In this document: positions 1 to 64,000 of the stretch, piece by piece
Layout: each line of letters opens with the position of its first letter
Numbering within the stretch: position 1 is the first letter of the stretch
Assembly: GCF_003711805.1 (NCBI RefSeq)
Contig: NZ_QXCP01000004.1
Location: 620,001 to 684,000 of the forward strand
Direction of reading: 5' to 3'
Length of the DNA: 64,000 nucleotides
Source: Brachybacterium sp. EE-P12
GTDB lineage: Bacteria > Actinomycetota > Actinomycetes > Actinomycetales > Dermabacteraceae
Made by a program: the position numbers and the translations under genes
The notes under the pieces: model-generated
What the model was told of the DNA's origin: nothing
What the model saw: only the letters and a program-made list of their open reading frames with translations
The model's database searches: none

Positions 1-1
1 C

Positions 2-160
2 CTCGACGACGTCCTCGTGCCGCGCTTCCACGAGCTCGAGCGGTCCGCCGGCGGCCCGGCGGGGGAGGGCAGGGGGACCGGAACCGGCCCCGCGAGCGCC
101 CCTCATCCCGCCGAGCAGCGGCCGGGCCTGCTCTCGCGCCTGCTGCGCCGCTCCCGCTGA
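2..160 (+). CDS. C-terminal end of an unidentified protein (5' end outside window)
   Basis: An open frame enters from the left edge and stops at TGA 158-160, giving about 52 residues. It starts LDDVLVPRFHELERS, continues as a Gly/Pro/Ala-rich linker and ends in a basic, leucine-rich tail (LLSRLLRRSR). The frame is supported by third-position GC and by a clean stop before the promoter of the next gene. In related actinobacteria this place is usually held by rlmN or cdsA, but the visible tail does not let me assign either. No function is offered. Confidence 0.4.
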   Translation, partial: LDDVLVPRFHELERSAGGPAGEGRGTGTGPASAPHPAEQRPGLLSRLLRRSR

Positions 161-229
161 GCTCCGCGGCAGCGGGTCCTCCCGCCCCACGGCCCTGCAC
201 GCCTCCCCGACACACCCGCCCCGCGCCGC

Positions 230-235
230 TACAGT
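230..235 (+). promoter_or_regulatory. -10 element (TACAGT) for the DivIVA-domain gene
   Basis: TACAGT matches the actinobacterial SigA -10 pattern TANNNT and lies about 33 nt before the GTG start. A purine-rich ribosome site (GAGGAAGGA) sits between it and the start. No clear -35 is visible. Confidence 0.5.
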
Positions 236-267
236 GGGGCACCGACAGCACCGAGGAAGGACCACTG

Positions 268-816
268 GTGAGCACATCGTTCGAACGCGTCTCGCGCTTC
301 AGCGTCGGATACGACATGCGTGAGGTCGACGAGTTCCTCGCCCGCGCCCGCAAGGCCTACGAGGGCCGCGACCCGTCCTTCGGCGGGAGCGACATCACCG
401 CGGCGAGCTTCGGCACCGAGCGCGGCGGCTATGACATGCGCGTGGTCGACGAGGCGCTGGACCGCCTCTCGGACGCGTTCGCGCTGCAGGCCCGCGACGA
501 CGCCATCGCCGCTCAGGGCGAGGAGGCGTGGGTCGCGCAGCTCACCGAGCGCGCCGAGGTGCTCAAGGAGCGGCTCGAGCGCCCCGCCGGGGACCGCTTC
601 GCCCCCGCCGCGCAGGGCGAGCCCGCCTACGACAAGGCCGACGTGGACGCCCTGTGCGACCAGCTCGTCGCCTACTTCACCGACGGCCACCCCATGAGCG
701 TGGACGACGTGCGTCGCGCCGCCTTCGGGCGTCGCCGCGGCGCCGAGGGCTACCGCGAGGCCGTGGTCGACGTCTATCTCGACCATGTCGCGGACGTGAT
801 GGCCTCCGTGCCGTGA
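268..816 (+). CDS. DivIVA-domain-containing protein
   Basis: This is a 182-residue soluble protein with two short repeats typical of the actinobacterial DivIVA/Wag31-like motif: FSVGYDMREVDEFLARAR near residues 11-28, then GGYDMRVVDEALDRL near 52-66. A third degenerate copy (AYDKADVDALCDQL) lies around residue 125. Proteins with these repeats are small cytoplasmic relatives of the polar-growth scaffold, but they lack its long coiled coil, so a scaffold role is not implied. The GTG start is preceded by GAGGAAGGA. The stop overlaps the GTG of the dxr stump as GTGA, the coupling expected if a full dxr once followed. In related genomes this family sits just upstream of dxr-rseP. Confidence 0.75.
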   Translation: MSTSFERVSRFSVGYDMREVDEFLARARKAYEGRDPSFGGSDITAASFGTERGGYDMRVVDEALDRLSDAFALQARDDAIAAQGEEAWVAQLTERAEVLKERLERPAGDRFAPAAQGEPAYDKADVDALCDQLVAYFTDGHPMSVDDVRRAAFGRRRGAEGYREAVVDVYLDHVADVMASVP

Positions 817-884
817 CCGACGCGTCGCCGCGGCGCCTGATCCTGCCGGGCTCCACCGGGCTCCTCGCCGTGCAGGAGCGCTGA
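813..884 (+). pseudogene. dxr: Residual 5' stump of dxr (1-deoxy-D-xylulose-5-phosphate reductoisomerase)
   Basis: A 23-codon frame starts with GTG overlapping the preceding stop (GTGA) and reads VTDASPRRLILPGSTG, then LLAVQER and a stop. The first 16 residues match the start of Dxr, whose N-terminus is a basic residue pair, a hydrophobic strand and the NADPH-binding GSTG(SIGTQ) turn. Position supports this, because dxr normally lies directly upstream of rseP in actinobacteria. The remaining ~370 residues of the reductoisomerase are absent. The end of the frame contains AGGAG (874-878), the ribosome site for rseP, which may explain why the tail survived. The tail LLAVQER could be the old C-terminus joined by an in-frame deletion (inference). 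A chance short ORF is the alternative, but position, overlap and motif agree. Confidence 0.65.
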
Positions 885-886
885 GC

Positions 887-2230
887 ATGCTGCTCTTCGC
901 CCTCGGCGTGCTCGTGATCGCCGCGGGGCTCGGCCTCTCGATCGCCCTGCACGAGATCGGCCATCTCGTCCCCGCGAAGCTGTTCGGCGTGCGGGTCACC
1001 CAGTACATGATCGGCTTCGGCCCCACGCTCCTGTCCCGCACCCGCGGCGAGACCGAGTACGGCCTCAAGGCCGTCCCGCTCGGCGGCTACATCCGCATGA
1101 TCGGCATGTTCCCGCCGCACCGCGGGGAGCCCGAGGGGACGATCCGCGAGGACTCCACCGGGCTGCTCCAGCAGATCACCGAGATGTCCGAGGACGCGAA
1201 GGCCTACGAGTCCTCCCAGTACGGCCCCGAGGACGCCCACCGCACCTTCGTCGCGCTCTCCGTGCCGAAGAAGCTCGCGGTGATGCTCGGCGGCCCGGCC
1301 ATGAACCTGCTCATCTCCGTGCTGCTCATGGTGGTGCTGGTCAGCGGCATCGGCCTGCCCTCGGTGACGCCCACTGTGCAGAGCGTCTCGCAGTGCGTGG
1401 TCCCGGCCGATGCCCCCGCGGACGTCTCCTGCGAGGGGAAGCCGGCAGCACCGGCGCTCGCGGCGGGAATCCGGCCCGGCGACGTGCTGCGCGAGATCGA
1501 CGGGCACCGGATCGACCGCTGGGAGGACGTCACCGCCGCGGTGCGCGCCGCGGAGGACCGCACCGTCGACGTCGTCGTCGAGCGCGACGACCGCGAGCTG
1601 ACGCTCGAGGCGACCCTCGTGGTCGACGCCCGGCCCGTCCTCGACGAGAGCGGCGCCCCTGTGCACGCCGCCGACGGGGAGATCCTCACCGAGGAGGTCG
1701 GCTTCCTCGGCGTGGCCGGCACCCCCGACCTCGTGCCGCAGTCCCCGACCGAGGTGCCCGCGATGGCCTGGGACGCCTTCGTGCGCACCGGGCAGATCGT
1801 GCTGACCCTGCCGGTGCGGCTGTACGAGGTGGGTGAGGCCGCCTTCGGCAGCGCCGAGCGCGACCCGAACGGCCCCCTCGGCGTCGTCGGCGTCTCCCGG
1901 CTGGCCGGCGAGGTCGCCTCCGTCGATCAGCCCGGCTTCGAGCTGCGGGAGAAGACCGGGACGATGATCTCGATGCTCGCCTCGCTGAACATGGCGCTGT
2001 TCGTGTTCAACCTCGTCCCGCTGCTGCCGCTGGACGGCGGGCACGTCGCCGGGGCGCTGCTCGAAGGGGCACGGCGCCTCCTGGCGAGGCTGCGGGGACG
2101 GCCCGACCCGGGACCGGTGGACATGTCCCGGATGCTCCCGCTGACCAACGCGGTCGCGCTCGTGTTCATCGTGATGACGGTGCTGCTGGTGTACGCGGAC
2201 ATCGTCAAGCCGATCACCCTGTTCCCCTGA
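887..2230 (+). CDS. rseP: Site-2 intramembrane zinc metalloprotease, RseP/M50 family
   Basis: The product has 447 residues, normal for actinobacterial RseP/Rip1. It cleaves transmembrane segments of anti-sigma factors and other small membrane proteins inside the cytoplasmic membrane. The first transmembrane segment carries the zinc motif HEIGH at residues 22-26. A PDZ region spans about 165-245 (GIRPGDVLREIDG inside it). The third zinc ligand lies in NLVPLLPLDGGH, with Asp383, and a final transmembrane helix ends the protein. The ATG is 8 nt after AGGAG, which lies inside the dxr stump, and 2 nt after the stump's stop, so translation is probably coupled to it. The gene is intact although both usual neighbours, dxr and ispG, are reduced to stumps. 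Confidence 0.93.
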   Translation: MLLFALGVLVIAAGLGLSIALHEIGHLVPAKLFGVRVTQYMIGFGPTLLSRTRGETEYGLKAVPLGGYIRMIGMFPPHRGEPEGTIREDSTGLLQQITEMSEDAKAYESSQYGPEDAHRTFVALSVPKKLAVMLGGPAMNLLISVLLMVVLVSGIGLPSVTPTVQSVSQCVVPADAPADVSCEGKPAAPALAAGIRPGDVLREIDGHRIDRWEDVTAAVRAAEDRTVDVVVERDDRELTLEATLVVDARPVLDESGAPVHAADGEILTEEVGFLGVAGTPDLVPQSPTEVPAMAWDAFVRTGQIVLTLPVRLYEVGEAAFGSAERDPNGPLGVVGVSRLAGEVASVDQPGFELREKTGTMISMLASLNMALFVFNLVPLLPLDGGHVAGALLEGARRLLARLRGRPDPGPVDMSRMLPLTNAVALVFIVMTVLLVYADIVKPITLFP

Positions 2231-2333
2231 GCGTCGCAGGGGCCGCGGCGCGCCGCCGTGCACCCGGTCGCTGGGGTCCGTGCAGGTGCCGCGGACGTGT
2301 CGCGCCTCGCCTCCCGGGACCGCGACGGCAGTC

Positions 2334-2339
2334 CATAAT
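2334..2339 (+). promoter_or_regulatory. -10 element (CATAAT) driving a leaderless ispG stump
   Basis: CATAAT ends 6 nt before the GTG at 2346, so a transcript starting about 7 nt after the -10 would begin at the start codon itself. It is an AT-rich hexamer in very GC-rich surroundings. The promoter of the lost ispG therefore seems intact and would now drive the downstream GNAT gene. Confidence 0.5.
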
Positions 2340-2345
2340 GGGGCG

Positions 2346-2477
2346 GTGACTTCCCTGAGCCTCGGCGACCCCGCCGTCACGACGCCTCCGCCGGTCCTCG
2401 CCCGCCGGCGGACGACGCGCACGGCGAGGCTCGGCGACCTGCACGTCGGCGGCGTCCCCTCCGTCCTCGTGGGCTGA
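2346..2477 (+). pseudogene. ispG: Residual 5' stump of ispG (4-hydroxy-3-methylbut-2-enyl-diphosphate synthase)
   Basis: A 43-codon frame (GTG start, TGA stop) reads VTSLSLGDPAV, then a Thr/Pro stretch, VLARRRTTR and ARLGDLHVGG before ending. This is the typical actinobacterial IspG N-terminus: (M)TSLSLGMP, a Pro-rich linker, LAxRRxTRxxxVG and then VGG(xxPVSVQSM). Homology ends at VGG, and the catalytic barrel and the Fe-S domain (about 340 residues) are missing. The site is exactly where ispG normally stands, between rseP and the DUF4081-GNAT gene. The stop lies 5 nt before the GNAT start, so the deletion left the local operon spacing intact. The stump may still act as a leaderless leader peptide for the GNAT gene (inference). 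Confidence 0.72.
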
Positions 2478-2482
2478 GCCCC

Positions 2483-3334
2483 GTGTTCCGACGCGGCGGG
2501 CGTCTGCGCGCGGTGCGCTCCGGCACGGCTCAGGCCGCGCTCGATCTCGCGCTCCAGGACCCGATCACCAACGCGCTCGGCGGTGCCCGGCTGCGCGAGA
2601 CGATCGGCTCCGCCGCGCTCTCCCAGGAGTTCTCCCTCGTGGGCGAGGACCGGCGGCCGGAGGGCGTGCTCTGGCACGGGGTGAACCTCTCGCCGCTGTC
2701 CGCCTCCCCGGGCGCGCTGGACGAGTTCGGCGAGCACATGGCCGGGCGTCCCCGGCGTGCGAGCTCCGTGGTGGGGGAGCATGCGGCGATCGACCGGCTG
2801 TGGCAGACCCTCTCGGGCAGCTGGGGCTCGGCGGTGCGCGAGTACCGCTGGAGCCAGCCCCTGCTGCTCGCCGCACCGCCGGCGCAGATGCCCTCCCTGC
2901 CCGGTGCGGGGCTGCGGGCCGCCGAGATGCAGGAGGCCGCGGCGGTGTTCCCCGCCGCGGTGTCGATGTTCCGCGAGGAGGTCGGGATCGACCCGCTGCT
3001 CGGCGACGGCGGGCGCTCCTACCGCCACCGGGTGGGCGAGCTGATCCGGCAGCGGCGCAGCTACGTCGTGGTCCGGGGCGGTCAGGTCGTGTTCAAGGCC
3101 GACGTGGGCGCGCTCTTCGGCCCGGTCGCCCAGATCCACGGGGTGTGGGTGCGCCCGGACCTGCGCGGCCACGGACTCGGCCGCGCCGCGATGATCGAGC
3201 TCGTGGAGCGGGTCCGCCGCGACCACTGCCCGCAGGTCTCGCTCTATGTCAACGACTTCAACGAGCCGGCCAGACGCGCCTACGCCGCCTCCGGCTTCCG
3301 CCAGGTCGGGGAGCTGACGACGATCCTGTTCTGA
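2483..3334 (+). CDS. GNAT-family N-acetyltransferase with DUF4081-like N-terminal region
   Basis: The product has 283 residues. The C-terminal ~130 are a Gcn5-related acetyltransferase fold with the acetyl-CoA pyrophosphate loop RGHGLG at about 228-233 inside HGVWVRPDLRGHGLGRAA, and a final beta-bulge segment YVNDFNEPARRAYAASGF. The N-terminal half (ALDLALQDPITNALGGARL, PLLLAAP) resembles the DUF4081 module that accompanies this family beside ispG in actinobacteria. The substrate is unknown. The GTG start at 2483 has no strong Shine-Dalgarno sequence and follows the ispG stump stop by 5 nt, so translation may depend on termination at the stump. Confidence 0.82.
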   Translation: MFRRGGRLRAVRSGTAQAALDLALQDPITNALGGARLRETIGSAALSQEFSLVGEDRRPEGVLWHGVNLSPLSASPGALDEFGEHMAGRPRRASSVVGEHAAIDRLWQTLSGSWGSAVREYRWSQPLLLAAPPAQMPSLPGAGLRAAEMQEAAAVFPAAVSMFREEVGIDPLLGDGGRSYRHRVGELIRQRRSYVVVRGGQVVFKADVGALFGPVAQIHGVWVRPDLRGHGLGRAAMIELVERVRRDHCPQVSLYVNDFNEPARRAYAASGFRQVGELTTILF

Positions 3335-3353
3335 GCGCGCCGCGGCGACCGGG

Positions 3354-4214
3354 TCAGCCGGGCCGGTGCGCGGTGAGCACGTACTGCAGGGCGAGCCGGT
3401 CGGGATCCTCCCGCAGGCGATACCGGCCGTCGACCGTCCGCTCCATCAGCTCGGGCCACGGCGCCCAGGCCGAGCAGGGGGTCTCCTCGAAGGAGTCGAG
3501 CACCAGCCCCGCCTCGAGCAGCGCGGTGAGGATCTCGCCGATCGAGTGGTTCCACTGATGGTTGGTGCGATGCGCGATCGGGGCCGTGCCCTCCGGCGCC
3601 TCGACATAGCTGCCGTCATCCTGCCAGGTCATGGGCTCCGTGCGCTCGAAGTAGGGCTGCTCGAGCCGGAGCCCTCCGGAGACGTCCTCGCCCACCGCCA
3701 TGAACATCGGGTGGTCGTCCCGGAGCAGGACGCGCCCGTCCGGACGCAGCAGCGAGGCGACGACCCGTGCCCAGGCGGTCACGTCCGGCAGCCAGCACAG
3801 CACCCCGAGGGAGGTGTAGACGAGGTCGAAGTCCCCTTCGACGGCCTCGCGGGCGTCGTACACGTTCGCCTCGACGAGCTCGATCCCGGCCCCGGCGCGC
3901 TCGGCGACATCGCGAGCGCGGGCGAGGGAGCCGGGGGAGAGGTCCACGCCGACGACGCGCCGCGCCCCGAGCCGGGCGAGGCTCACCGTGTCGGTGCCCA
4001 GATGGCACTGCAGATGCATCACGTCCTGTCCCGTGAGGTCGCCGAGACGCTCGCGGTCCTGGTCGACCTCGGGGGTGATCCGCGTGGGAACCGCGACGAG
4101 CTCCTCGATGCCGTAGCCGGAGGCGACGTGGAGGGCCGCGCGGTCGTCCCAGTTCGCGCGGTTGTCCTCGAAGCGGCGCTCTACGGCGGGGTCGTGCGGG
4201 GCGGGGGAACCCAT
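3354..4214 (-). CDS. Class I SAM-dependent methyltransferase
   Basis: The product has 286 residues. SAM-binding motif I is atypical, DVMHLQCHLGTDTVSLARLG near residues 64-83, followed by RRVVGVDLSPGSLARAR (motif II) and DFDLVYTSLGVLCWLPD (motif IV). A C-terminal WAPWPELMERT segment resembles small-molecule methyltransferases of the Methyltransf_25/11 groups. The substrate cannot be told. I chose ATG 4212-4214 because GAGGAG lies 6 nt upstream on this strand; the open frame continues much further upstream but with shadow composition. The gene converges on the GNAT gene with 19 nt between the stops. Confidence 0.8.
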   Translation of the reverse strand: MGSPAPHDPAVERRFEDNRANWDDRAALHVASGYGIEELVAVPTRITPEVDQDRERLGDLTGQDVMHLQCHLGTDTVSLARLGARRVVGVDLSPGSLARARDVAERAGAGIELVEANVYDAREAVEGDFDLVYTSLGVLCWLPDVTAWARVVASLLRPDGRVLLRDDHPMFMAVGEDVSGGLRLEQPYFERTEPMTWQDDGSYVEAPEGTAPIAHRTNHQWNHSIGEILTALLEAGLVLDSFEETPCSAWAPWPELMERTVDGRYRLREDPDRLALQYVLTAHRPG

Positions 4215-4355
4215 CGGCGTCTCCTCAGCGGCGTCGGGCGGGTGGGGCAGCGAGGCGCCGGCCGGCGCCGTCGGCACGCTACGACGTCGAGCACGGCCGA
4301 CGCCAGGGCTTTCCCGGCACCAGCACGCTCCTCGCCCCGGGCCGCGAGGAGCGGG

Positions 4356-4361
4356 TAGGTT
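4356..4361 (+). promoter_or_regulatory. -10 element (TAGGTT), leaderless start
   Basis: TAGGTT ends 6 nt before the ATG at 4368 and there is no ribosome-binding site, so the transcript likely starts at the initiation codon. Confidence 0.5.
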
Positions 4362-4367
4362 CGGGGG

Positions 4368-5009
4368 ATGCGCGACGACGCCGCCCCCACCGCCGCTCCG
4401 GAGACCCCCGACCAGGCCGCCTCGGCCGCGCCCGAGCCGGAGCAGGCTCTCGCGGGCGCTCATGTGCTCCTGCTCGTGGGACCTCCCGCAGTGGGCAAGC
4501 TCAGCATCGCCCGGGAGCTTGCGCGGCGCACCGGCGCGCTCGTGGTCGACAACCACCTCATCAACAACCCCGTGTTCGTGCCGATGGGCCTGCACGCGGG
4601 CGAGGGCGTGGACATCTCCGCGACCGACGGGCTGCGCCGCCGCGTCTGGGAGGTCGTGCTCGAGGCGGCCGCCGCGGCGCCGCCGTCGCTCTCGCACGTC
4701 ATGACCAACTGGCTCCCCGACGACGAGGAGAACGCGGCCCACGTCGAGCGCCTGCGGGAGCTGGCCCGCGTGCGCGGTGCTCGTTTCGTGCCCGTCTGGC
4801 TGACGGCCTCGGAGGAGGCGCTGCTCGCCCGGGTCGAGGCGCCCGGCCGCGCGGAGCGCAGCAAGCTCACCGATCCTGAGCTGCTCGCCCAGATCCTCGC
4901 CGTGCCGATGCTCCCGGCCCCGCCCGATGCGCTCCACCTCGACGTCTCCGAGGGCGGTCCGCAGGAGGCGGTCACGGCGCTCCTCGCGGCGCTCGGCCAG
5001 GAGGCCTGA
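4368..5009 (+). CDS. P-loop (AAA/kinase-like) nucleotide-binding protein
   Basis: The product has 213 residues. After an Ala/Pro-rich N-terminus comes a hydrophobic strand and Walker A, GPPAVGKL at residues 38-45, then VDNHLINNPV, a spacing typical of shikimate-kinase- or chloramphenicol-phosphotransferase-like single-domain kinases. VPVWLTASEEALLARV is the base-recognition/lid region, and LHLDVS closes the domain. The small-molecule substrate is unknown. It is a single transcription unit with an apparently leaderless start and ends 17 nt before the convergent stop of the next gene. Confidence 0.65.
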   Translation: MRDDAAPTAAPETPDQAASAAPEPEQALAGAHVLLLVGPPAVGKLSIARELARRTGALVVDNHLINNPVFVPMGLHAGEGVDISATDGLRRRVWEVVLEAAAAAPPSLSHVMTNWLPDDEENAAHVERLRELARVRGARFVPVWLTASEEALLARVEAPGRAERSKLTDPELLAQILAVPMLPAPPDALHLDVSEGGPQEAVTALLAALGQEA

Positions 5010-5026
5010 GCCCTCCGGGTCGGCGC

Positions 5027-6430
5027 TCAGCCGGCCAGCGCGTCGAGGGCGAGCAGCGTGTTCGCGGCGGTCCACGCGAGCGGGGCGACCGAGGCGGGGC
5101 GCCCGTCGAAGAGCACCTTCTCCGGGAGCGAGCCGGCCTCGGTGCGGTGCGCGGCGAGCCAGGTGAGGACCTCGCGGGCGGCCGCGCGCTCGCCGGAGCG
5201 GGCGAGGGCGAGTCCCAGCAGGCTCGTCGACGGGGTCCAGCTCACCCCGTCCTGCTTCCACGCCGCGCCGGGGGCGATGCCGCCCCCGGGGCGGGCGAGC
5301 TCGCCGCGCAGCGCGAGCAGGCGGGACGGCTCGATCTGCCCCTGCTGCCCGGTCGCGTCGAACAGGGCGAGCGCGGAGTCGGCCCCGCCGCCGTCGCGAT
5401 ATCGCTGGTAGCCGCTGCGTCCGAAGGTTCCGGCGAGCAGGTGCGCGAAGGTCGCCGCCGCGTCCGCCGCCCCGGTCCCGCCGGTGAGCTCCGCGCCGGC
5501 GCGCAGCCCCGCGAGCGTCGCGGCCATCCCCCACAGGGTGGGGGAGGACTCGTTCACCTCCCAGTAGTCGGGGGAGACGGGCGGCAGCGCGGCCCCGCCC
5601 GCGGTGGCGTGGTGCAATGCCCCCAGGGAGGTGGTCACGAGCCGGTCCAGCCGGTCCGCGACGGCGCCGCCGCCCGTGCCGGAGGCGGCCACGACCTCGG
5701 TGCTCGCCCACAGCAGCAGTCCCGTCCCGTCGAACTGCGGGGCGCGGCCGTCGGGGGCGCGGTCGGTGCCGGGCACGTAGCGGGCCTCGAACCAGCCGTC
5801 GGCCGCCTGGAGGTCCTGGAGATGGCAGAGCACGTCGACGGCGCGGCCCCGCGCACCGATCCTCGAGAGCGCGACGGCGCAGAAGGCCGCGTCCCGCGGC
5901 CACACGTGACGCCAGTTCGAGCTCCAGCCGGCCACGGGGGCGGGCAGCTCGTCGTCGAGCACCCAGAGGTCCGCGAGCGCGGTGTCGGCCAGCTCGCCGA
6001 GCAGGGCCCCGTCCTCGTCCTGCTCGAGGCCGGCACGGAGATGCTCGCGCCAGTCGGCGGTGAGGGCGGTGAAGTCGGCTGCGCGCACCCGGGCGGGGGA
6101 GTGCTCCGGCAGCGCCGCGGCGAGCCGTGTGCCGGGGGAGAGCTCGAGGTCGGGGGCGTCGCCGCCGACGAGGATCCGTCGGTCGGGGTCGGCATGGGCG
6201 ACGGTCCCGCACAGCAGCGGGATCCGGGCGGGCGCCTGCTCTGGACCGCGCAGGGAGCGCTGCGCGGCGACCGCACCGGTGCCCAGCGCGCCGAGCGCCG
6301 CGAGCGAGGCCGCGCCCGCCGCCCCGCGCAGGAGCTGTCGACGGGTCGCGGGACCGGCACCGGTCGGCGCCCTCCGCTCCGCCGGAGCCGGCGCTGTCCT
6401 CGCCGAGCCCTGCTCCTGTCTCTGCTGCAT
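5027..6430 (-). CDS. Tat-exported glucoamylase-fold (GH15-like) protein
   Basis: The product has 467 residues. The N-terminus holds a twin-arginine signal: TRRQLLRG around residues 29-36, then a hydrophobic Ala/Leu/Gly stretch ending in an AVA-type cleavage site. The mature part is an (alpha/alpha)6-barrel-like protein. [11 protein letters not shown] near residue 176 resembles the WxRD substrate-binding segment of family 15 glucoamylases, while [26 protein letters not shown] and LPEKV correspond to later barrel helices. It probably acts on an alpha-glucoside or glycogen-like polymer outside the membrane, but the two catalytic carboxylates cannot be named by eye. ATG 6428-6430 was chosen because it puts the signal near the N-terminus. 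Confidence 0.65.
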
Positions 6431-6576
6431 CCGGCCCAGGGTACCGACGGCCCCCGGAGGAGCCGAGCGCACGTTCGCAGGCTCACTCCCGCCCCGCCCG
6501 GAACCCGCCGCGACCAGTAGCATGGGCCCGCGCGCCATCGCCGGCGGCGCCGTCCCACATCCCGAAAGGCCGCCCC

Positions 6577-8361
6577 ATGCTCCGTCTGTCCTCGCTGTTC
6601 GTCCGCACCCTGCGGGAGGACCCGGCCGACGCCGAGGTCGCCAGCCACAAGCTGCTGGTGCGCGCGGGCTACATCCGTCGCTCCGCCGCGGGGGTGTACA
6701 CCTGGCTGCCGCTGGGGCTGAGGGTGCTGCGGAAGGTCGAGCAGATCGTGCGCGAGGAGCAGGACGCGATCGGCGGGCAGGAGGTGCTCTTCTCCGCGCT
6801 GCAGCCGCGCGAGCCCTACGAGGCGACCGGCCGGTGGGAGGACTACGGCCCCACCCTGTTCCGGCTCCAGGACCGGCGCGAGGACGACTACCTCCTCGCC
6901 CCCACGCACGAGGAGATGTTCACCCTCACGGTGAAGGACCTGTACTCCTCGTACAAGGACCTCCCGGCGATGCTGTACCAGATCCAGACCAAGTTCCGCG
7001 ACGAGGCCCGGCCCCGCGCGGGCCTGCTGCGCACCCGCGAGTTCATCATGAAGGACGCCTACTCCTTCGACGTGGACGACGCCGGCCTGGACGCCTCCTA
7101 CGAGAAGCAGCGCGGCGCCTACCAGCGCACCTTCGAGCGGCTCGGCCTGCCCACCGTGATCTGCCAGGCCGACGCCGGTGCCATGGGCGGCTCCCGCTCC
7201 GAGGAGTTCCTCCACCCCACCCCGATCGGCGAGGACACCTTCGTGGTCACCGACGGCGGCTACGCCGCCAATGTCGAGGCGGTCACCACCCTGCCCCCCG
7301 AGGCGCTGGACGACGCCGCGATCGCGGCCCTGCCCGCGATGCACGTCGAGGACACCCCCGGCGCGAGCACCATCGCGAAGCTCACCGACTTCTCCAACGA
7401 GGCCTTCCCGGGCCAGGGCCCCGTCTCGGAGGACGGCAGCTGGACCCGCTACGAGATGCTCAAGCACCTCGTCTATCTCCTCACCCATCCCGACGGCTCC
7501 ACCGAGCCCCTGGTCATCGCGCTGCCCGGCGACCGCGAGGTCGACCCCAAGCGGCTCGAGGCCGCGCTCTCCCCGGCGATCGCGACGCCCTTCACCGATG
7601 CGGACTTCGCGAAGCATCCCGTGCTGAAGAAGGGCTACATCGGCCCCGAGGGCCTCGGCCTCGAGGCCCCCTCCGGGATCCGCTATCTCGTCGACCCGCG
7701 CGTCGTGCCCGGCAGCTCGTGGGTCGCGGGCGCCGGCGAGAAGGACCGGCACGTCTACGACCTCGTCTACGGGCGCGACTTCACCGCCGACGGGACGATC
7801 GAGGCGGCCGAGGTGCGCGACGGCGACCCGGCCCCCGACGGCTCGGGCCCGCTGCGCCTGACCCGCGGCATGGAGATGGGGCACATCTTCCAGCTCGGGC
7901 GGAAGTACGCCGAGGCGCTGGGGCTGCGGGTGCTCGACGAGAACGGCAAGTCCGTGGTGGTCACGATGGGCTCCTACGGCATCGGCATCACCCGTGCCGT
8001 CGCCGCGGTCGCCGAGCTGCTCCACGACGAGAAGGGCCTGGTCTGGCCCCGCCAGCTCGCCCCCGCCGATGTGCACGTCGTGGCGACCGGCAAGGACGCC
8101 GCGGTCTTCGAGGAGGCCGAGCGGATCGCCGGCGAGCTCGAGGCGCGAGGCCTCGAGGTGCTCTACGACGACCGCCCGAAGGTCTCCCCGGGCGTGAAGT
8201 TCAAGGACGCCGAGCTGCTGGGCATGCCCACCTCCGTGGTCATCGGCCGCGGCCTCGCGGACGGCGTGGTCGAGGTGCGGGACCGAGCGAGCGGCACGAT
8301 CCGCGAGGTCTCCCCGGCCGAGGTCGTCGATGCCGTCCTCGCCGAGGTGCGCGGGGTCTGA
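6577..8361 (+). CDS. proS: Prolyl-tRNA synthetase (bacterial type with editing insertion)
   Basis: The product has 594 residues. It charges tRNA-Pro with proline. Class II motif 1 lies in [22 protein letters not shown], motif 2 in [17 protein letters not shown] from about residue 140, and motif 3 in [10 protein letters not shown] from about 464. Between motifs 2 and 3 sits the ~180-residue INS domain that hydrolyses Ala-tRNA-Pro, followed by the C-terminal anticodon-binding domain ([31 protein letters not shown]). The ATG at 6577 follows AAAGG. The gene keeps its usual actinobacterial place after the rseP/ispG block, with three unrelated genes inserted between. It is followed by a convergent lipoprotein gene. 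Confidence 0.95.
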
Positions 8362-8388
8362 GCGACCCGCCCGGGCACGCCGACGGGC

Positions 8389-9489
8389 TCAGCCGTCGAG
8401 GGGCGGCGGGTCCTCGGCCACGAGGCCCGGCAGCGGATCCATGCTGTCCGCATGCCCGGCCAGCAGCTCCGCCTCGGCCAGCGCCGCGGCGATGGAGAGC
8501 GGGCGGCGCTCGAAGGGCGCCGCGCCGGTGAGTGCGAGATGGTCCAGCAGCAGCCCCTGCGCGAGCGTCGCCGGCAGGGACGCGGCGGTCGCCTCGTCCA
8601 GCTGCCCGCCCGGCAGCGCGTAGACCGCCTGCCGCACCACCACGGGGGCGCCGTCCTCCTCGGCCGCGGCGGCGAGCTGCTCGGCGCGGGCGCGGTGCAG
8701 CTCCGTCTGCGCGAGGTGCCTCTCGCGCTCCCTGCCCTCGGTGCGCGCGGCGAGCACCTCGTGGACGTAGCCCGCGTACCACTCCTCCTGCTGCGCCCGT
8801 TCGATCGTCGTGCGGTAGTCCTCCTCGGCCCCGATCGAGGGCGGGTCCGTCTCCGGCACCTCGCGGCGCGGCTCCAGCTCCTCGGCCGACGGCGCGGCGG
8901 GCACCTCGCCCGTCCCGGACGAGGAGCGCAGGCGCAGCGCGATCCATGCCGAGTGCGCCGCGAGCGCGGAGGTCACGCGCGCGAGGGACCCGGAGACCTG
9001 GAGCGAGGAGTCGGCGGCGAGATCTCGCAGCTCGACGAGGAGCGCGAGCAGCTCTGCGAGGTCCTCCGGCACGTCCGTCGGGGCGGGGGCGGTGCTCGCG
9101 GCCGGGTCCGGATCCTCCAGGGCCTCGCTCTCGCGCTCCTGTTCCGCCCCGGTCAGCAGCGCACGGCGCTGCACCGGCAGCGCGGCGACCAGCACGGCGA
9201 GGTCCGAGGCGAGAGCCTGGTCCTCCTCCGCCGCGGGACTCGCGTCGGCCACGTCCTCGGCCCCCGCGATCGCCCGCTCGAGCAGGACCAGCAGGTCACG
9301 TCGGTAGAGGTCGTCGATCCCGGGCGGGGGAGGGGTGTACTCCTCGGGCCCGCCCAGCGCGACCCGGCCGCAGCCGCCGAGCGCGCCCGCCCCGAGCGTC
9401 CCCGCGGCGAGGACCGCCAGCGTGCCGCGCAGCACGCCCCGTCGTCCGGGAGCGGGCGCGGGCACGGAGGGGCGAGGGGAGGCGGGCAC
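8389..9489 (-). CDS. Putative lipoprotein with DUF4439/ferritin-like helical domain
   Basis: The product is about 366 residues. The N-terminus has GRRGVLRG and a hydrophobic stretch ending in lipobox LGGC (Cys at about residue 40), so it is probably a membrane-anchored lipoprotein, perhaps Tat-exported. The rest is mostly Ala/Glu/Leu-rich helices. The C-terminal ~130 residues (EEDYRTTIERAQQEEWYAGYVHEVLAAR, LDHLALTGAAPFERRPLSIAAALAEAELLAGH) resemble the DUF4439 ferritin-like domain often found between proS and rimP in actinobacteria. Function is unknown. The start is uncertain: GTG 9487-9489 is used because the longer frame to 9543 would run into the rimP promoter region. Confidence 0.6.
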   Translation of the reverse strand: MPASPRPSVPAPAPGRRGVLRGTLAVLAAGTLGAGALGGCGRVALGGPEEYTPPPPGIDDLYRRDLLVLLERAIAGAEDVADASPAAEEDQALASDLAVLVAALPVQRRALLTGAEQERESEALEDPDPAASTAPAPTDVPEDLAELLALLVELRDLAADSSLQVSGSLARVTSALAAHSAWIALRLRSSSGTGEVPAAPSAEELEPRREVPETDPPSIGAEEDYRTTIERAQQEEWYAGYVHEVLAARTEGRERERHLAQTELHRARAEQLAAAAEEDGAPVVVRQAVYALPGGQLDEATAASLPATLAQGLLLDHLALTGAAPFERRPLSIAAALAEAELLAGHADSMDPLPGLVAEDPPPLDG

Positions 9490-9615
9490 GGGAGGATTCT
9501 CGCATCCGGGACGCCCGGGTCGGCGCGGACCTCGCACGGCCACTATCCTGGTGCCGACGCTGCGGGCCCACCCGAGGCGGCGAAGTCACCCATATGAGCA
9601 GGAGGCGATCAGTCC

Positions 9616-10290
9616 ATGAGCGCACGCGAGGACCGGACCGACCTGCGGGAGGCGGCCGCCGAGGTGCTGGACGCGCACGGCCTCGTGCTCGAGGAGGTCG
9701 AGCTGGGGCGCGAGAGCGGACTGCCCCGCCTGCGTCTGGTCGTGGACCTGCCCGAGGACCAGCTGGGCAGCGCCGACCTCGACACCGTCGCCGAGGCGTC
9801 CCGGGAGCTGTCCGCCCGGATCGACGCCGACGACTCCCTGCTGGGCCCCGAGCCCGTCCTGCTGGAGCTGACCACGCCCGGCCTCGAGCGCGCGCTGACC
9901 GCGCCGCGCCACTTCCGCCGCTCGCGCGGGCGCCTGCTGCTCGTGCGCACCGTCGCCGGCACCGAGCACCGCGCGCGCCTGCTCGCCGTCGACGGCGAGA
10001 CGCTCCGGCTGCGGCAGGAGCCCGGGAGGGACGAGCGGGGCAGGCCCCGCAAGCTGCCCGCCGGGACCTCCGAGCACCTCGAGCTGCCGCTGGCCGAGAT
10101 CGCCTCCGCCCGCGTCGAGGTCGAGTTCGACCCGCCCGAGGACCTCGCGCAGCTGCTGGCCGAGGCAGAGGGCGAGTCGGACTCCGCAGGCCCGGCCGAT
10201 GCGGCCCATGATCCCGCCGGCGCCGCCGAGGGCGATGCCGGCACCACCGCCGAGACGACCGCGGGGACCACCGCGACGAAGGAGAGCTGA
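9616..10290 (+). CDS. rimP: Ribosome maturation factor RimP
   Basis: The product has 224 residues. It is required for maturation of the 30S subunit. The N-terminal domain shows [23 protein letters not shown] and [14 protein letters not shown], followed by [23 protein letters not shown], the RimP signature (TSPGLxRPL, RHFRR). The C-terminal Sm-like domain covers about 105-165. A 45-residue Ala/Gly/Thr tail is longer than usual. The ATG lies 10 nt after AGGAGG, and a TATCCT -10 at 9544-9549 is the likely promoter. nusA follows one base after the stop, as in most bacteria, so this starts the rimP-nusA-ylxR-infB unit. Confidence 0.92.
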
Positions 10291-10291
10291 G

Positions 10292-11278
10292 ATGGACATC
10301 GACATGGGTGCCCTGCGGGCCCTCGAGCGGGAGCGCGAGATCAGCCTGCCCGTGCTGCTGGACGCGATCCGCTCGGCGCTGCACGCCGCCTATCTCCACA
10401 CCGACCATCCGGTGCGGGACTCCGAGGTCCTGATCGACGAGCGCACCGGCGAGGTCGCCGTCATCGCCCGCGAGCGCGACGCCGACGGCATCGTGCTCGA
10501 GGAGTGGGACGACACGCCGGAGAACTTCGGCCGCGTCGCCGCGAGCACCGCGCGCCAGGTCATCTTCCAGCGGATCCGGGATCTCGAGGACGACGCGGTG
10601 CTGGGCACCTACGCCGACCGCGAGGACGACATCGTCTCGGGCATCATCCAGCAGGGCCGCGACCCGCGCATGGTGCTCGTCGACCTCGGCGAGGTCGAGG
10701 CGGTCCTGCCGCCGCACGAACGCGTGCCGGGGGAGGACTACTCCCACGGTCGACGCCTGCGCGCCTACGTCACCGAGACCCGCCGCGGCCCCAAGGGCCC
10801 GCAGATCACGCTCTCGCGCTCGCACCCGAACCTCGTGCGTCGACTCTTCGCCCTCGAGGTCCCGGAGGTCGCCGACGGCACCGTCGAGATCGCGGGACTC
10901 GCCCGCGAGGCCGGTCATCGCACCAAGATGGCCGTGCGCGCCACCGTCGCGGGCGTCAACGCCAAGGGTGCCTGCATCGGCCCGATGGGGGCGCGCGTGC
11001 GCTCGGTGATGAACGAGCTCGGCGGCGAGAAGATCGACATCGTCGACTTCGACGAGGACCCGAGCGCGTACGTCGCCGGGGCGCTCTCGCCCGCGAAGGT
11101 CTCCTCCGTCACCGTGATCGACGAGGTGGGCCGGGTCGTGCGGGCCGTGGTCCCGGAGAACCAGCTCTCCCTCGCGATCGGGAAGGACGGGCAGAACGCC
11201 CGCCTGGCCGCGAAGCTCACCGGGTGGAAGATCGACATCCGTCCAGAGGGCGGGCCGGGCCCGTCGGCCGGGGGCTGA
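10292..11278 (+). CDS. nusA: Transcription termination/antitermination factor NusA
   Basis: The product has 328 residues, the short actinobacterial form without the C-terminal acidic repeats of enterobacteria. It binds RNA polymerase and nascent RNA to modulate pausing, termination and antitermination. Order: N-terminal RNAP-binding domain ([19 protein letters not shown] to about 100), S1 domain ([29 protein letters not shown]), KH1 ([33 protein letters not shown]) and KH2 ([21 protein letters not shown] near 292-312). ATG 10292 is preceded by GGAG inside the last codons of rimP. A possible in-frame upstream start lies within rimP and was rejected. Confidence 0.94.
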
Positions 11279-11347
11279 GGCGTCCCGGGCCATCGCCCGA
11301 GGTGTGTCCCACACCTCCCCGCTGAGGTCGCCGCGGCGGTGGTCCGC

Positions 11348-11353
11348 TACACT
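11348..11353 (+). promoter_or_regulatory. Candidate -10 (TACACT) upstream of ylxR
   Basis: TACACT fits TANNNT and would start RNA near 11360, giving ylxR-infB a promoter independent of nusA. It lies inside the longest possible ylxR frame, which argues against a start at 11339. Confidence 0.35.
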
Positions 11354-11371
11354 GGGGAGGCTGTTCGCCCA

Positions 11372-11758
11372 GTGGAGACCGCGCTCGACCTCGTCGCCGA
11401 CGAGTCGGCCGCACTCCCGTCCGGGCGGAGCGCTCGGAACGGAGGAGGTCGCGTCATCGCACGCTCCACCGCACACCGCCCCGAGCGCACGTGCGTCGGC
11501 TGCCGAGAGGCGGCCCCGCGCGAGCAGCTGGTGCGACTGGTCCGGGAGCCCGCTCCCGACGGTGCCGTTCCACGCGTCCGCGTGGACCCCACGGGGTCCG
11601 CGCCCGGCCGCGGGGCGTGGCTCCATCCCGACGCATCATGTCTCGACCTCGCCCTGCGGCGAGGCGGCCCGGCCCGGTCCTTCCGCGGCAGGGTCGACAC
11701 CGGGCTCCTCGCCCGGGACCTCGAGGCCTTCGATCCCACCCGAACGTGGAACAGGTAG
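11372..11758 (+). CDS. ylxR: YlxR/RnpM family RNA-binding protein
   Basis: This frame carries the DUF448/YlxR signature: RPERTCVGCREAAPREQLVRLVR, then VDPTGSAPGRGAWLHPDASCLDLALRRG. YlxR lies between nusA and infB in most bacteria and is reported to bind RNase P RNA. The start is uncertain. GTG 11339 and 11372 are in frame, but both add about 30 low-quality residues. A strong GGAGGAGG at 11441-11448 stands 7 nt before an in-frame ATC at 11456, which would give a 100-residue protein beginning ARSTAHRPERTCVGC, a normal family length. The family assignment is safe; the initiation codon is not. Confidence 0.82.
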   Translation: METALDLVADESAALPSGRSARNGGGRVIARSTAHRPERTCVGCREAAPREQLVRLVREPAPDGAVPRVRVDPTGSAPGRGAWLHPDASCLDLALRRGGPARSFRGRVDTGLLARDLEAFDPTRTWNR

Positions 11759-11777
11759 AAGCACCCATGGACATCCG

Positions 11778-11793
11778 ATGAGTACTCACTCAT
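11778..11793 (+). repeat. Inverted repeat ATGAGT-N4-ACTCAT upstream of infB
   Basis: The two 6-bp arms are perfect, and the middle holds the 10-bp palindrome TGAGTACTCA. It is unusually AT-rich for this region and could be a protein-binding site or small RNA hairpin in the infB leader. Confidence 0.4.
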
Positions 11794-11813
11794 GAGCACC
11801 CTCAGGAACTAAT

Positions 11814-11840
11814 GGTCCGAGCCCTCTTGTCGGCCGGACC
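11814..11840 (+). promoter_or_regulatory. Hairpin in the infB leader (GGTCCG...CGGACC)
   Basis: Perfect 6-bp arms enclose a 15-nt loop and end a few bases before the GGAG ribosome site of infB, so the stem could influence initiation. No terminator-like U run follows. Confidence 0.35.
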
Positions 11841-11854
11841 GAGACAGGAGAAAA

Positions 11855-14683
11855 GTGGCTAAGGTCCGCGTCCACGAGCTCGCCAAGGAGCTCGGACAGC
11901 CGAGCAAGATCGTCCTGCAGAAGCTGCAGGACATGGGCGAGTTCGTCCGTTCCGCCTCCTCGACCATCGAGGCCCCCGTGGCCCGTCGTCTGCGTCAGGA
12001 GCTCCCTGCCGCCGAGAGCGCCCCGAAGAAGTCCGCCGAGGCCGCGAAGCCCGGCGCCGCGCCGAAGCCCGGCGCGAAGCCCGCCGCGAAGAAGCCCGGC
12101 CCCGCCAAGCCCGCGCCGCAGGAGCCGGCGCCCTCCGCCCCCGCGGCCGAGGAGCCCGCCCCGGCGGAGAAGGCTGCGCCGGCGCCCGCCGCCGAGGCGC
12201 CCAAGCCCGGCGCCCCCGCGCCCAAGCCCGGTGCCGAGGCCCCGAAGCCCGGCGCCGAGAAGCCTGCCGCGCCGAAGCCCGGCGGTGAGCGCCCCGCGCC
12301 CCGCCCCGGTGCCGCGCGTCCGGGCAACAACCCCTTCGCCAGCTCGCAGGGCATGCCCCGCCCGGGCTCCCGCAAGCCCGGTCAGGGCGGTCGTCCCGGC
12401 CGCGGCGAGGGCGGTCCGCGTCCGGGCGGTCCCCGTCCGGGCAACAACCCCTTCGCGAGCTCGCAGGGCATGCCCCGTCCCGGTCAGCGCCCGGCCCGTC
12501 CCGGAGCCGGTGCCGAGCAGGGCGGCCGCGCTCCCCGCGAGGGCGCACCGCGTCCCGGCGGCGCCCCGCGTCCGGGCGGTCCCCGTCCCGGCATGCCGAC
12601 CCCCGGCATCATGCGCCAGCACTCCCACGGCGGTCTCGCCGACACGAACCAGGGCGGTGGCGGCCGCGGCCGCGGCGGTCGTCCCGGGGGCGGCCCGGGC
12701 GGTCGTCCCGGAGGCGGTCCGGGCGGTCCCCGCGGCCGCGGCGGCCGCGGTGCGACGCAGGGCGCCTTCGGACGCGGCGGCAAGCCGGCCCGCTCCCGCA
12801 AGTCGAAGCGCGCGAAGCGCCAGGAGTTCGAGCAGCAGCAGGCCCCCGCGCCGGGCGGCGTCTCGATCCCGCGCGGCAACGGTCAGACCCTGCGGCTGCG
12901 CCGCGGCGCCTCGCTGACCGACTTCGCCGACCGCATCGACGTCAACCCCGCGTCGCTGATCACGGTGCTCTTCGCGATGGGCGAGATGGCGACCGCCACC
13001 CAGTCCCTGGACGAGGTCACCTTCGAGCTGCTCGGCAACGAGCTCGGCTACAAGATCGAGATCGTCTCCCCGGAGGACGAGGAGCGCGAGCTGCTCGAGC
13101 AGTTCGACATCGACCTCGACGCGGAGCTCGCGGAGGAGGACGAGTCCGATCGTCTGCCGCGTCCCCCGGTGGTCACCGTCATGGGTCACGTCGACCACGG
13201 CAAGACCCGCCTGCTGGACACGATCCGGAAGGCGAAGGTCGGCGCGGGCGAGGCCGGCGGCATCACCCAGCACATCGGTGCGTACCAGGTCGACGTCGAG
13301 CACGAGGGGACCGATCGCCAGCTCACCTTCATCGACACCCCGGGCCACGAGGCGTTCACCGCCATGCGTGCCCGTGGTGCCGACGTCACGGACATCGCGA
13401 TCCTCGTGGTCGCGGCGGACGACGGCGTGATGCCCCAGACGATCGAGGCGCTCAACCATGCCCAGGCGGCGAACGTGCCGATCGTGGTCGCGGTCAACAA
13501 GATCGACAAGCCCGAGGCGAACCCGGAGAAGATCCGGCAGCAGCTGACCGAGTACAACCTGATCGCCGAGGAGTACGGCGGCGAGACGATGTTCGTGGAC
13601 GTCTCCGCCCGCGAGAACCTCCACATCGACGACCTGCTCGAGGCGGTGCTGCTCACCGCGGACGCCGCCCTTGAGCTCACCGCGAACCCCGACAAGGACG
13701 CTCGCGGCGTGGCCATCGAGGCGAACCTGGACCGCGGTCGCGGCCCGGTCGCCACGGTGCTGGTCCAGCAGGGCACCCTGCGGGTCGGCGATGCGATCGT
13801 GTGCGGCACCGGCCACGGCCGAGTGCGCGCCATGCTCGACGAGAACGGCCAGAACGTGGACGAGGCGGGGCCGTCCCGTCCCGTGCAGGTGCTGGGCCTG
13901 ACCTCGGTGCCCGGCGCCGGCGACTCGTTCCTGGTCGCCCAGGACGAGCGCACCGCCCGTCAGATCGCCGAGAAGCGGGAGGCCGCCAAGCGCGCCGCCT
14001 CGCTGTCCAAGGCCCGCAAGCGGATCTCCCTCGAGGACCTCAACAAGCACGTCGCCGACGGCAAGGTCGAGACCCTCAACCTCATCCTCAAGGGCGACGC
14101 GGCCGGTGCCGTCGAGGCCCTGGAGGAGTCGCTGCTGGGCATCGACGTCGGCGAGGGCGTGGACCTGCGGATCATCGACCGCGGCGTCGGCGCGATCACG
14201 ATGAACAACATCAACCTCGCCGTCGCGTCCAACGCGGTGATCGTCGGCTACAACGTGCGGGCCGAGGGCCTGAACGCGGAGTACGCCGACCGCGAAGGCG
14301 TGGAGATCAAGTACTACTCGGTCATCTACAACGCCATCGACGAGGTCGAGCAGGCACTCAAGGGCATGCTCAAGCCGGAGTACGAGGAGGTCGAGCTCGG
14401 CTCGGCGGAGATCCGCGAGATCTTCCGCTCCTCCAAGTTCGGCAACATCGCCGGCTCGATCGTGCGCGGCGGCCTCATCAAGCGCGGGGCGAAGGCCCGC
14501 ATCACCCGTGGCGGCAAGGTCATCGCGGAGAACATCGAGATCGCCGGTCTGCGACGCTACAAGGACGATGTCACCGAGGTCCGCGAGGGCTACGAGTGCG
14601 GCATCAACCTGGGGTCCTTCAACGACCTCCAGCTCGAGGACCTCATCACCACCTACGAGATGCAGGAGAAGCCCCGCAGCTGA
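11855..14683 (+). CDS. infB: Translation initiation factor IF-2
   Basis: The product has 942 residues. It is the GTPase that brings fMet-tRNA to the 30S subunit. Order: IF2N domain ([25 protein letters not shown] from residue 4), then a ~270-residue Ala/Pro/Lys and later Gly/Arg/Pro-rich linker typical of actinobacteria. Next come a second IF2N region ([22 protein letters not shown]), the G domain with GHVDHGKT near residue 444, DTPGHEAF (G3) and NKID (G4), and finally domains II-IV with [16 protein letters not shown] and [20 protein letters not shown] start with GGAG 8 nt upstream. The linker has two almost identical copies of [17 protein letters not shown]. Confidence 0.95.
12317..12483 (+). 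repeat. Direct repeat inside the infB linker
   Basis: Two ~50-nt copies, 12317-12366 and 12434-12483, encode [15 protein letters not shown]. They lie 117 nt apart within the Gly/Arg/Pro linker and are probably an internal duplication. Confidence 0.7.
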
Positions 14684-14746
14684 TCCTGAGCCGGTCGGGT
14701 GTCCCACGAGGGGTGCCCGACCGCGCCGGCGGGGGAGGAGACCACG

Positions 14747-15880
14747 ATGAGCGAGGTGTCCCTCCTGCTCCGCGCCCCCTCGGCCAACCGCGTGTACGCA
14801 CAGGCCGCGGGGGCGCTCTCGCGCGCGGAGGCGCACTGGGTGCTCGGCGCGCACCTCGGTGTCGTCCCCGCGCTGCGCGAGCGGCGGATCGGGGGGATGG
14901 GCGCCCTCGAGGTGCGACGCCCCGCACCGGCCGCCGCCTCCGCCGCCCCTGACCACCGGCGGCTCGACGCGCTGCTGGCGACGCTCTCCGGGACGCTCGG
15001 CGTGCTCGACGTGCAGCAGGAGGACCCCGCGGCGCCCGAGAGCCCGCTGCTGCGCCCCCGCGCGCTGCCCGACGTGCTCCGCCACCCCTCGGACCTCGAG
15101 ACCACCCTGCGCTATCGCGGCAAGACCAACGAGCAGTTCACCGCCCTGCTGGTGAACCTCGCCGCGGCGCTGTCCACCCGCCGCGACGGCCTGCTCGACG
15201 GGACGCTGGATCTGCTCGATCCGCTGTGCGGGCGCGGCACCACCCTGAACCGGGCGCTGCGCCTGGGGCTCAGCCCCGTCGGCGCCGAGATCGACCGCCG
15301 TGACGTCGAGGAGTACCGCGCCTTCCTCGGAACCTGGCTGCGCACCCACCGCTGGAAGCACACGCTGGAGACCACGCGCCTGACCGTGCACGGCGAGCAG
15401 CTGGGCAGCCGCACCGAGGCCGAGCTCGCCCCCGACAAGCAGACCCTGCGCCGCGGGGACGGGCAGCGCCTGACCCTGCTCGGCTGCGACACCGCCCGCC
15501 TCGGCGAGGTGCTCCCCGCCCGGAGCGTCGACGCGCTCGTCGGCGACCTGCCCTACGGCGTCCAGCACGGCGGCCGCGCCGACGGCACCTGGCAGCGCTC
15601 CCCGCTCGAGGTGCTGCGCACGGCGGCCCCCGGCTGGCGCTCCCTGCTGCGGGACGGCGCGGGCATCGCCCTCGCGGTCAACCGCCGCACCCTGGACCAC
15701 GCCGAGGCGAGCGCGGTGCTCGCCGACGCCGGCCTGCGGGTCCTGAGCGCCGACGGCGCCTTCCGCCACCGTGTGGACCAGTCCATCGACCGCGACGTCC
15801 TGCTCGCCGTCCCCGACGACCATCCCCGCGCCGACGAGCTCGCCGCTCTCGGCACCGACCAGGAGGACCAGATCCCATGA
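14747..15880 (+). CDS. Trm11/RlmL-like SAM-dependent RNA methyltransferase
   Basis: The product has 377 residues. The C-terminal half is a UPF0020-type methyltransferase: [18 protein letters not shown] (SAM motif I, about 159-176), [12 protein letters not shown] (motif II) and [16 protein letters not shown] (motif IV, D-L-P-Y), the pattern of enzymes that methylate an exocyclic amino group of RNA bases. The N-terminal ~130 residues replace the THUMP domain and are not recognised. Its place between infB and rbfA suggests rRNA or tRNA maturation (inference). GGGGGAGGAG precedes the ATG, and the stop overlaps rbfA's start as ATGA. Confidence 0.72.
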
Positions 15881-16386
15881 CCGACAACCCCCGCGCCCTC
15901 AAGCTCGCCGACCGCATCAAGGTCATCGTCGCGACCATGCTCGACACCCGGGTCAAGGACCCGCGGCTCGGCTTCGTGACCATCACCGACGTGCGCGTCA
16001 GCGGCGACCTGCAGCACGCGACCGTCTTCTACACCGTCTTCGGCTCCGAGGAGGAGCGCGAGGGCACCGCCGCCGCTCTGCGCAGCGCCACCGGCATGCT
16101 GCGTCGAGAGGTGGGGCGGCAGACCGGCGTGCGCCTGACCCCCACGCTCGAGTTCATCGCCGACGCCGTCCCCGAGAACGCCCGTGTCATCGAGGACCTG
16201 CTCAGCGAGGCCCGCGGCCGCGACGCCGAGCTCGAGAAGGCCAAGCAGGGCGCCGCCTACGCCGGCGACGAGGACCCCTATCGCAAGCCCCGCGAGGAGG
16301 AGCTCGAGGACGACGCCGACGGCGAGTACCGCGGCGGCGAGGGTGCTGACGAGGATCCGGCGGCTCCGGGGCACGACCGGGCGTGA
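15877..16386 (+). CDS. rbfA: 30S ribosome-binding factor RbfA
   Basis: The product has 169 residues. It helps late 30S maturation, binding near 16S rRNA helix 1. The core matches the family: [48 protein letters not shown], and [28 protein letters not shown]. The C-terminal ~45 residues are an acidic, disordered extension common in actinobacteria. Start ATG overlaps the methyltransferase stop and the stop overlaps truB's GTG (GTGA), so these three genes are translationally coupled. Confidence 0.93.
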
Positions 16387-17324
16387 GCGCACCCCACGGC
16401 ATCCTGCTGGTCGACAAGGCCGAGGGCCGCACCAGCCACGACGTGGTCGCGCGGGTCCGCTGGCTGCTGGGCACGAAGAAGGTCGGCCACGCCGGCACCC
16501 TCGACCCGATGGCCACCGGCCTGCTCGTGCTCGGGATCGGGCAGGGCACGCGCCTGCTCACCCATCTCGTCGGTCTCGACAAGACCTACCGCGCCACGAT
16601 CCGGCTGGGCCGCGCCACCACCACCGACGACCGCGAGGGCGAGATGCTCGGCGAGGCGGTCGACGCGACGGGGCTCGCCGACGCGCGCCTCGAGCAGGCG
16701 CTCGGCGCCCTGCGCGGCGAGATCGCACAGGTCCCCTCGACCGTCAGCGCGATCAAGATCGACGGGAAGCGGGCCTATGCCCGGGCCAGGGCGGGGGAGG
16801 ACGTGCAGCTCGCGGCCCGCCCCGTGCGCATCGGCCGCTTCGAGCTCACCGCGCGCCGCGAGACGGACGGCCACCTGGACCTCGACGCCGTCGTGGACTG
16901 CTCCTCGGGCACCTACGTGCGGGCGCTGGCACGTGACCTCGGTGCGTCGCTCGGGGTGGGCGGCCACCTCACGGCGCTGCGCCGCACCGCCGTCGGCCCC
17001 TTCGACGTGACCGACGGCGTCCGTGTGCCGGCGCGCGGGGAGGGCGACGACGTCGACCTGCCGCTGCTCGGGCTCGGCGAGGTCGCCGCGCGGGTCCTGC
17101 CGGTCCTGCCGGTCGAGGAGTCCGAGGCCGCGGCGCTCGGCACGGGGCAGCGGATCCGCTCCGCCTCGGCGCTGCGGGAGCCGGCGCACCCCCATCCCGG
17201 CCACGCCGGCGAGGAAGCCCCCGTCGCCGCTCTGGATCCCGAGGGGCGCCTCGTGGCGGTCCTCGGCCGGGAGGGCGGGGCCTGGCGCCCGCAGCTGGTC
17301 GTCCCCGCCGAGGCGCGATGCTGA
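16383..17324 (+). CDS. truB: tRNA pseudouridine-55 synthase TruB
   Basis: The product has 313 residues. It makes pseudouridine 55 in the T arm of tRNAs. Motifs: [41 protein letters not shown] with the catalytic Asp41, [20 protein letters not shown], and [13 protein letters not shown]. The C-terminal PUA-like part ([16 protein letters not shown]) is present. GTG start overlaps rbfA's stop. A strong inverted repeat terminator follows and is shared with the convergent L,D-transpeptidase gene. Confidence 0.94.
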
Positions 17325-17344
17325 GCAGCCGCTCCCGCTGACGA

Positions 17345-17387
17345 CGAGGCCCCCCGGTCACCGCTCGGCGGTGTCCAGGGGGCCTCG
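17345..17387. terminator. Bidirectional terminator between truB and the L,D-transpeptidase gene
   Basis: Arms CGAGGCCCCC and GGGGGCCTCG pair perfectly over 10 bp around a 22-nt loop. It stands between two convergent stops, so it can serve both; there is no long U run. Confidence 0.75.
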
Positions 17388-17414
17388 CTCATCGTGCCCT
17401 CGCGGAGTCGGTGC

Positions 17415-18938
17415 TCAGCGATGCACCACGGTCTTGGTGCCTATGCCGGCCCAGTCGTACAGCCACTTCGCGTCCGAGACGGGCAGATTGATGCAGCCGT
17501 GCGATCCGGAGTAGCCGAAGGAGGAGCGCCACGGGGCGCCGTGGAAGCCGTAGCCGTGGTGGAAGTACTGCACCCAGGGGACGTCGGGGGTGTAGTAGTA
17601 CTTCGGATGGTCCTCCGGGTAGTACGCCGCGTTGGTCATGTCCTGACGGTCGTAGCGCAGGTAGATCTCGTAGGTGCCGGTGGGGGTCTCGTTGCCCTCC
17701 TTGCCGTCGACCATCGCTCGCGGGCCCCAGACGGGGGTGTCGCCCACGTACGCGGTGACGGTCTTGTTCGTCAGGTCCACGTCGATCCACTTCTCGCCGG
17801 TCGGCTCGGCGGCGGGCTCGTCCTCGTCGTCCTTCGAAGCGTCCTCGTCCTCGGTGGACTCCTCGTCCTCCTCGTCCGCGGGCGCGTCGACCTTCTCGAC
17901 CTCGGCCTCGAGCTTCTTGCTCTCGAAGGCGGCCTCGAGCGGGGTGGTGCCCTTGAGCGCCTCGATCAGCTGGTCGGCGACGGCGTCCGAGTTCGTGATC
18001 TCCAGGCCGTCCTTCTTCTCGGCGACGACCTTGACGACCTCGCCGTCGCCGTCGACCTGCTCGATGCCGTCCTCGGGCTCGACCGAGTCCTGGTCCGCGC
18101 GGGCGGTGACCCACTCGCGCACCGCGTCCTCGTCGACCGACACGGCGAGCTCCTCCCCGGACTCGTCGGGCTCGACGGAGATCCAGCTGCTGCGGCGCTC
18201 GGGGGAGACCTCGTGGGTCTTCCCGTCGGCGCTATCGATCGCCATGGGCTGCTCGAGCAGGTCGGAGATCGAGCCGACGACCTCCTCGGCCTCCTCGGTG
18301 GTGATCGCCGGGGAGATCTCCTCGATCTCCTGCTCGACGGAGAAGCTCTCGAGGGAGGGGGCCTGGGCCTGCACGGCCTCGACGAAGGGCTGCGGATCCA
18401 CCCCCTGGCCGTTGCGGCCGGGCTCGACGTTCCAGCTCTGCGCGTCCTCGTCGAAGACGACCTCCGCGTCGACCGGCGTGGTCCGGTCCTCGGGGACCAG
18501 GCCCTTGGCGAAGGCGGCCGCGGCCGCCTCGTCCACCTCGACGACGGGCTCCACGGCGTGCTCGCCGGACCACGTCGAGGAGATCACGGCCGGCAGCGAG
18601 TCGTCGCGCCCGAGCGCGGCGGAGGCGGTCGCCTCGGAGTCCACGCTCACGCCGAGGTCCGCCAGCGGCACCTCGAGCTCCTTCTCGCCCGCGGTGACTG
18701 TGACGACGACGTCCTCGCCCTGCTCGGCGACGAGGGCGGCGATCTCCTCCGGGCTCTTCCCGGAGACGTCCTGCCCGAGCACCGTGGTGCCCGGCAGCGC
18801 GCGACCCTCGAACTGCTTGGCGTAGGCCAGCGCCCCGCCGGTGAGGATCACGGCGAGGACGGCGACGATCGCCACGAGGACCAGGGCGACCCGTCGACGG
18901 CTGCGGCCCCGCGGGGCCGTATCGGTCACGTTCGTCAT
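17415..18938 (-). CDS. L,D-transpeptidase (YkuD) with PG-binding repeats
   Basis: The product has 507 residues. A basic N-terminus (RGRSRRR) precedes one transmembrane segment at about 17-38, so the enzyme faces the cell wall. Two repeated extracellular modules follow (ALPGTTVLGQDVSGKSPEEIAALV; PTTEEAEEVVGS-like region), resembling PG_binding_4 domains, then an acidic Glu/Asp linker. The C-terminal YkuD domain has HHGYGFHGAPW and SHGCINLP, with catalytic Cys at about 482. Such enzymes form 3-3 crosslinks between meso-DAP residues, which agrees with the dap genes in the window. TATTCT (19030-19035 on this strand) is the likely -10, giving a leader of about 85 nt. Confidence 0.88.
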   Translation of the reverse strand: MTNVTDTAPRGRSRRRVALVLVAIVAVLAVILTGGALAYAKQFEGRALPGTTVLGQDVSGKSPEEIAALVAEQGEDVVVTVTAGEKELEVPLADLGVSVDSEATASAALGRDDSLPAVISSTWSGEHAVEPVVEVDEAAAAAFAKGLVPEDRTTPVDAEVVFDEDAQSWNVEPGRNGQGVDPQPFVEAVQAQAPSLESFSVEQEIEEISPAITTEEAEEVVGSISDLLEQPMAIDSADGKTHEVSPERRSSWISVEPDESGEELAVSVDEDAVREWVTARADQDSVEPEDGIEQVDGDGEVVKVVAEKKDGLEITNSDAVADQLIEALKGTTPLEAAFESKKLEAEVEKVDAPADEEDEESTEDEDASKDDEDEPAAEPTGEKWIDVDLTNKTVTAYVGDTPVWGPRAMVDGKEGNETPTGTYEIYLRYDRQDMTNAAYYPEDHPKYYYTPDVPWVQYFHHGYGFHGAPWRSSFGYSGSHGCINLPVSDAKWLYDWAGIGTKTVVHR

Positions 18939-19262
18939 GGATCCAGATCCGTTCTCGGCGGCCGTCGTGCCCGCCCCGGGCTCTCGCCGCAGGGCACAGG
19001 GGTCCCTCCCCGGCGCCGCCTTCGTCCCGAGAATAACGGAGGGGCCTCTCCCATACCACGATCCCCCGCCCGAGCTTCGTCACAGGTCCGCATCGACGTG
19101 ACACACCGCGTGGACGCGTCCCCGTCCCGAGGGGTCCCGCGGGCATGCCCGTCCCTGCCCGAGCGCTACAGTGTCCTCCGGCGCATCCGACGCCGCGCCC
19201 CGGACCGAGGCGGGCGCGGGTGCACGGACCGCCCACCGGCACCGGAAGGACCTGAGCACGTC
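18939..19262. promoter_or_regulatory. Divergent promoter region between the L,D-transpeptidase gene and ribF
   Basis: This 324-nt gap holds TATTCT on the minus strand (19035-19030) for the transpeptidase gene and TACAGT on the plus strand (19166-19171) for ribF, each about 85-90 nt before its start. I see no FMN riboswitch consensus and no further gene. Confidence 0.45.
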
Positions 19263-20279
19263 GTGACCCTCCTGCCCATCTGGCACTCCGTCGAGGAGGT
19301 GCCCGCCGATCTCGGCGAGACCGCGGTCTCGATCGGCAACTACGACGGCGTCCACCGGGGTCACCGCTTCGTGCTGGACCAGCTGCGCCACCACGCCGAG
19401 ACGCGCTCGCTGAGCCCGATCGCGCTGACCTTCTGGCCCCATCCCCGCCACGTCATGGGCGCCCCGGCCACGACCCCGCTGATCACCGGGCACGAGGATC
19501 GCGACCGGCTGCTCCTGCTCGCCGGGATGCACGGCGTGCTCGATCTCGAGTTCACCTTCGGCTTCGCCCAGCACTCCCCGGAGGACTTCGTGCGGATCTT
19601 CCTGGTCGAGGGGCTGCGTGCGAGCTGTGTGGTGCTGGGCGAGGACGCCCTCTTCGGGCGTGCGAACGCCGGGGACATCACTACCATGCGCGCGCTGGGG
19701 GAGAAGTACGGCTTCGAGGTCGTCACCGCCCCGGACCTCGGCCCCGAGGGCACCGGCACCGGGCGCATCTCCTCCTCCGGCATCCGCCGGGACCTGCTAG
19801 CCGGCGAGGTGCGCGAGGCGAACGAGGCGCTGGGCCGTCTCCACACCGTCACCGACACGGTCCACCACGGCTTCCGGCGCGGCCGCGAGCTCGGCTTCCC
19901 CACCGCGAACCTCGGCCCCGCGCCGCAGGGTCTGATCCCCGCCGACGGCGTCTACGCCGGCTACGCCACCGTGACCGAGCAGGATGCCGCGCACGCGGGC
20001 GTCGAGCCCCTCGCCGGGGCCCCGGCGACGATCTCCATCGGCACGAATCCGACCTTCGAGGCCGACGGCGCGCCCCGCCGCACCGTCGAGGCCTACGTCC
20101 ACGGCGCCCATGACCTCGAGCTCTACGGGGACACGGTGCGCCTGGAGTTCGTCGACTTCCAGCGCCCCACGCTGAAGTTCGACTCGGTCGACGCGCTCGT
20201 GGCGCAGATGGCCGAGGACGTCGAGGTGACCCGCCGCACTCTCGAGGCGGAGGCCTCCCGGGGCGAGCAGACCCCCTGA
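19263..20279 (+). CDS. ribF: Bifunctional riboflavin kinase / FAD synthetase
   Basis: The product has 338 residues. It phosphorylates riboflavin to FMN and adenylates FMN to FAD. The N-terminal nucleotidyltransferase domain shows [12 protein letters not shown] (residues 23-34), [11 protein letters not shown] and [16 protein letters not shown]. The C-terminal kinase domain shows [32 protein letters not shown] and [26 protein letters not shown] 19263 is used because the protein then begins at the family's usual place; the frame is open far upstream, antisense to the transpeptidase gene. Standard actinobacterial neighbour of truB and rpsO. Confidence 0.94.
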
Positions 20280-20433
20280 TATCCTGCTCGCGCCGTCATA
20301 TCGGCCGCGGAGAGCGATCCGCCCCCGAACCCCGCACCGAACCCTTGGGCGAGGTGCGTGCGGGAGCCGCTCGTCCGAAGAGCCCGGGGCAGCAGGCCCC
20401 GGTGCGCCGCGCAACGACCTGAGGAGAACCAGT

Positions 20434-20703
20434 ATGGCCTTCGACACCGCCACCAAGCAGGCGATCATCTCGGAGTACGCGACCGGCGAGGGCGACACCG
20501 GTTCGCCCGAGGTCCAGATCGCGCTGCTCACCCACCGCATCACCTACCTGACCGAGCACCTCAAGACCCACAAGCACGACCACCACTCGCGCCGCGGTCT
20601 GATGCTGCTGGTCGGTCAGCGCAAGCGCCTCCTGAAGTACCTCCAGGAAGCCGACATCGAGCGTTACCGTGCGCTGATCAAGCGCCTCGGCCTCCGCCGG
20701 TGA
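20434..20703 (+). CDS. rpsO: 30S ribosomal protein S15
   Basis: The product has 89 residues, the usual length. It binds 16S rRNA helices 20-22. Family signature [48 protein letters not shown] is complete. ATG follows GAGGAG by 7 nt. pnp follows after a strong hairpin, the classic rpsO-pnp pairing. Confidence 0.97.
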
Positions 20704-20709
20704 CCCCCG

Positions 20710-20738
20710 CCGCCGCTCGCCCCATGGGCGGGCGGCGG
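20710..20738 (+). terminator. Hairpin between rpsO and pnp
   Basis: A 13-bp GC stem with one G-U pair and a 3-nt loop (CAT) follows the rpsO stop by 6 nt and ends in TT. It may terminate part of the rpsO transcripts or be the processing site that PNPase/RNase act on in the rpsO-pnp leader. Confidence 0.7.
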
Positions 20739-20881
20739 TTCTGCATGTCCGCCCCGACCAGGTTCGGTCCTCGGCAGTGACCTGCGGCGCAGGCGACCGG
20801 AGCACCGGTCCCGCCGCCCGCCGCGCGTGACTGACGAAGGCCGCACCGGCAGGGGCACCCCTTCGATCAAGGAGATCCCCC

Positions 20882-23155
<2,274 letters not shown>

Positions 23156-23195
23156 TCCGCCCCTCGGCCCCCGCACCGCGGGGACGAGGAGCGCA

Positions 23196-23229
23196 GGAGG
23201 GGAGGTGCCCGCTCGGGCGTCTCCCCTCC
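23196..23229 (+). terminator. Terminator after pnp
   Basis: An outer stem GGAGGGGAG/CTCCCCTCC encloses an inner stem GCCCG/CGGGC, giving one long nearly perfect hairpin 40 nt after the pnp stop. Confidence 0.75.
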
Positions 23230-23299
23230 GTGCATGCCCGGCGCCGCCGTGACGAACGGCTCGGCGCCCGACCCCTGCCCGCCGTGGAACAATCGAGCG

Positions 23300-24631
23300 A
23301 TGCCTTCCGACCTCCTGTACGACGACCCCGCCTCCGACGTGCTCCTCGACGCCGCGACAGGCGTGCGGCGCAGCATCCTGCCCGGCGGAGTGCGGCTGCT
23401 CACCCAGACGGATCGCAGCGTGCGCAGCGCGAGCATCGGGCTGTGGCTGCCGGTCGGCTCCCGGGACGAGACCCCCGCCCACGCCGGCTCCACGCACGTG
23501 CTCGAGCACCTGCTGTTCAAGGGGACCCGCCGCCGCTCCGCGATGGACATCGCCACCGCCTTCGACGAGGTCGGCGGGGACTCCAACGCGATCACGGCGA
23601 AGGAGCACACGCTCTACTACGGGCGCGTGCGCTCCTCGGACGTGCCCATGGCCGTGGACGTCCTGACCGACATGATCACCGCCTCCGTCCTCGAGCAGGA
23701 CGCGCTGTCGACCGAGCGCGAGGTCATCCTCGAGGAGCTCGCCATGGCGGAGGACGACCCGAACGACATCGGCTACGAGACCTTCCTCGCCCAGGTCCTC
23801 GGCCCGGACACGGCGCTCGGCCGGCCCGTCGGCGGCACCGCGGCGAGCGTCGAGGCGCTCACCATCGAGGACGTCCGCGCCCACTACCGCGAGCACTACC
23901 GCCCCGAGAACCTCGTGGTCACCGCCGTCGGCGACATCGACCACGACGAGCTGGCCGGCCTCCTGGTCGCGGGCCTGCGCCGCGGCGGCTGGAGCCTGGA
24001 GGAGGGGGCGCTGCCCTCCCGCGGGCGGCGCGACGCGACCGACGTGCCGAGCGACGGGATCGCCGCCGATGTCGCGACGCTCGCCCCGCACCGCCTCGCA
24101 CGGCCCACCGAGCAGAACCACATCTATCTCGGCGGGCAGGGGCTCACCGCCCTCAGCGAGGACCGTCACGCCCTCTCGGTGCTGATGTCCGTGCTCGGCG
24201 GCGGGATGTCCTCCCGCCTGTTCCAGACCGTGCGGGAGGAGCGGGGACTGGCCTACACCGTCTACTCCTTCAGCGCCGGGTACCGGGACGCGGGACTGTT
24301 CGGGATGTACGCCGCCTGCCGCCCCGGCCGCACCGGCCAGGTCGTCGAGCTGCTCGCCGAGGAGCTCGGGCGCATGGGTGCCGACGGCATCGACGAGCTC
24401 GAGCTCTCCCGTGCGAAGGGCCAGATCACCGGCTCCTTCGCCCTCGGGCTCGAGGACACCAGCTCCCGCATGGGACGGCTGGGCACCATCGAGCTCGTCC
24501 ACGGCCGCTACACGAGCGTGGACGAGACCCTCGAGCGGATCGGCGCGGTGGACATCGCAGCGGTGCAGGACCTCGCCGCGCGCCTGTCCCGCTCCTTCAG
24601 CACCCGGGTCGAGGTCGGCCCCGAGAGCTGA
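23300..24631 (+). CDS. pepR: M16-family zinc metallopeptidase (PepR-like)
   Basis: The product has 443 residues, the size of mitochondrial-processing-peptidase-like bacterial M16B enzymes. The inverted zinc motif HVLEH lies at 66-70, with the downstream glutamate in the STEREVILEELAMAEDDP helix. The second, inactive-type half contains LMSVLGGGMSSRLFQTVREERGLAYTVYSF, typical of the family. It follows pnp and precedes dapB as in many actinobacteria and Bacillus. Start ATG 23300 lacks an evident ribosome site, and AACAAT stands at -10-like distance, so it may be leaderless (weak). Confidence 0.9.
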   Translation: MPSDLLYDDPASDVLLDAATGVRRSILPGGVRLLTQTDRSVRSASIGLWLPVGSRDETPAHAGSTHVLEHLLFKGTRRRSAMDIATAFDEVGGDSNAITAKEHTLYYGRVRSSDVPMAVDVLTDMITASVLEQDALSTEREVILEELAMAEDDPNDIGYETFLAQVLGPDTALGRPVGGTAASVEALTIEDVRAHYREHYRPENLVVTAVGDIDHDELAGLLVAGLRRGGWSLEEGALPSRGRRDATDVPSDGIAADVATLAPHRLARPTEQNHIYLGGQGLTALSEDRHALSVLMSVLGGGMSSRLFQTVREERGLAYTVYSFSAGYRDAGLFGMYAACRPGRTGQVVELLAEELGRMGADGIDELELSRAKGQITGSFALGLEDTSSRMGRLGTIELVHGRYTSVDETLERIGAVDIAAVQDLAARLSRSFSTRVEVGPES

Positions 24632-24695
24632 CCCCGCCTCGCGGACCTTCCCCGTTCCCGTCCCTCCCTGCACCGCTACGACCCCAGGAGCCGCC

Positions 24696-25481
24696 ATGAC
24701 CCCCGCTTCCGCCCCGACCCCGTCGTCCTCCCGCCCCACCCGCGTCGCCGTGCTCGGCGCGGCCGGACGCATGGGCGCCGCCGCCTGCCGCGCCGTCGAG
24801 GACGCCGGAGACCTCGAGCTCGTCGCCCGGATCGGCCGCGGAGACGAGCTCTCCGCCGTCGCCGAGGCCGGCGCCGAGGTCGCGATCGACCTCACCGTCC
24901 CCTCCGCGACCGCCGACAACGTCGCGTGGCTCGTCGAGAACGGCATCCACGCCGTGGTCGGGACCACGGGCTGGACCGAGGAGTCGCTGCAGGACCTGCG
25001 CGAGCGGCTCGCCGGCGCCGACGGGATCGGCGTGCTGATCGCCCCGAACTTCGCGATCGGCGCGGTGCTCGCGATGCGCTTCGCGGAGATCGCGGCGCGC
25101 TACTACGACAGCGCCGAGATCATCGAGATGCACCACGAGAACAAGCTCGACGCCCCCTCGGGCACGGCGCGCCACACCGCCGCCGCGATCGCCCGGGGCC
25201 GGGCCGAGGCCGGGCTCGGCCCGGTGCCGGACGCGACGGAGAAGGACCCGGACGGCGCCCGCGGCGCGGTCGTCGACGGCATCCACGTGCACGCGGTCCG
25301 CCAGCGCGGCCTGGTCGCCCACGAGGTCGTGCAGTTCGGCGGGGTGGGGGAGCAGTTCGTGCTGCGCCACGACTCCTTCGACCGGATCAGCTTCATGCCC
25401 GGGGTGCTGCTGGGCGTGCGCGAGGTCGCCGCGCACCCGGGCCTCACCGTGGGCCTGGACGGCTACATGGACCTCGGCTGA
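24696..25481 (+). CDS. dapB: 4-hydroxy-tetrahydrodipicolinate reductase
   Basis: The product has 261 residues. It catalyses the second step of the lysine/meso-DAP branch using NAD(P)H. The Rossmann motif VAVLGAAGRMG lies at 17-27, VGTTGW follows, and the signature EMHHENKLDAPSGTA contains catalytic His146-His147 and Lys150. The C-terminal DSFDRISFMPGVLLGVR closes the tetramer domain. CAGGAG precedes the ATG by 6 nt. With dapA and dapF also in this window, most of the late DAP pathway is close by though not in one operon. Confidence 0.95.
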   Translation: MTPASAPTPSSSRPTRVAVLGAAGRMGAAACRAVEDAGDLELVARIGRGDELSAVAEAGAEVAIDLTVPSATADNVAWLVENGIHAVVGTTGWTEESLQDLRERLAGADGIGVLIAPNFAIGAVLAMRFAEIAARYYDSAEIIEMHHENKLDAPSGTARHTAAAIARGRAEAGLGPVPDATEKDPDGARGAVVDGIHVHAVRQRGLVAHEVVQFGGVGEQFVLRHDSFDRISFMPGVLLGVREVAAHPGLTVGLDGYMDLG

Positions 25482-25501
25482 GGCCGGGGACGGGCACCCC
25501 C

Positions 25502-25918
25502 ATGCGCGACAAGCTCTTCGTCGGCCTGCTCCTGCTGGTCACCGCGGCCTATGCGTGGGGACTGGGCTGGATCGCCTGGGGCTTCGCCCGGGTCGGCGGC
25601 GTGCTCGGGTACGGGCTCGCCGGCGGCATCGTCGTCCTGCTGGTGCTGACCGTGTGGGTGACCTGGCGCGAGGTCCTCTTCGGCCTCGCCGCCGGGCGCC
25701 TCGCCGCCCGGTACCGCCCTCCTGCGGAGGCCGAGGGCGAGGACGCGCGGGCCGAGTTCGAGGCCGCCCGCACCGCGCTCCGGCAGGAGGCGTTCGGCGA
25801 CGGCGCGGAGGGGGAGTGGCGGGCGTGGTTCCGTCTCGCGCTCGCCTACGACGCGCTGCGTGACCGCAAGGGGGCGCGGATGGCGACCCGGCGCGCGATC
25901 GAGGCCGCCCGAGGCTGA
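25502..25918 (+). CDS. Small two-helix membrane protein, unknown function
   Basis: The product has 138 residues. Two transmembrane segments lie at about 5-28 and 35-55, followed by a cytoplasmic Glu/Ala/Arg-rich helical tail (EFEAARTALRQEAFGDG, EWRAWFRLALAYDALRDRKGARMATRRAIEAA) reminiscent of a single TPR-like helix pair. ATG is 20 nt after the dapB stop, so it is probably cotranscribed with dapB. No family is recognised with confidence. Confidence 0.6.
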   Translation: MRDKLFVGLLLLVTAAYAWGLGWIAWGFARVGGVLGYGLAGGIVVLLVLTVWVTWREVLFGLAAGRLAARYRPPAEAEGEDARAEFEAARTALRQEAFGDGAEGEWRAWFRLALAYDALRDRKGARMATRRAIEAARG

Positions 25919-25957
25919 TCCGGTCCCGGGCGGGCCCGGCGATCCGGGCCCCGGATC
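25917..25957. terminator. Bidirectional terminator between the membrane-protein gene and azlD
   Basis: GATCCGG at 25917-25923 and CCGGATC at 25951-25957 form the outer stem, with further GC pairing inside. It spans the gap between two convergent stops and overlaps the azlD stop codon. Confidence 0.5.
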
Positions 25958-26270
25958 AGGCCCAGCCGAGCGCGCGCAGCGCCGCGGCCGCGGCCGCGGC
26001 GCCGATCACGACCACCAGGAACGGGGCGCGCAGCACCAGCAGGACCACCGCGACGCCGAGCCCCGCGAGCCGGGCGTCGAGCACGATCTGCGCCCCGCTG
26101 GTCGCAGTCTGCGTCGCCACCAGCGCTCCGAGCAGGGCGATGGGCAGCAGACGGGTGATCCGCGCGATGCGCGGCTGCTCGAGCACGTCCTGCGGTGCCT
26201 GGTAGCCGATCCACTTCTGGGCGAAGGACAGCACCGAGGCGCCGATCACCGCGATCCACAGCAGGCTCAT
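25956..26270 (-). CDS. azlD: AzlD-family branched-chain amino acid export subunit
   Basis: The product has 104 residues with four hydrophobic helices. The central VLEQPRIARITRLLPIALLGALVATQT is the AzlD hallmark. AzlD is the small partner of AzlC in exporters of branched-chain amino acids (BrnFE in Corynebacterium). Its ATG overlaps the azlC stop (ATGA), so the pair is coupled. Confidence 0.85.
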   Translation of the reverse strand: MSLLWIAVIGASVLSFAQKWIGYQAPQDVLEQPRIARITRLLPIALLGALVATQTATSGAQIVLDARLAGLGVAVVLLVLRAPFLVVVIGAAAAAAALRALGWA

Positions 26271-26998
26271 CAGCTCTCCTCCCCGCGCCGCGGCAGCAGC
26301 CCCGCCACCACGGCGACCAGCGCCGCGGCGAGCACCGGCAGCCCCGCGGGCAGCACCGGCGTGGTCACGAGCGCCACGAACGCCGCCGCGACCGCGATCG
26401 CGACCGCGTCGGCGCTGCGCAGCCGCGGCCACAGCAGCGCGATGAACGCCCCGGCCGCCGCCGCGTCGAGCCCCCAGGCCGCAGGATCGGCGATGCGCTG
26501 CCCCGCGAGCGCGCCCGCGAGCGTGAACAGGTTCCAGAAGACGTAGACCCACACCCCGGCGGCCCAGAACCCCGCGCGCCGCTCCTCGTCGTCCGCGCCG
26601 GAGGCGGCCAGCGCCGCCGACTCGTCGATCGTCAGCTGGGCCCGGGCCGCGCCGCGCACCCCTCCGCGCGGCAGCGAGGGCGCGAGGATCAGCCCGTACA
26701 GCGTGTTGCGGATCCCCAGGAGCAGGGAGGCGAGCGCAGCGCCGAGCGCGGAGCCGCCCCCGGAGACCACGCCCACGAAGGCGAACTGGCTGCCGCCGGT
26801 GAACATCACCGCGGAGAGCACCATCGCCTGCCACACATCCAGCCCCGAGGCCGTCGCGAGCGCTCCGAAGCTGATCCCGTACAGCCCCGTCGCGAACCCG
26901 ATAGACAGGCCCGTGCGCCGGATCGTGCGCAGACGCGCATCAGCGGATCCGCGCTGCGGGGACGGAGCGGGGGACAGGGCGGTCATGATGCTCGACAC
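26270..26998 (-). CDS. azlC: AzlC-family branched-chain amino acid permease
   Basis: The product is up to 242 residues (238 if the second ATG at 26986 is used). It has six or seven membrane helices. Family motifs: LSIGFATGLYGISFGALATASGL, MVLSAVMFTGGSQFAFVGVV and LLLGIRNTLYGL. Together with AzlD it should export branched-chain amino acids, and perhaps methionine. Transcribed divergently from the HAD phosphatase gene with a 62-nt gap. No lrp/brnQ regulator gene is adjacent. Confidence 0.88.
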   Translation of the reverse strand: MSSIMTALSPAPSPQRGSADARLRTIRRTGLSIGFATGLYGISFGALATASGLDVWQAMVLSAVMFTGGSQFAFVGVVSGGGSALGAALASLLLGIRNTLYGLILAPSLPRGGVRGAARAQLTIDESAALAASGADDEERRAGFWAAGVWVYVFWNLFTLAGALAGQRIADPAAWGLDAAAAGAFIALLWPRLRSADAVAIAVAAAFVALVTTPVLPAGLPVLAAALVAVVAGLLPRRGEES

Positions 26999-27060
26999 TC
27001 TACGATCACCTGCGTCGACATCGTCCCGTGGTCCGCAGTGGGATATGAGATTCTGGCCGC

Positions 27061-27777
27061 ATGACGGCCTCCTCGGACCCCGCCCCCGACACCGCGCTCC
27101 CGCTGCGCACCGGCGCCCTCCTGCTGGACATGGACGGGACCCTGATCAACTCCGGTCCGGCCGTGGAGCGCTCGTGGAACACGCTGCTGCGCGAGCTGGG
27201 CACCGATCTCGTGTTCGGCCACGCCCACCACGGCATGCCCGCGCGCCAGGTGCTCGCCGAGGTGCTGCCCGAGGCGAGCGAGGAGCAGCTCCGTGCGGCG
27301 CACCGGCGGATCGAGGAGCTCGAGATCGAGGACGTCGAGGGGATCGTGGTGCTCCCCGGCACCGAGCGCCTGCTGGGCGAGCTCGACGCCGCCGCGGAGC
27401 AGCTGGGCCGGGGCACCTGGACCATCGTCACCTCCTGCACCCGCCCCCTCTTCGAGGCGCGCTGGGCCCGCACGGGCCTGCCGGTGCCGGCCGGCATGGT
27501 CACCGCCGACCAGGTCTCCCGCGGCAAGCCGGACCCGGAGCCCTACCTCCTGGGCGCCCAGCGGCTCGGGGCGGATCCCGCCCGGACAGTCGTGCTCGAG
27601 GACTCCGTCGGCGGGCTGCGCTCCGGGATCGCCGCCGGAGCCCGCACCGTCGCCGTGACGAGCACCACCCCCGCCGGGGAGCTCTCGCCCCTCGCGGACG
27701 CGCTGGTCACGTCGCTGGACGATCTCGAGGTCCGGGTCGAGGGCGAAGAGCTCGTCCTCGCGCGCCGCGGCAGCTGA
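27061..27777 (+). CDS. HAD-superfamily phosphatase (beta-phosphoglucomutase/GPP-like)
   Basis: The product has 238 residues. Motif I LLLDMDGTLINSG (nucleophile Asp and acid/base Asp), motif II TIVTSC, and motifs III-IV KPDPEPYLLGAQRLG and VVLEDSVGGLRSGIAAG are complete. A helical cap between motifs I and II marks subclass I (sugar phosphatase, DOG/GPP-like). The substrate is unknown. ATG 27061 has no ribosome site and an AT-rich stretch (GATATGAGATTCT) just upstream, so a leaderless start is possible. Confidence 0.82.
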   Translation: MTASSDPAPDTALPLRTGALLLDMDGTLINSGPAVERSWNTLLRELGTDLVFGHAHHGMPARQVLAEVLPEASEEQLRAAHRRIEELEIEDVEGIVVLPGTERLLGELDAAAEQLGRGTWTIVTSCTRPLFEARWARTGLPVPAGMVTADQVSRGKPDPEPYLLGAQRLGADPARTVVLEDSVGGLRSGIAAGARTVAVTSTTPAGELSPLADALVTSLDDLEVRVEGEELVLARRGS

Positions 27778-27942
27778 GACCCTCGCCGCGCCTGCTCGGA
27801 GGGCCGCGGCCCCGTTGATACCCTTGGGCGGCCCGACCGGTCCGCCCCGCGCCCGAGCGGCGGACGTCCCCGACGTCCCCGCGCCACGGCGGCGAGCGTC
27901 CGGAGAGCGAGCGCAGCCGTCCCCCTCGAAAGGACTCGTCCC

Positions 27943-30702
27943 ATGTGCGGAATCGCCGGCACCTTCGGATACGGCGCTGACACCGAGGGCATCGCCCGCC
28001 GGATGAGCAGCGCCCTGGCCCATCGCGGACCCGACGGCGAGGGGCTCTTCGTCGACGGCGAGGCCGGGCTCGCCCACCGACGCCTGGCGATCATCGACCG
28101 CGAGCACGGCGCCCAGCCGATGACCACCGTCGACGGTCGGTACACGATCGTCTACAACGGCGAGACCTACAACTACCTCGAGCTGCGCGCCGAGCTCGAG
28201 GAGCTCGGCCGCACCTTCCGCACGGACTCCGACACCGAGGTGCTGCTCCAGGCGCACGCCGAGTGGGGCACCGCCGCCTACGACCGCTTCAACGGCATGT
28301 TCGCCTTCGCGATCCACGACGCGACCACCGGCACCGTCACCCTCGCCCGCGACCACTTCGGCATCAAGCCGCTCTACTACCGCGTGGACCCCGCCTCCGA
28401 GGCCGGTGGGGTGCCGAAGGTCGTCTTCGGCTCGGAGATCCGCTCGCTGCTCGCCTCCGGCACCTTCGAGGCCGCGCCGGACGACCGCGCCGTCTACCGC
28501 TACCTGAAGTTCCGCGTCCAGGACGACGACTCCCGCACCTTCTTCGCCGGCGTGCGCCGACTGATGTCCGGCGAGGTGCTCGAGATCCGTCCCGACGGCA
28601 CCGAGGTGCGCTCCTTCACCCGGTTGAAGGAGGAGCTGCGCGAGATCGCCGCGCGGCCCAGCCGCCCCTACGACCAGTCGGTCGTGGACGAGTACCGCGA
28701 GCGCTTCCAGGACTCCGTGCGGATGCGCCTGCAGTCGGAGGTCCCCGTCGGCACCTCCCTCTCCGGCGGGCTGGACTCCTCCGCCGTCGCCGCCGTGATC
28801 GCGCGCCAGCTGCGCGAGCGGCCCGAGGACGAGGGCTACGAGGCGGTCGGCTCCCGCCAGAACACCTTCTCCGCCGTCTTCCCGAACTCCTCCAACGACG
28901 AGGAGCGGTACGTCGACGCGCTGCTGGAGGAGAACCGCGGCCAGATCACGGCCCACAAGATCCACCCGCAGCCCGAGGCTTTCCTCGAGGACCTCCACGA
29001 CTTCGTGCGGACGCAGGAGGAGCCGATCATCTCGACCGGCCCCTACGCGCAGTACGCCGTGATGCGCGAGGCCAGCCAGCACATCACCGTGCTCCTGGAC
29101 GGCCAGGGCGCGGACGAGATGATGGCCGGGTACAACCCGTACTTCTACGTCTACCTGCGCCAGCTGCGCCGCCAGAAGCGGTTCAAGGAGCTCGCCTCCG
29201 AGGTCGTCGGCTCCCGCGACATCCTCCGCAAGCTCGCTCGCACCAAGTTCTCCGGCCGCACCTCCGTGCCGATGGAGGCGCTGCTGAACTCCGGCTTCGT
29301 CGCCGAGCACAGCGGCGAGAAGGTCACCTCCGTCCAGGACGACCTCAAGGAGCGCCTGCTCGAGGACACCTTCCGCTCCTCCCTGCCCTCGCTGCTGCGC
29401 TACGAGGACAAGAACACGATGCGCTTCAGCATCGAGGGGCGCGTCCCCTTCGTCGACAAGGAGCTGTTGAAGTTCCTGTTCTCCCTCGACGAGTCCGCGA
29501 TCATCCACGACGGCTGGAACAAGCGGATCCTGCGCGAGGCGATGGACGGGATCCTCCCCGACATGATCTCCAAGCGCCGCAACAAGATCGGCTTCACCAC
29601 TCCGGAGGGGGAGTGGTTCCGCTCGATCGCGCCGCAGCTGCGGGACGTCTTCGCCTCCGCGTCCTTCGCCTCCCGGCCCTACTTCGACGCGCCGAGCGTG
29701 CTCGCGCTGTTCGACGACTACATCGCCCATCCGGAGAACCACGGCACGCTGATGTTCTGGCGCCTGCTGAACGTCGAGCTGTGGATGCGCACCTTCTTCG
29801 ACGATCCCGAGGGCGCGACCCGCGCGCTCGGCGGCTCGGCCGACGAGGCCGCGCTCGCCGCCGCGCCGGCCCCCGCCGCCGTCGCCGCGGAGCCCGCGGC
29901 CGAGGAGGAGGTCGTGCCCAAGAGCGACTACGTCGCCAACGAGGGCAAGCAGCTCGACCTCGTCTCCGAGGCCGACGGCCGCACCTGGCGCCGCCTGCCG
30001 CTGCAGACCGCGCTGGTCGCCCGCGGCGACGACGTCGAGCGGATCGCCCGCGAGCGGGTCGAGGCCTTCGCCGCGTCCCTGCCCGAGGGCGTCGTCCCGG
30101 ACGGCGCGCCGTGGTACTTCGTGATCAGCGAGAAGATCATCGCGATCACGCAGGGCCGCTCCTGGTTCACCTGGGAGATCCGTCCCCGCCGCTCCGCGAA
30201 GGTGCTCAGCCGCTTCGTCTCCCGCACCCCCGCCGGGATCGGCCTGGGCGACCCGACCACGATGGAGCTCGCGATCCGCGAGGTGGGGCTCCCGCGCGTC
30301 GTCGCCGCCTCCGCCGTCGGCGCGGCGGGCAAGGTCATCGGCAAGCGGGGGCTGTTCTACGAGGTCGTCGGCGCGAACGTGCGCGCCATCGACGGCCCCA
30401 CCCCGTACTCGGCCTTCCCCTCCAACGTCTCCGCGAAGCTCCCGCCGAAGGACCCGGACGCGGTCTCCGCACGGATCTCCGCCGCGATCCGCGGGGCGGA
30501 CATCCCCGCCGCGCTGCGGGACGCCTTCGTCGGCACGGTCGTCATGGACGCCAACGACATCGGTCGCAACGTGCTCGGCTCGGACGTGCAGGTCCCGCAC
30601 GAGCAGCTCGAGGCGACCTTCGGCGACAACCCCCTCGGCCAGGGCCGCCAGCGCACCCCGCTCGCCATCCTCGTCGACCTCGGCGCCGCGGCGGGACGCT
30701 GA
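27943..30702 (+). CDS. asnB: Asparagine synthetase B fused to a CofE/F420 glutamyl-ligase-like domain
   Basis: The product has 919 residues, about 270 more than normal AsnB. Residues 1-~230 are the glutaminase domain (MCGIAGTFG with nucleophile Cys2, AHRGPDGEG, IVYNGETYNYLELR). Residues ~230-630 are the synthetase domain with PP-loop SLSGGLDSS near 272-280, LDGQGADEMMAGY and FSIEGRVPFVDKELLKFLFSL. An Ala/Pro/Glu linker (~630-665) leads to a domain resembling CofE (F420-0:gamma-glutamyl ligase): WYFVISEKIIAITQGRS near 723-739, LPPKDPDAVSARISAAI and AFVGTVVMDANDIGRNVLG. The ligase-like domain implies amide bond formation with glutamate, but no F420 genes are near. dapA follows. A role in amidating or extending the peptidoglycan stem is a hypothesis. 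Confidence 0.85.
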   Translation: MCGIAGTFGYGADTEGIARRMSSALAHRGPDGEGLFVDGEAGLAHRRLAIIDREHGAQPMTTVDGRYTIVYNGETYNYLELRAELEELGRTFRTDSDTEVLLQAHAEWGTAAYDRFNGMFAFAIHDATTGTVTLARDHFGIKPLYYRVDPASEAGGVPKVVFGSEIRSLLASGTFEAAPDDRAVYRYLKFRVQDDDSRTFFAGVRRLMSGEVLEIRPDGTEVRSFTRLKEELREIAARPSRPYDQSVVDEYRERFQDSVRMRLQSEVPVGTSLSGGLDSSAVAAVIARQLRERPEDEGYEAVGSRQNTFSAVFPNSSNDEERYVDALLEENRGQITAHKIHPQPEAFLEDLHDFVRTQEEPIISTGPYAQYAVMREASQHITVLLDGQGADEMMAGYNPYFYVYLRQLRRQKRFKELASEVVGSRDILRKLARTKFSGRTSVPMEALLNSGFVAEHSGEKVTSVQDDLKERLLEDTFRSSLPSLLRYEDKNTMRFSIEGRVPFVDKELLKFLFSLDESAIIHDGWNKRILREAMDGILPDMISKRRNKIGFTTPEGEWFRSIAPQLRDVFASASFASRPYFDAPSVLALFDDYIAHPENHGTLMFWRLLNVELWMRTFFDDPEGATRALGGSADEAALAAAPAPAAVAAEPAAEEEVVPKSDYVANEGKQLDLVSEADGRTWRRLPLQTALVARGDDVERIARERVEAFAASLPEGVVPDGAPWYFVISEKIIAITQGRSWFTWEIRPRRSAKVLSRFVSRTPAGIGLGDPTTMELAIREVGLPRVVAASAVGAAGKVIGKRGLFYEVVGANVRAIDGPTPYSAFPSNVSAKLPPKDPDAVSARISAAIRGADIPAALRDAFVGTVVMDANDIGRNVLGSDVQVPHEQLEATFGDNPLGQGRQRTPLAILVDLGAAAGR

Positions 30703-30792
30703 GCGCAGCGCCCCGACGCGCCCCGACACGGCGCGGAGCACGCCCGGTCCTGCACTAGGATCCGGGCAGCAGCACTTTCCCTGGAGGAGACC

Positions 30793-31701
30793 ATGAGCAG
30801 CACCGACCAGCGCCCCGCGCGACCGTTCGGCGCGGTGGGGACCGCGATGGTCACCCCGCTGAGCGAGGACGGCCACCGCGTCGACCTCGACGCGGCCCAG
30901 GAACTCGCCGCGCACGTCGTGCAGCACGGCCACGACCTGGTCGTCGTCTCCGGCACGACCGGTGAGGCGCCCACCCTCACCGACGTCGAGAAGATCGACC
31001 TCGCCCGCGCCGTGGTCGAGGCGGTGGGGGAGCGGGCGACGGTCGTCGCCGGCGTCGGCACCTACGACACCGCGCACTCGATCGACCTCGCCCGCGCCCA
31101 CGCCGAGGTCGGCGTCGACGGGCTGCTCGTGGTGACCCCCTACTACTCCAAGCCCTCCCAGGCCGGGGTCATCGCGCACACCACCGCGATCGCGGACTCG
31201 ACCGAGCTGCCCGTCATGCTCTACGACATCCCCGGCCGCGCCGGGATCCCGCTGGCCTACGAGACCCTGCTGCGCCTGGGCGAGAACCCCCGGATCGTCG
31301 CGGTCAAGGACGCCAAGGCGGACCTGCAGCAGGCCTCCCTCGTCATGGAGCGCACCGACCTCGTCTACTACTCCGGCGAGGACGCCCTGAACCTGCCCTG
31401 GCTCGCGATCGGCGCAGCGGGCATGGTCTCCGTGGTCAGCCAGATCGCCGGCGACGTCGAGCGGGAGATGGTCGACGCGGTCGACCACTCCGACCTGCCC
31501 GCCGCGCGCGCCGCGAACCACCGCCTCGTGCCCGTGGTCGAGGCGATCATGAACCGGATGCCCGGCGCCGTCGCGGCGAAGGCCGCACTGCACCTGCAGG
31601 GAGTGCTGCCGCATGCCGCGATGCGCGGCCCGCTCGTCCCCGCCGACGGCACCCAGCTGCGCGAGCTCGAGGCCGCGCTGGACACCGCCGGCCTGCTCTG
31701 A
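30793..31701 (+). CDS. dapA: 4-hydroxy-tetrahydrodipicolinate synthase
   Basis: The product has 302 residues. It condenses pyruvate with aspartate semialdehyde at the start of the lysine/DAP branch. Motifs: FGAVGTAMVTPL, VVSGTTGEAPTLTDVEK, YYSKPSQAGVIAH, LYDIPGRAG and the Schiff-base lysine 172 in RIVAVKDAK. ATG follows GGAGGAGA (CTGGAGGAGACC). Located between asnB and the RNase J gene, and dapA-rnj is a conserved actinobacterial pair. Confidence 0.95.
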   Translation: MSSTDQRPARPFGAVGTAMVTPLSEDGHRVDLDAAQELAAHVVQHGHDLVVVSGTTGEAPTLTDVEKIDLARAVVEAVGERATVVAGVGTYDTAHSIDLARAHAEVGVDGLLVVTPYYSKPSQAGVIAHTTAIADSTELPVMLYDIPGRAGIPLAYETLLRLGENPRIVAVKDAKADLQQASLVMERTDLVYYSGEDALNLPWLAIGAAGMVSVVSQIAGDVEREMVDAVDHSDLPAARAANHRLVPVVEAIMNRMPGAVAAKAALHLQGVLPHAAMRGPLVPADGTQLRELEAALDTAGLL

Positions 31702-31733
31702 TCCGCCCCGCCCCGGACGCCGAGGAGATCCCG

Positions 31734-33428
31734 ATGACCGCCGCCTTCACCGACCGTCTCCCTGCGCCGCCGGAGCTCGCCCCCGGCACGCTGCGCCTGA
31801 CCCCGCTCGGCGGGCTCGGCGACGTCGGCCGGAACATGACGGTCCTCGAGTTCGAGGGGCGAGTGCTGATCGTCGACTGCGGAGTGCTCTTCCCCGAGGA
31901 GTCCCAGCCCGGCGTGGACCTGATCCTGCCGGACTTCGACATGCTCGAGGACCGGCTCGAGGACGTCGAGGCGATCGTGCTCACCCACGGCCACGAGGAC
32001 CACATCGGGGCCGTGCCCTACCTCCTGCGCCGCAGGCCCGACATCCCCCTCGTGGGCAGTCGGCTGACCCTCGCGTTCATCGAGGCGAAGCTGCGCGAGC
32101 ACCGGATCCGCCCGCGCACCCGTGCGGTCGCCGAGGGGGAGACCGAGAACCTCGGCCCCTTCGAGTGCGAGTTCGTGGCCGTGAACCACTCGATCCCCGA
32201 CGCGCTCGCGGTGCACATCACCACGCCCGCCGGGACCGTGCTGCACACCGGCGACTTCAAGATGGACCAGCTCCCGCTCGACGGCCGGATCACCGACCTG
32301 CGCGCCTTCGCGCGCCTCGGCGAGGCGGGCGTGGACCTGTTCATGACCGACTCGACCAACGCCGAGGTCCCCGGCTTCACCGTCGGCGAGCAGGAGATCG
32401 GCCCCGTGCTCGAGGGGATCTTCGCCCGTGCGCGGCAGAAGATCGTCGTCGCCTCCTTCTCCAGCCACGTCCACCGCGTCCAGCAGGTGCTCGACGCCGC
32501 CGCGGCGCACGGGCGCAAGGTCGCCTTCGTGGGCCGCTCGATGGTGCGCAACATGGGCATCGCCGCCGAGCTGGGCTACCTCCGCGTCCCCGAGGACACC
32601 CTGATCGACGTCAAGCGCATCGACTCCCTGCCCGACGAGCAGGTGGTGCTCATGTGCACCGGCAGCCAGGGCGAGCCGATGGCGGCGCTGGGCCGGATCG
32701 CGAACCGCGACCACCGCGTCAGCGTCGGCCCCGGCGACGTGGTCATCCTCGCCTCCTCGCTCATCCCCGGCAACGAGAACGCCGTCTTCCGCGTGGTCAA
32801 CGGTCTGATGGCGCTCGGCACCGAGGTGGTCCACAAGGGCAGCGCGAAGGTGCACACCTCGGGCCACGCCAGCGAGGGCGAGCTGCTGTACTGCTACAAC
32901 ATCGTGCGCCCCCGCAACGTCATGCCGATCCACGGCGAGGTGCGCCACCTCATCGCCAACGGGCGGATCGCCGAGGCGACCGGCGTGCCGCGCGAGCGCG
33001 TGGTCCTCGCCCGCGACGGGCAGGTCGTGGACCTGAAGGACGGCGTGGCGCGCGTGGTCGGCGAGATCCCCAACGGCTATGTGTACGTCGACGGCTCGAG
33101 CGTCGGCGAGATCTCCGAGGCCGATCTCAAGGACCGCCGCATCCTCGGCGACGAGGGCTTCATCTCCCTGTTCGCCGTCGTGAACTCCGAGACCGGGGCG
33201 CTCATCGCCGGGCCCGAGATCCACGCCCGCGGCGTGGCGGAGGACGACGCCGTCTTCGACCGGATCCGGCCCGAGATCGTCAAGGCCCTCGAGCAGGCGG
33301 TCGCCGACCAGGCCGATCGCCGCGACACCTACCAGCTGCAGCAGGTCATGCGCCGGGTCGTGGGGCGCTACGTCGGCCAGCGCCTGCGCCGTCGGCCGAT
33401 GATCATCCCGGTCGTGGTCGAGTCCTGA
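31734..33428 (+). CDS. rnj: Ribonuclease J
   Basis: The product has 564 residues. It is a metallo-beta-lactamase/beta-CASP 5'-exo- and endoribonuclease. Motifs: LGGLGDVGRNMTVLEFEG, LTHGHEDHIG with zinc ligands H85-x-H87-x-D89-H90, VLHTGDFK, MTDSTNAEVPG, VVASFSSHVHRVQQ, MCTGSQGEPMAALGRIA and VMPIHGEVRHL. The C-terminal domain continues to EQAVADQADRR and ends VVVES. GAGGAGA precedes the ATG. Together with pnp this gives the window two main RNA-decay nucleases. Confidence 0.94.
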   Translation: MTAAFTDRLPAPPELAPGTLRLTPLGGLGDVGRNMTVLEFEGRVLIVDCGVLFPEESQPGVDLILPDFDMLEDRLEDVEAIVLTHGHEDHIGAVPYLLRRRPDIPLVGSRLTLAFIEAKLREHRIRPRTRAVAEGETENLGPFECEFVAVNHSIPDALAVHITTPAGTVLHTGDFKMDQLPLDGRITDLRAFARLGEAGVDLFMTDSTNAEVPGFTVGEQEIGPVLEGIFARARQKIVVASFSSHVHRVQQVLDAAAAHGRKVAFVGRSMVRNMGIAAELGYLRVPEDTLIDVKRIDSLPDEQVVLMCTGSQGEPMAALGRIANRDHRVSVGPGDVVILASSLIPGNENAVFRVVNGLMALGTEVVHKGSAKVHTSGHASEGELLYCYNIVRPRNVMPIHGEVRHLIANGRIAEATGVPRERVVLARDGQVVDLKDGVARVVGEIPNGYVYVDGSSVGEISEADLKDRRILGDEGFISLFAVVNSETGALIAGPEIHARGVAEDDAVFDRIRPEIVKALEQAVADQADRRDTYQLQQVMRRVVGRYVGQRLRRRPMIIPVVVES

Positions 33429-33509
33429 GCACCCCGGGGCGCGAGTGATCCGCGCCCCGGACGACGGGGCCGGGCCGTGCACCTCCCGGGCCGGGAGGGG
33501 GCCGGAATG

Positions 33510-33515
33510 TACCAT
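33510..33515 (+). promoter_or_regulatory. -10 element (TACCAT), leaderless ftsK start
   Basis: TACCAT ends 7 nt before the ATG at 33523, which places the predicted transcription start on the A of the initiation codon. No ribosome site is needed or seen at normal distance. Confidence 0.5.
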
Positions 33516-33522
33516 CGGGGCC

Positions 33523-36435
33523 ATGGCGACACGTACGTCTTCCCCCGCACGTGCGTCGAAAGGCTCGTCCCGCTCCTCGGCCTCCGGCACCTCCCGGACC
33601 CGCGGGGCCGCGGCGAACGACCCCTCGACGCTCCCCCTGCCGGTGCGCGCAGTGCGCTCCGGCTATCTGGTGATCGCCCGCATGGTCGGCGGCATGGTCC
33701 GCTCGATCGGCGTGCAGCGCTGGGAGGTCGCCCCCGAGCAGCGGCGCGACGGCTACGCGCTGGTCCTGATGATGATCGCGGTGCTCGTCGCCGTGGTCGA
33801 GTGGTGGCAGTCCGCCGGCCCCGTGCTCGGCGCCGTGCACACCGTGGTCGCCGGCACCTTCGGGATCTCCTCGATGGTGATCCCGCTGCTCGCCGCCGGA
33901 TGGGCGCTGCGGATGTTCCGCCGCCCGGACCAGGTGCGCGCCAACACCCGCATCTCGATCGGCATCGCCGTGCTGCTGACCGCGATCTCCGCGATCGCCT
34001 CGGTCTCGGCCCGCCTGCCGGCACCCGCCGACGGGATCGACGCCCTCGCCCGCGGCGGCGGCGTGCTCGGCTATCTCGCGGCGGCACCGCTCGCGGCGCT
34101 GCTGCCCCCGCTCGCGGTGGTGATCATCCACTCCGCGCTCATCGCCTTCGGGATCCTCGTGCTGACGGCCACCCCGGTCGAGTCGATCCCCTCCCGCCTG
34201 CGCGGCGTGTACGACGTGATGGTCGGACGCAGCGAGGAGGAGGACGAGGAGCGCGTCGCCCTCGGGCTGCGGCCGCGCCGGGTCGATCCGGCCGTGCACG
34301 AGCAGGAGACCGCGGCGCAGCCCGCCGCTCGCCCCCGTCGGCGCACCCGCAAGGAGAAGGCGGAGGCGGCCGCGGCCGCGCGCGACCACGAGGACTTCGG
34401 CTACGCCGGCGACGAGGCCTTCGAGCAGGGCGTCGCCGGCGAGGACAGCCCCGGCGCGAGGAAGAAGGGCGCGAAGGCCGGCAAGGGCCGTGCCGCCGCC
34501 CCGCGCCGCGGCGCCCCGGAGGACGCGACCGAGGTCTTCGACGTGGTCGAGGACGAGAACCAGCGCGCGAAGACCTTCCCGACCGGGGACGACGCGGCCA
34601 CCGCGGCGATCCCCGCGAAGGGTGCCCGCGGCGACCGCACCACCCCGATGCCCGTGAAGAAGGCGCCGGCGAAGCCCGCCGCCGGGGAGCCGGCGGAGGA
34701 GAAGGCGGAGCTCGTGCACCCGCCGATGGGCGACCTGCCCCGCGCGGGCGAGCAGCTCGAGCTGGCCGGGGACATCGTCTACACCCTGCCGGACTCCTCC
34801 TTCCTGGTCGAGGGCCCGCCCCACAAGACCCGCTCCGAGGTGAACGACCAGGTGGTCGCCGCCCTCGAGGAGGTCTTCGAGCAGTTCAAGGTCGCCGCCG
34901 AGGTCGTGGGCTTCTCCCGCGGCCCGACGGTCACCCGCTACGAGATCGAGCTCGCCCCGGGCACCAAGGTCGAGAAGGTCACGGCCCTGGACAAGAACAT
35001 CTCCTATGCGGTGGCCAGCTCGGACGTGCGGATCCTCTCGCCGATCCCCGGCAAGAAGGCGATCGGCATCGAGATCCCGAACGCGGACCGCGAGACCGTC
35101 GTCCTCGGCGACGTGCTGCGCAGCCAGGTCGCGCGCCGCAACGAGCACCCGCTGGTGATGGGCGTGGGCAAGGACGTCGAGGGCGGCTTCGTCGTCGCGA
35201 ACCTCGCCAAGATGCCGCACCTGCTGGTCGCGGGTGCCACCGGCGCCGGCAAGTCGAGCTTCGTGAACTCGATGATCACCTCGATCCTCATGCGCGCCAC
35301 CCCTGAGGAGGTGCGGATGGTGCTCGTGGACCCCAAGCGAGTGGAGCTCACGATCTACGAGGGTATCCCGCACCTGATCACGCCGATCATCACCAACCCG
35401 AAGAAGGCCGCGGAGGCGCTCGAGTGGGTGGTGAAGGAGATGGACGCCCGCTACGACGACCTCGCCGCCTTCGGGTTCAAGCACATCGACGACTTCAACA
35501 AGGCGGTCCGGGCCGGGGAGGTGCAGGTGCCCGCCGGGAGCGAGCGGCGCCTGGCCCCCTACCCGTACCTGCTCGTGGTGGTCGACGAGCTCGCGGACCT
35601 CATGATGGTCGCCCCCCGCGACGTCGAGGCCTCGATCCAGCGCATCACCCAGCTCGCCCGGGCCGCGGGGATCCACCTGATCCTCGCCACGCAGCGCCCC
35701 TCCGTGGACGTGGTCACCGGCATCATCAAGGCGAACGTGCCCAGCCGCCTCGCCTTCTCGACCTCCTCCCTGCAGGACTCCCGGGTCATCCTCGACACCC
35801 CCGGCGCCGAGAAGCTCATCGGCCAGGGCGACGCCCTGTTCCACCCGATGGGCAAGGCGAAGGCGATGCGCGTCCAGGGGGCCTGGGTGGGCGAGTCGGA
35901 GATCCACAAGGTCGTCGACCACGTCAAGACCCAGATGAAGCCCAACTACCGCGAAGACGTCACCGTCGTCGCCGAGAAGAAGCAGATCGACGACGACATC
36001 GGCGACGACCTCGAGGTGCTGCTGCAGGCGGCGGAGCTGGTGGTCACCACCCAGTTCGGCTCGACCTCGATGCTGCAGCGCAAGCTCCGCGTGGGCTTCG
36101 CGAAGGCCGGGCGGCTCATGGACCTGCTCGAGTCCCGCGAGATCGTCGGCCCCTCCGAGGGGTCCAAGGCCCGCGACGTGCTGGTCCACCCCGACGAGCT
36201 CGGCACGGCGATCGCCCGCATCCGCGGCGAGGACGTCCCCGGCGGCGAGGGGGAGGAGCCCTACGGCGCCGATCAGGCCGTCGACCTCGAGGCCGGGGAG
36301 CCCGAGCCCGTGGACCAGGGGGAGGACCGCTACGGCAGCGACCCGCTCGCCGACGACGGCGCCGAGCCCGCCGTCGACTACTACGACGAGGACGACGAGG
36401 AGAGCGAGGACGCCTGGAGCCTCACCGGCCGCTGA
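33523..36435 (+). CDS. ftsK: DNA translocase FtsK/SpoIIIE
   Basis: The product has 970 residues. It pumps chromosomal DNA through the closing septum. Residues ~1-40 are Ser/Arg-rich, four transmembrane helices lie at about 70-215, and a charged Glu/Lys/Ala linker runs to about 410. The motor follows: SEVNDQVVAALEEVFEQFKV, GPTVTRYEIELAPGTKVEKVTAL, Walker A GATGAGKS at 571-578, MVLVDPKRVELTIYEGIPHLITPIIT, Walker B YLLVVVDELADLMM and HLILATQRPSVDVVTG. The gamma winged helix is at TSMLQRKLRVGFAKAGRLMDLLE, followed by an acidic tail. ATG 33523 is chosen over the upstream in-frame ATG because of the leaderless promoter. Confidence 0.94.
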   Translation: MATRTSSPARASKGSSRSSASGTSRTRGAAANDPSTLPLPVRAVRSGYLVIARMVGGMVRSIGVQRWEVAPEQRRDGYALVLMMIAVLVAVVEWWQSAGPVLGAVHTVVAGTFGISSMVIPLLAAGWALRMFRRPDQVRANTRISIGIAVLLTAISAIASVSARLPAPADGIDALARGGGVLGYLAAAPLAALLPPLAVVIIHSALIAFGILVLTATPVESIPSRLRGVYDVMVGRSEEEDEERVALGLRPRRVDPAVHEQETAAQPAARPRRRTRKEKAEAAAAARDHEDFGYAGDEAFEQGVAGEDSPGARKKGAKAGKGRAAAPRRGAPEDATEVFDVVEDENQRAKTFPTGDDAATAAIPAKGARGDRTTPMPVKKAPAKPAAGEPAEEKAELVHPPMGDLPRAGEQLELAGDIVYTLPDSSFLVEGPPHKTRSEVNDQVVAALEEVFEQFKVAAEVVGFSRGPTVTRYEIELAPGTKVEKVTALDKNISYAVASSDVRILSPIPGKKAIGIEIPNADRETVVLGDVLRSQVARRNEHPLVMGVGKDVEGGFVVANLAKMPHLLVAGATGAGKSSFVNSMITSILMRATPEEVRMVLVDPKRVELTIYEGIPHLITPIITNPKKAAEALEWVVKEMDARYDDLAAFGFKHIDDFNKAVRAGEVQVPAGSERRLAPYPYLLVVVDELADLMMVAPRDVEASIQRITQLARAAGIHLILATQRPSVDVVTGIIKANVPSRLAFSTSSLQDSRVILDTPGAEKLIGQGDALFHPMGKAKAMRVQGAWVGESEIHKVVDHVKTQMKPNYREDVTVVAEKKQIDDDIGDDLEVLLQAAELVVTTQFGSTSMLQRKLRVGFAKAGRLMDLLESREIVGPSEGSKARDVLVHPDELGTAIARIRGEDVPGGEGEEPYGADQAVDLEAGEPEPVDQGEDRYGSDPLADDGAEPAVDYYDEDDEESEDAWSLTGR

Positions 36436-36543
36436 GTCCCGCCTGCCGACCGGTGCCCCTGCGCGCCGGTCGGCGTCCCGCCCGTCCCGTCCCCGCCCCT
36501 TCCGTCCGCCCCCCGCCCAGCCCGTCGCACCCCAGGAGCACCG

Positions 36544-37143
36544 ATGACCGCATCGCCGAAGGCCGAGGTCCCGCTGTGGAACATCGCCAACATCCTCACC
36601 ATGGTGCGCTGCGCGATGGTGCCGCTGCTGGTGGTGCTCGCGATCCTGTACCCGGAGTCGGCGGGCGGCCGCCTGCTGGTCGCCGCGGTGTTCGTGCTGG
36701 CGATGATCACCGACTTCGTCGACGGCCACCTGGCCCGCAGCCGCGGCCTCATCACCGACTTCGGCAAGATCATGGACCCGATCGCGGACAAGGCGATCAC
36801 CGGCGCCGCGCTGATCATGCTCTCGGTCTGGGAGTACGTGCCCTGGTGGATGACGGTGCTGATCCTGGTACGGGAGTTCGGCATCACGCTCATGCGCTTC
36901 ACGATCCTCAAGTACGGGGCGCTGCCGGCGAACATGGCCGGCAAGGCGAAGACCATGGTGCAGTCCATCGCGATCACCTTCTGCCTGATCCCCTTCGAGC
37001 TGTGGTGGGAGCCGGCCCGCTGGATCGGCCTGGCCCTCGTGCTGCTGGCCGTTGTCCTCACCGTCTGGTCGGGTCTGGTGAACCTCAAGGACGGTCTGCG
37101 CCTGCGCCGTGAGGCGCTCTCCGCGGGAGGGGACGCGGCGTGA
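36544..37143 (+). CDS. pgsA: CDP-diacylglycerol-glycerol-3-phosphate 3-phosphatidyltransferase
   Basis: The product has 199 residues. It makes phosphatidylglycerophosphate, the committed step to phosphatidylglycerol. Starts with PLWNIANILTMVRCAMVPLLVVLAI. The CDP-alcohol phosphatidyltransferase signature DFVDGHLARSRGLITDFGKIMDPIAD begins at Asp57, with all aspartates present, and five to six membrane helices are visible. CAGGAG precedes the ATG. cinA overlaps its end (GTGA), and pgsA-cinA-clgR-recA is a widely conserved order. Confidence 0.95.
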   Translation: MTASPKAEVPLWNIANILTMVRCAMVPLLVVLAILYPESAGGRLLVAAVFVLAMITDFVDGHLARSRGLITDFGKIMDPIADKAITGAALIMLSVWEYVPWWMTVLILVREFGITLMRFTILKYGALPANMAGKAKTMVQSIAITFCLIPFELWWEPARWIGLALVLLAVVLTVWSGLVNLKDGLRLRREALSAGGDAA

Positions 37144-37706
37144 GCGAGAAGGCGGGTGAGCTCGCCGGCGGCGGCGTGGGCGTGCCCGCGGGAGGTGGCG
37201 CCGACGAGTCCGCTCCCGCCCGCGTGGACGCTGCCGACGTGATCGCCGCGGCGCGCGAGCGGGGCTGGTCCCTGGCCACGGCCGAGTCCCTCACCGCCGG
37301 TGCCGTGGTCGCCCGGCTCGTGGACGTCCCCGGGGCGAGCGCCGTGGTCGCCGGGGGAGCGGCCTGCTACTCCTATGACGCCAAGACCCGGGTGCTCGGC
37401 GTCGACGCGGCGCTGCTCGAGCGTGACGGGGCCGTCACCGCCGAGGTCGCCGCCGCGATGGCCGAGGGCGCGCAGCAGCTGTACGGCGCGGACCTCGCCG
37501 TGGCCACCACCGGCGTCGCGGGGCCCGGCCCGGATGCGCGCGGTGTGCCCGAGGGCACGGTCCACCTGGGCATCGCGCGGCGCGGCCGACCCGCGCGCAC
37601 CCGTGAGGTCCGTCTCAGCGGCGGGAGGGCCCGGATCCGGGCCCTGGCGGTGCAGGCCGCGCTCGACGAGCTCGCCGCCGAGCTCGGGGTGCGGCGCGAG
37701 GCCTGA
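37140..37706 (+). CDS. cinA: CinA C-terminal-family nicotinamide-nucleotide amidohydrolase
   Basis: The product has 188 residues and only the C-terminal (PncC-like) domain is present, as is usual in actinobacteria. It probably deamidates nicotinamide mononucleotide in the pyridine-nucleotide salvage cycle. Motifs: [65 protein letters not shown]. An extra ~25 Gly/Ala residues precede the domain. GTG start overlaps the pgsA stop. Confidence 0.88.
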
Positions 37707-37785
37707 TCACCGCGCGGAAGCGGCCGCCTCCCCTCCTCGCCGTCCCACCATGCACAGTCCCGGGGAACGTACGGGAGTGGGCCAC

Positions 37786-37791
37786 TACACT
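37786..37791 (+). promoter_or_regulatory. -10 element (TACACT) upstream of clgR
   Basis: TACACT lies in the 208-nt gap between cinA and clgR and would give a leader of about 120 nt. GGGGAAC occurs just upstream (37762-37768) and just downstream (37794-37800), 32 bp apart, and GGGGAAG follows, so operator sites are possible. I see no perfect ClgR-type CGC-N5-GCG palindrome. Confidence 0.4.
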
Positions 37792-37914
37792 CTGGGGAAC
37801 ACTCTCGCGGGGAAGCGCGTTGGGCTGGACGTGATGACGACGACGTTCCGCATCCCAGAGGTGCATGAGAAGTTCATCCAGAGTCACCAGAGTCAGAGGA
37901 AGGGAGGAAGGTCC

Positions 37915-38220
37915 ATGATCCTGTTCCGTCAGGAGCTGGGGGACGTGCTGCGAGACGCGCGCCGCGCCCAGGGCCGCACGCTGCGGCAGGTGTCCTCCGA
38001 CGCGCGGGTCTCGCTGGGCTACCTCAGCGAGATCGAGCGCGGGCAGAAGGAGGCCTCGAGCGAGCTGCTGGTCTCCGTGACCGACGCCCTGGGGCTCCCG
38101 CTGTCCTTCGTGCTGCGCGAGGTCTCCGACCGCATCGCGGTCGCCGAGCGCGTGACGATCCCGGACACCGTCCCCGAGGGCCTCGCCGACGGCACCGCGC
38201 CGCTGGTCGGCGCCAGCTGA
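37915..38220 (+). CDS. clgR: XRE-family transcriptional regulator ClgR
   Basis: The product has 101 residues. The helix-turn-helix covers [57 protein letters not shown], nearly identical in pattern to ClgR, the activator of clp protease genes in actinobacteria. ATG 37915 follows a very strong AGGGAGGAAGG; a longer frame (starting [10 protein letters not shown]) exists but is less likely. Position between cinA and recA is typical. Short C-terminal tail, as in family members that are Clp substrates. Confidence 0.85.
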
Positions 38221-38221
38221 G

Positions 38222-38446
38222 GTGCGCCGCAGCGAGTTCGCCGAACTGGCCGACCACGTGTTCGGCCCGTCGCTGGCCCGCACCTACACCCACGACCTCG
38301 TGCTCGAGGAGATCGGTGGCCTGAGCGCCGCCGAGGCCCTCGAGCGCGGGGTCGCCGTGCGTGCGGTGTGGAACGCGCTGTGCGATGCGATGGAGATCCC
38401 CGAGTCCGCGCGCTGGGAGATCCCCGTCGAGCAGCGACGACGCTGA
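38222..38446 (+). CDS. DUF3046-domain protein
   Basis: The product has 74 residues: RRSEFAELADHVFGPSLARTYTHDLVLEEIGGLSAAEALERGVAVRAVWNALCDAMEIPESARW in order, the complete DUF3046 pattern. This small protein of unknown function lies between clgR and recA across actinobacteria. GTG start one base after the clgR stop, so it is probably coupled. No membrane segments or cysteine cluster beyond a single Cys. Confidence 0.85.
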   Translation: MRRSEFAELADHVFGPSLARTYTHDLVLEEIGGLSAAEALERGVAVRAVWNALCDAMEIPESARWEIPVEQRRR

Positions 38447-38560
38447 GAGAGCCGTCCCGGCGGACCGCGCCGGCGCGGCGCATCGGTGCGCAGCGGTGCG
38501 CCCCGCCGGAGCCGGACGTGCCCGAACACGCCGCGCGACACGCCCCGGAACGACTTGTGT

Positions 38561-38576
38561 TCGAACGTCTGTTCGG
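38561..38576 (+). promoter_or_regulatory. LexA SOS box in the recA promoter
   Basis: TCGAACGTCTGTTCGG matches the actinobacterial/Bacillus-type box TCGAAC-N4-GTTCGA with one mismatch in the last base. It abuts the -10 TAGTCT at 38577-38582, so LexA would block RNA polymerase directly. Confidence 0.85.
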
Positions 38577-38582
38577 TAGTCT
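38577..38582 (+). promoter_or_regulatory. -10 element (TAGTCT) of recA
   Basis: TAGTCT directly follows the SOS box and would start transcription about 155 nt before the recA ATG, leaving a long leader. Confidence 0.5.
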
Positions 38583-38744
38583 GTGTCCGTCGGTCCCCGG
38601 GCACCGCGCCCGCCTCAGCACCTCTCCTCCCCAGCACCCGTCATCCACAGGGGCTGCGGGGCAGCGGCGAATGTCGGGGTCGGCGCCTACTGTGGCCGCA
38701 CGGTCACCACGTCGGCTCGCCCGGCCCTCAGGAAGGAACACCCC

Positions 38745-39866
<1,122 letters not shown>

Positions 39867-39869
39867 GCG

Positions 39870-40547
39870 ATGGCTTCGGAGCACCACCCCGGCGGCGCCG
39901 GCGACCAGCAGGTCGTCGGCGCCGCCGACGTCCGCGCCGAGGAGCACGTCCCGGACCCTGTGCGCGATCGCCTCGCGGCCCGCACGCGGGAGATCCTCGA
40001 GCGGCCTCGGCCGGCCGCGAGCGAGGAGCAGGTCGCGCGCGAGAAGGCGGTCGTCCACGAGTGCCGGTACCTGATGCGCCTGCTGTCGACGCGGCGCCGC
40101 ACGGACGGGGAGATGCGTCTCCGCCTGTCCGAGCGGGAGGTCCCCGCCGACGTCGCCCACGAGGTGATGGCCCGGATCGACCGGGCCGGACTCATCGACG
40201 ACGCCGCCTTCGCCCGGGATTGGGTCCAGCAGCGTCGAGCCCTGCGCTCGCTCGGCGACGAGGCGCTGCGCCGCGAGCTCGAGCAGCGTCGCGTCGACGC
40301 CGTGCACATCGAGGCCGCGCTGGGCGAGGGCGAGAGCGACGAGGAGCAGCGCTGCCGCGAGCTCGTCCGCTCGCGCCTCGGCCCGCGCGACCGTGATCTG
40401 CTGCGCGCCGAACGGGACGGCGCCCACCGCCGGCGCCTCTCCCGCCGCCTCGACGCGCTGCTGACCCGCAAGGGCTATCCCGGAGACCTCGCCGTCCACG
40501 TCATCGCCGGCGAGCTGCGCGCGGCGGCGGAGGACCCGGCCGCCTGA
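39870..40547 (+). CDS. recX: RecA regulatory protein RecX
   Basis: The product has 225 residues. RecX limits RecA filament growth. Three helical repeats are visible: [82 protein letters not shown] and RRLDALLTRKGYPGDLAVHVI. The N-terminal ~50 residues are an acidic extension common in actinobacteria. ATG lies 3 nt after the recA stop, so it is cotranscribed and SOS-regulated. Confidence 0.9.
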   Translation: MASEHHPGGAGDQQVVGAADVRAEEHVPDPVRDRLAARTREILERPRPAASEEQVAREKAVVHECRYLMRLLSTRRRTDGEMRLRLSEREVPADVAHEVMARIDRAGLIDDAAFARDWVQQRRALRSLGDEALRRELEQRRVDAVHIEAALGEGESDEEQRCRELVRSRLGPRDRDLLRAERDGAHRRRLSRRLDALLTRKGYPGDLAVHVIAGELRAAAEDPAA

Positions 40548-40593
40548 TAGCAGGGTCCGAGCGCGGGCCGTCCGAGCCCTGGGCAGGGCGCGG

Positions 40594-41466
40594 TCAGGGC
40601 ATCGGGGGAGTGCCCACCACGCGCGCCGGGGCGCGGCGGGCGAAGCTGCTGCGACGCTGCACCCACACCGCCAGCCGCGAGAGGCTGATGTTCAGCGCGA
40701 TGTACACCGCGGCGCCCACCGTCAGCAGCGGCAGCAGGTACTGCGCGTTGGTCAGCGCATCCGCCACCCGGCTCACGCTGCGCAGCAGCTCCGCGTAGCC
40801 GACGATGTAGCCGAGCGAGGAGTCCTTCACGAGCACCACGCCCTGCGCGATCAGCGAGGGCATCATCATCCGCACCGCCTGCGGCAGCTGGATGTCCCGG
40901 TAGGTGAGGAAGCGCCCCATCCCCAGCGACTCGGCCGCCTCCGTCTGCCCCTTGGGCAGGGCCGCGATCCCGGCGCGCAGGATCTCCGCGAACACCGCCG
41001 CGTTGTACAGCGTCAGCCCGAACACCACCGCGATCAGCTGCGTCGCCCCGGGCAGCACCAGGATCCCGAAGAACATCACCAGCACCACCGGCAGCCCCCG
41101 GAAGAACTCCGTGATCGCGATGACCAGCCAGCGCAGCGGCGCGAAGGGCGAGGAGCGCAGGGAGACCAGCACCAGCGCCAGCAGCGCCGCGAGCGGCAGC
41201 GCGATCGCGGCGGCGATCAGCGTGTTCAGCAGCCCCCGGAACACCGCCTGCCACACGTGGCGCGTCTCGAACCCGGCGAAGTTCGTCGGCACGTCCACCA
41301 GCACCAGCCAGCGGTCGTCGAAGGCGCCGTTGCGGGCGAGGAGGGCCACGAGCCCGCCGCCCAGCAGGACCAGGACCACCGCGAGGACGATCGAGATGCG
41401 TCTCTCCCGCGCCTTCTCCTCGGGGCCGGCGACGTCGTAGAGGACGGGTCCGGTGCTGCTGCTCAT
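40594..41466 (-). CDS. gluD: Glutamate-type ABC transporter permease (GluD-like)
   Basis: The product has 290 residues. An N-terminal helix at about 25-46 is followed by the HisM-type permease core: LLNTLIAAAIALPLAALLALVL, ITEFFRGLPVVLVMFFGILVLP, and the ATPase-contact EAA loop ILRAGIAALPKGQTEAAESLGMGRFLTYRDIQLPQAVRMMMPSL. Last gene of a four-gene polar amino acid uptake operon. ATG overlaps the gluC stop. The gluABCD order beside recX and miaB matches the corynebacterial glutamate importer, but specificity is inferred. Confidence 0.88.
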   Translation of the reverse strand: MSSSTGPVLYDVAGPEEKARERRISIVLAVVLVLLGGGLVALLARNGAFDDRWLVLVDVPTNFAGFETRHVWQAVFRGLLNTLIAAAIALPLAALLALVLVSLRSSPFAPLRWLVIAITEFFRGLPVVLVMFFGILVLPGATQLIAVVFGLTLYNAAVFAEILRAGIAALPKGQTEAAESLGMGRFLTYRDIQLPQAVRMMMPSLIAQGVVLVKDSSLGYIVGYAELLRSVSRVADALTNAQYLLPLLTVGAAVYIALNISLSRLAVWVQRRSSFARRAPARVVGTPPMP

Positions 41467-42110
41467 CGCGCGAACGCCACCTTCCGTTCGAGCCGTCCGG
41501 CCAGCTGGCCGAGCGGGATGCAGATGACGAGATAGAACAGCGCCACGCCGAGCAGGATCGCGATGACGTCGGCGGAGTACACGTTCGTCAGCCGCCGCGA
41601 CATCGCGAACAGCTCGAACACCCCGAAGGCGCCCGCGACCGAGGTGTTCTTCACCAGCGCGATCAGCACGCTGATCAGCGGCGGGATCGCGGTGCGGAAC
41701 GCCTGGGGCAGCACCACGATCAGGAGGTTCTGCCGGAAGGACATCCCCAGCGACCGGGCCGCCTCGGCCTGGCCGACGGCGACCGAGTTGATCCCCGAGC
41801 GCACCGCCTCCGCCACGAAGGCCGAGGTGTAGCAGGTCAGGGCGATCGTCGCGGCGGTGCGGTAGTCGAAGGCGAAGCCGATCGAGGGGGTGACGAAGAC
41901 GTAGAAGAAGAACACGATCGTCAGCGGGGTGTTGCGCAGGAACTCCGTGTAGGCGGTGGCGACCAGCCGCAGCGGCCGGTAGGGGGAGACCCGCAGCCCT
42001 GCCACGATCGTGCCGACCACGAGGGCGAGGAGCCCGGAGATCACCGCGAGCGACAGCGTCGTGCTGAAGGCGTTCCACAGCATCTCTCGCTCGATGAGGA
42101 AGGTTCCCAT
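41463..42110 (-). CDS. gluC: Glutamate-type ABC transporter permease (GluC-like)
   Basis: The product has 215 residues. HisM/GlnP-type permease: AFSTTLSLAVISGLLALVVGTIVAGLRV, AYTEFLRNTPLTIVFFFYVF, and EAA loop VRSGINSVAVGQAEAARSLGMSFRQNLLIVVLPQAFRTAIPPLISVLIALVKNTS. Pairs with GluD in the membrane. Separated from gluB by 80 nt. Confidence 0.88.
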   Translation of the reverse strand: MGTFLIEREMLWNAFSTTLSLAVISGLLALVVGTIVAGLRVSPYRPLRLVATAYTEFLRNTPLTIVFFFYVFVTPSIGFAFDYRTAATIALTCYTSAFVAEAVRSGINSVAVGQAEAARSLGMSFRQNLLIVVLPQAFRTAIPPLISVLIALVKNTSVAGAFGVFELFAMSRRLTNVYSADVIAILLGVALFYLVICIPLGQLAGRLERKVAFAR

Positions 42111-42190
42111 GAAGGCTCCTGGCAGGTGGCGTCGGCTCGCGGGCGGCGAGCGGGGCAGGGGCGCGGGCCGGGTGCCCGCGCCCCCGGCGG

Positions 42191-43078
42191 TCAGTAGCGG
42201 TCCACCGCCGGCGGGTCCGGCGTGGGCAGCACCACCCCGGCGGTGTCCTCCCAGGCCTTCGCCCAGGAGCCGTCCTCGTAGGCCGCCTCGAGGGTGTCGT
42301 TGAGGAAGGCGCGGAAGTCGTCATCGCCCTTGGCCAGCCCCACCCCGTAGGGCTCATCCGTGAAGGTCTCCCCGTCGTTGACCAGCTTGAGGTTGTCCGG
42401 ATCGGATTCGACGAAGCCCGCGAGGATGACATTGTCCGTGGTGACCACGTCGACCTGCCCGTTGATCAGCGCGGTGACGCAGTTGGAGTAGGTGTCGAAG
42501 TTGACCAGCTCGGCGTCGGGGTGGTTGTCGAGGATGTACTGCGCCGGTGTGGAGCCCTCCACGGAGGCGACCTTCTTGCCGGCCAGCGAGTCCTCGCCGG
42601 TGATGTCCTCGTTGTCCACGAGCACCATCAGCGCCTGGCCGGCGACGTAGTACGGGCCGGCGAAATCCACGACCTCCTTGCGGGTGTCGTTGATGGTGTA
42701 TGTCGCCACTACGATGTCGACCTGCCCGTTCTCGATGAACGGCTCGCGGTTGGCGGAGACGGTCTCGGTCCACTCGATGCCGTCGGCGTCGATCCCGAGG
42801 GCGCCCGCGAGGATCTTGCCGATCTCGACGTCGAAGCCGACGGGCTTCCCGTCGGGCCCGGCCTGGCCGAACAGGGGCTGGTCGAACTTCGTGCCGATCG
42901 TGATCTTCCCGGCGTCGGCGAGCTTCGCCATCGTCGAGCCCTCGGGGAAGTCGGCGGTGTCGACCTCGGCGACCTCGGGCTCCTCGTCCCCGCCCCCGCC
43001 GCAGGCGGCGAGGCCCAGGGCTGCGGCGGCGCCGACGGTGCCGGAGAGGAAGAGGCGACGGTTCAAGGGGCTGGCCAT
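42191..43078 (-). CDS. gluB: Glutamate-type ABC transporter substrate-binding lipoprotein (GluB-like)
   Basis: The product has 295 residues. Signal: LNRRLFLSGTVGAAAALGLAAC, where NRRLFLSG looks twin-arginine-like and LAAC is the lipobox (Cys26). The mature protein is a family 3 solute-binding protein (KITIGTKFDQPLFG, GFDVEIGKILAGALGI, FIENGQVDIVVATYTINDTRKEVVDFAGPYY, KVASVEGSTPAQYI, TALINGQVDVVTTDNVILAGF). It captures an acidic/polar amino acid outside the membrane. Confidence 0.9.
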   Translation of the reverse strand: MASPLNRRLFLSGTVGAAAALGLAACGGGGDEEPEVAEVDTADFPEGSTMAKLADAGKITIGTKFDQPLFGQAGPDGKPVGFDVEIGKILAGALGIDADGIEWTETVSANREPFIENGQVDIVVATYTINDTRKEVVDFAGPYYVAGQALMVLVDNEDITGEDSLAGKKVASVEGSTPAQYILDNHPDAELVNFDTYSNCVTALINGQVDVVTTDNVILAGFVESDPDNLKLVNDGETFTDEPYGVGLAKGDDDFRAFLNDTLEAAYEDGSWAKAWEDTAGVVLPTPDPPAVDRY

Positions 43079-43152
43079 GATGTTCTCCTTCGGTCGGGTG
43101 GTGCAGGGTCGTGGCGGGAGGCGACGGTGCCTCCCGCGGCGATGCGGTGTGG

Positions 43153-43935
43153 TCAGTGGTGGAGGATCTTGCCCAGGAAGTCCTTCGCACGGTCGGTCTC
43201 GGGGGAGGAGAAGAACGCCTCCGGCTCGCGCACCTCGACGATGCGGCCGGAGTCCATGAACACCACCCGGTCGGCAGTGCGGCGGGCGAAGCCCATCTCG
43301 TGGGTCACCACGATCATGGTCATGCCCTCCTTCGCCAGGTCGGTCATGACCTGGATGACCTCGCTGATCATCTCCGGGTCCAGCGCGGAGGTCGGCTCGT
43401 CGAAGAGCATCACCTTGGGCTTCATCGCGAGGGAGCGGGCGATCGCGACCCGCTGCTGCTGGCCGCCGGAGAGCTGAGCGGGGAGCTTGTCCGCCTGATC
43501 GGCGACGCCCACGCGCTCCAGCAGCGCCATCCCCTCCTTCTCTGCCCTCGCGCGGGGGACGCCCTTGACCTTGATCGGTGCGACGGTGACGTTCTGCAGC
43601 ACCGTCTTGTGGGCGAAGAGGTTGAAGGACTGGAACACCATCCCCACCTCGGAGCGCAGCGCTGCGAGACCCTTCCCGGAGGTGGGCAGCACGCGTCCGT
43701 CGATGCGGATCTCGCCCTCGTCGACGGTCTCGAGGCGGTTGATCGTGCGGCACAGGGTCGACTTGCCCGAGCCCGAGGGGCCCAGCACCACCACGACCTC
43801 GCCCGCGGCGACCTCGAGCTCGATGTCCTTCAGCACGTGCAGCTCGCCGAAGTGCTTCTGCACCCCGGTGAGCTCGACGAGGGGCCGCGCCGGCGAGGAG
43901 GACCCGCCCGCGGCATCCGGTGTGGTGTGCGTCAT
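43153..43935 (-). CDS. gluA: Glutamate-type ABC transporter ATP-binding protein (GluA-like)
   Basis: The product has 260 residues. Complete ABC ATPase: Walker A GPSGSGKS at 52-59, Q-loop MVFQSFNLF, signature LSGGQQQR, Walker [17 protein letters not shown]-loop [10 protein letters not shown]. First gene of the operon. TAGCGT ends 6 nt before the ATG, so translation may be leaderless. The gap to miaB (160 nt) holds the divergent promoters. Confidence 0.93.
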
Positions 43936-43941
43936 ATGTGC

Positions 43942-43947
43942 ACGCTA
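43942..43947 (-). promoter_or_regulatory. -10 element (TAGCGT), leaderless gluA start
   Basis: On the minus strand TAGCGT is followed by 6 nt and the gluA ATG. It fits the same leaderless layout seen at other genes in this window. Confidence 0.4.
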
Positions 43948-44080
43948 TGGCACCAGCTCCCGTCCACCGGGCCGCAAGGGTCCACCGTCATGATCTTGTG
44001 ACCTTGGCACCGCGGTCGGATCGGGGCGATGGGGGAGGGATCACGCCGCCCTGCGGCGCGTCCGCACGCACTCCGCGCCG

Positions 44081-44086
44081 TACCCT
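44081..44086 (+). promoter_or_regulatory. -10 element (TACCCT) of miaB
   Basis: TACCCT ends 9 nt before the ATG, giving a predicted leader of only two or three nucleotides. Confidence 0.45.
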
Positions 44087-44095
44087 GGGACCACC

Positions 44096-45661
44096 ATGTC
44101 TCTCACCGCTCCCTCCCCGCAGCGCGGCACCTATCAGGTGCGGACCTTCGGCTGCCAGATGAACGTGCACGACTCCGAGCGCCTCACCGGCATGCTCGAG
44201 GACTCGGGATACACCGCCGCTCCCGAGGGCGCGGATCCGCGGCGCGGCGAGGTCGACGTGATCGTGTTCAACACCTGCGCGGTCCGGGAGAACGCCGACA
44301 ACAAGCTCTACGGGACTCTCGGCGGCCTCCGCCCCGGCAAGGACGCGAACCACGGCATGCAGATCGCCGTCGGCGGCTGCCTCGCGCAGAAGGACCGCGC
44401 CGCGATCGTCGAGCGCGCCCCGTGGGTCGACGTCGTCTTCGGCACCCACAACATCGGCTCCCTGCCGGTGCTGCTGGACCGGGCCCGGCACAACGCCGAG
44501 GCGCAGGTCGAGATCCTCGAGTCCCTCGACGTGTTCCCCTCGACCCTGCCCACGAGGCGCGAGTCCGCCTACGCGGCCTGGGTGTCGATCTCCGTGGGCT
44601 GCAACAACACCTGCACCTTCTGCATCGTCCCGTCCCTGCGCGGCAAGGAGAAGGACCGCCGCCCCGGGGACGTGCTCGCCGAGGTGCGCGACGTCGTCGA
44701 CTCCGGCGCGATCGAGGTGACCCTGCTGGGTCAGAACGTGAACTCCTACGGCGTGGAGTTCGGTGACCGCGGCGCCTTCGCGAAGCTGCTGCGCGCCTGC
44801 GGCGACGTCGAGGGGCTCGAGCGGGTGCGCTTCACCTCCCCTCACCCGGCGATGTTCACCGACGACGTCATCGACGCGATGGCCGAGACGCCGAACGTCA
44901 TGCCGCAGCTGCACATGCCGCTGCAGTCCGGCTCCGACGACGTGCTGCGGCGCATGAAGCGCTCCTACCGCTCCAAGAAGTTCCTCGGGATCCTGGACCG
45001 GGTCCGCGCACGGATCCCCGAGGCCGCGATCACCACGGACATCATCGTCGGCTTCCCCGGCGAGACCGAGGACGACTTCCAGCGCACCCTCGAGGTGGTC
45101 GAGGCCTCCCGCTTCGCCAGCGCCTTCACCTTCCAGTACTCGATCCGCCCCGGCACCCCGGCCGCGACGATGGAGGACCAGATCCCCAAGGAGGTCGTCC
45201 AGGAGCGCTTCGAGCGTCTCGTCGCCCTCCAGGACCGCATCACCCATGAGGAGAACCGCGCTCTGGAGGGGCGTGCGGTGGAGATCCTCGTCGCCGAGGG
45301 CGAAGGGGACCGGGACGCGCAGACGCAGCGGCTCTCCGGCCGCTCCCGCGACCACCGCCTGGTGCACTTCTCCCTCCCCGCGGATCTGCCCGCGGCGCAG
45401 CGGCCGCGGCCCGGCGACCTCGTCACCGCGACCGTCACCCACGCCGCGCCGCACTACCTCCTCGCCGACAGCGCGCTCCAGGGCGCGGCAGCCCTCGCGC
45501 CGGACGATCCGCGGTTCTCGGTGCGCCGCACCCGCTCGGGCGATGCCTGGGAGGCGGGAGTGCAGGGCCTGGACGCAGGCGGGGCCTGCGGCACCGGGCA
45601 CGGCGGAGAGGCGGTGGCCGGCCCGGTGGTCCTCGGGATGCCGAGCCTGCGGCGCGGCTGA
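44096..45661 (+). CDS. miaB: tRNA-2-methylthio-N6-isopentenyladenosine-37 synthase MiaB
   Basis: The product has 521 residues. It adds the methylthio group to i6A37 of tRNAs, acting after MiaA. The UPF0004 domain shows [14 protein letters not shown] and [17 protein letters not shown], with Cys ligands of the auxiliary cluster. Radical SAM cluster motif CNNTCTFC begins at Cys169. [35 protein letters not shown] and [15 protein letters not shown] follow, then a TRAM domain. The C-terminal ~60 residues extend beyond the family norm. A 16-bp stem terminator follows. Confidence 0.95.
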
Positions 45662-45673
45662 GCCCCGCACACG

Positions 45674-45719
45674 GACGAGCCGGGGACCCCGCGCCGCGGC
45701 GCAGGGTCCCCGGCTCGTC
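45674..45719. terminator. Strong bidirectional terminator between miaB and the YbjN gene
   Basis: A perfect 16-bp stem (GACGAGCCGGGGACCC and its complement) encloses a 14-nt GC-rich loop between convergent stops. Confidence 0.85.
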
Positions 45720-45740
45720 ACGTCGGCCGCGGCCGAGGAG

Positions 45741-46226
45741 TCAGGTGTCGAGCTCGTCGAGCTCGGGGCCGAGCCGCTCCTCCAGGCTGTGGAAGAAGGC
45801 GATCACGGTGCTCAGGCCGCACTTGATCGCGCTGTCGATCTGGGAGTCGAGGGCGCCGGCGCGGAAGTCAGCGGCCAGCTCGCCGTACACGCCGAGGAGC
45901 CCCTCGGACTCCCGGCGCACGTAGACCTTCGGCCAGATGCGGTTCATGTTCCACTCGTTGCAGAGCTTGATCATCTGCACCTTGCGGGTGACGTCCACCG
46001 TATGGCTCCAGCGGCCGCGGGTCTGCAGCACGCCGAGATCCTCCCCGGTGAGCATGAACTGGAAGCGGTAGTCGTCGAAGCGCGCGCGGACGATCTCCGC
46101 GTGCTCATCGTCCTCGACGAAGGCGTAGCCATGGCGGTTCAGGCTCTCCTCGAGCCGCGCCATGCTCACAGGAGCCAGACCAGCGGTCGAGTCCGTCTTC
46201 TCAGGGGACTCGTTCGGTGCAATCAC
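45741..46226 (-). CDS. YbjN-domain protein
   Basis: The product has 161 residues. The pattern LEESLNRHGYAFVEDDEHAEIVRARFDDYRFQFMLTGEDLGVLQTRGRW, KLCNEWNMNRIWPKVYVRR, LGVYGELAADFRAG, is that of the YbjN family, related to type III secretion chaperone folds. Its function in actinobacteria is not established. GTG 46226 is chosen because GAGGTGGGA precedes it; ATG 46163 is an alternative. The gene lies between miaB and miaA. Confidence 0.78.
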   Translation of the reverse strand: MIAPNESPEKTDSTAGLAPVSMARLEESLNRHGYAFVEDDEHAEIVRARFDDYRFQFMLTGEDLGVLQTRGRWSHTVDVTRKVQMIKLCNEWNMNRIWPKVYVRRESEGLLGVYGELAADFRAGALDSQIDSAIKCGLSTVIAFFHSLEERLGPELDELDT

Positions 46227-46431
46227 TTCCCACCTCGGGGGTTCGACGTAGAGCGGGGCCGATCCGTCCGGGCCGGATCGCGGATCACCCTACTCCCTCC
46301 GCGGGGCGGCGGCACCTGCCAGGCGCTCGGCGGCGGTCGGTGAGTCCTCCCACATCGTCCGGGCGACGGCACGACGGCCGACAGGAGAGCGCCCGCTCCC
46401 GGTCCGGCCCCTGAGCGCCCGATCCGCCCCT

Positions 46432-46437
46432 TAGAGT
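46432..46437 (+). promoter_or_regulatory. -10 element (TAGAGT), leaderless miaA start
   Basis: TAGAGT ends 6 nt before the GTG at 46444; no ribosome site is visible. Confidence 0.5.
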
Positions 46438-46443
46438 GCTGCT

Positions 46444-47415
46444 GTGGAGCACAGCGAGCAGGATCCGGGGCCGACGGGCGCGCGCAGCCCGCTGATCGCC
46501 GTGGTCGGTGCGACCGCCACGGGGAAGTCCGATCTCGCGATCGCGCTCGCGCAGCACCTGGACGGGGAGGTCGTCAACGCCGATGCGCTCCAGCTCTACC
46601 GGGGGATGGACATCGGCACCGCGAAGGTCACCGAGCAGGAGCGCGCCGCAGTGCCCCACCACCTGCTGGACGTGCTCGAGGTCACCGAGGAGGCCAGCGT
46701 CTCGGCCTACCAGCGCGCGGCCCGCGCGGCGATCGACGCGATCCGCGCCCGGGGGCGCACGCCGATCCTCGTGGGCGGCTCCGGTCTGTACGTGCGGGCC
46801 GCGCTCGACGACATCGAGTTCCCGCCCACGGACGCCGACCTCCGCGCCCGCCTCGAGCAGCGCGCGCAGCAGGAGGGGACCGAGGCCCTGCACCGCGAAC
46901 TCGCCGCGAGGGATCCCGAGGCCGCAGGCATCATCGGGCCGCGCGATGCCCGACGGATCGTGCGCGCGCTCGAGGTGGGCACCCTCACGGGGAGGCCCTT
47001 CACCGCCTTCCTGCCGCGCCCCCTGTACGTCGACCCCGCCACCGTCCAGATCGCGCCGCGCTGGGACCGCACGGTCCTGCACGAGCGCATCGCCCGGCGC
47101 GTGGAGCGGATGGTGGAGCAGGGGCTGCTCGAGGAGATCCGCGACCTGCGAGACCAGGGCCTGGACCGGGGACAGACCGCCCGTCGTGCCATCGGCTACG
47201 AGCAGGGCCTCGCCGTCCTCGACGGCACCCTGAGCTGCGCGCAGGCGATCCAGGACACGATCGCCGGCACCCGTCGGCTCATCCGCAAGCAGGACACCTG
47301 GTTCCGCCGCGACCGACGCATCACCTGGCTCGACGGGGGAGCGGAGGACCTGCTCGAACACGCTCTGGAGGTCATCGAGGCGCATACCGCAGCGAGCGGT
47401 CCGGCCCGGTCGTAG
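46444..47415 (+). CDS. miaA: tRNA dimethylallyltransferase MiaA
   Basis: The product has 323 residues. It transfers the dimethylallyl group to A37. P-loop GATATGKSD at 22-30, then VVNADALQLYRGMDIGTAK, HHLLDVLEVTEEASVSAYQRAARAAI, ILVGGSGLYVRAALD, DARRIVRALEV, ARRAIGYEQGLAVL and the zinc-less C-terminal KQDTWFRRDRRITWLD. The enzyme needs DMAPP, which makes a working isoprenoid source essential even though dxr and ispG are stumps here. Its TAG stop forms the first bases of the dapF -10. Confidence 0.95.
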   Translation: MEHSEQDPGPTGARSPLIAVVGATATGKSDLAIALAQHLDGEVVNADALQLYRGMDIGTAKVTEQERAAVPHHLLDVLEVTEEASVSAYQRAARAAIDAIRARGRTPILVGGSGLYVRAALDDIEFPPTDADLRARLEQRAQQEGTEALHRELAARDPEAAGIIGPRDARRIVRALEVGTLTGRPFTAFLPRPLYVDPATVQIAPRWDRTVLHERIARRVERMVEQGLLEEIRDLRDQGLDRGQTARRAIGYEQGLAVLDGTLSCAQAIQDTIAGTRRLIRKQDTWFRRDRRITWLDGGAEDLLEHALEVIEAHTAASGPARS

Positions 47416-47418
47416 GCT
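47413..47418 (+). promoter_or_regulatory. -10 element (TAGGCT), leaderless dapF start, overlapping the miaA stop
   Basis: TAGGCT ends 7 nt before the ATG at 47426. Its TAG is also the miaA stop codon, so one trinucleotide would serve both uses. Confidence 0.45.
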
Positions 47419-47425
47419 TTCGCCC

Positions 47426-48280
47426 ATGAGCGCTCACCTCGCCTTCACCAAGGGGCACGGCACCGAGAACGACTTCGTCCTCCTCGACGACCCCGACGGC
47501 CTGCTCACGCTCGACGCCGCGACGGTCGCCGCCCTCGCGGACCGGCGCGCGGGGATCGGCGGCGACGGCGTGATCCGCGCCGTCCGCTCCCGCGCCGCGG
47601 GGATCGAGGTCCCCGAGGACTCGCCCGAATGGTTCATGGACTACCGCAACGCCGACGGGTCGATCGCAGAGATGTGCGGCAACGGCGTGCGGGTCCTCGC
47701 CGCGCACCTCCAGCGCGCAGGCCACGTGGACGCCGACCGCTTCGCGATCCTCACCCGGGCCGGGGTGCGCACCGTCGAGATCCTCGGGCGGCCCGACGAC
47801 CCGGGGGCGCCGTGGAGCGTGCGCGTGGGCATGGGCGCCTCCCGCACCGCCCCCGCTGTGCGCGTCGTCGAGATCGCCGGGCACCGCCTCGAGGCGACCG
47901 ACGTGGACATGGGCAATCCTCACGCCGTCGCCTTCCTGCCCGAGGACGTCGTGCTCGAGGAGCTCGACCTCACCCGTCGGCCGGGCCTGGATCCCGAACC
48001 CGCGGACGGGGCGAACATCGAGCTGGTCAGCCCGCGCGGGCCGCGCCATGTCGCAATGCGAGTGCACGAGCGCGGGGTGGGGGAGACCCGCTCCTGCGGC
48101 ACCGGCGTCGCCGCCGTCGCGGTCGCCGCGGCCCTGCGCGCCGGCGACGACTCCCGGGAACCGTGGACCGTGGACGTCCCCGGCGGCCGGCTCGAGGTGG
48201 GCTGGACGGAGGACGGCGAGGTGACCCTCAGCGGACCCGCGCAGCTCGTCGCCGACGGGACGACCCTGGCCCACGGCTGA
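47426..48280 (+). CDS. dapF: Diaminopimelate epimerase
   Basis: The product has 284 residues. It converts L,L-DAP to meso-DAP. Motifs: FTKGHGTENDFVLLDD, YRNADGSIAEMCGNGVRVLAAHL with catalytic Cys84, VDMGNPHAVAF, and RSCGTGVAAVAVAAALR with catalytic Cys224. Length and symmetry are normal. The actinobacterial order miaB-miaA-dapF-hflX is kept, with a methyltransferase inserted before hflX. Confidence 0.95.
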   Translation: MSAHLAFTKGHGTENDFVLLDDPDGLLTLDAATVAALADRRAGIGGDGVIRAVRSRAAGIEVPEDSPEWFMDYRNADGSIAEMCGNGVRVLAAHLQRAGHVDADRFAILTRAGVRTVEILGRPDDPGAPWSVRVGMGASRTAPAVRVVEIAGHRLEATDVDMGNPHAVAFLPEDVVLEELDLTRRPGLDPEPADGANIELVSPRGPRHVAMRVHERGVGETRSCGTGVAAVAVAAALRAGDDSREPWTVDVPGGRLEVGWTEDGEVTLSGPAQLVADGTTLAHG

Positions 48281-48339
48281 ACGGCCGCGTGGCCGAGCGG
48301 GGCCCGCTCGGCCGGCCCGCGCCCCGCTCCGAGGCGAGG

Positions 48340-48954
48340 TCAGTCGACGGCGCCGACCTCCAGGATCCGGAACCCCTTGGCGCTCGCGACCTTCGCGACC
48401 CGACGCCCGGGCAGCTGCTCGCCGAGCCAGCGCGCGAGCGGGTCCGCGCCGAGGTTCTTCCCCACCACGAGTGCGGCGGTGCCCGTCGGCCGCAGGCGAC
48501 CGGTCCATTCCAGCAGCAGCTCGTGCAGGGCCGGCTTCCCGATCCGGATCGGCGGGTTCGACCACAGGGCGTCCACGGCGAGATCCTCGGGGACCTCCTC
48601 GGGCGAGAGCACCTGCACGTTGTCCACCCCGGCGCGGTGTGCGTTCTCGGCGGTCAGCTCGCGGGCGCGCTCGCTCACATCGACGGCCACCACCTGCATC
48701 CGGGGGTGCAGCAGAGCCGCCGTCAGCGCGATCGGGCCCCAGCCGCAGCCGAGATCCACGAGGGTCCCGCCCGACGGCGGCTCGGCCACCTCGTCCAGAC
48801 GGTCCAGCAGCACGGCCGTGGCCTTGTCCAGGCCGTGGCCGCTGAAGACCGCGGAGGAGGAGACGAGGTCCAGATCGTGCCCTGCCAGGCGCACGCGCAG
48901 CGGGAAGCGACGGTCCTCGACGGAGGGGGAGGCGGTGAAGTAGTGCTCGTCCAC
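48340..48954 (-). CDS. RsmC-like class I methyltransferase
   Basis: The product has 204 residues. YFTASPSVEDRRFPLRVRLAGHDLDLVSSSAVFSGHGLDKATAVLL matches the start of small RsmC/RlmG-type proteins, then SAM motif LVDLGCGWGPIALTAALL (65-82) and SNPPIRIGKPALHELLLEW with the NPP(F/Y/I) motif for exocyclic amino methylation. Probably a 16S or 23S rRNA guanine N2-methyltransferase (inference). GTG 48954 chosen because the protein then begins at the usual VDEHYF. Convergent with dapF. Confidence 0.78.
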   Translation of the reverse strand: MDEHYFTASPSVEDRRFPLRVRLAGHDLDLVSSSAVFSGHGLDKATAVLLDRLDEVAEPPSGGTLVDLGCGWGPIALTAALLHPRMQVVAVDVSERARELTAENAHRAGVDNVQVLSPEEVPEDLAVDALWSNPPIRIGKPALHELLLEWTGRLRPTGTAALVVGKNLGADPLARWLGEQLPGRRVAKVASAKGFRILEVGAVD

Positions 48955-49100
48955 CCCCGCAGGATACGGACGCGGGGCCGGCACGGCACGCGGGCCTCCC
49001 GGCACCCGCCGCTCCGCCCAGCGCAAAATCGCTCGACCCGCGCCCGGGGACGTGGGATTCTGGAACCCTTCCGACCCCCGAACCGAGGAGTGCCCACATC

Positions 49101-50663
49101 GTGCCCATCGCCTTCCATCCCGAACCCGATTCCGACCTCGACGTCGACGGGACCAGCACGGGTGGGGCCGGGGACGCCGAGCACTCGCCCGCGGAGCAGG
49201 ACCGGTCGAGCGTCGGCCCCCGCCGCCGGGACCCGCTGACCGAGCGGATCCTCTCCCGAGCTGACGCCTCCGCCTCCGCGACGAGCTTCACCGCCGACAC
49301 GGACGGGGAGCAGCTCGACCTCGCCGACCGTCATGCGCTGCGCCGCGTGGCCGGGCTCTCCACCGAGCTCGAGGATGTCTCCGAGGTCGAGTACCGCCGG
49401 CTGCGCCTGGAGCGGGTGGTGCTGGCGGGCCTGTACACCTCCGGCAACGCGGACGAGGCGGAGACGAGCCTGCGCGAGCTCGCGGCGCTCGCCGAGACCG
49501 CCGGCTCCGAGGTGCTCGACGGCATCCTCCAGCGCCGTGCCCATCCCGACCCGGCCACCTTCCTCGGCAAGGGCAAGGCCGCCGAGCTCGCGGAGATCGT
49601 TGCGGAGTCCGGGGCGGACACCGTGATCGCCGATGGCGAGCTGGCTCCCGGCCAGCGCCGTGCTCTCGAGGACATCGTGAAGGTGAAGGTCATCGACCGC
49701 ACCGCCCTGATCCTCGACATCTTCGCCCAGCACGCGAAGTCCCGGGAGGGCAAGGCCCAGGTCGAGCTCGCCCAGCTCGAGTACCTCCTGCCGCGCCTGC
49801 GCGGCTGGGGCGAGTCGATGTCCCGCCAGGCCGGCGGTCAGGTGGGCGGCGCAGGCGCCGGCATGGGTTCGCGCGGGCCCGGCGAGACGAAGATCGAGCT
49901 GGACCGCCGGCGCATCCGCGACCGGATGGCGAAGCTGCGTCGCGAGATCAAGGCCATGGCGCCGGGGCGCGAGGCGCAGCGCGCCGACCGCCGTCGGCAC
50001 CAGGTCCCCGCCGTCGCGATCGCCGGCTACACCAATGCCGGGAAGTCCTCGCTGCTGAACCGTCTGACGGGGGCCGGGGTCCTCGTCGAGAACGCCCTGT
50101 TCGCGACGCTCGACCCGACGGTCCGCCGTGCCAGCACGCCCGACGGCCGCGAGTTCACCTTCGCCGACACCGTCGGCTTCGTGCGCCATCTGCCGACCCA
50201 GCTGGTCGAGGCGTTCCGCTCGACGCTCGAGGAGGTGGGCGACTCCGACCTGCTGCTGCACGTCGTGGACGCCTCCCATCCCGACCCCGAGGGGCAGATC
50301 ACCGCGGTGCGCACCGTGCTGAGCGAGCTCGAGGGCTTCGACGTGCCCGAGATCATCGTGCTGAACAAGGCCGATCTCGCGGCGCCCGAGACGATCGCAC
50401 GCCTGCGCAGCCAGGTCGGGGACAGCGCCGTGGTCTCGGCCCGCACCGGGGAGGGCATCGAGGAGCTCCGCGAGCTGATCGCCGAGCGCCTCCCGCGCCC
50501 CGCGGTGGAGGTCGACGTGGTCGTGCCGTACTCCCGCGGCGACCTCGTCTCCCGCGTGCACACCACCGGCGAGATGCTCCACGAGGAGCATCTCCCGGAG
50601 GGCACGCGCGTGCACGCCCTCGTGGACGAGACCCTCGCCGCGGAGCTCGCCGGCACCGCCTGA
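49101..50663 (+). CDS. hflX: GTPase HflX
   Basis: The product has 520 residues. It is a ribosome-associated GTPase that splits stalled or hibernating ribosomes. A disordered ~75-residue N-terminus is followed by the HflX domain (RRAHPDPATFLGKGKAAEL, RTALILDIFAQHAKSREGKAQVELAQLEYLLPRL, GAGMGSRGPGETKIELDRRRI). The G domain has GYTNAGKSS at 309-317, DTVGFVRHLP, and NKAD. The gene ends inside the first copy of a 55-bp tandem repeat. GTG start with GAGGAG upstream. Confidence 0.93.
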   Translation: MPIAFHPEPDSDLDVDGTSTGGAGDAEHSPAEQDRSSVGPRRRDPLTERILSRADASASATSFTADTDGEQLDLADRHALRRVAGLSTELEDVSEVEYRRLRLERVVLAGLYTSGNADEAETSLRELAALAETAGSEVLDGILQRRAHPDPATFLGKGKAAELAEIVAESGADTVIADGELAPGQRRALEDIVKVKVIDRTALILDIFAQHAKSREGKAQVELAQLEYLLPRLRGWGESMSRQAGGQVGGAGAGMGSRGPGETKIELDRRRIRDRMAKLRREIKAMAPGREAQRADRRRHQVPAVAIAGYTNAGKSSLLNRLTGAGVLVENALFATLDPTVRRASTPDGREFTFADTVGFVRHLPTQLVEAFRSTLEEVGDSDLLLHVVDASHPDPEGQITAVRTVLSELEGFDVPEIIVLNKADLAAPETIARLRSQVGDSAVVSARTGEGIEELRELIAERLPRPAVEVDVVVPYSRGDLVSRVHTTGEMLHEEHLPEGTRVHALVDETLAAELAGTA

Positions 50664-50754
50664 TCGACGTGCTGCGAAGAATGAGCGGCAGGAGATCAGG
50701 CAGAGCGGCACCGCCTGATCGACGTGCTGCGAAGGATGAGCGGCAGGAGATCAG
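50651..50754 (+). repeat. 55-bp tandem duplication at the 3' end of hflX
   Basis: The unit beginning CGGCACCGCCTGATCGACG at 50651 recurs at 50706, with about 49 aligned bases and one substitution (GAAGAATG versus GAAGGATG). The first copy includes the last four residues and stop of hflX. Each copy holds CTGATC and GATCAG as inverted arms about 25 nt apart. Confidence 0.9.
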
Positions 50755-50805
50755 ACGCACGGACTGCCCCGGCCCCGCCTCGGGTGTCCGGGGCGGGTGC
50801 GCAGA

Positions 50806-50811
50806 TACCCT
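50806..50811 (+). promoter_or_regulatory. -10 element (TACCCT), leaderless dinG start
   Basis: TACCCT ends 6 nt before the ATG at 50818; the context TACCCTGAGCCG is almost identical to that of nrdR. Confidence 0.5.
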
Positions 50812-50817
50812 GAGCCG

Positions 50818-52839
50818 ATGACCTCCGCACCCGAGCACCCCGTCGCGCCGGCGGCGGCCGACGTCCCCCTGTCGGACCTCATGGAGGCGGCGGTCATGGC
50901 GGTCGGCGGCTCGCCGCGCCCCGGCCAGCAGGCCATGGCCGAGGCGGTGGACACCGCGATGTCCGGCGGGCGGCATCTCCTCGTCCAGGCGGGCACCGGC
51001 ACGGGCAAGTCCCTCGCCTACCTGGTGCCGGCGCTGCGCCATGCGCTGGTCAGCGGGAGGCCCGTCGTCGTCTCCACCGCGACGATCGCCCTGCAGACCC
51101 AGATCGTGCGCAAGGATCTCCCGCGCCTGGCGGAGGCCCTCGCCCCGCATCTGCCGCGCACACCCACCTTCGCCCTCCTCAAGGGGCGGGCGAACTACCT
51201 GTGCAAGCACAAGATCGCCGGCGGCTATCCGGTGGACATCGAACCCGGCGCACTCTTCGCCGAGGCCTCCGCGGATCCCGCCCGCACGGGTGGGGAGAAG
51301 CTCGGCGCACAGGTCAAGCGCCTGCGGGAATGGGCGGAGGAGACCGACACGGGGGACCGCGACTCCCTGGAGGACGCGGTCTCGGACCGTGCCTGGCGCC
51401 AGGTCTCGGTCACCGGCTCCCAGTGCATCGGCTCCTCCTGCCCGATGGTGCAGGACTGCTTCGCCGAGCGCAGCCGCGAGATCGCCCGCGAGGTCGACGT
51501 CGTCGTCACCAACCATGCGCTGCTGGCGATCGACGCCTTCGACAAGCACGGCATCATCCCCGAGCACGACGTGGTGGTGTTCGACGAGGCCCATGACCTC
51601 ACCGCCCGGGTCACCAGCGCCGTCACCGACGTGCTCAGCCCCGGCATGCTGCGGGGGACCGTGCGGGAGCTGCGGGGACTCGGCGTCGCCGCGACCGCGC
51701 TGGACGATGCGGGCGAGGAGCTGCGCGCAGCGCTCGAGCTCGCCCCCGACGGGCGGGTGCTCGGCGACCTCCCGGAGCGCCTGGCGGATGCCGTCGGCCA
51801 GCTGCGCGTCGAGGCGCGCACCGCCCACTCCGACGCGAAGGACGCCGGGGACGAGTCCTCCGCCGGGGCCCGCAAGACCGTGCGCGCGAACCTCCAGGAG
51901 ATCATCGACGTCTGCGAGCGGCTCTCGGACCCGGGGGAGGACGACGTCGTCTCCGTCTCCCGCGGCCAGGCCACCGGTCGGGCGACGCTGCAGGTCGCCC
52001 CGCTGAGCGTGGCGGGGGCGATGCGCGGGGCGATCCTCGAGGACCGCACCGCCGTGCTGACCTCGGCCACGCTCGCCCTCGGCGGGCGCTTCGAGCCCGC
52101 CGCCGGGGAGGTGGGGCTCGCCCGTGCGGGTCGCATCGGGGAGGACGAGATCCCGCGTCGCGAGGACTCCGGCGCCTGGGCCGGGATCGACGTGGGCAGC
52201 CCCTTCGACTACGGCCGCCAGGGGATCCTGTACACGGCCCGGCACCTGCCGCCCCCGGGGCGGGAGGGCCCGACCCCGGCGATGCTCGACCATCTCACCG
52301 AGCTGGTGGAGGCCTCGCGAGGCGGTGCGCTGTGCCTGTTCTCCTCGCGCCGCGGCGCGGAGCTCGCGGCCGAGCACGTCAGGGCCCGGCTCGACATGAC
52401 CATCGCGGTGCAGGGCGAGGACTCGATGGCGAACCTGGTGCGCACCTTCCGCGAGGAGGAGGATGCGAGCCTGTTCGGCACCCTCACCCTGTGGCAGGGC
52501 GTGGATGTCGCGGGCCGCTCCCTGCGCCTGGTCACGATCGACCGGATCCCCTTCCCGCGCCCGGACGACCCGCTGATGTCCGCGCGCCAGGAGCGGATCG
52601 CCGCGCACGGCGGCAACGGCTTCATGGCGGTCGCAGCCCAGCATGCCGCGCTGCTGCTCGCGCAGGGCGCGGGCCGGCTGATCCGGACGGAGTCCGACCG
52701 AGGGATGGTCGCGGTGCTGGATCCGCGCCTGGCGACTGCGCGCTACGGAGGCTTCCTGCGCGAGGCGATGCCGCCGCTGTGGCCCACTGCGGATCCCGAG
52801 GTCGCGCTCGGCGCACTGCGCAGGCTCGCGGCGAGCTGA
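50818..52839 (+). CDS. dinG: DinG/XPD-family Fe-S ATP-dependent DNA helicase
   Basis: The product has 673 residues. Motif I AGTGTGKS at 58-65, motif Ia STATIALQTQI, iron-sulfur region with YLCKHK and later CIGSSCPMVQDC (four Cys in total), then VTNHALLAIDAF, Walker B VVFDEAHDL, TSATLALGG, LFSSRRGAELAAEHV, WQGVDVAGRSLRLVTIDRIPFPRPDDPL and QGAGRLIRTESDRGMVAVLDPR. A 5'-3' superfamily 2 helicase for structured or RNA-hybrid DNA. Despite the name, no SOS box is seen in front of it. Confidence 0.9.
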   Translation: MTSAPEHPVAPAAADVPLSDLMEAAVMAVGGSPRPGQQAMAEAVDTAMSGGRHLLVQAGTGTGKSLAYLVPALRHALVSGRPVVVSTATIALQTQIVRKDLPRLAEALAPHLPRTPTFALLKGRANYLCKHKIAGGYPVDIEPGALFAEASADPARTGGEKLGAQVKRLREWAEETDTGDRDSLEDAVSDRAWRQVSVTGSQCIGSSCPMVQDCFAERSREIAREVDVVVTNHALLAIDAFDKHGIIPEHDVVVFDEAHDLTARVTSAVTDVLSPGMLRGTVRELRGLGVAATALDDAGEELRAALELAPDGRVLGDLPERLADAVGQLRVEARTAHSDAKDAGDESSAGARKTVRANLQEIIDVCERLSDPGEDDVVSVSRGQATGRATLQVAPLSVAGAMRGAILEDRTAVLTSATLALGGRFEPAAGEVGLARAGRIGEDEIPRREDSGAWAGIDVGSPFDYGRQGILYTARHLPPPGREGPTPAMLDHLTELVEASRGGALCLFSSRRGAELAAEHVRARLDMTIAVQGEDSMANLVRTFREEEDASLFGTLTLWQGVDVAGRSLRLVTIDRIPFPRPDDPLMSARQERIAAHGGNGFMAVAAQHAALLLAQGAGRLIRTESDRGMVAVLDPRLATARYGGFLREAMPPLWPTADPEVALGALRRLAAS

Positions 52840-52851
52840 GGCGCATCCGCC

Positions 52852-53550
52852 TCAGACGGAGCGCAGCACCGCGACGACCTTGCCGAGGATCTCGGCGTGG
52901 TCCCCGAGGATCGGGGCGAAGGCCGGGTTGTGCGGCATCAGCCAGACGTGGTCGTCACGCTGCACGAAGGTCTTCACCGTCGCCTCGCCGTCGATCATCG
53001 CGGCGACGATCTCGCCCTTCTCCGCGGTGCTCTGCGAGCGCACCACGACCCAGTCCCCGTCGCAGATCGCGGCGTCGATCATCGAATCGCCGACGACCTG
53101 CAGCAGGAAGAGGTCGCCGCCGCCGACGAGCCGCTCCGGGAGGGTGAAGACGTCCTCGACCTGCTCCTCGGCGGTGATCGGGAGCCCGGCCGCGATCCTG
53201 CCGACCAGGGGGACGCTCACCGAGCTCGAGGCGGTCTCCGCCGGGGCGGGAGGAGGCGCGGGCGTGCCGTCGGCCTCCGGCATCACGACCTCCATCGCGC
53301 GGGGGCGCTTGGGGTCGCGGCGCAGGAACCCCTTGCGCTCGAGCGTCTGCAGCTGATGGGCGACCGACGAGGACGAGGTCAGGCCCACCGCGTCGCCGAT
53401 CTCCCGCATCGACGGCGGATAGCCGCGGGCGGCGACGATGTCGCTGATCGTCTCCAGCACGAGGCGCTGGCGACGGGTCAGCCCGGAGGTGCGCTCATCG
53501 GCCGGCGCGTCGCCGCGCGACCGGATCGGCTTGGGGGTGCTCGGCGTCAT
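52852..53550 (-). CDS. lexA: LexA repressor
   Basis: The product has 232 residues. The N-terminal winged helix-turn-helix ([51 protein letters not shown]) binds SOS boxes. A Pro/Ala linker leads to the S24 peptidase domain: cleavage site Ala121-Gly122 in VGRIAAGLP, catalytic Ser156 in GDSMID and Lys193 in ATVKTF. ATG 53550 was preferred to the upstream frame. SOS boxes between lexA and the divergent LysM gene indicate autoregulation. Confidence 0.95.
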
Positions 53551-53633
53551 CGTGCGGCCTCCTGGCGTCGTCTGTCGGACCCGTCCGGTTCCGTTGTCCT
53601 CGTGTCCCAGCGTAGGGCGGCACGCGACGGATG

Positions 53634-53649
53634 CCAAACATGTGTTCGA
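53634..53649. promoter_or_regulatory. LexA SOS box 1 (lexA side of the divergent region)
   Basis: CCAAACATGTGTTCGA has one perfect half site (GTTCGA) and a half with two mismatches. It lies about 85 nt upstream of the lexA start and just upstream of the LysM gene's -35. Confidence 0.65.
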
Positions 53650-53657
53650 TGTTCGTC

Positions 53658-53687
53658 TTGCGTGTCGCGGGAGCGTCGGGATACAGT
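53658..53687 (+). promoter_or_regulatory. Promoter of the LysM SOS gene (TTGCGT-N18-TACAGT)
   Basis: A -35 like TTGCGT at 53658-53663 and a -10 TACAGT at 53682-53687 are spaced by 18 nt. SOS boxes flank it on both sides. Confidence 0.6.
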
Positions 53688-53702
53688 CGCACAGAGATTC
53701 GA

Positions 53703-53718
53703 TCGAACAGGAGTTCGG
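53703..53718 (+). promoter_or_regulatory. LexA SOS box 2 (just before the LysM gene)
   Basis: TCGAACAGGAGTTCGG matches TCGAAC-N4-GTTCGA with one mismatch and ends 2 nt before the ATG. The N4 is AGGA, so the operator also contains the ribosome-binding purines. Confidence 0.85.
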
Positions 53719-53720
53719 AG

Positions 53721-54116
53721 ATGCGTACCCATACCGCCACGGTCCTTCCCTTCCCGCGGCATGACGAGCAGACCCATGGGGTCGATGTTCGACCGCGTGT
53801 TCGACTCGAGCCGACCCGTCGCGGGCGGCTCCTGCTCACGGCCGTCGCCTTCCTCCTCGGGCTCGCCGTCGCCGCAGTCGCTCTGCTGGTGCTGGACCTG
53901 CCCGCCGCGCTCGCAGGCACCGAGGGCGAGCAGCCCGCCGTCATCACCGTCGAGGCGGGGGACACTCTCTGGGGCTATGCCGCCGAGCACGCTCCCGAGG
54001 GCGTGAGCGAGTCGGAGTTCGTCGACGAGGTCCGCAGCCTCAACCAGCTCACCACCGGGCGGATCAGCGCCGGTCAGGAGATCGAGCTGCCCGAGATGGG
54101 GAGTTCCGCCCGCTGA
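53721..54116 (+). CDS. LysM-domain membrane protein, probable SOS division inhibitor
   Basis: The product has 131 residues. A short cytoplasmic N-terminus is followed by one transmembrane helix ([22 protein letters not shown], about 37-58). An external LysM domain covers about 74-125 ([17 protein letters not shown] ... [18 protein letters not shown]). Divergent from lexA and flanked by SOS boxes, this is the place of YneA/ChiZ/DivS-type suppressors that delay division during DNA damage. It is cell-wall binding by domain; the inhibitory role is by analogy. ATG 53721 is 8 nt after AGGAG. Confidence 0.85.
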
Positions 54117-54132
54117 ACAGGGATGCGGCCGG

Positions 54133-54138
54133 TACCCT
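54133..54138 (+). promoter_or_regulatory. -10 element (TACCCT), leaderless nrdR start
   Basis: TACCCT ends 6 nt before the ATG at 54145, in the same layout as dinG. Confidence 0.5.
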
Positions 54139-54144
54139 GAGCGG

Positions 54145-54633
54145 ATGCACTGCCCGTTCTGCCGCCATCCCGATTCGCGCGTCGTCGATTCGCGCACGTC
54201 CGACGACGGCGCGACGATCAGGCGCCGCCGTCAGTGCCCGAACTGCTCCCGCCGCTTCTCCACCTCGGAGACCGCCTCGCTCTCCGTGCTCAAGCGCTCC
54301 GGAGTGAGCGAGCCGTTCAGCAGGGCGAAGGTCATCTCCGGCGTGCGCAAGGCCTGCCAGGGGCGGCCGGTCAGCGACGACCAGCTGGCCCTGCTCGCCC
54401 AGCGGGTCGAGGAGAACATCCGCCTCAGCGGACAGGCCGAGATCGATGCGCATCAGGTGGGCCTGTCCATCCTCCAGCCCCTCCAGGAGCTCGACCTCGT
54501 CGCCTATCTCCGCTTCGCGAGCGTCTACCAGGGCTTCGATTCGCTGGACGACTTCGAGACGGCGATCGCCAGGCTCCGTGCCGAGGGTTCCGAGGTGCAG
54601 GGATCCGGTGCAGGCGGCGGTCCGGCCGCCTGA
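54145..54633 (+). CDS. nrdR: Transcriptional repressor NrdR
   Basis: The product has 162 residues. It represses ribonucleotide reductase genes when dATP is high. Zinc ribbon: Cys3, Cys6, Cys31, Cys34 (MHCPFC and RQCPNC), followed by RRFSTSE. The ATP-cone domain has [45 protein letters not shown] and [20 protein letters not shown]. The LexA-LysM-NrdR order is conserved in actinobacteria. Short C-terminal Gly/Pro tail. Confidence 0.95.
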
Positions 54634-54712
54634 CCCGCCCGGCCGGACCTCGCGCTCCGGGGCGATCCGGAGCATTTCGCGGACATGGTGCTGGAGCGGT
54701 CCCGAGTGTGCT

Positions 54713-54786
54713 TAAGATGTTCCTCGTGCGCCGACGAGGCGCACACCAGATCGGCGGTCGTGGAGGGGAAGCCACGGCCGCCGATC
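54713..54786 (+). ncRNA. Putative structured small RNA (or leader) between nrdR and the HelD-like gene
   Basis: TAAGAT (54713-54718) in TTAAGATGTT resembles a SigA -10 and stands out in the GC-rich context. A transcript starting 7 nt later, at 54726, would begin exactly at hairpin 1: GTGCGCC/GGCGCAC, 7 bp, 54726-54744. Hairpin 2 follows at 54749-54786, a 15-bp stem with one G-U pair and the loop AGGGGAAG. No convincing ORF fits. Hairpin 2 could equally be the bidirectional terminator of nrdR and the convergent helicase gene. No -35 is recognisable. Transcription is not proven. Confidence 0.4.
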
Positions 54787-54818
54787 GCCGTCCGGGGAGA
54801 GGGCCGCCAGGGGAGCTC

Positions 54819-57062
54819 TCATCCCTCCATGCCCCGGGGGAGCGGCCGCGCATGGACCACTCCGAGATGCTGGGTGGAGCGCGACATGGCGACATAGAGG
54901 TCGCCCGCGCCATGGGCGTCGATCAGCTCCGCCGGCTCCACGAGCACGACGATGTCGAACTCGAGCCCCTTCGCGTCCTGCGCGGTCATCACCGCGATCT
55001 CGTCGTCCACGCCCGCGGAGCCGGTGCCGACCCGGGGCAGGTCGCCGCGTGCGGCGAGCGCTGCGGCGAGGTCCCCGAGCCGCTCCTCGGCGGCGATCAC
55101 GGCGATGCGGCCGGGCAGCCGGGCGTGCACGCTCCGGACCGCCTCGGCGGTGCGGGCGCTGAGCTCCTCGGCGCCGACCCGGGTGATCAGCGGATCCTCC
55201 TCGCCGTCCCGGACCGAGCTGACGGGCGTGACCGGGAGATCGTGCGCCTTGGCCATCGCGACGGCGCGATCCATGATGCGCCGCGGCGTGCGGTAGTTGA
55301 CGGTGAGGTGCTCCACCTGCAGGCGGTCCTGGATGTACGGCGACAGGGCCGAGGTCCACGAGTCGGTGCCTCCGGCGGAGGAGGTCTGGGCGACGTCGCC
55401 GACCACGGTGAAGGACTTCGTGGGCGCCCGGCGCATGAGCGCCCGCCAGCTCATGGCCGAATGCTCCTGCGCCTCGTCGACGACGACGTGCCCGTAGGTC
55501 CAGCTGCGCTCGGAGGTGGCCCGCTCGGCCAGGGTGCGGCCGTCGCGGATCCGGCCGACCTGGTCGGCGAGGTCCTCGGCGCGGACGATCCCGGAGGTGT
55601 CGATGTTCTCGATGACCTTGCGCGCGTACTCGACGTCGGCCTGGCGGCGCTCGGCGTCGTCCCGCGCCTTCGCCTCCGCAGGGGCCGCGTCCTCCCCGAG
55701 CAGCTCGGCGACCTCGTCCAGCAGCGGCACGTCCTCGACCGTCCAGGGCGAGTCCTTCGGCCGCACGAGCAGGTCCACCTGCCCGGCGAGGGCACGGGGT
55801 GCCGCGGCGCGGAGCCGCTCGGGACGGGAGAAGAGGATCCGCAGGAACCCCTGGGGCGTGTAGGGCAGCCAGGCCATGTTCAGGCTGCGCCGCACCTCGG
55901 GATCGTGGCGCAGGTCCGAGAGCAGCTCGGGGCGGTCCTCGGGGACGACGGTGCTGCCCTGCGCTGTGAGCGCCCGCTCGTAGGCCTCGACCAGGCGGTC
56001 CATCGCCGCACGCACGAACACGGCCCGCGCCGCGTTGTGGGGCTTGTGCGTCGCACGGGCCTCGCGTCGGGCGGCGCGCAGCATCGACCGGGTGAGGACC
56101 AGGGGCGTGCCGTCGATCCGGAGGTGGACGTCCTCCTCGGGCACGAGCTGGCGCTGCTTGACCGCGCGCGAGAGGAGCTCGGCCATCCCCGACTCGCCCT
56201 TGAGCCGCGCGACCTCGTCGGTGTCGTGGGCGAAGGTCTCCACACCGGGGAACAGCTCGCCGGGGGTCATCATCACGACGCCCGACTCGCCGAGGCTCGG
56301 CAGGACCCGTTCGATGTAGCGCAGGAACCCGGGCGTCGGCGCCATGATCAGCACGCCCGTGTGCTCGAGTCGGCGCCGATGGGTGTACAGCAGATAGGCG
56401 GCGCGGTGCAGGGCGACCGCGGTCTTGCCGGTGCCAGGCCCGCCCTGGACCACGAGCACCCCGCGGTTCCCCGAGCGGATGATGCGGTCCTGCTCGGACT
56501 GGATGGTCGCCACGATGTCGCCCATGCGGCCCGTGCGCGTGCCGGAGACCGCCGCGAGCAGCGCTCCCTCGCCCTGGAGGACGACGTCGTGCGCGCCCTC
56601 GGCGAGCACCGACTGGTCCAGCACGTCGTCCTCGAGTCCCATGACCGTGCGCCCGCGGCTGATCAGATGCCGGCGCAGCCGCACGCCGAGCCGCTCGGTG
56701 CTGGTGGCGCGGTAGAAGGCGGCTGCGGCGGGAGCACGCCAGTCCACGAGCAGCTGCTCGCGGTCGGGGGTGAACAGGCCGATCCGGCCGATGTAGTGCC
56801 GGGCGGCGTCGTCCATGTCCAGCCGCCCGAACACGACGCTGCGGGAGACCGAGCGCAGCAGCGCGAGGCGGTCCTCGTACAGCGCCATGAAGGAGTCCCG
56901 CTCCGAGCGGTTCTGATGGGTGGAGGCCTGCTGGGATCCCTGGATCTGATCGAGATTGCGCTCGACCTGGGCGATCAGCTCGTCCACCCGCGCGTAGAGG
57001 CGGTCGGCATAGGCCTGCTCCCGCGCGATCTCCCGAGCGACCTGCTCCTCGGTCTCGTCCAC
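54819..57062 (-). CDS. HelD/HelR-like RNA polymerase-associated ATPase (UvrD-like helicase fold)
   Basis: The product has 747 residues. The N-terminal coiled coil (QVAREIAREQAYADRLYARVDELIAQVERNLDQIQ) is typical of HelD, which inserts into RNA polymerase and releases stalled complexes. IGRIGLFTPDREQLLVDWRAPAAAAFY follows, then P-loop GGPGTGKTAVALHRAAYLLY near 207-226, MAPTPGFLRYIERVLPSLGE, VVVDEAQEHSAMSWRALMRR near 522-541, VGDVAQTSS and MTAQDAKGLEFDIVVLVEP. HelR members also confer rifampicin tolerance. GTG 57062 is chosen because GGAGGGGG precedes it and because an upstream ATG at 57143 would lie within the promoter. Confidence 0.83.
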   Translation of the reverse strand: MDETEEQVAREIAREQAYADRLYARVDELIAQVERNLDQIQGSQQASTHQNRSERDSFMALYEDRLALLRSVSRSVVFGRLDMDDAARHYIGRIGLFTPDREQLLVDWRAPAAAAFYRATSTERLGVRLRRHLISRGRTVMGLEDDVLDQSVLAEGAHDVVLQGEGALLAAVSGTRTGRMGDIVATIQSEQDRIIRSGNRGVLVVQGGPGTGKTAVALHRAAYLLYTHRRRLEHTGVLIMAPTPGFLRYIERVLPSLGESGVVMMTPGELFPGVETFAHDTDEVARLKGESGMAELLSRAVKQRQLVPEEDVHLRIDGTPLVLTRSMLRAARREARATHKPHNAARAVFVRAAMDRLVEAYERALTAQGSTVVPEDRPELLSDLRHDPEVRRSLNMAWLPYTPQGFLRILFSRPERLRAAAPRALAGQVDLLVRPKDSPWTVEDVPLLDEVAELLGEDAAPAEAKARDDAERRQADVEYARKVIENIDTSGIVRAEDLADQVGRIRDGRTLAERATSERSWTYGHVVVDEAQEHSAMSWRALMRRAPTKSFTVVGDVAQTSSAGGTDSWTSALSPYIQDRLQVEHLTVNYRTPRRIMDRAVAMAKAHDLPVTPVSSVRDGEEDPLITRVGAEELSARTAEAVRSVHARLPGRIAVIAAEERLGDLAAALAARGDLPRVGTGSAGVDDEIAVMTAQDAKGLEFDIVVLVEPAELIDAHGAGDLYVAMSRSTQHLGVVHARPLPRGMEG

Positions 57063-57136
57063 TGACCCGCCCCCTCCGGATGTCGCTGCACCAGTCCCGC
57101 CCGGCCCGGACGGACCCGGGGTCGGCGAGACACGGT

Positions 57137-57154
57137 GGTCCATTATGGTGGACC
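57137..57154. promoter_or_regulatory. Divergent promoter with inverted repeat GGTCCA-N6-TGGACC
   Basis: CATTAT (plus, 57141-57146) and CATAAT (minus, 57147-57142) overlap as two -10 elements facing opposite ways inside a perfect 6-bp inverted repeat. They would serve the PAC2 gene and the HelD-like gene. Confidence 0.5.
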
Positions 57155-57216
57155 CGCCTGGATGCGTGTGCCATCAGGTCACCGACAGCTCCATGGCCGT
57201 GAGGGAGGAGAGCCAG

Positions 57217-58194
57217 ATGCGCGATCCCCGGGATCTGTACCGCTTCGAGTCCACCGAGGTCCTCGAGGCCGTCCCCCGATCCGGCCTCACCCTCGTCCAC
57301 GCCCTGCCCGGCATGGTCGACGCCGGCAACGCCTGCCGGATCGCCGCCGGCTACCTCCGCGACGAGCTGCGCCATCTGCGACTGGTCACCTTCGAGACCG
57401 ACGAGCTGCTGGACTATCGCGGCTCGCGCCCGCAGGCCACCTTCGACGGCACCTCCTTCGCCGAGGTCGACGTCCCCGAGCTCACGCTGTGGCTGATGTA
57501 CGACGAGAAGGACCGCCCCTTCCTCTTCCTCGACGGTCCCGAGCCGGATCTGCAGTGGAAGCGGCTGACCGAGGCGCTGATCGACCTCGTGGAGTACTTC
57601 GAGGTCGAGCGCGTGGTGGGTATGCAGGCCGTGCCGATGGCGGTCCCGCACACCCGACCGATCGGCCTGTTCGCCCACGCCAACGACCCCTCGCTGCTGG
57701 GGCGCCCGAGCACCCGGCCCACCCCGGCGCCGGGGACGGATCCCTCCGGGGGCGAGGAGGGCGCCTCCGAGCTGGTGATCCCCGCGGCCTTCAGCGCGCT
57801 GCTGGAGAACCGCCTGGGGCGGGCGGGGCATCCCGCGATGGGCTACGCCGCGCAGATCCCGCACTACCTCACCCGCACCGACTTCCCCGCCGGGGCGCTC
57901 GCCCTGCTGCGTCGGGTGAGCGAGGCCGCCGAGCTCGAGCTCCCGCTGGTGCACCTGGGGGATCTCACCGATGCGGCGACGGTCGCGCTCCAGGGGACCC
58001 TCGCCCAGAACGGGGAGGTCCGCCAGATCGTCACCGCCCTCGAGGAGCAGTACGACTCCATGAGCGAGGAGTCCGACCGCTCGCCGCTGGCGACCACGCT
58101 CGACCTGCCCACCGCCGAGGAGATCGGCGAGCACTTCGAGCGCTTCCTCGCCGACCATGACGACGAGCCGGACGAGGGCCCGACACCGCTGTGA
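57217..58194 (+). CDS. PAC2-family protein
   Basis: The product has 325 residues. PAC2 fold: LTLVHALPGMVDAGNACRIAAGYLRDELRHLRLVTFETDELLDYRGSRP, FLFLDGPEPDLQWKRLTEALIDLVEYFEVERVVGMQAVPMAVPHTRP, and GYAAQIPHYLTRTDFPAGALALLRRVSEAAELELPL. The family is related to proteasome assembly chaperone 2, but its role in actinobacteria is uncertain. Start ATG 57217 with GGGAGGAGAG; a longer frame to 57145 has no ribosome site. Acidic C-terminus (DHDDEPDEGP). Confidence 0.82.
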   Translation: MRDPRDLYRFESTEVLEAVPRSGLTLVHALPGMVDAGNACRIAAGYLRDELRHLRLVTFETDELLDYRGSRPQATFDGTSFAEVDVPELTLWLMYDEKDRPFLFLDGPEPDLQWKRLTEALIDLVEYFEVERVVGMQAVPMAVPHTRPIGLFAHANDPSLLGRPSTRPTPAPGTDPSGGEEGASELVIPAAFSALLENRLGRAGHPAMGYAAQIPHYLTRTDFPAGALALLRRVSEAAELELPLVHLGDLTDAATVALQGTLAQNGEVRQIVTALEEQYDSMSEESDRSPLATTLDLPTAEEIGEHFERFLADHDDEPDEGPTPL

Positions 58195-58455
58195 GCCCCT
58201 CCGGGCGCCGACGGGCCGCAGTTCGTTACGCCTTCGTGATCGAGTGATCGCGATCTCCGTGTGAAGCGGGCCACGGTCGTGACAGAATGTCGGCGTTGCG
58301 GTGATGCAGTTCCAGCAGGACAGTCCGTCGACGGTGCCTCCGGCACAGCAGTACGGCACGCACCAATGCGCCACCCGCTCCGGCGGGGGACGGCTTCACG
58401 CGGCACCGCGGTCGCGTCGTGCGATCGATGATGGACGACACAGAAGGTGACAGGT
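58195..58455 (+). promoter_or_regulatory. Long leader region of the cold-shock gene
   Basis: No protein-coding frame is supported in these 261 nt. CAGAAT near 58283 is a possible -10, which would leave a leader of about 165 nt, as is common for cold-shock genes whose 5' UTR refolds with temperature. Confidence 0.4.
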
Positions 58456-58659
58456 ATGGCACAGGGCTCGGTCAAGTGGTTCAACGCCGAAAAGGGCTAC
58501 GGATTCATCGAGATCGACGGAGGCGGCGCAGACGTCTTCGTGCACCACAGCAAGATCGACATGGACGGCTACCGCTCCCTCGACGAGGGTCAGCGGGTGG
58601 AGTTCGAGGTCAGCCAGGGGGACAAGGGGCCGCAGGCCGAACAGGTCCGCCCTCTCTGA
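58456..58659 (+). CDS. cspA: Cold-shock protein (CspA family)
   Basis: The product has 67 residues. Single-stranded nucleic-acid chaperone. RNP1-like KGYGFIEI and RNP2-like DVFVHHSKI, with [11 protein letters not shown] at the start and [26 protein letters not shown] at the end, match the family fully. ATG 58456 follows AAGGTGA; an in-frame ATG at 58447 is less likely. A 17-bp terminator stem follows. Confidence 0.95.
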
Positions 58660-58680
58660 TCACGGATCTCCCGTGAACGC

Positions 58681-58719
58681 ACGGACCGGGCAGGAGCATC
58701 ACGCTCCTGCCCGGTCCGT
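58681..58719 (+). terminator. Terminator after the cold-shock gene
   Basis: A perfect 17-bp stem (ACGGACCGGGCAGGAGC and complement) closes a 5-nt loop 21 nt after the stop. It also stands before the convergent spermidine-synthase-like gene. Confidence 0.9.
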
Positions 58720-58760
58720 CCTCGTTCGACGCCGTCCCCGGCCCTGGCCTGGCTCCGATC

Positions 58761-59612
58761 TCAGTCCCGGCCCAGCACCGTGCCCGCCCGAGCCAGGGCG
58801 AGCACCCGGTCCCGCGGAGCGAGCCGCACCGAGACGGCGTCCGAGCGCAGAGCCCGGTCGACGCCGTCGGGCAGCGGAGCCTGGGAGGCGAGCAGCACGC
58901 AGTTCCCGCGGCGCCTGCCGGTCAGGTGGGCGGGCTCGGCGATGACGCCCACGTGCGCGAAGACCGACGAGAGCGTCGCGACCTCGTCGGCCATGAGCCG
59001 GGTCCCGGGAGGGGCGGCGCAGTTGGCGAGATAGAGCCCGCCGGGTCGCAGCACCCGGTCGACCTGCTGGACGGACTCGAGCCCGATCAGCTCCGGCGGG
59101 GTCACATCACCGGCGAAGACGTCCCGCACGAGCACGTCGAAGCGGTCCTCGCGCCAGTCCGCCAGCGCCGAGCGCGCATCGCCCACCCGGATCCGCAGCT
59201 GCGGGGAGCGGGGGAGGTCGAACCAGGTGCGCACCTGCTCGGCGAGGAGCGAGTCGATCTCGACCACGATCTGGCGCGCCCGCTCGTGTCGGGCCGCGAT
59301 CGCGCGAGGGAGGGAGCAGCCGCCCCCGCCCAGGTGCGCGATCTGCGCGGGACGCGCCCCGGCCACCTCCTGTCGGCCGGCCTGGTCGAGGTGGCGGTCG
59401 ATCACCAGCAGCATCCAGCGCATGTACTCGAAGACCAGGTGCTCGGGATCCGGGTGCAGGTGCGAGGAGGGGACGCCGTTGACGTCCAGCAGCACCGAGC
59501 CGTCGTTCTCGACGGCGAGGCTGGCGGTGCCGGTGGAGATCGGCAGCAGGGTGTCCAGCGGCCCGAGGTTCTCGAAGGGGGCTCGGGGCGCGCGGTCGCG
59601 GCGGCGGGGCAT
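58761..59612 (-). CDS. Spermidine-synthase-like methyltransferase-fold protein
   Basis: The product has 283 residues. EYMRWMLLVIDRHLDQAG, the nucleotide-binding loop IAHLGGGGCSLPRAI near 91-105, VVEIDSLLAEQVRTWF and RIRVGDARSALADWREDRFDVLVRDVFAG match the spermidine synthase-like fold. The catalytic GGGxG..R..L context is present, but the polyamine-binding residues are not evident. It may methylate or aminopropylate an unknown substrate. TACAGT is 6 nt before the ATG on this strand, so translation is probably leaderless. Confidence 0.78.
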   Translation of the reverse strand: MPRRRDRAPRAPFENLGPLDTLLPISTGTASLAVENDGSVLLDVNGVPSSHLHPDPEHLVFEYMRWMLLVIDRHLDQAGRQEVAGARPAQIAHLGGGGCSLPRAIAARHERARQIVVEIDSLLAEQVRTWFDLPRSPQLRIRVGDARSALADWREDRFDVLVRDVFAGDVTPPELIGLESVQQVDRVLRPGGLYLANCAAPPGTRLMADEVATLSSVFAHVGVIAEPAHLTGRRRGNCVLLASQAPLPDGVDRALRSDAVSVRLAPRDRVLALARAGTVLGRD

Positions 59613-59618
59613 CGTCCC

Positions 59619-59624
59619 ACTGTA
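59619..59624 (-). promoter_or_regulatory. -10 element (TACAGT), leaderless start of the spermidine-synthase-like gene
   Basis: TACAGT on the minus strand is followed by 6 nt (GGGACG) and then the ATG, the layout of leaderless actinobacterial genes. Confidence 0.55.
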
Positions 59625-59830
59625 GGAGACGCCCGCTGCGGGAGACGCCCGGGAGTCGGCGGGCGAGCGGCCACGACCTCCCCTCCCCAGGGCCGTCCCG
59701 TCCCCATCCCTCCTCCCCTCGCGTCATCTGTCACACCCACCGCCTAGCGTTCAGGGCACGAGGTCGACGACGGATCGACCGGACGGCGAGGGTGCAGAGC
59801 CCCGGCGACCACGAGCGGAGGAGGAGCGCG

Positions 59831-60322
59831 ATGGCCACCACCACGGCACGCGGGCGAGGGCGGCACGCGGGGACGGCGCTGCGCTCGGACGCACGCTCCC
59901 TGCGCCTGCTGCTCGCGCGGCTCGACCAGGATCAGGCCGATCTCGAACGCGCACGCCAGCTGCTGCAGCAGGCGCGCGAGCTCTCCGCCGTCGCTCCGCG
60001 CGAGGCCTTCGAGCTCGTCCACCGCGCCGCGCTGCGGGGCGCCGGCGTGCTCGTCGCCCGCGCCAACCGCGAGCGGCGCCGCGCGCTGCCGTTGAACGTG
60101 TGGTCCGCACTGGAGCGCCTCGGCGGGGAGGACGCCGCACGGGCGGAGGCGCTCGCGCCGCTGGTCGCCGAGCGGACGCGCCTGGACCGGGACCAGAGCG
60201 CTCTGCCGGACCCGGTGCTGCTGGAGCAGCACCTGGCCCAGACCTCCTCCCACCTCGACCGGGTCGCCGAGCGCCTGCTGGAGGACCTGCCCGCCCCGCT
60301 CGCGGAGCCCGCCGGCGACTGA
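59831..60322 (+). CDS. SAV_6107-family HEPN-domain protein
   Basis: The product has 163 residues. Two long helical segments (LLLARLDQDQADLERARQLLQQARELSAVAPREAFELVHRAALRGAGVLVARANRERRR; ALERLGGEDAARAEALAPLVAERTRLDRDQSALP) form the HEPN-like core named after SAV_6107. The HEPN RxxxxH motif of RNases is not obvious. Usually adjacent to dinB in actinobacteria, as here. GAGGAGGAG precedes the ATG. Function unknown. Confidence 0.75.
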   Translation: MATTTARGRGRHAGTALRSDARSLRLLLARLDQDQADLERARQLLQQARELSAVAPREAFELVHRAALRGAGVLVARANRERRRALPLNVWSALERLGGEDAARAEALAPLVAERTRLDRDQSALPDPVLLEQHLAQTSSHLDRVAERLLEDLPAPLAEPAGD

Positions 60323-60332
60323 GCCCGCCCGA

Positions 60333-60338
60333 GTACAG
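60333..60338 (+). promoter_or_regulatory. -10 element (TACAGT) of dinB
   Basis: TACAGT lies about 20 nt before the dinB ATG, with GGGAGG between. No LexA box is seen nearby. Confidence 0.45.
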
Positions 60339-60358
60339 TGCCCGCGAGGGAGGTGGCG

Positions 60359-61630
60359 ATGGGCATGCGCGCGGCGACGGACGGACCGGAGGAGATCCCC
60401 GGGATCCTCCACCTGGACATGGACGCCTTCTTCGCCTCGATCGAGGTGCGCGACGACCCCTCGCTGCAGGGGCTGCCCGTCGTCGTCGGCGGCGCCGGTG
60501 CCCGCGGGGTCGTGGCCGCGGCGAGCTACCCCGCCCGCGCGCGCGGCATCCGCTCGGCGATGCCGATGGCGAGCGCGCGCCGCCTGGCCCCCGACCTCGT
60601 GATCGTCCCGCCCCGGATCTCCCACTACCGCAGCGTCTCCGCTCGGGTGATGGCGATCCTCGGCGACGTGGTCGCGGACGTCGAGCAGATCAGCGTCGAC
60701 GAGGCCTTCCTGGACGTGCGCGGCGCCCGTCGCCTCTTCGGCGAGCCGGCCCGGATCGCCGAGCTGCTGCGCGCCCGGATCCGCGAGGAGCTCGGCCTGC
60801 CCAGCTCCGTCGGCGGCTCCGTCTCCCGCGCCGTCGCGAAGATCGCCTCCGCCCGCGCCAAGCCCGACGGGATGCTCATCGTCCCGGCGGACCGGACCGC
60901 GGACTTCCTCGCCCCGCTGCCCGTGGGGGTGATCTCCGGGGTGGGGCCGAAGGCCCGGGCGAGCCTCGAGCGGCTCGGCGTGCGCACCATCGGCCAGCTG
61001 CGCGAGCTGCCCGCCTCGACCCTCGCCCGGGCGCTCGGCCCGCGGGCCGCCGAGATCTCCGCGCTCGCCGACGGGAGCGATCGCACCGGCCTCGGCCATC
61101 GCACCCGGGACCGCTCGCTGGGGACCGAGCGCACCTGGGACGAGGACCTCACGGATCCGCAGGAGGTGCGCCGACGCATCACGATGATGGCCGACGACGT
61201 CTCCCGACAGCTGCGCCGCTCCGGATTCGTCAGCCGCACCGTCGTGCTCAAGCTCCGCGCCCCCGACGGCACCACCCTCTCCCGCTCCTCGACCTTCGAC
61301 CAGCCCACCGCGAGCGGGGAGCGGCTGCGCGAGCACGTGGTGGCGCTGTGGGAGCGGGAGCGGGGGAGCATGCCGAGAGTGCGCCTGGCAGGGGTGCGCG
61401 CGACCCAGCTCGAGGCCGCGGACGGCGCTCCCGTGCAGTCCGAGCTGACCGCGCGGTCAGCCGGATGGACGGATCTGGAGGCCGCGATGGATCGGGCCCG
61501 TGACCGCTTCGGCAGCGAGAGCCTCAGTCGCGGATCCACCCTCTCCCGGAGCGGCGGCGAGGCCCCGCCCTCACCCTCGGCGACCGGGTGGGAGAGACGT
61601 GACCGGCACGGTTCCCATAACTCAGGATGA
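60359..61630 (+). CDS. dinB: DNA polymerase IV (Y-family)
   Basis: The product has 423 residues. Translesion polymerase. Catalytic Asp20 in LHLDMDAFFASIE, ARGVVAAASYPARARGIRSAMPMA, catalytic D114-E115 in QISVDEAFLDVRGARRLFG, SVGGSVSRAVAKIASARAKPDG and the helix-hairpin-helix thumb VGVISGVGPKARASLERLGV. The little-finger domain runs to about 390. The last ~30 residues lack a clear beta-clamp motif. ATG 60359 with GGGAGG upstream. Confidence 0.93.
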   Translation: MGMRAATDGPEEIPGILHLDMDAFFASIEVRDDPSLQGLPVVVGGAGARGVVAAASYPARARGIRSAMPMASARRLAPDLVIVPPRISHYRSVSARVMAILGDVVADVEQISVDEAFLDVRGARRLFGEPARIAELLRARIREELGLPSSVGGSVSRAVAKIASARAKPDGMLIVPADRTADFLAPLPVGVISGVGPKARASLERLGVRTIGQLRELPASTLARALGPRAAEISALADGSDRTGLGHRTRDRSLGTERTWDEDLTDPQEVRRRITMMADDVSRQLRRSGFVSRTVVLKLRAPDGTTLSRSSTFDQPTASGERLREHVVALWERERGSMPRVRLAGVRATQLEAADGAPVQSELTARSAGWTDLEAAMDRARDRFGSESLSRGSTLSRSGGEAPPSPSATGWERRDRHGSHNSG

Positions 61631-61635
61631 CGCTC

Positions 61636-61641
61636 TAAACT
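61636..61641 (+). promoter_or_regulatory. -10 element (TAAACT) of the DUF3040 gene
   Basis: TAAACT with TTCCCA about 17 nt upstream lies just after dinB and gives a leader of about 80 nt. Confidence 0.5.
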
Positions 61642-61727
61642 GGATGAACCGCCGACGACGATGTTGGTCGACGGCGGACGCACCGGGCGCCGGGAGGCGC
61701 GAGAGGACGGGGACAAGGAGCGGGATC

Positions 61728-62135
61728 ATGCCGCTGTCTGAACACGAGCAGAAGATGCTCGACGAGATGGAGCGTCAGCTCTTCGCCGACGATCCGCGTC
61801 TTGCACGCGCCTTCGCACCGAAGGCACCGCCGCGCCGCAACGGGCGCCGCATCCTCATCGGTCTCGGCGCCGTGGTGGTGGGCCTCGCACTGCTGGTCCT
61901 CGCCGTGGCGCTCCCCGCGATCTGGCTCGGCGTCATCGCCTTCGTCGGCATGGTCGCCGGAGCCGTCTACGCCATCACCGGCCCGAGCGGCACCTCCTCG
62001 GGCACGGGATCCTCGGGCGGCGGTCCCGGCGGCGGCCAGGGCCCCACCGCGCCCGGCACCGGCGACGGCGGCTCCTTCATGCGGAAGATGGAGGAGCGCT
62101 GGGAGAAGCGCGCAGGGGACGACCCGCGCCTCTGA
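61728..62135 (+). CDS. DUF3040-family membrane protein
   Basis: The product has 135 residues. Starts MPLSEHEQKMLDEMERQLFADDPRLARAF, the DUF3040 signature, then two transmembrane helices at about 43-64 and 66-84, and a Gly/Ser/Pro tail ending in a charged helix. Found across actinobacteria between dinB and mraZ; function unknown. AAGGAG precedes the ATG. A 15-bp terminator stem lies 79 nt downstream. Confidence 0.88.
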   Translation: MPLSEHEQKMLDEMERQLFADDPRLARAFAPKAPPRRNGRRILIGLGAVVVGLALLVLAVALPAIWLGVIAFVGMVAGAVYAITGPSGTSSGTGSSGGGPGGGQGPTAPGTGDGGSFMRKMEERWEKRAGDDPRL

Positions 62136-62213
62136 CCGTTCCGGTCCCGGCCGCGGGCGGCTCCGGCACGCCGTTGCCGCCGCGGCGCCGACCCGCCCAC
62201 CCCTGATCCCCTC

Positions 62214-62246
62214 ACGAAGCCCCGGCTCCTCGAGCCGGGGCTTCGT
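62214..62246 (+). terminator. Terminator after the DUF3040 gene
   Basis: A perfect 15-bp stem (ACGAAGCCCCGGCTC and complement) with the loop CTC. Confidence 0.85.
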
Positions 62247-62655
62247 CGTGCCCGGGCGCTCCCGATCCCCCCGCAGCCTGCGCCCGGAGGCCGCACGGCT
62301 CCACGCCGCACGGCACTGCTCGCCCCGCCGGCTCGCAACTGCGTTCTGAGCCCTTCCATCCCGCTCCCCGCACCGCACCACCCGGGTCCCCGGGCTCTTC
62401 CCCACATCGCTCCACCCGCATCCTCCCCATCCCTCCACCTCCCGCCCCGCACTCTCTCCGCTCGCGGGCGTGAGCGGCTGACCTGCGAAGATGCAGGATC
62501 GCCGCGGGGGAGCGGCGCCCTCGTCCCGCCTGGCGGTGCATCGGAGAGGAGCTGCACCACGCCCGGCTGTCGATTTCCCCCCACCTTCCTCCACGCTCCT
62601 GACCTGCAGTGACCGACGGCTCATGCGAGTGTTCGGTGCCATCTATGGCCACCGG
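62247..62655. other. Intergenic stretch without recognised genes
   Basis: About 400 nt between the terminator and the mraZ promoter. Short frames on both strands are of low quality and composition, with no ribosome sites or family motifs. I see no tRNA or repeat here. Confidence 0.5.
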
Positions 62656-62690
62656 TGGGGAGATGTGGGGTAAAGTGGAGTGCGTTGGGA
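62656..62690 (+). promoter_or_regulatory. MraZ operator: four TGGGG/TGGGA direct repeats with 10-bp spacing
   Basis: TGGGG (62656), TGGGG (62666), TGGAG (62676) and TGGGA (62686) are spaced by exactly 10 bp, the known MraZ box. The -10 TAAAGT (62671-62676) lies between the second and third repeats, so MraZ binding should repress its own promoter. Confidence 0.9.
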
Positions 62691-62737
62691 GGAGATGGAG
62701 TTCGGATCGGAGCCGCGGCGACTGGAGGAGGGTGCAG

Positions 62738-63169
62738 ATGTTCCTCGGCACCTTCACGCCCAAGCTCGACGAGAAGAGCCGCCTGATCTTCCCCGCCAAG
62801 TTCCGCGACGAGCTCGCCTCGGGACTGGTCATGACTCGTGGACAGGAGCACTGCATCGCCGTGTACCCGCTCATGGAGTTCCGCCAGAAGCTCGAGGAGG
62901 CCCGTCGGGCGCCCACCACCGACCGACGCACCCGTGACTACCTGCGAGTGCTGATGTCCGGTGCGGAGGACGTCATCCCGGACAAGCAGGGCCGCATCAC
63001 CATCCCGAGCCATCTGCGCACCTACGCGGACCTGGATCGGGAGTGCGCCGTCATCGGCGCGCTCGACCGGCTCGAGATCTGGTCGCTCCCGGCCTGGGAG
63101 GCCTACCTCGAGCAGAAGGAGGAGGGCTTCGCCGAGACCTCCGAGGAGGTGATCCCCGGCCTGTTCTGA
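62738..63169 (+). CDS. mraZ: Transcriptional regulator MraZ
   Basis: The product has 143 residues. Two SpoVT-AbrB domains: [25 protein letters not shown] at the start and [40 protein letters not shown] in the second half. MraZ is the first gene of the division/cell-wall cluster and represses it through the four-repeat operator upstream. GGAGGAGGG precedes the ATG. rsmH follows after 190 nt. Confidence 0.95.
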
Positions 63170-63187
63170 GCCCGGCCACGAGGACAT

Positions 63188-63273
63188 CCGTCCTGTGAGA
63201 CCTCTCGTCGTTCCCGCCCCGACGCAACTTCCCCGGTGGCGGGTCGGGAACGACGGGGAATCTGACAGGACGG
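63188..63273 (+). repeat. Large interrupted inverted repeat between mraZ and rsmH
   Basis: Outer arms CCGTCCTGT (63188-63196)/ACAGGACGG (63265-63273) and inner arms CGTCGTTCCCG (63206-63216)/CGGGAACGACG (63245-63255) are perfect and nested. Further GC pairing is possible inside. The transcript could form a long hairpin ahead of rsmH. Confidence 0.7.
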
Positions 63274-63359
63274 CAGCGCCCAGGAGGCGCAGGCCGGCCG
63301 GCGCACGGACCGAGACCACAGCACATCGCACGAGAGCACGACCCGAGGGGAGGGGCGAG

Positions 63360-64000
63360 ATGGACACCACGCACGGCGACCTGCCGGCCGAGCAGCGGCA
63401 CCTGCCCGTCCTGCTCGAGACCTCGGTCCAGCTGCTCGCCCCCGCCCTCCAGGAGCCCGGCGCCGTCCACGTGGACGCGACCCTCGGGATGGGCGGGCAC
63501 GCCGCCGCGGTGCTGCACGCGGCCCCCGCCGCCCGCCTCGTCGGCATCGACCGCGACCCGCAGGCGCTCGCCCTGGCCCGTGAGCGGCTGGACCGCGAGG
63601 GCGTGGGGGAGCGGGCCACGCTCGTGCATGCGACCTACGACGAGATCCCCGAGGTCCTCGCCGAGCTCGACCTGCCCGGCGCCCACGGCGTGATGATGGA
63701 CCTGGGCCTGTCGAGCTTCCAGATCGACACCGCCGAGCGCGGCTTCTCCTACGCCGTCGACGCGCCGCTGGACATGCGCATGGACCCCTCCTCGGACGGA
63801 CCCACCGCCGCGGACCTGCTGCGCGAGCTGCCCGAGGCGGAGATCGCCCGCATCCTCCACGACCTCGGCGACGAGCGCTTCGCCCGCCGCATCGCCCGCC
63901 GCATCGTCGAACAGCGCCGGGACGCGCCGCTGGCCCGCTCCGGCGAGCTCGTCGCGCTCCTCGAGAGAGCGATCCCCGCCGCCTCGAAGGCCAGCGGCGG
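63360..64000 (+). CDS. rsmH: 16S rRNA (cytosine-1402-N4)-methyltransferase RsmH, 5' part (runs off the window)
   Basis: 213 residues are present. HLPVLLETSVQLLAP, the SAM loop VDATLGMGGHAAAVLHA, LVGIDRDPQALALARERL, MMDLGLSSFQIDTAERGFSYAVDAPLDMRMD and LGDERFARRIARRIV match RsmH. ATG 63360 follows GAGGGGAGGGG. Second gene of the mraZ-rsmH-ftsL-pbp cluster. Confidence 0.95.
   Translation, partial: MDTTHGDLPAEQRHLPVLLETSVQLLAPALQEPGAVHVDATLGMGGHAAAVLHAAPAARLVGIDRDPQALALARERLDREGVGERATLVHATYDEIPEVLAELDLPGAHGVMMDLGLSSFQIDTAERGFSYAVDAPLDMRMDPSSDGPTAADLLRELPEAEIARILHDLGDERFARRIARRIVEQRRDAPLARSGELVALLERAIPAASKASG

Follow-up and report, generated by a model that had tools for sequence, protein, structure and literature searches.

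Actinobacterial mevalonate clusters of the Streptomyces CL190 type have the gene order mvk-mvaD-pmk-fni-hmgr-mvaS. The mevalonate operon of Brachybacterium has the same order, and 12 of its 15 carriers here have lost the MEP pathway. A previous report (Qabar et al., J Bacteriol 2026, PMC13001223) assigned MEP, MEV or both pathways to Brachybacterium species by gene presence and absence, and counted the genus among the cases whose ancestral route can hardly be guessed. Pathway variety in Brachybacterium is already published. In the passages of that paper drawn on here there is nothing on locus anatomy or scars and no tally of losses; the scars described below argue for MEP as the earlier route. 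In its section 18, 'Bacillus halotolerans' and 'Bordetella avium' are printed where Brachybacterium species seem to be meant.

Two described systems of translational coupling are close to what is proposed here. It has been reported that short upstream ORFs deliver ribosomes, and that MIRU elements become coupled, at -4 nt, to the gene into which they insert (PMC12548453). Like these, the ORFs of the present locus are short and would hand ribosomes on through a -4 overlap or a short spacing. Unlike the upstream ORF or inserted repeat in the passages cited, they are remnants of enzyme genes within a gene chain. For overlapping gene pairs, termination-reinitiation was described at ATGA/TGATG overlaps (PMC6728339). 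The overlap types given there are those at div/mini-ORF/rseP and, in Dermabacter, at div/rseP; that description concerns gene pairs and not what is left of lost genes. Among the matches listed in the open-licence literature searched, no report was found of relay ORFs formed by the wearing down of lost genes, or of such scars.

Results

Gene remnants in the window

The window is the whole stretch of 64,000 nucleotides that was analysed, and G000 is its genome. The nearest genome and sister to it is G004, a B. paraconglomeratum. As shown in Table 1, the locus contains a chain of three genes with a mini-ORF in each of the two gaps. The order div, rseP, GNAT is common to all 38 Brachybacterium genomes; rseP was found in 38/38 and stands beside div in 38/38. 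In 26 of the 38, the two gaps are occupied by dxr and ispG (the ispG of G027 is in pieces). The downstream partner is rseP for the dxr mini-ORF and the GNAT gene for the ispG mini-ORF, with div upstream in the chain.

Table 1. Positions of the features in the window
Feature	Position	Strand	Evidence or remark
div, DivIVA-repeat gene	268..816	+	TIGR03543, 198.7 bits (cut-off 154.2)
dxr mini-ORF, 23 codons	813..884	+	Dxr N-terminus through GSTG and last Dxr residues, in frame
Inferred dxr deletion junction	860..864	+	GCTCC microhomology; printed sequences, by eye
rseP-type site-2 protease gene, intact	887..2230	+	PF02163 Peptidase_M50, 134 bits over its cut-off
CATAAT, -10-like box	2334..2339	+	6 nt 5' of ispG start codon
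ispG mini-ORF, 43 codons	2346..2477	+	IspG N-terminus through VGG and IspG C-terminus, in frame
Inferred ispG deletion junction	2447..2454	+	CGGCGGCG; printed sequences, by eye
GNAT acetyltransferase gene with DUF4081	2483..3334	+	PF13312 and PF00583 above cut-off
MiaA gene, DMAPP consumer	46435..47412	+	Open frame, start not set; TIGR00174, 257.9 bits (cut-off 148.65)

An earlier note on this DNA had described a 23-codon dxr stump and a 43-codon ispG stump on either side of an intact rseP, and a MiaA gene in the window; the positions of the stumps, an rseP-type protease gene and MiaA were confirmed (Table 1). Against the TIGR00054 RseP model, the protease gave 117 bits, under the cut-off of 147.55. 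The TGA of div overlaps the GTG of the dxr stump (GTGA), the TGA of this stump lies 2 nt 5' of the rseP ATG, and the ispG stump stops 5 nt 5' of the GNAT GTG.

The origin of both stumps was examined by alignment with the proteins of G004. Alignment of the ispG stump with IspG residues 1-60 scored 128, and that of the dxr stump with Dxr residues 1-40 scored 61; in each case 0/5000 shuffles reached the score. Against the whole G004 proteins, 0/2000 shuffles were as good for either stump. The derivation from dxr and ispG that the earlier note had proposed was thus borne out, and its statement that only the 5' ends remain was not. The first 36 residues of the ispG stump align with G004 IspG and the last nine with the IspG C-terminus; the end of the stump, GGVPSVLVG-stop, matches GGAPSVSVG-stop of IspG, with 2/5000 shuffles as good. 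The dxr stump aligns with Dxr through GSTG, and by eye its end, LLAVQER-stop, resembles the G004 Dxr C-terminus, LLSARTR-stop. Both ends of each lost gene are therefore found at the syntenic place (the Dxr C-terminus by eye), and since they persist joined in frame, each stump is the product of an internal in-frame deletion. By eye, the octamer CGGCGGCG is present at both matching ispG places in G004, and GCTCC at both matching dxr places. These sequences suggest that the deletions likely arose at short direct repeats, at the junctions inferred in Table 1.

Isoprenoid pathway genes in the window's genome and in the genus

The content of isoprenoid genes was then compared. In G000, which is 99.99% complete, genome-wide searches for ispG, dxr, ispH and ispF gave zero matches, and the same searches were positive in 9-10 of 14 control genomes. 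The genome-wide search covered these four MEP genes; ispD was absent from its usual place, the one place where it was sought. HMG-CoA reductase was found in G000 within a six-gene operon, mvk-mvaD-pmk-fni-hmgr-mvaS, which includes a type 2 isomerase. The genes mvk, mvaD, pmk, fni and mvaS were over NCBIfam cut-offs, and hmgr was over the Pfam cut-off and below that of TIGR00533. By gene content, the mevalonate route to IPP and DMAPP is complete in this genome. The earlier note had supposed that the MEP pathway was discarded and that isoprenoids are made through mevalonate or by relocated genes, and had asked for the mevalonate genes to be sought. The gene content agrees with MEP loss and the use of mevalonate, and supports replacement of the MEP pathway by the mevalonate operon in this Brachybacterium.

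The same division was seen across the genus. Both ispG and ispH are present in the same 26 of 38 Brachybacterium genomes. HMG-CoA reductase was found in 16/38, namely in each of the 12 genomes that lack ispG and in four that have it. The full mevalonate operon is present in all 12 of the former, of which G016 is 81% complete and the other eleven at least 99%. Three genomes (G001, G003 and G030) carry ispG together with the whole operon, and the gene order of the operon is identical in 15/15 genomes. The fourth, G004, was rejected as a dual-pathway genome: its HMG-CoA reductase is of the class II 'degradative' type (TIGR00532 over cut-off), with no operon. This lone gene lies at L041:7448-8536. 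Because G004 has such an enzyme, HMG-CoA reductase alone does not mark the mevalonate pathway. In the genomes tested, ispF was found in 9/9 MEP-bearing and 0/6 mevalonate genomes, and it was absent from its usual place in 11/11 mevalonate genomes.

Two further genes near ispD were observed during the comparison. A small zinc-finger-like gene, with a below-cut-off score of 17.4 bits against CPxCG_zf, stands by ispD at L144:3406-3714 in G004 and at the corresponding place in L145-L152. It was present beside ispD in 9/9 MEP-bearing Brachybacterium and absent there in 11/11 mevalonate genomes, which makes it a possible MEP-linked partner. There was no match to it at the corresponding place in Helcobacillus, though ispD and ispF are present there. 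A second, degenerate IspD-like gene lies behind carD at L144:2558-3292 in G004 and at the same place in L145-L152; it reached 65 bits against PF01128, versus 145 for IspD, and was absent at that place in the same 11/11 mevalonate genomes. In G027 (L039; single contig, 85% completeness), rseP, ispG and ispH are each in two pieces, perhaps owing to sequencing errors.

The dxr and ispG sites across the genus

All 26 MEP-bearing Brachybacterium have an in-frame start of dxr in a 4-nt overlap with the stop of div, and from the dxr stop to an rseP start the distance is -4 to +3 nt. Both starts were set by script as the start codon closest to the neighbouring gene. All 12 mevalonate-only genomes contain an in-frame mini-ORF of 11-33 codons at the dxr site, with a GTGA overlap with the upstream stop. 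Its spacing to div is -4 in 12/12, and that to rseP is -4 in 11 and +2 in the window, with rseP in the frame of its protein matches. The lengths by genome are 23, 14, 14, 14, 33, 15, 17, 19, 11, 27, 27 and 27 codons, and most of the peptides are by eye no longer Dxr-like. Within one five-genome clade, the length changed at least twice more (11, 19, 27 codons).

At the ispG site, a mini-ORF of 24-43 codons remains in 7/12 mevalonate genomes. Its stop lies 5-7 nt 5' of the GNAT start in 7/7 (five by script; G016 and G019 by eye), and in the five sites with a script-placed GNAT start, the other two frames end elsewhere. A box AT[A/G]AT, 6 nt 5' of the start, is present in 26/26 MEP-bearing genomes and in the seven mevalonate genomes with a mini-ORF. 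The box and its spacing suggest a leaderless transcript from the ispG start. In the other 5/12, all from one clade, both site and box are erased, and GNAT starts 13 nt after the rseP stop in four genomes and 36 nt after it in G007. The clade of G009, G021 and G024 has kept the ispG mini-ORF at constant length with recognisable ends. Over the 36 N-terminal residues after alignment, the ispG stump of the window differs from G004 at 10, and the next relative, G002, differs at none.

Random deletions were simulated in dxr or ispG of G004, and 33% left the frame open to the old stop. No frame-breaking deletion was seen at the dxr site in the 12 mevalonate-only genomes or at the ispG site in the seven with a remnant. 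Against that chance of 33% per deletion, all 12 dxr sites and all seven remaining ispG sites have an open frame whose stop overlaps the next start or falls shortly before it. With six losses and at least two length changes, the chance of this is about (1/3)^8, some 1.5e-4, a rough estimate made after the fact. This frame argument was made once the pattern had been seen, and its base is the five or six losses described below.

Comparison with ispH, ispF and ribosome-binding strength

Other lost genes of the pathway were used for comparison. In eight MEP loci examined, ispH overlaps no neighbour, and xseA is on the other strand. Four of these loci continue after ispH with rmuC on the other strand and three with a same-strand gene at least 67 nt away; G003 has pieces of both. 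Since a same-strand gene follows at a distance in 3/8, ispH is a loose control. No ispH similarity was found beside xseA in 12/12 mevalonate genomes, and no stump was noticed in the 11 stretches read by eye; the G005 stretch was covered by the similarity search.

The gene ispF stands between ptsB and ilvA. In 11 mevalonate Brachybacterium, a relay with a normal start was found by eye in 1/11 (G021), and in 3/11 when CTG is allowed (adding G009 and G024). As read by eye, G016 and G033 have an ilvA that apparently starts within the stop of ptsB, the frame continues into ilvA in G000, and neither relay nor overlap was seen in G005, G007, G013, G019 and G034. IlvA was not found at the site in G011 and had no match in D. 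hominis. As a third relay case the ispF site was thus mostly negative, with no general frame keeping. A strong Shine-Dalgarno-like stretch is present at ilvA in G000, G009, G021 and G024. These observations suggest that coupling at a lost gene may be kept by a relay or by direct overlap, or may be replaced by a ribosome-binding site.

We also considered weak ribosome-binding sites as proof of coupling. The median Shine-Dalgarno-like pairing at rseP in mevalonate genomes was -4.95 kcal/mol, compared with -3.0 at random places, and the energies overlap the background; rseP in these genomes is not clearly devoid of such pairing. This line of proof was rejected, as pairing energies show no clear contrast with the background.

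Number of losses and probable movement of the operon

The tree built from div, RseP and GNAT (43 rows) requires seven changes for MEP loss, six of which are forced by well-supported branches, Dermabacter included. A tree of CarD, IlvA and XseA (23 rows), from other genome regions, is less resolved and also gives seven changes, four of them forced. A single clade of the 12 mevalonate-only Brachybacterium, and with it one loss only, was rejected on both trees (p-AU 2.5e-5 and 7e-66, respectively). Grouping of G019 with the clade of G005, G007, G011, G013 and G034 was not rejected (p 0.207), and the number of losses in Brachybacterium is therefore given as five or six. By these trees, MEP is estimated to have disappeared on five or six occasions within Brachybacterium and once more in Dermabacter.

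Among the outgroups, HMG-CoA reductase was found in both Dermabacter genomes and in 0/3 others, and the mevalonate operon is complete in both Dermabacter. In these (L074 and L078), dxr and ispG are absent from this locus, and by eye rseP starts inside the div stop in 2/2, with TGATG in D. hominis and GTGA in the other. Helcobacillus and two other Dermabacteraceae carry dxr in the same place. The scars point to MEP as the earlier state at these loci.

The genes flanking the mevalonate operon differ between groups. The tree of the operon disagrees with those of the hosts, and the operon has therefore probably moved between lineages. Vertical descent throughout was rejected: grouping the G001 operon with the operons of G009, G021 and G024, which are near relatives of G001, gave p-AU 1e-42. 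A plasmid donor was also considered. MvaS matched 51 plasmid records, 22 of them from Streptomyces; as all matches were below 60% identity, no recent plasmid donor was found.

Discussion

In this study, we found short in-frame remains at the place of dxr in all 12 mevalonate-only Brachybacterium and at that of ispG in seven of them. By gene content, MEP was replaced by mevalonate in the window's genome, and the joined ends show that internal in-frame deletions removed dxr and ispG there. We consider it reasonably likely that their remains were kept as relay mini-ORFs. Ribosomes that reach the end of div would begin again at the GTGA overlap, translate 23 codons, terminate and then reinitiate at rseP. 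Those loading at the putative leaderless ispG start would read 43 codons and restart at GNAT. A deletion that broke the frame would leave rseP or GNAT uncoupled, or the mRNA open to polarity. Selection would then retain promoter, start, stop and frame, and not the peptide. The stumps look kept because frame and spacing are preserved over repeated losses. The lack of any ispH trace, a gene that overlaps no neighbour, speaks for the relay reading too, as does the start of rseP inside the div stop in Dermabacter; the mixed ispF site and the erased ispG site of five genomes speak against it. Whether gene chains in general convert a lost enzyme gene to a relay mini-ORF, repeatedly, so that some operon upstream ORFs would be worn-down genes, is a wider claim to which we give an even chance.

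The main competitor is that the deletions were in frame by chance and that the remains are passive fossils, functionless and decaying. The earlier note had called them fossils; the remnants are real, and the frames are so regularly kept in relatives that this word may tell half the story. The stump peptides drift freely and had no Pfam or NCBIfam match over cut-off, which fits passive decay, as do the ten changes in the ispG stump of the window where G002 has none; the ispF site, with its lack of general frame keeping, fits as well. Chance, however, would keep the frame in about a third of deletions, yet it was kept at every dxr and every remaining ispG site, over five or six losses and later length changes, and we consider passive decay rather unlikely. 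A function of the small proteins themselves is improbable. The mini-ORFs are intact and have start signals, and that of ispG keeps its length and recognisable ends in G009, G021 and G024; between lineages, however, little beyond the frame is by eye in common, and five Brachybacterium and two Dermabacter do without the ispG mini-ORF.

Another alternative is that the pathway was lost once, in a common ancestor of the 12, and regained by the MEP-bearing relatives. The single operon gene order in 15/15 genomes would fit such a history, as would the four changes forced on the CarD-IlvA-XseA tree. It is very improbable, given that one clade was rejected on two trees from different genes, that each regain would have to bring genes back at no fewer than three separate loci, and that Helcobacillus and two other Dermabacteraceae carry dxr in the same place. 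There is scarcely any chance that the losses are artefacts of assembly or sequencing. The frame breaks in rseP, ispG and ispH of G027 indicate that errors exist in the genome set, but the same genes are absent from 12 assemblies, one single-contig and three two-contig, all with the mevalonate operon.

The scars point to a direction that was left open in print, with MEP first and dropped five or six times in Brachybacterium. The three dual-pathway genomes are possible intermediates. The pathway assignment predicts fosmidomycin sensitivity species by species. The genus offers a natural experiment on what persists when a gene in an overlapping chain turns useless: promoter, start, stop and frame, and not the protein. 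If the relay reading is true, translational coupling would be open to study by genome comparison, and one origin of short upstream ORFs would be at hand.
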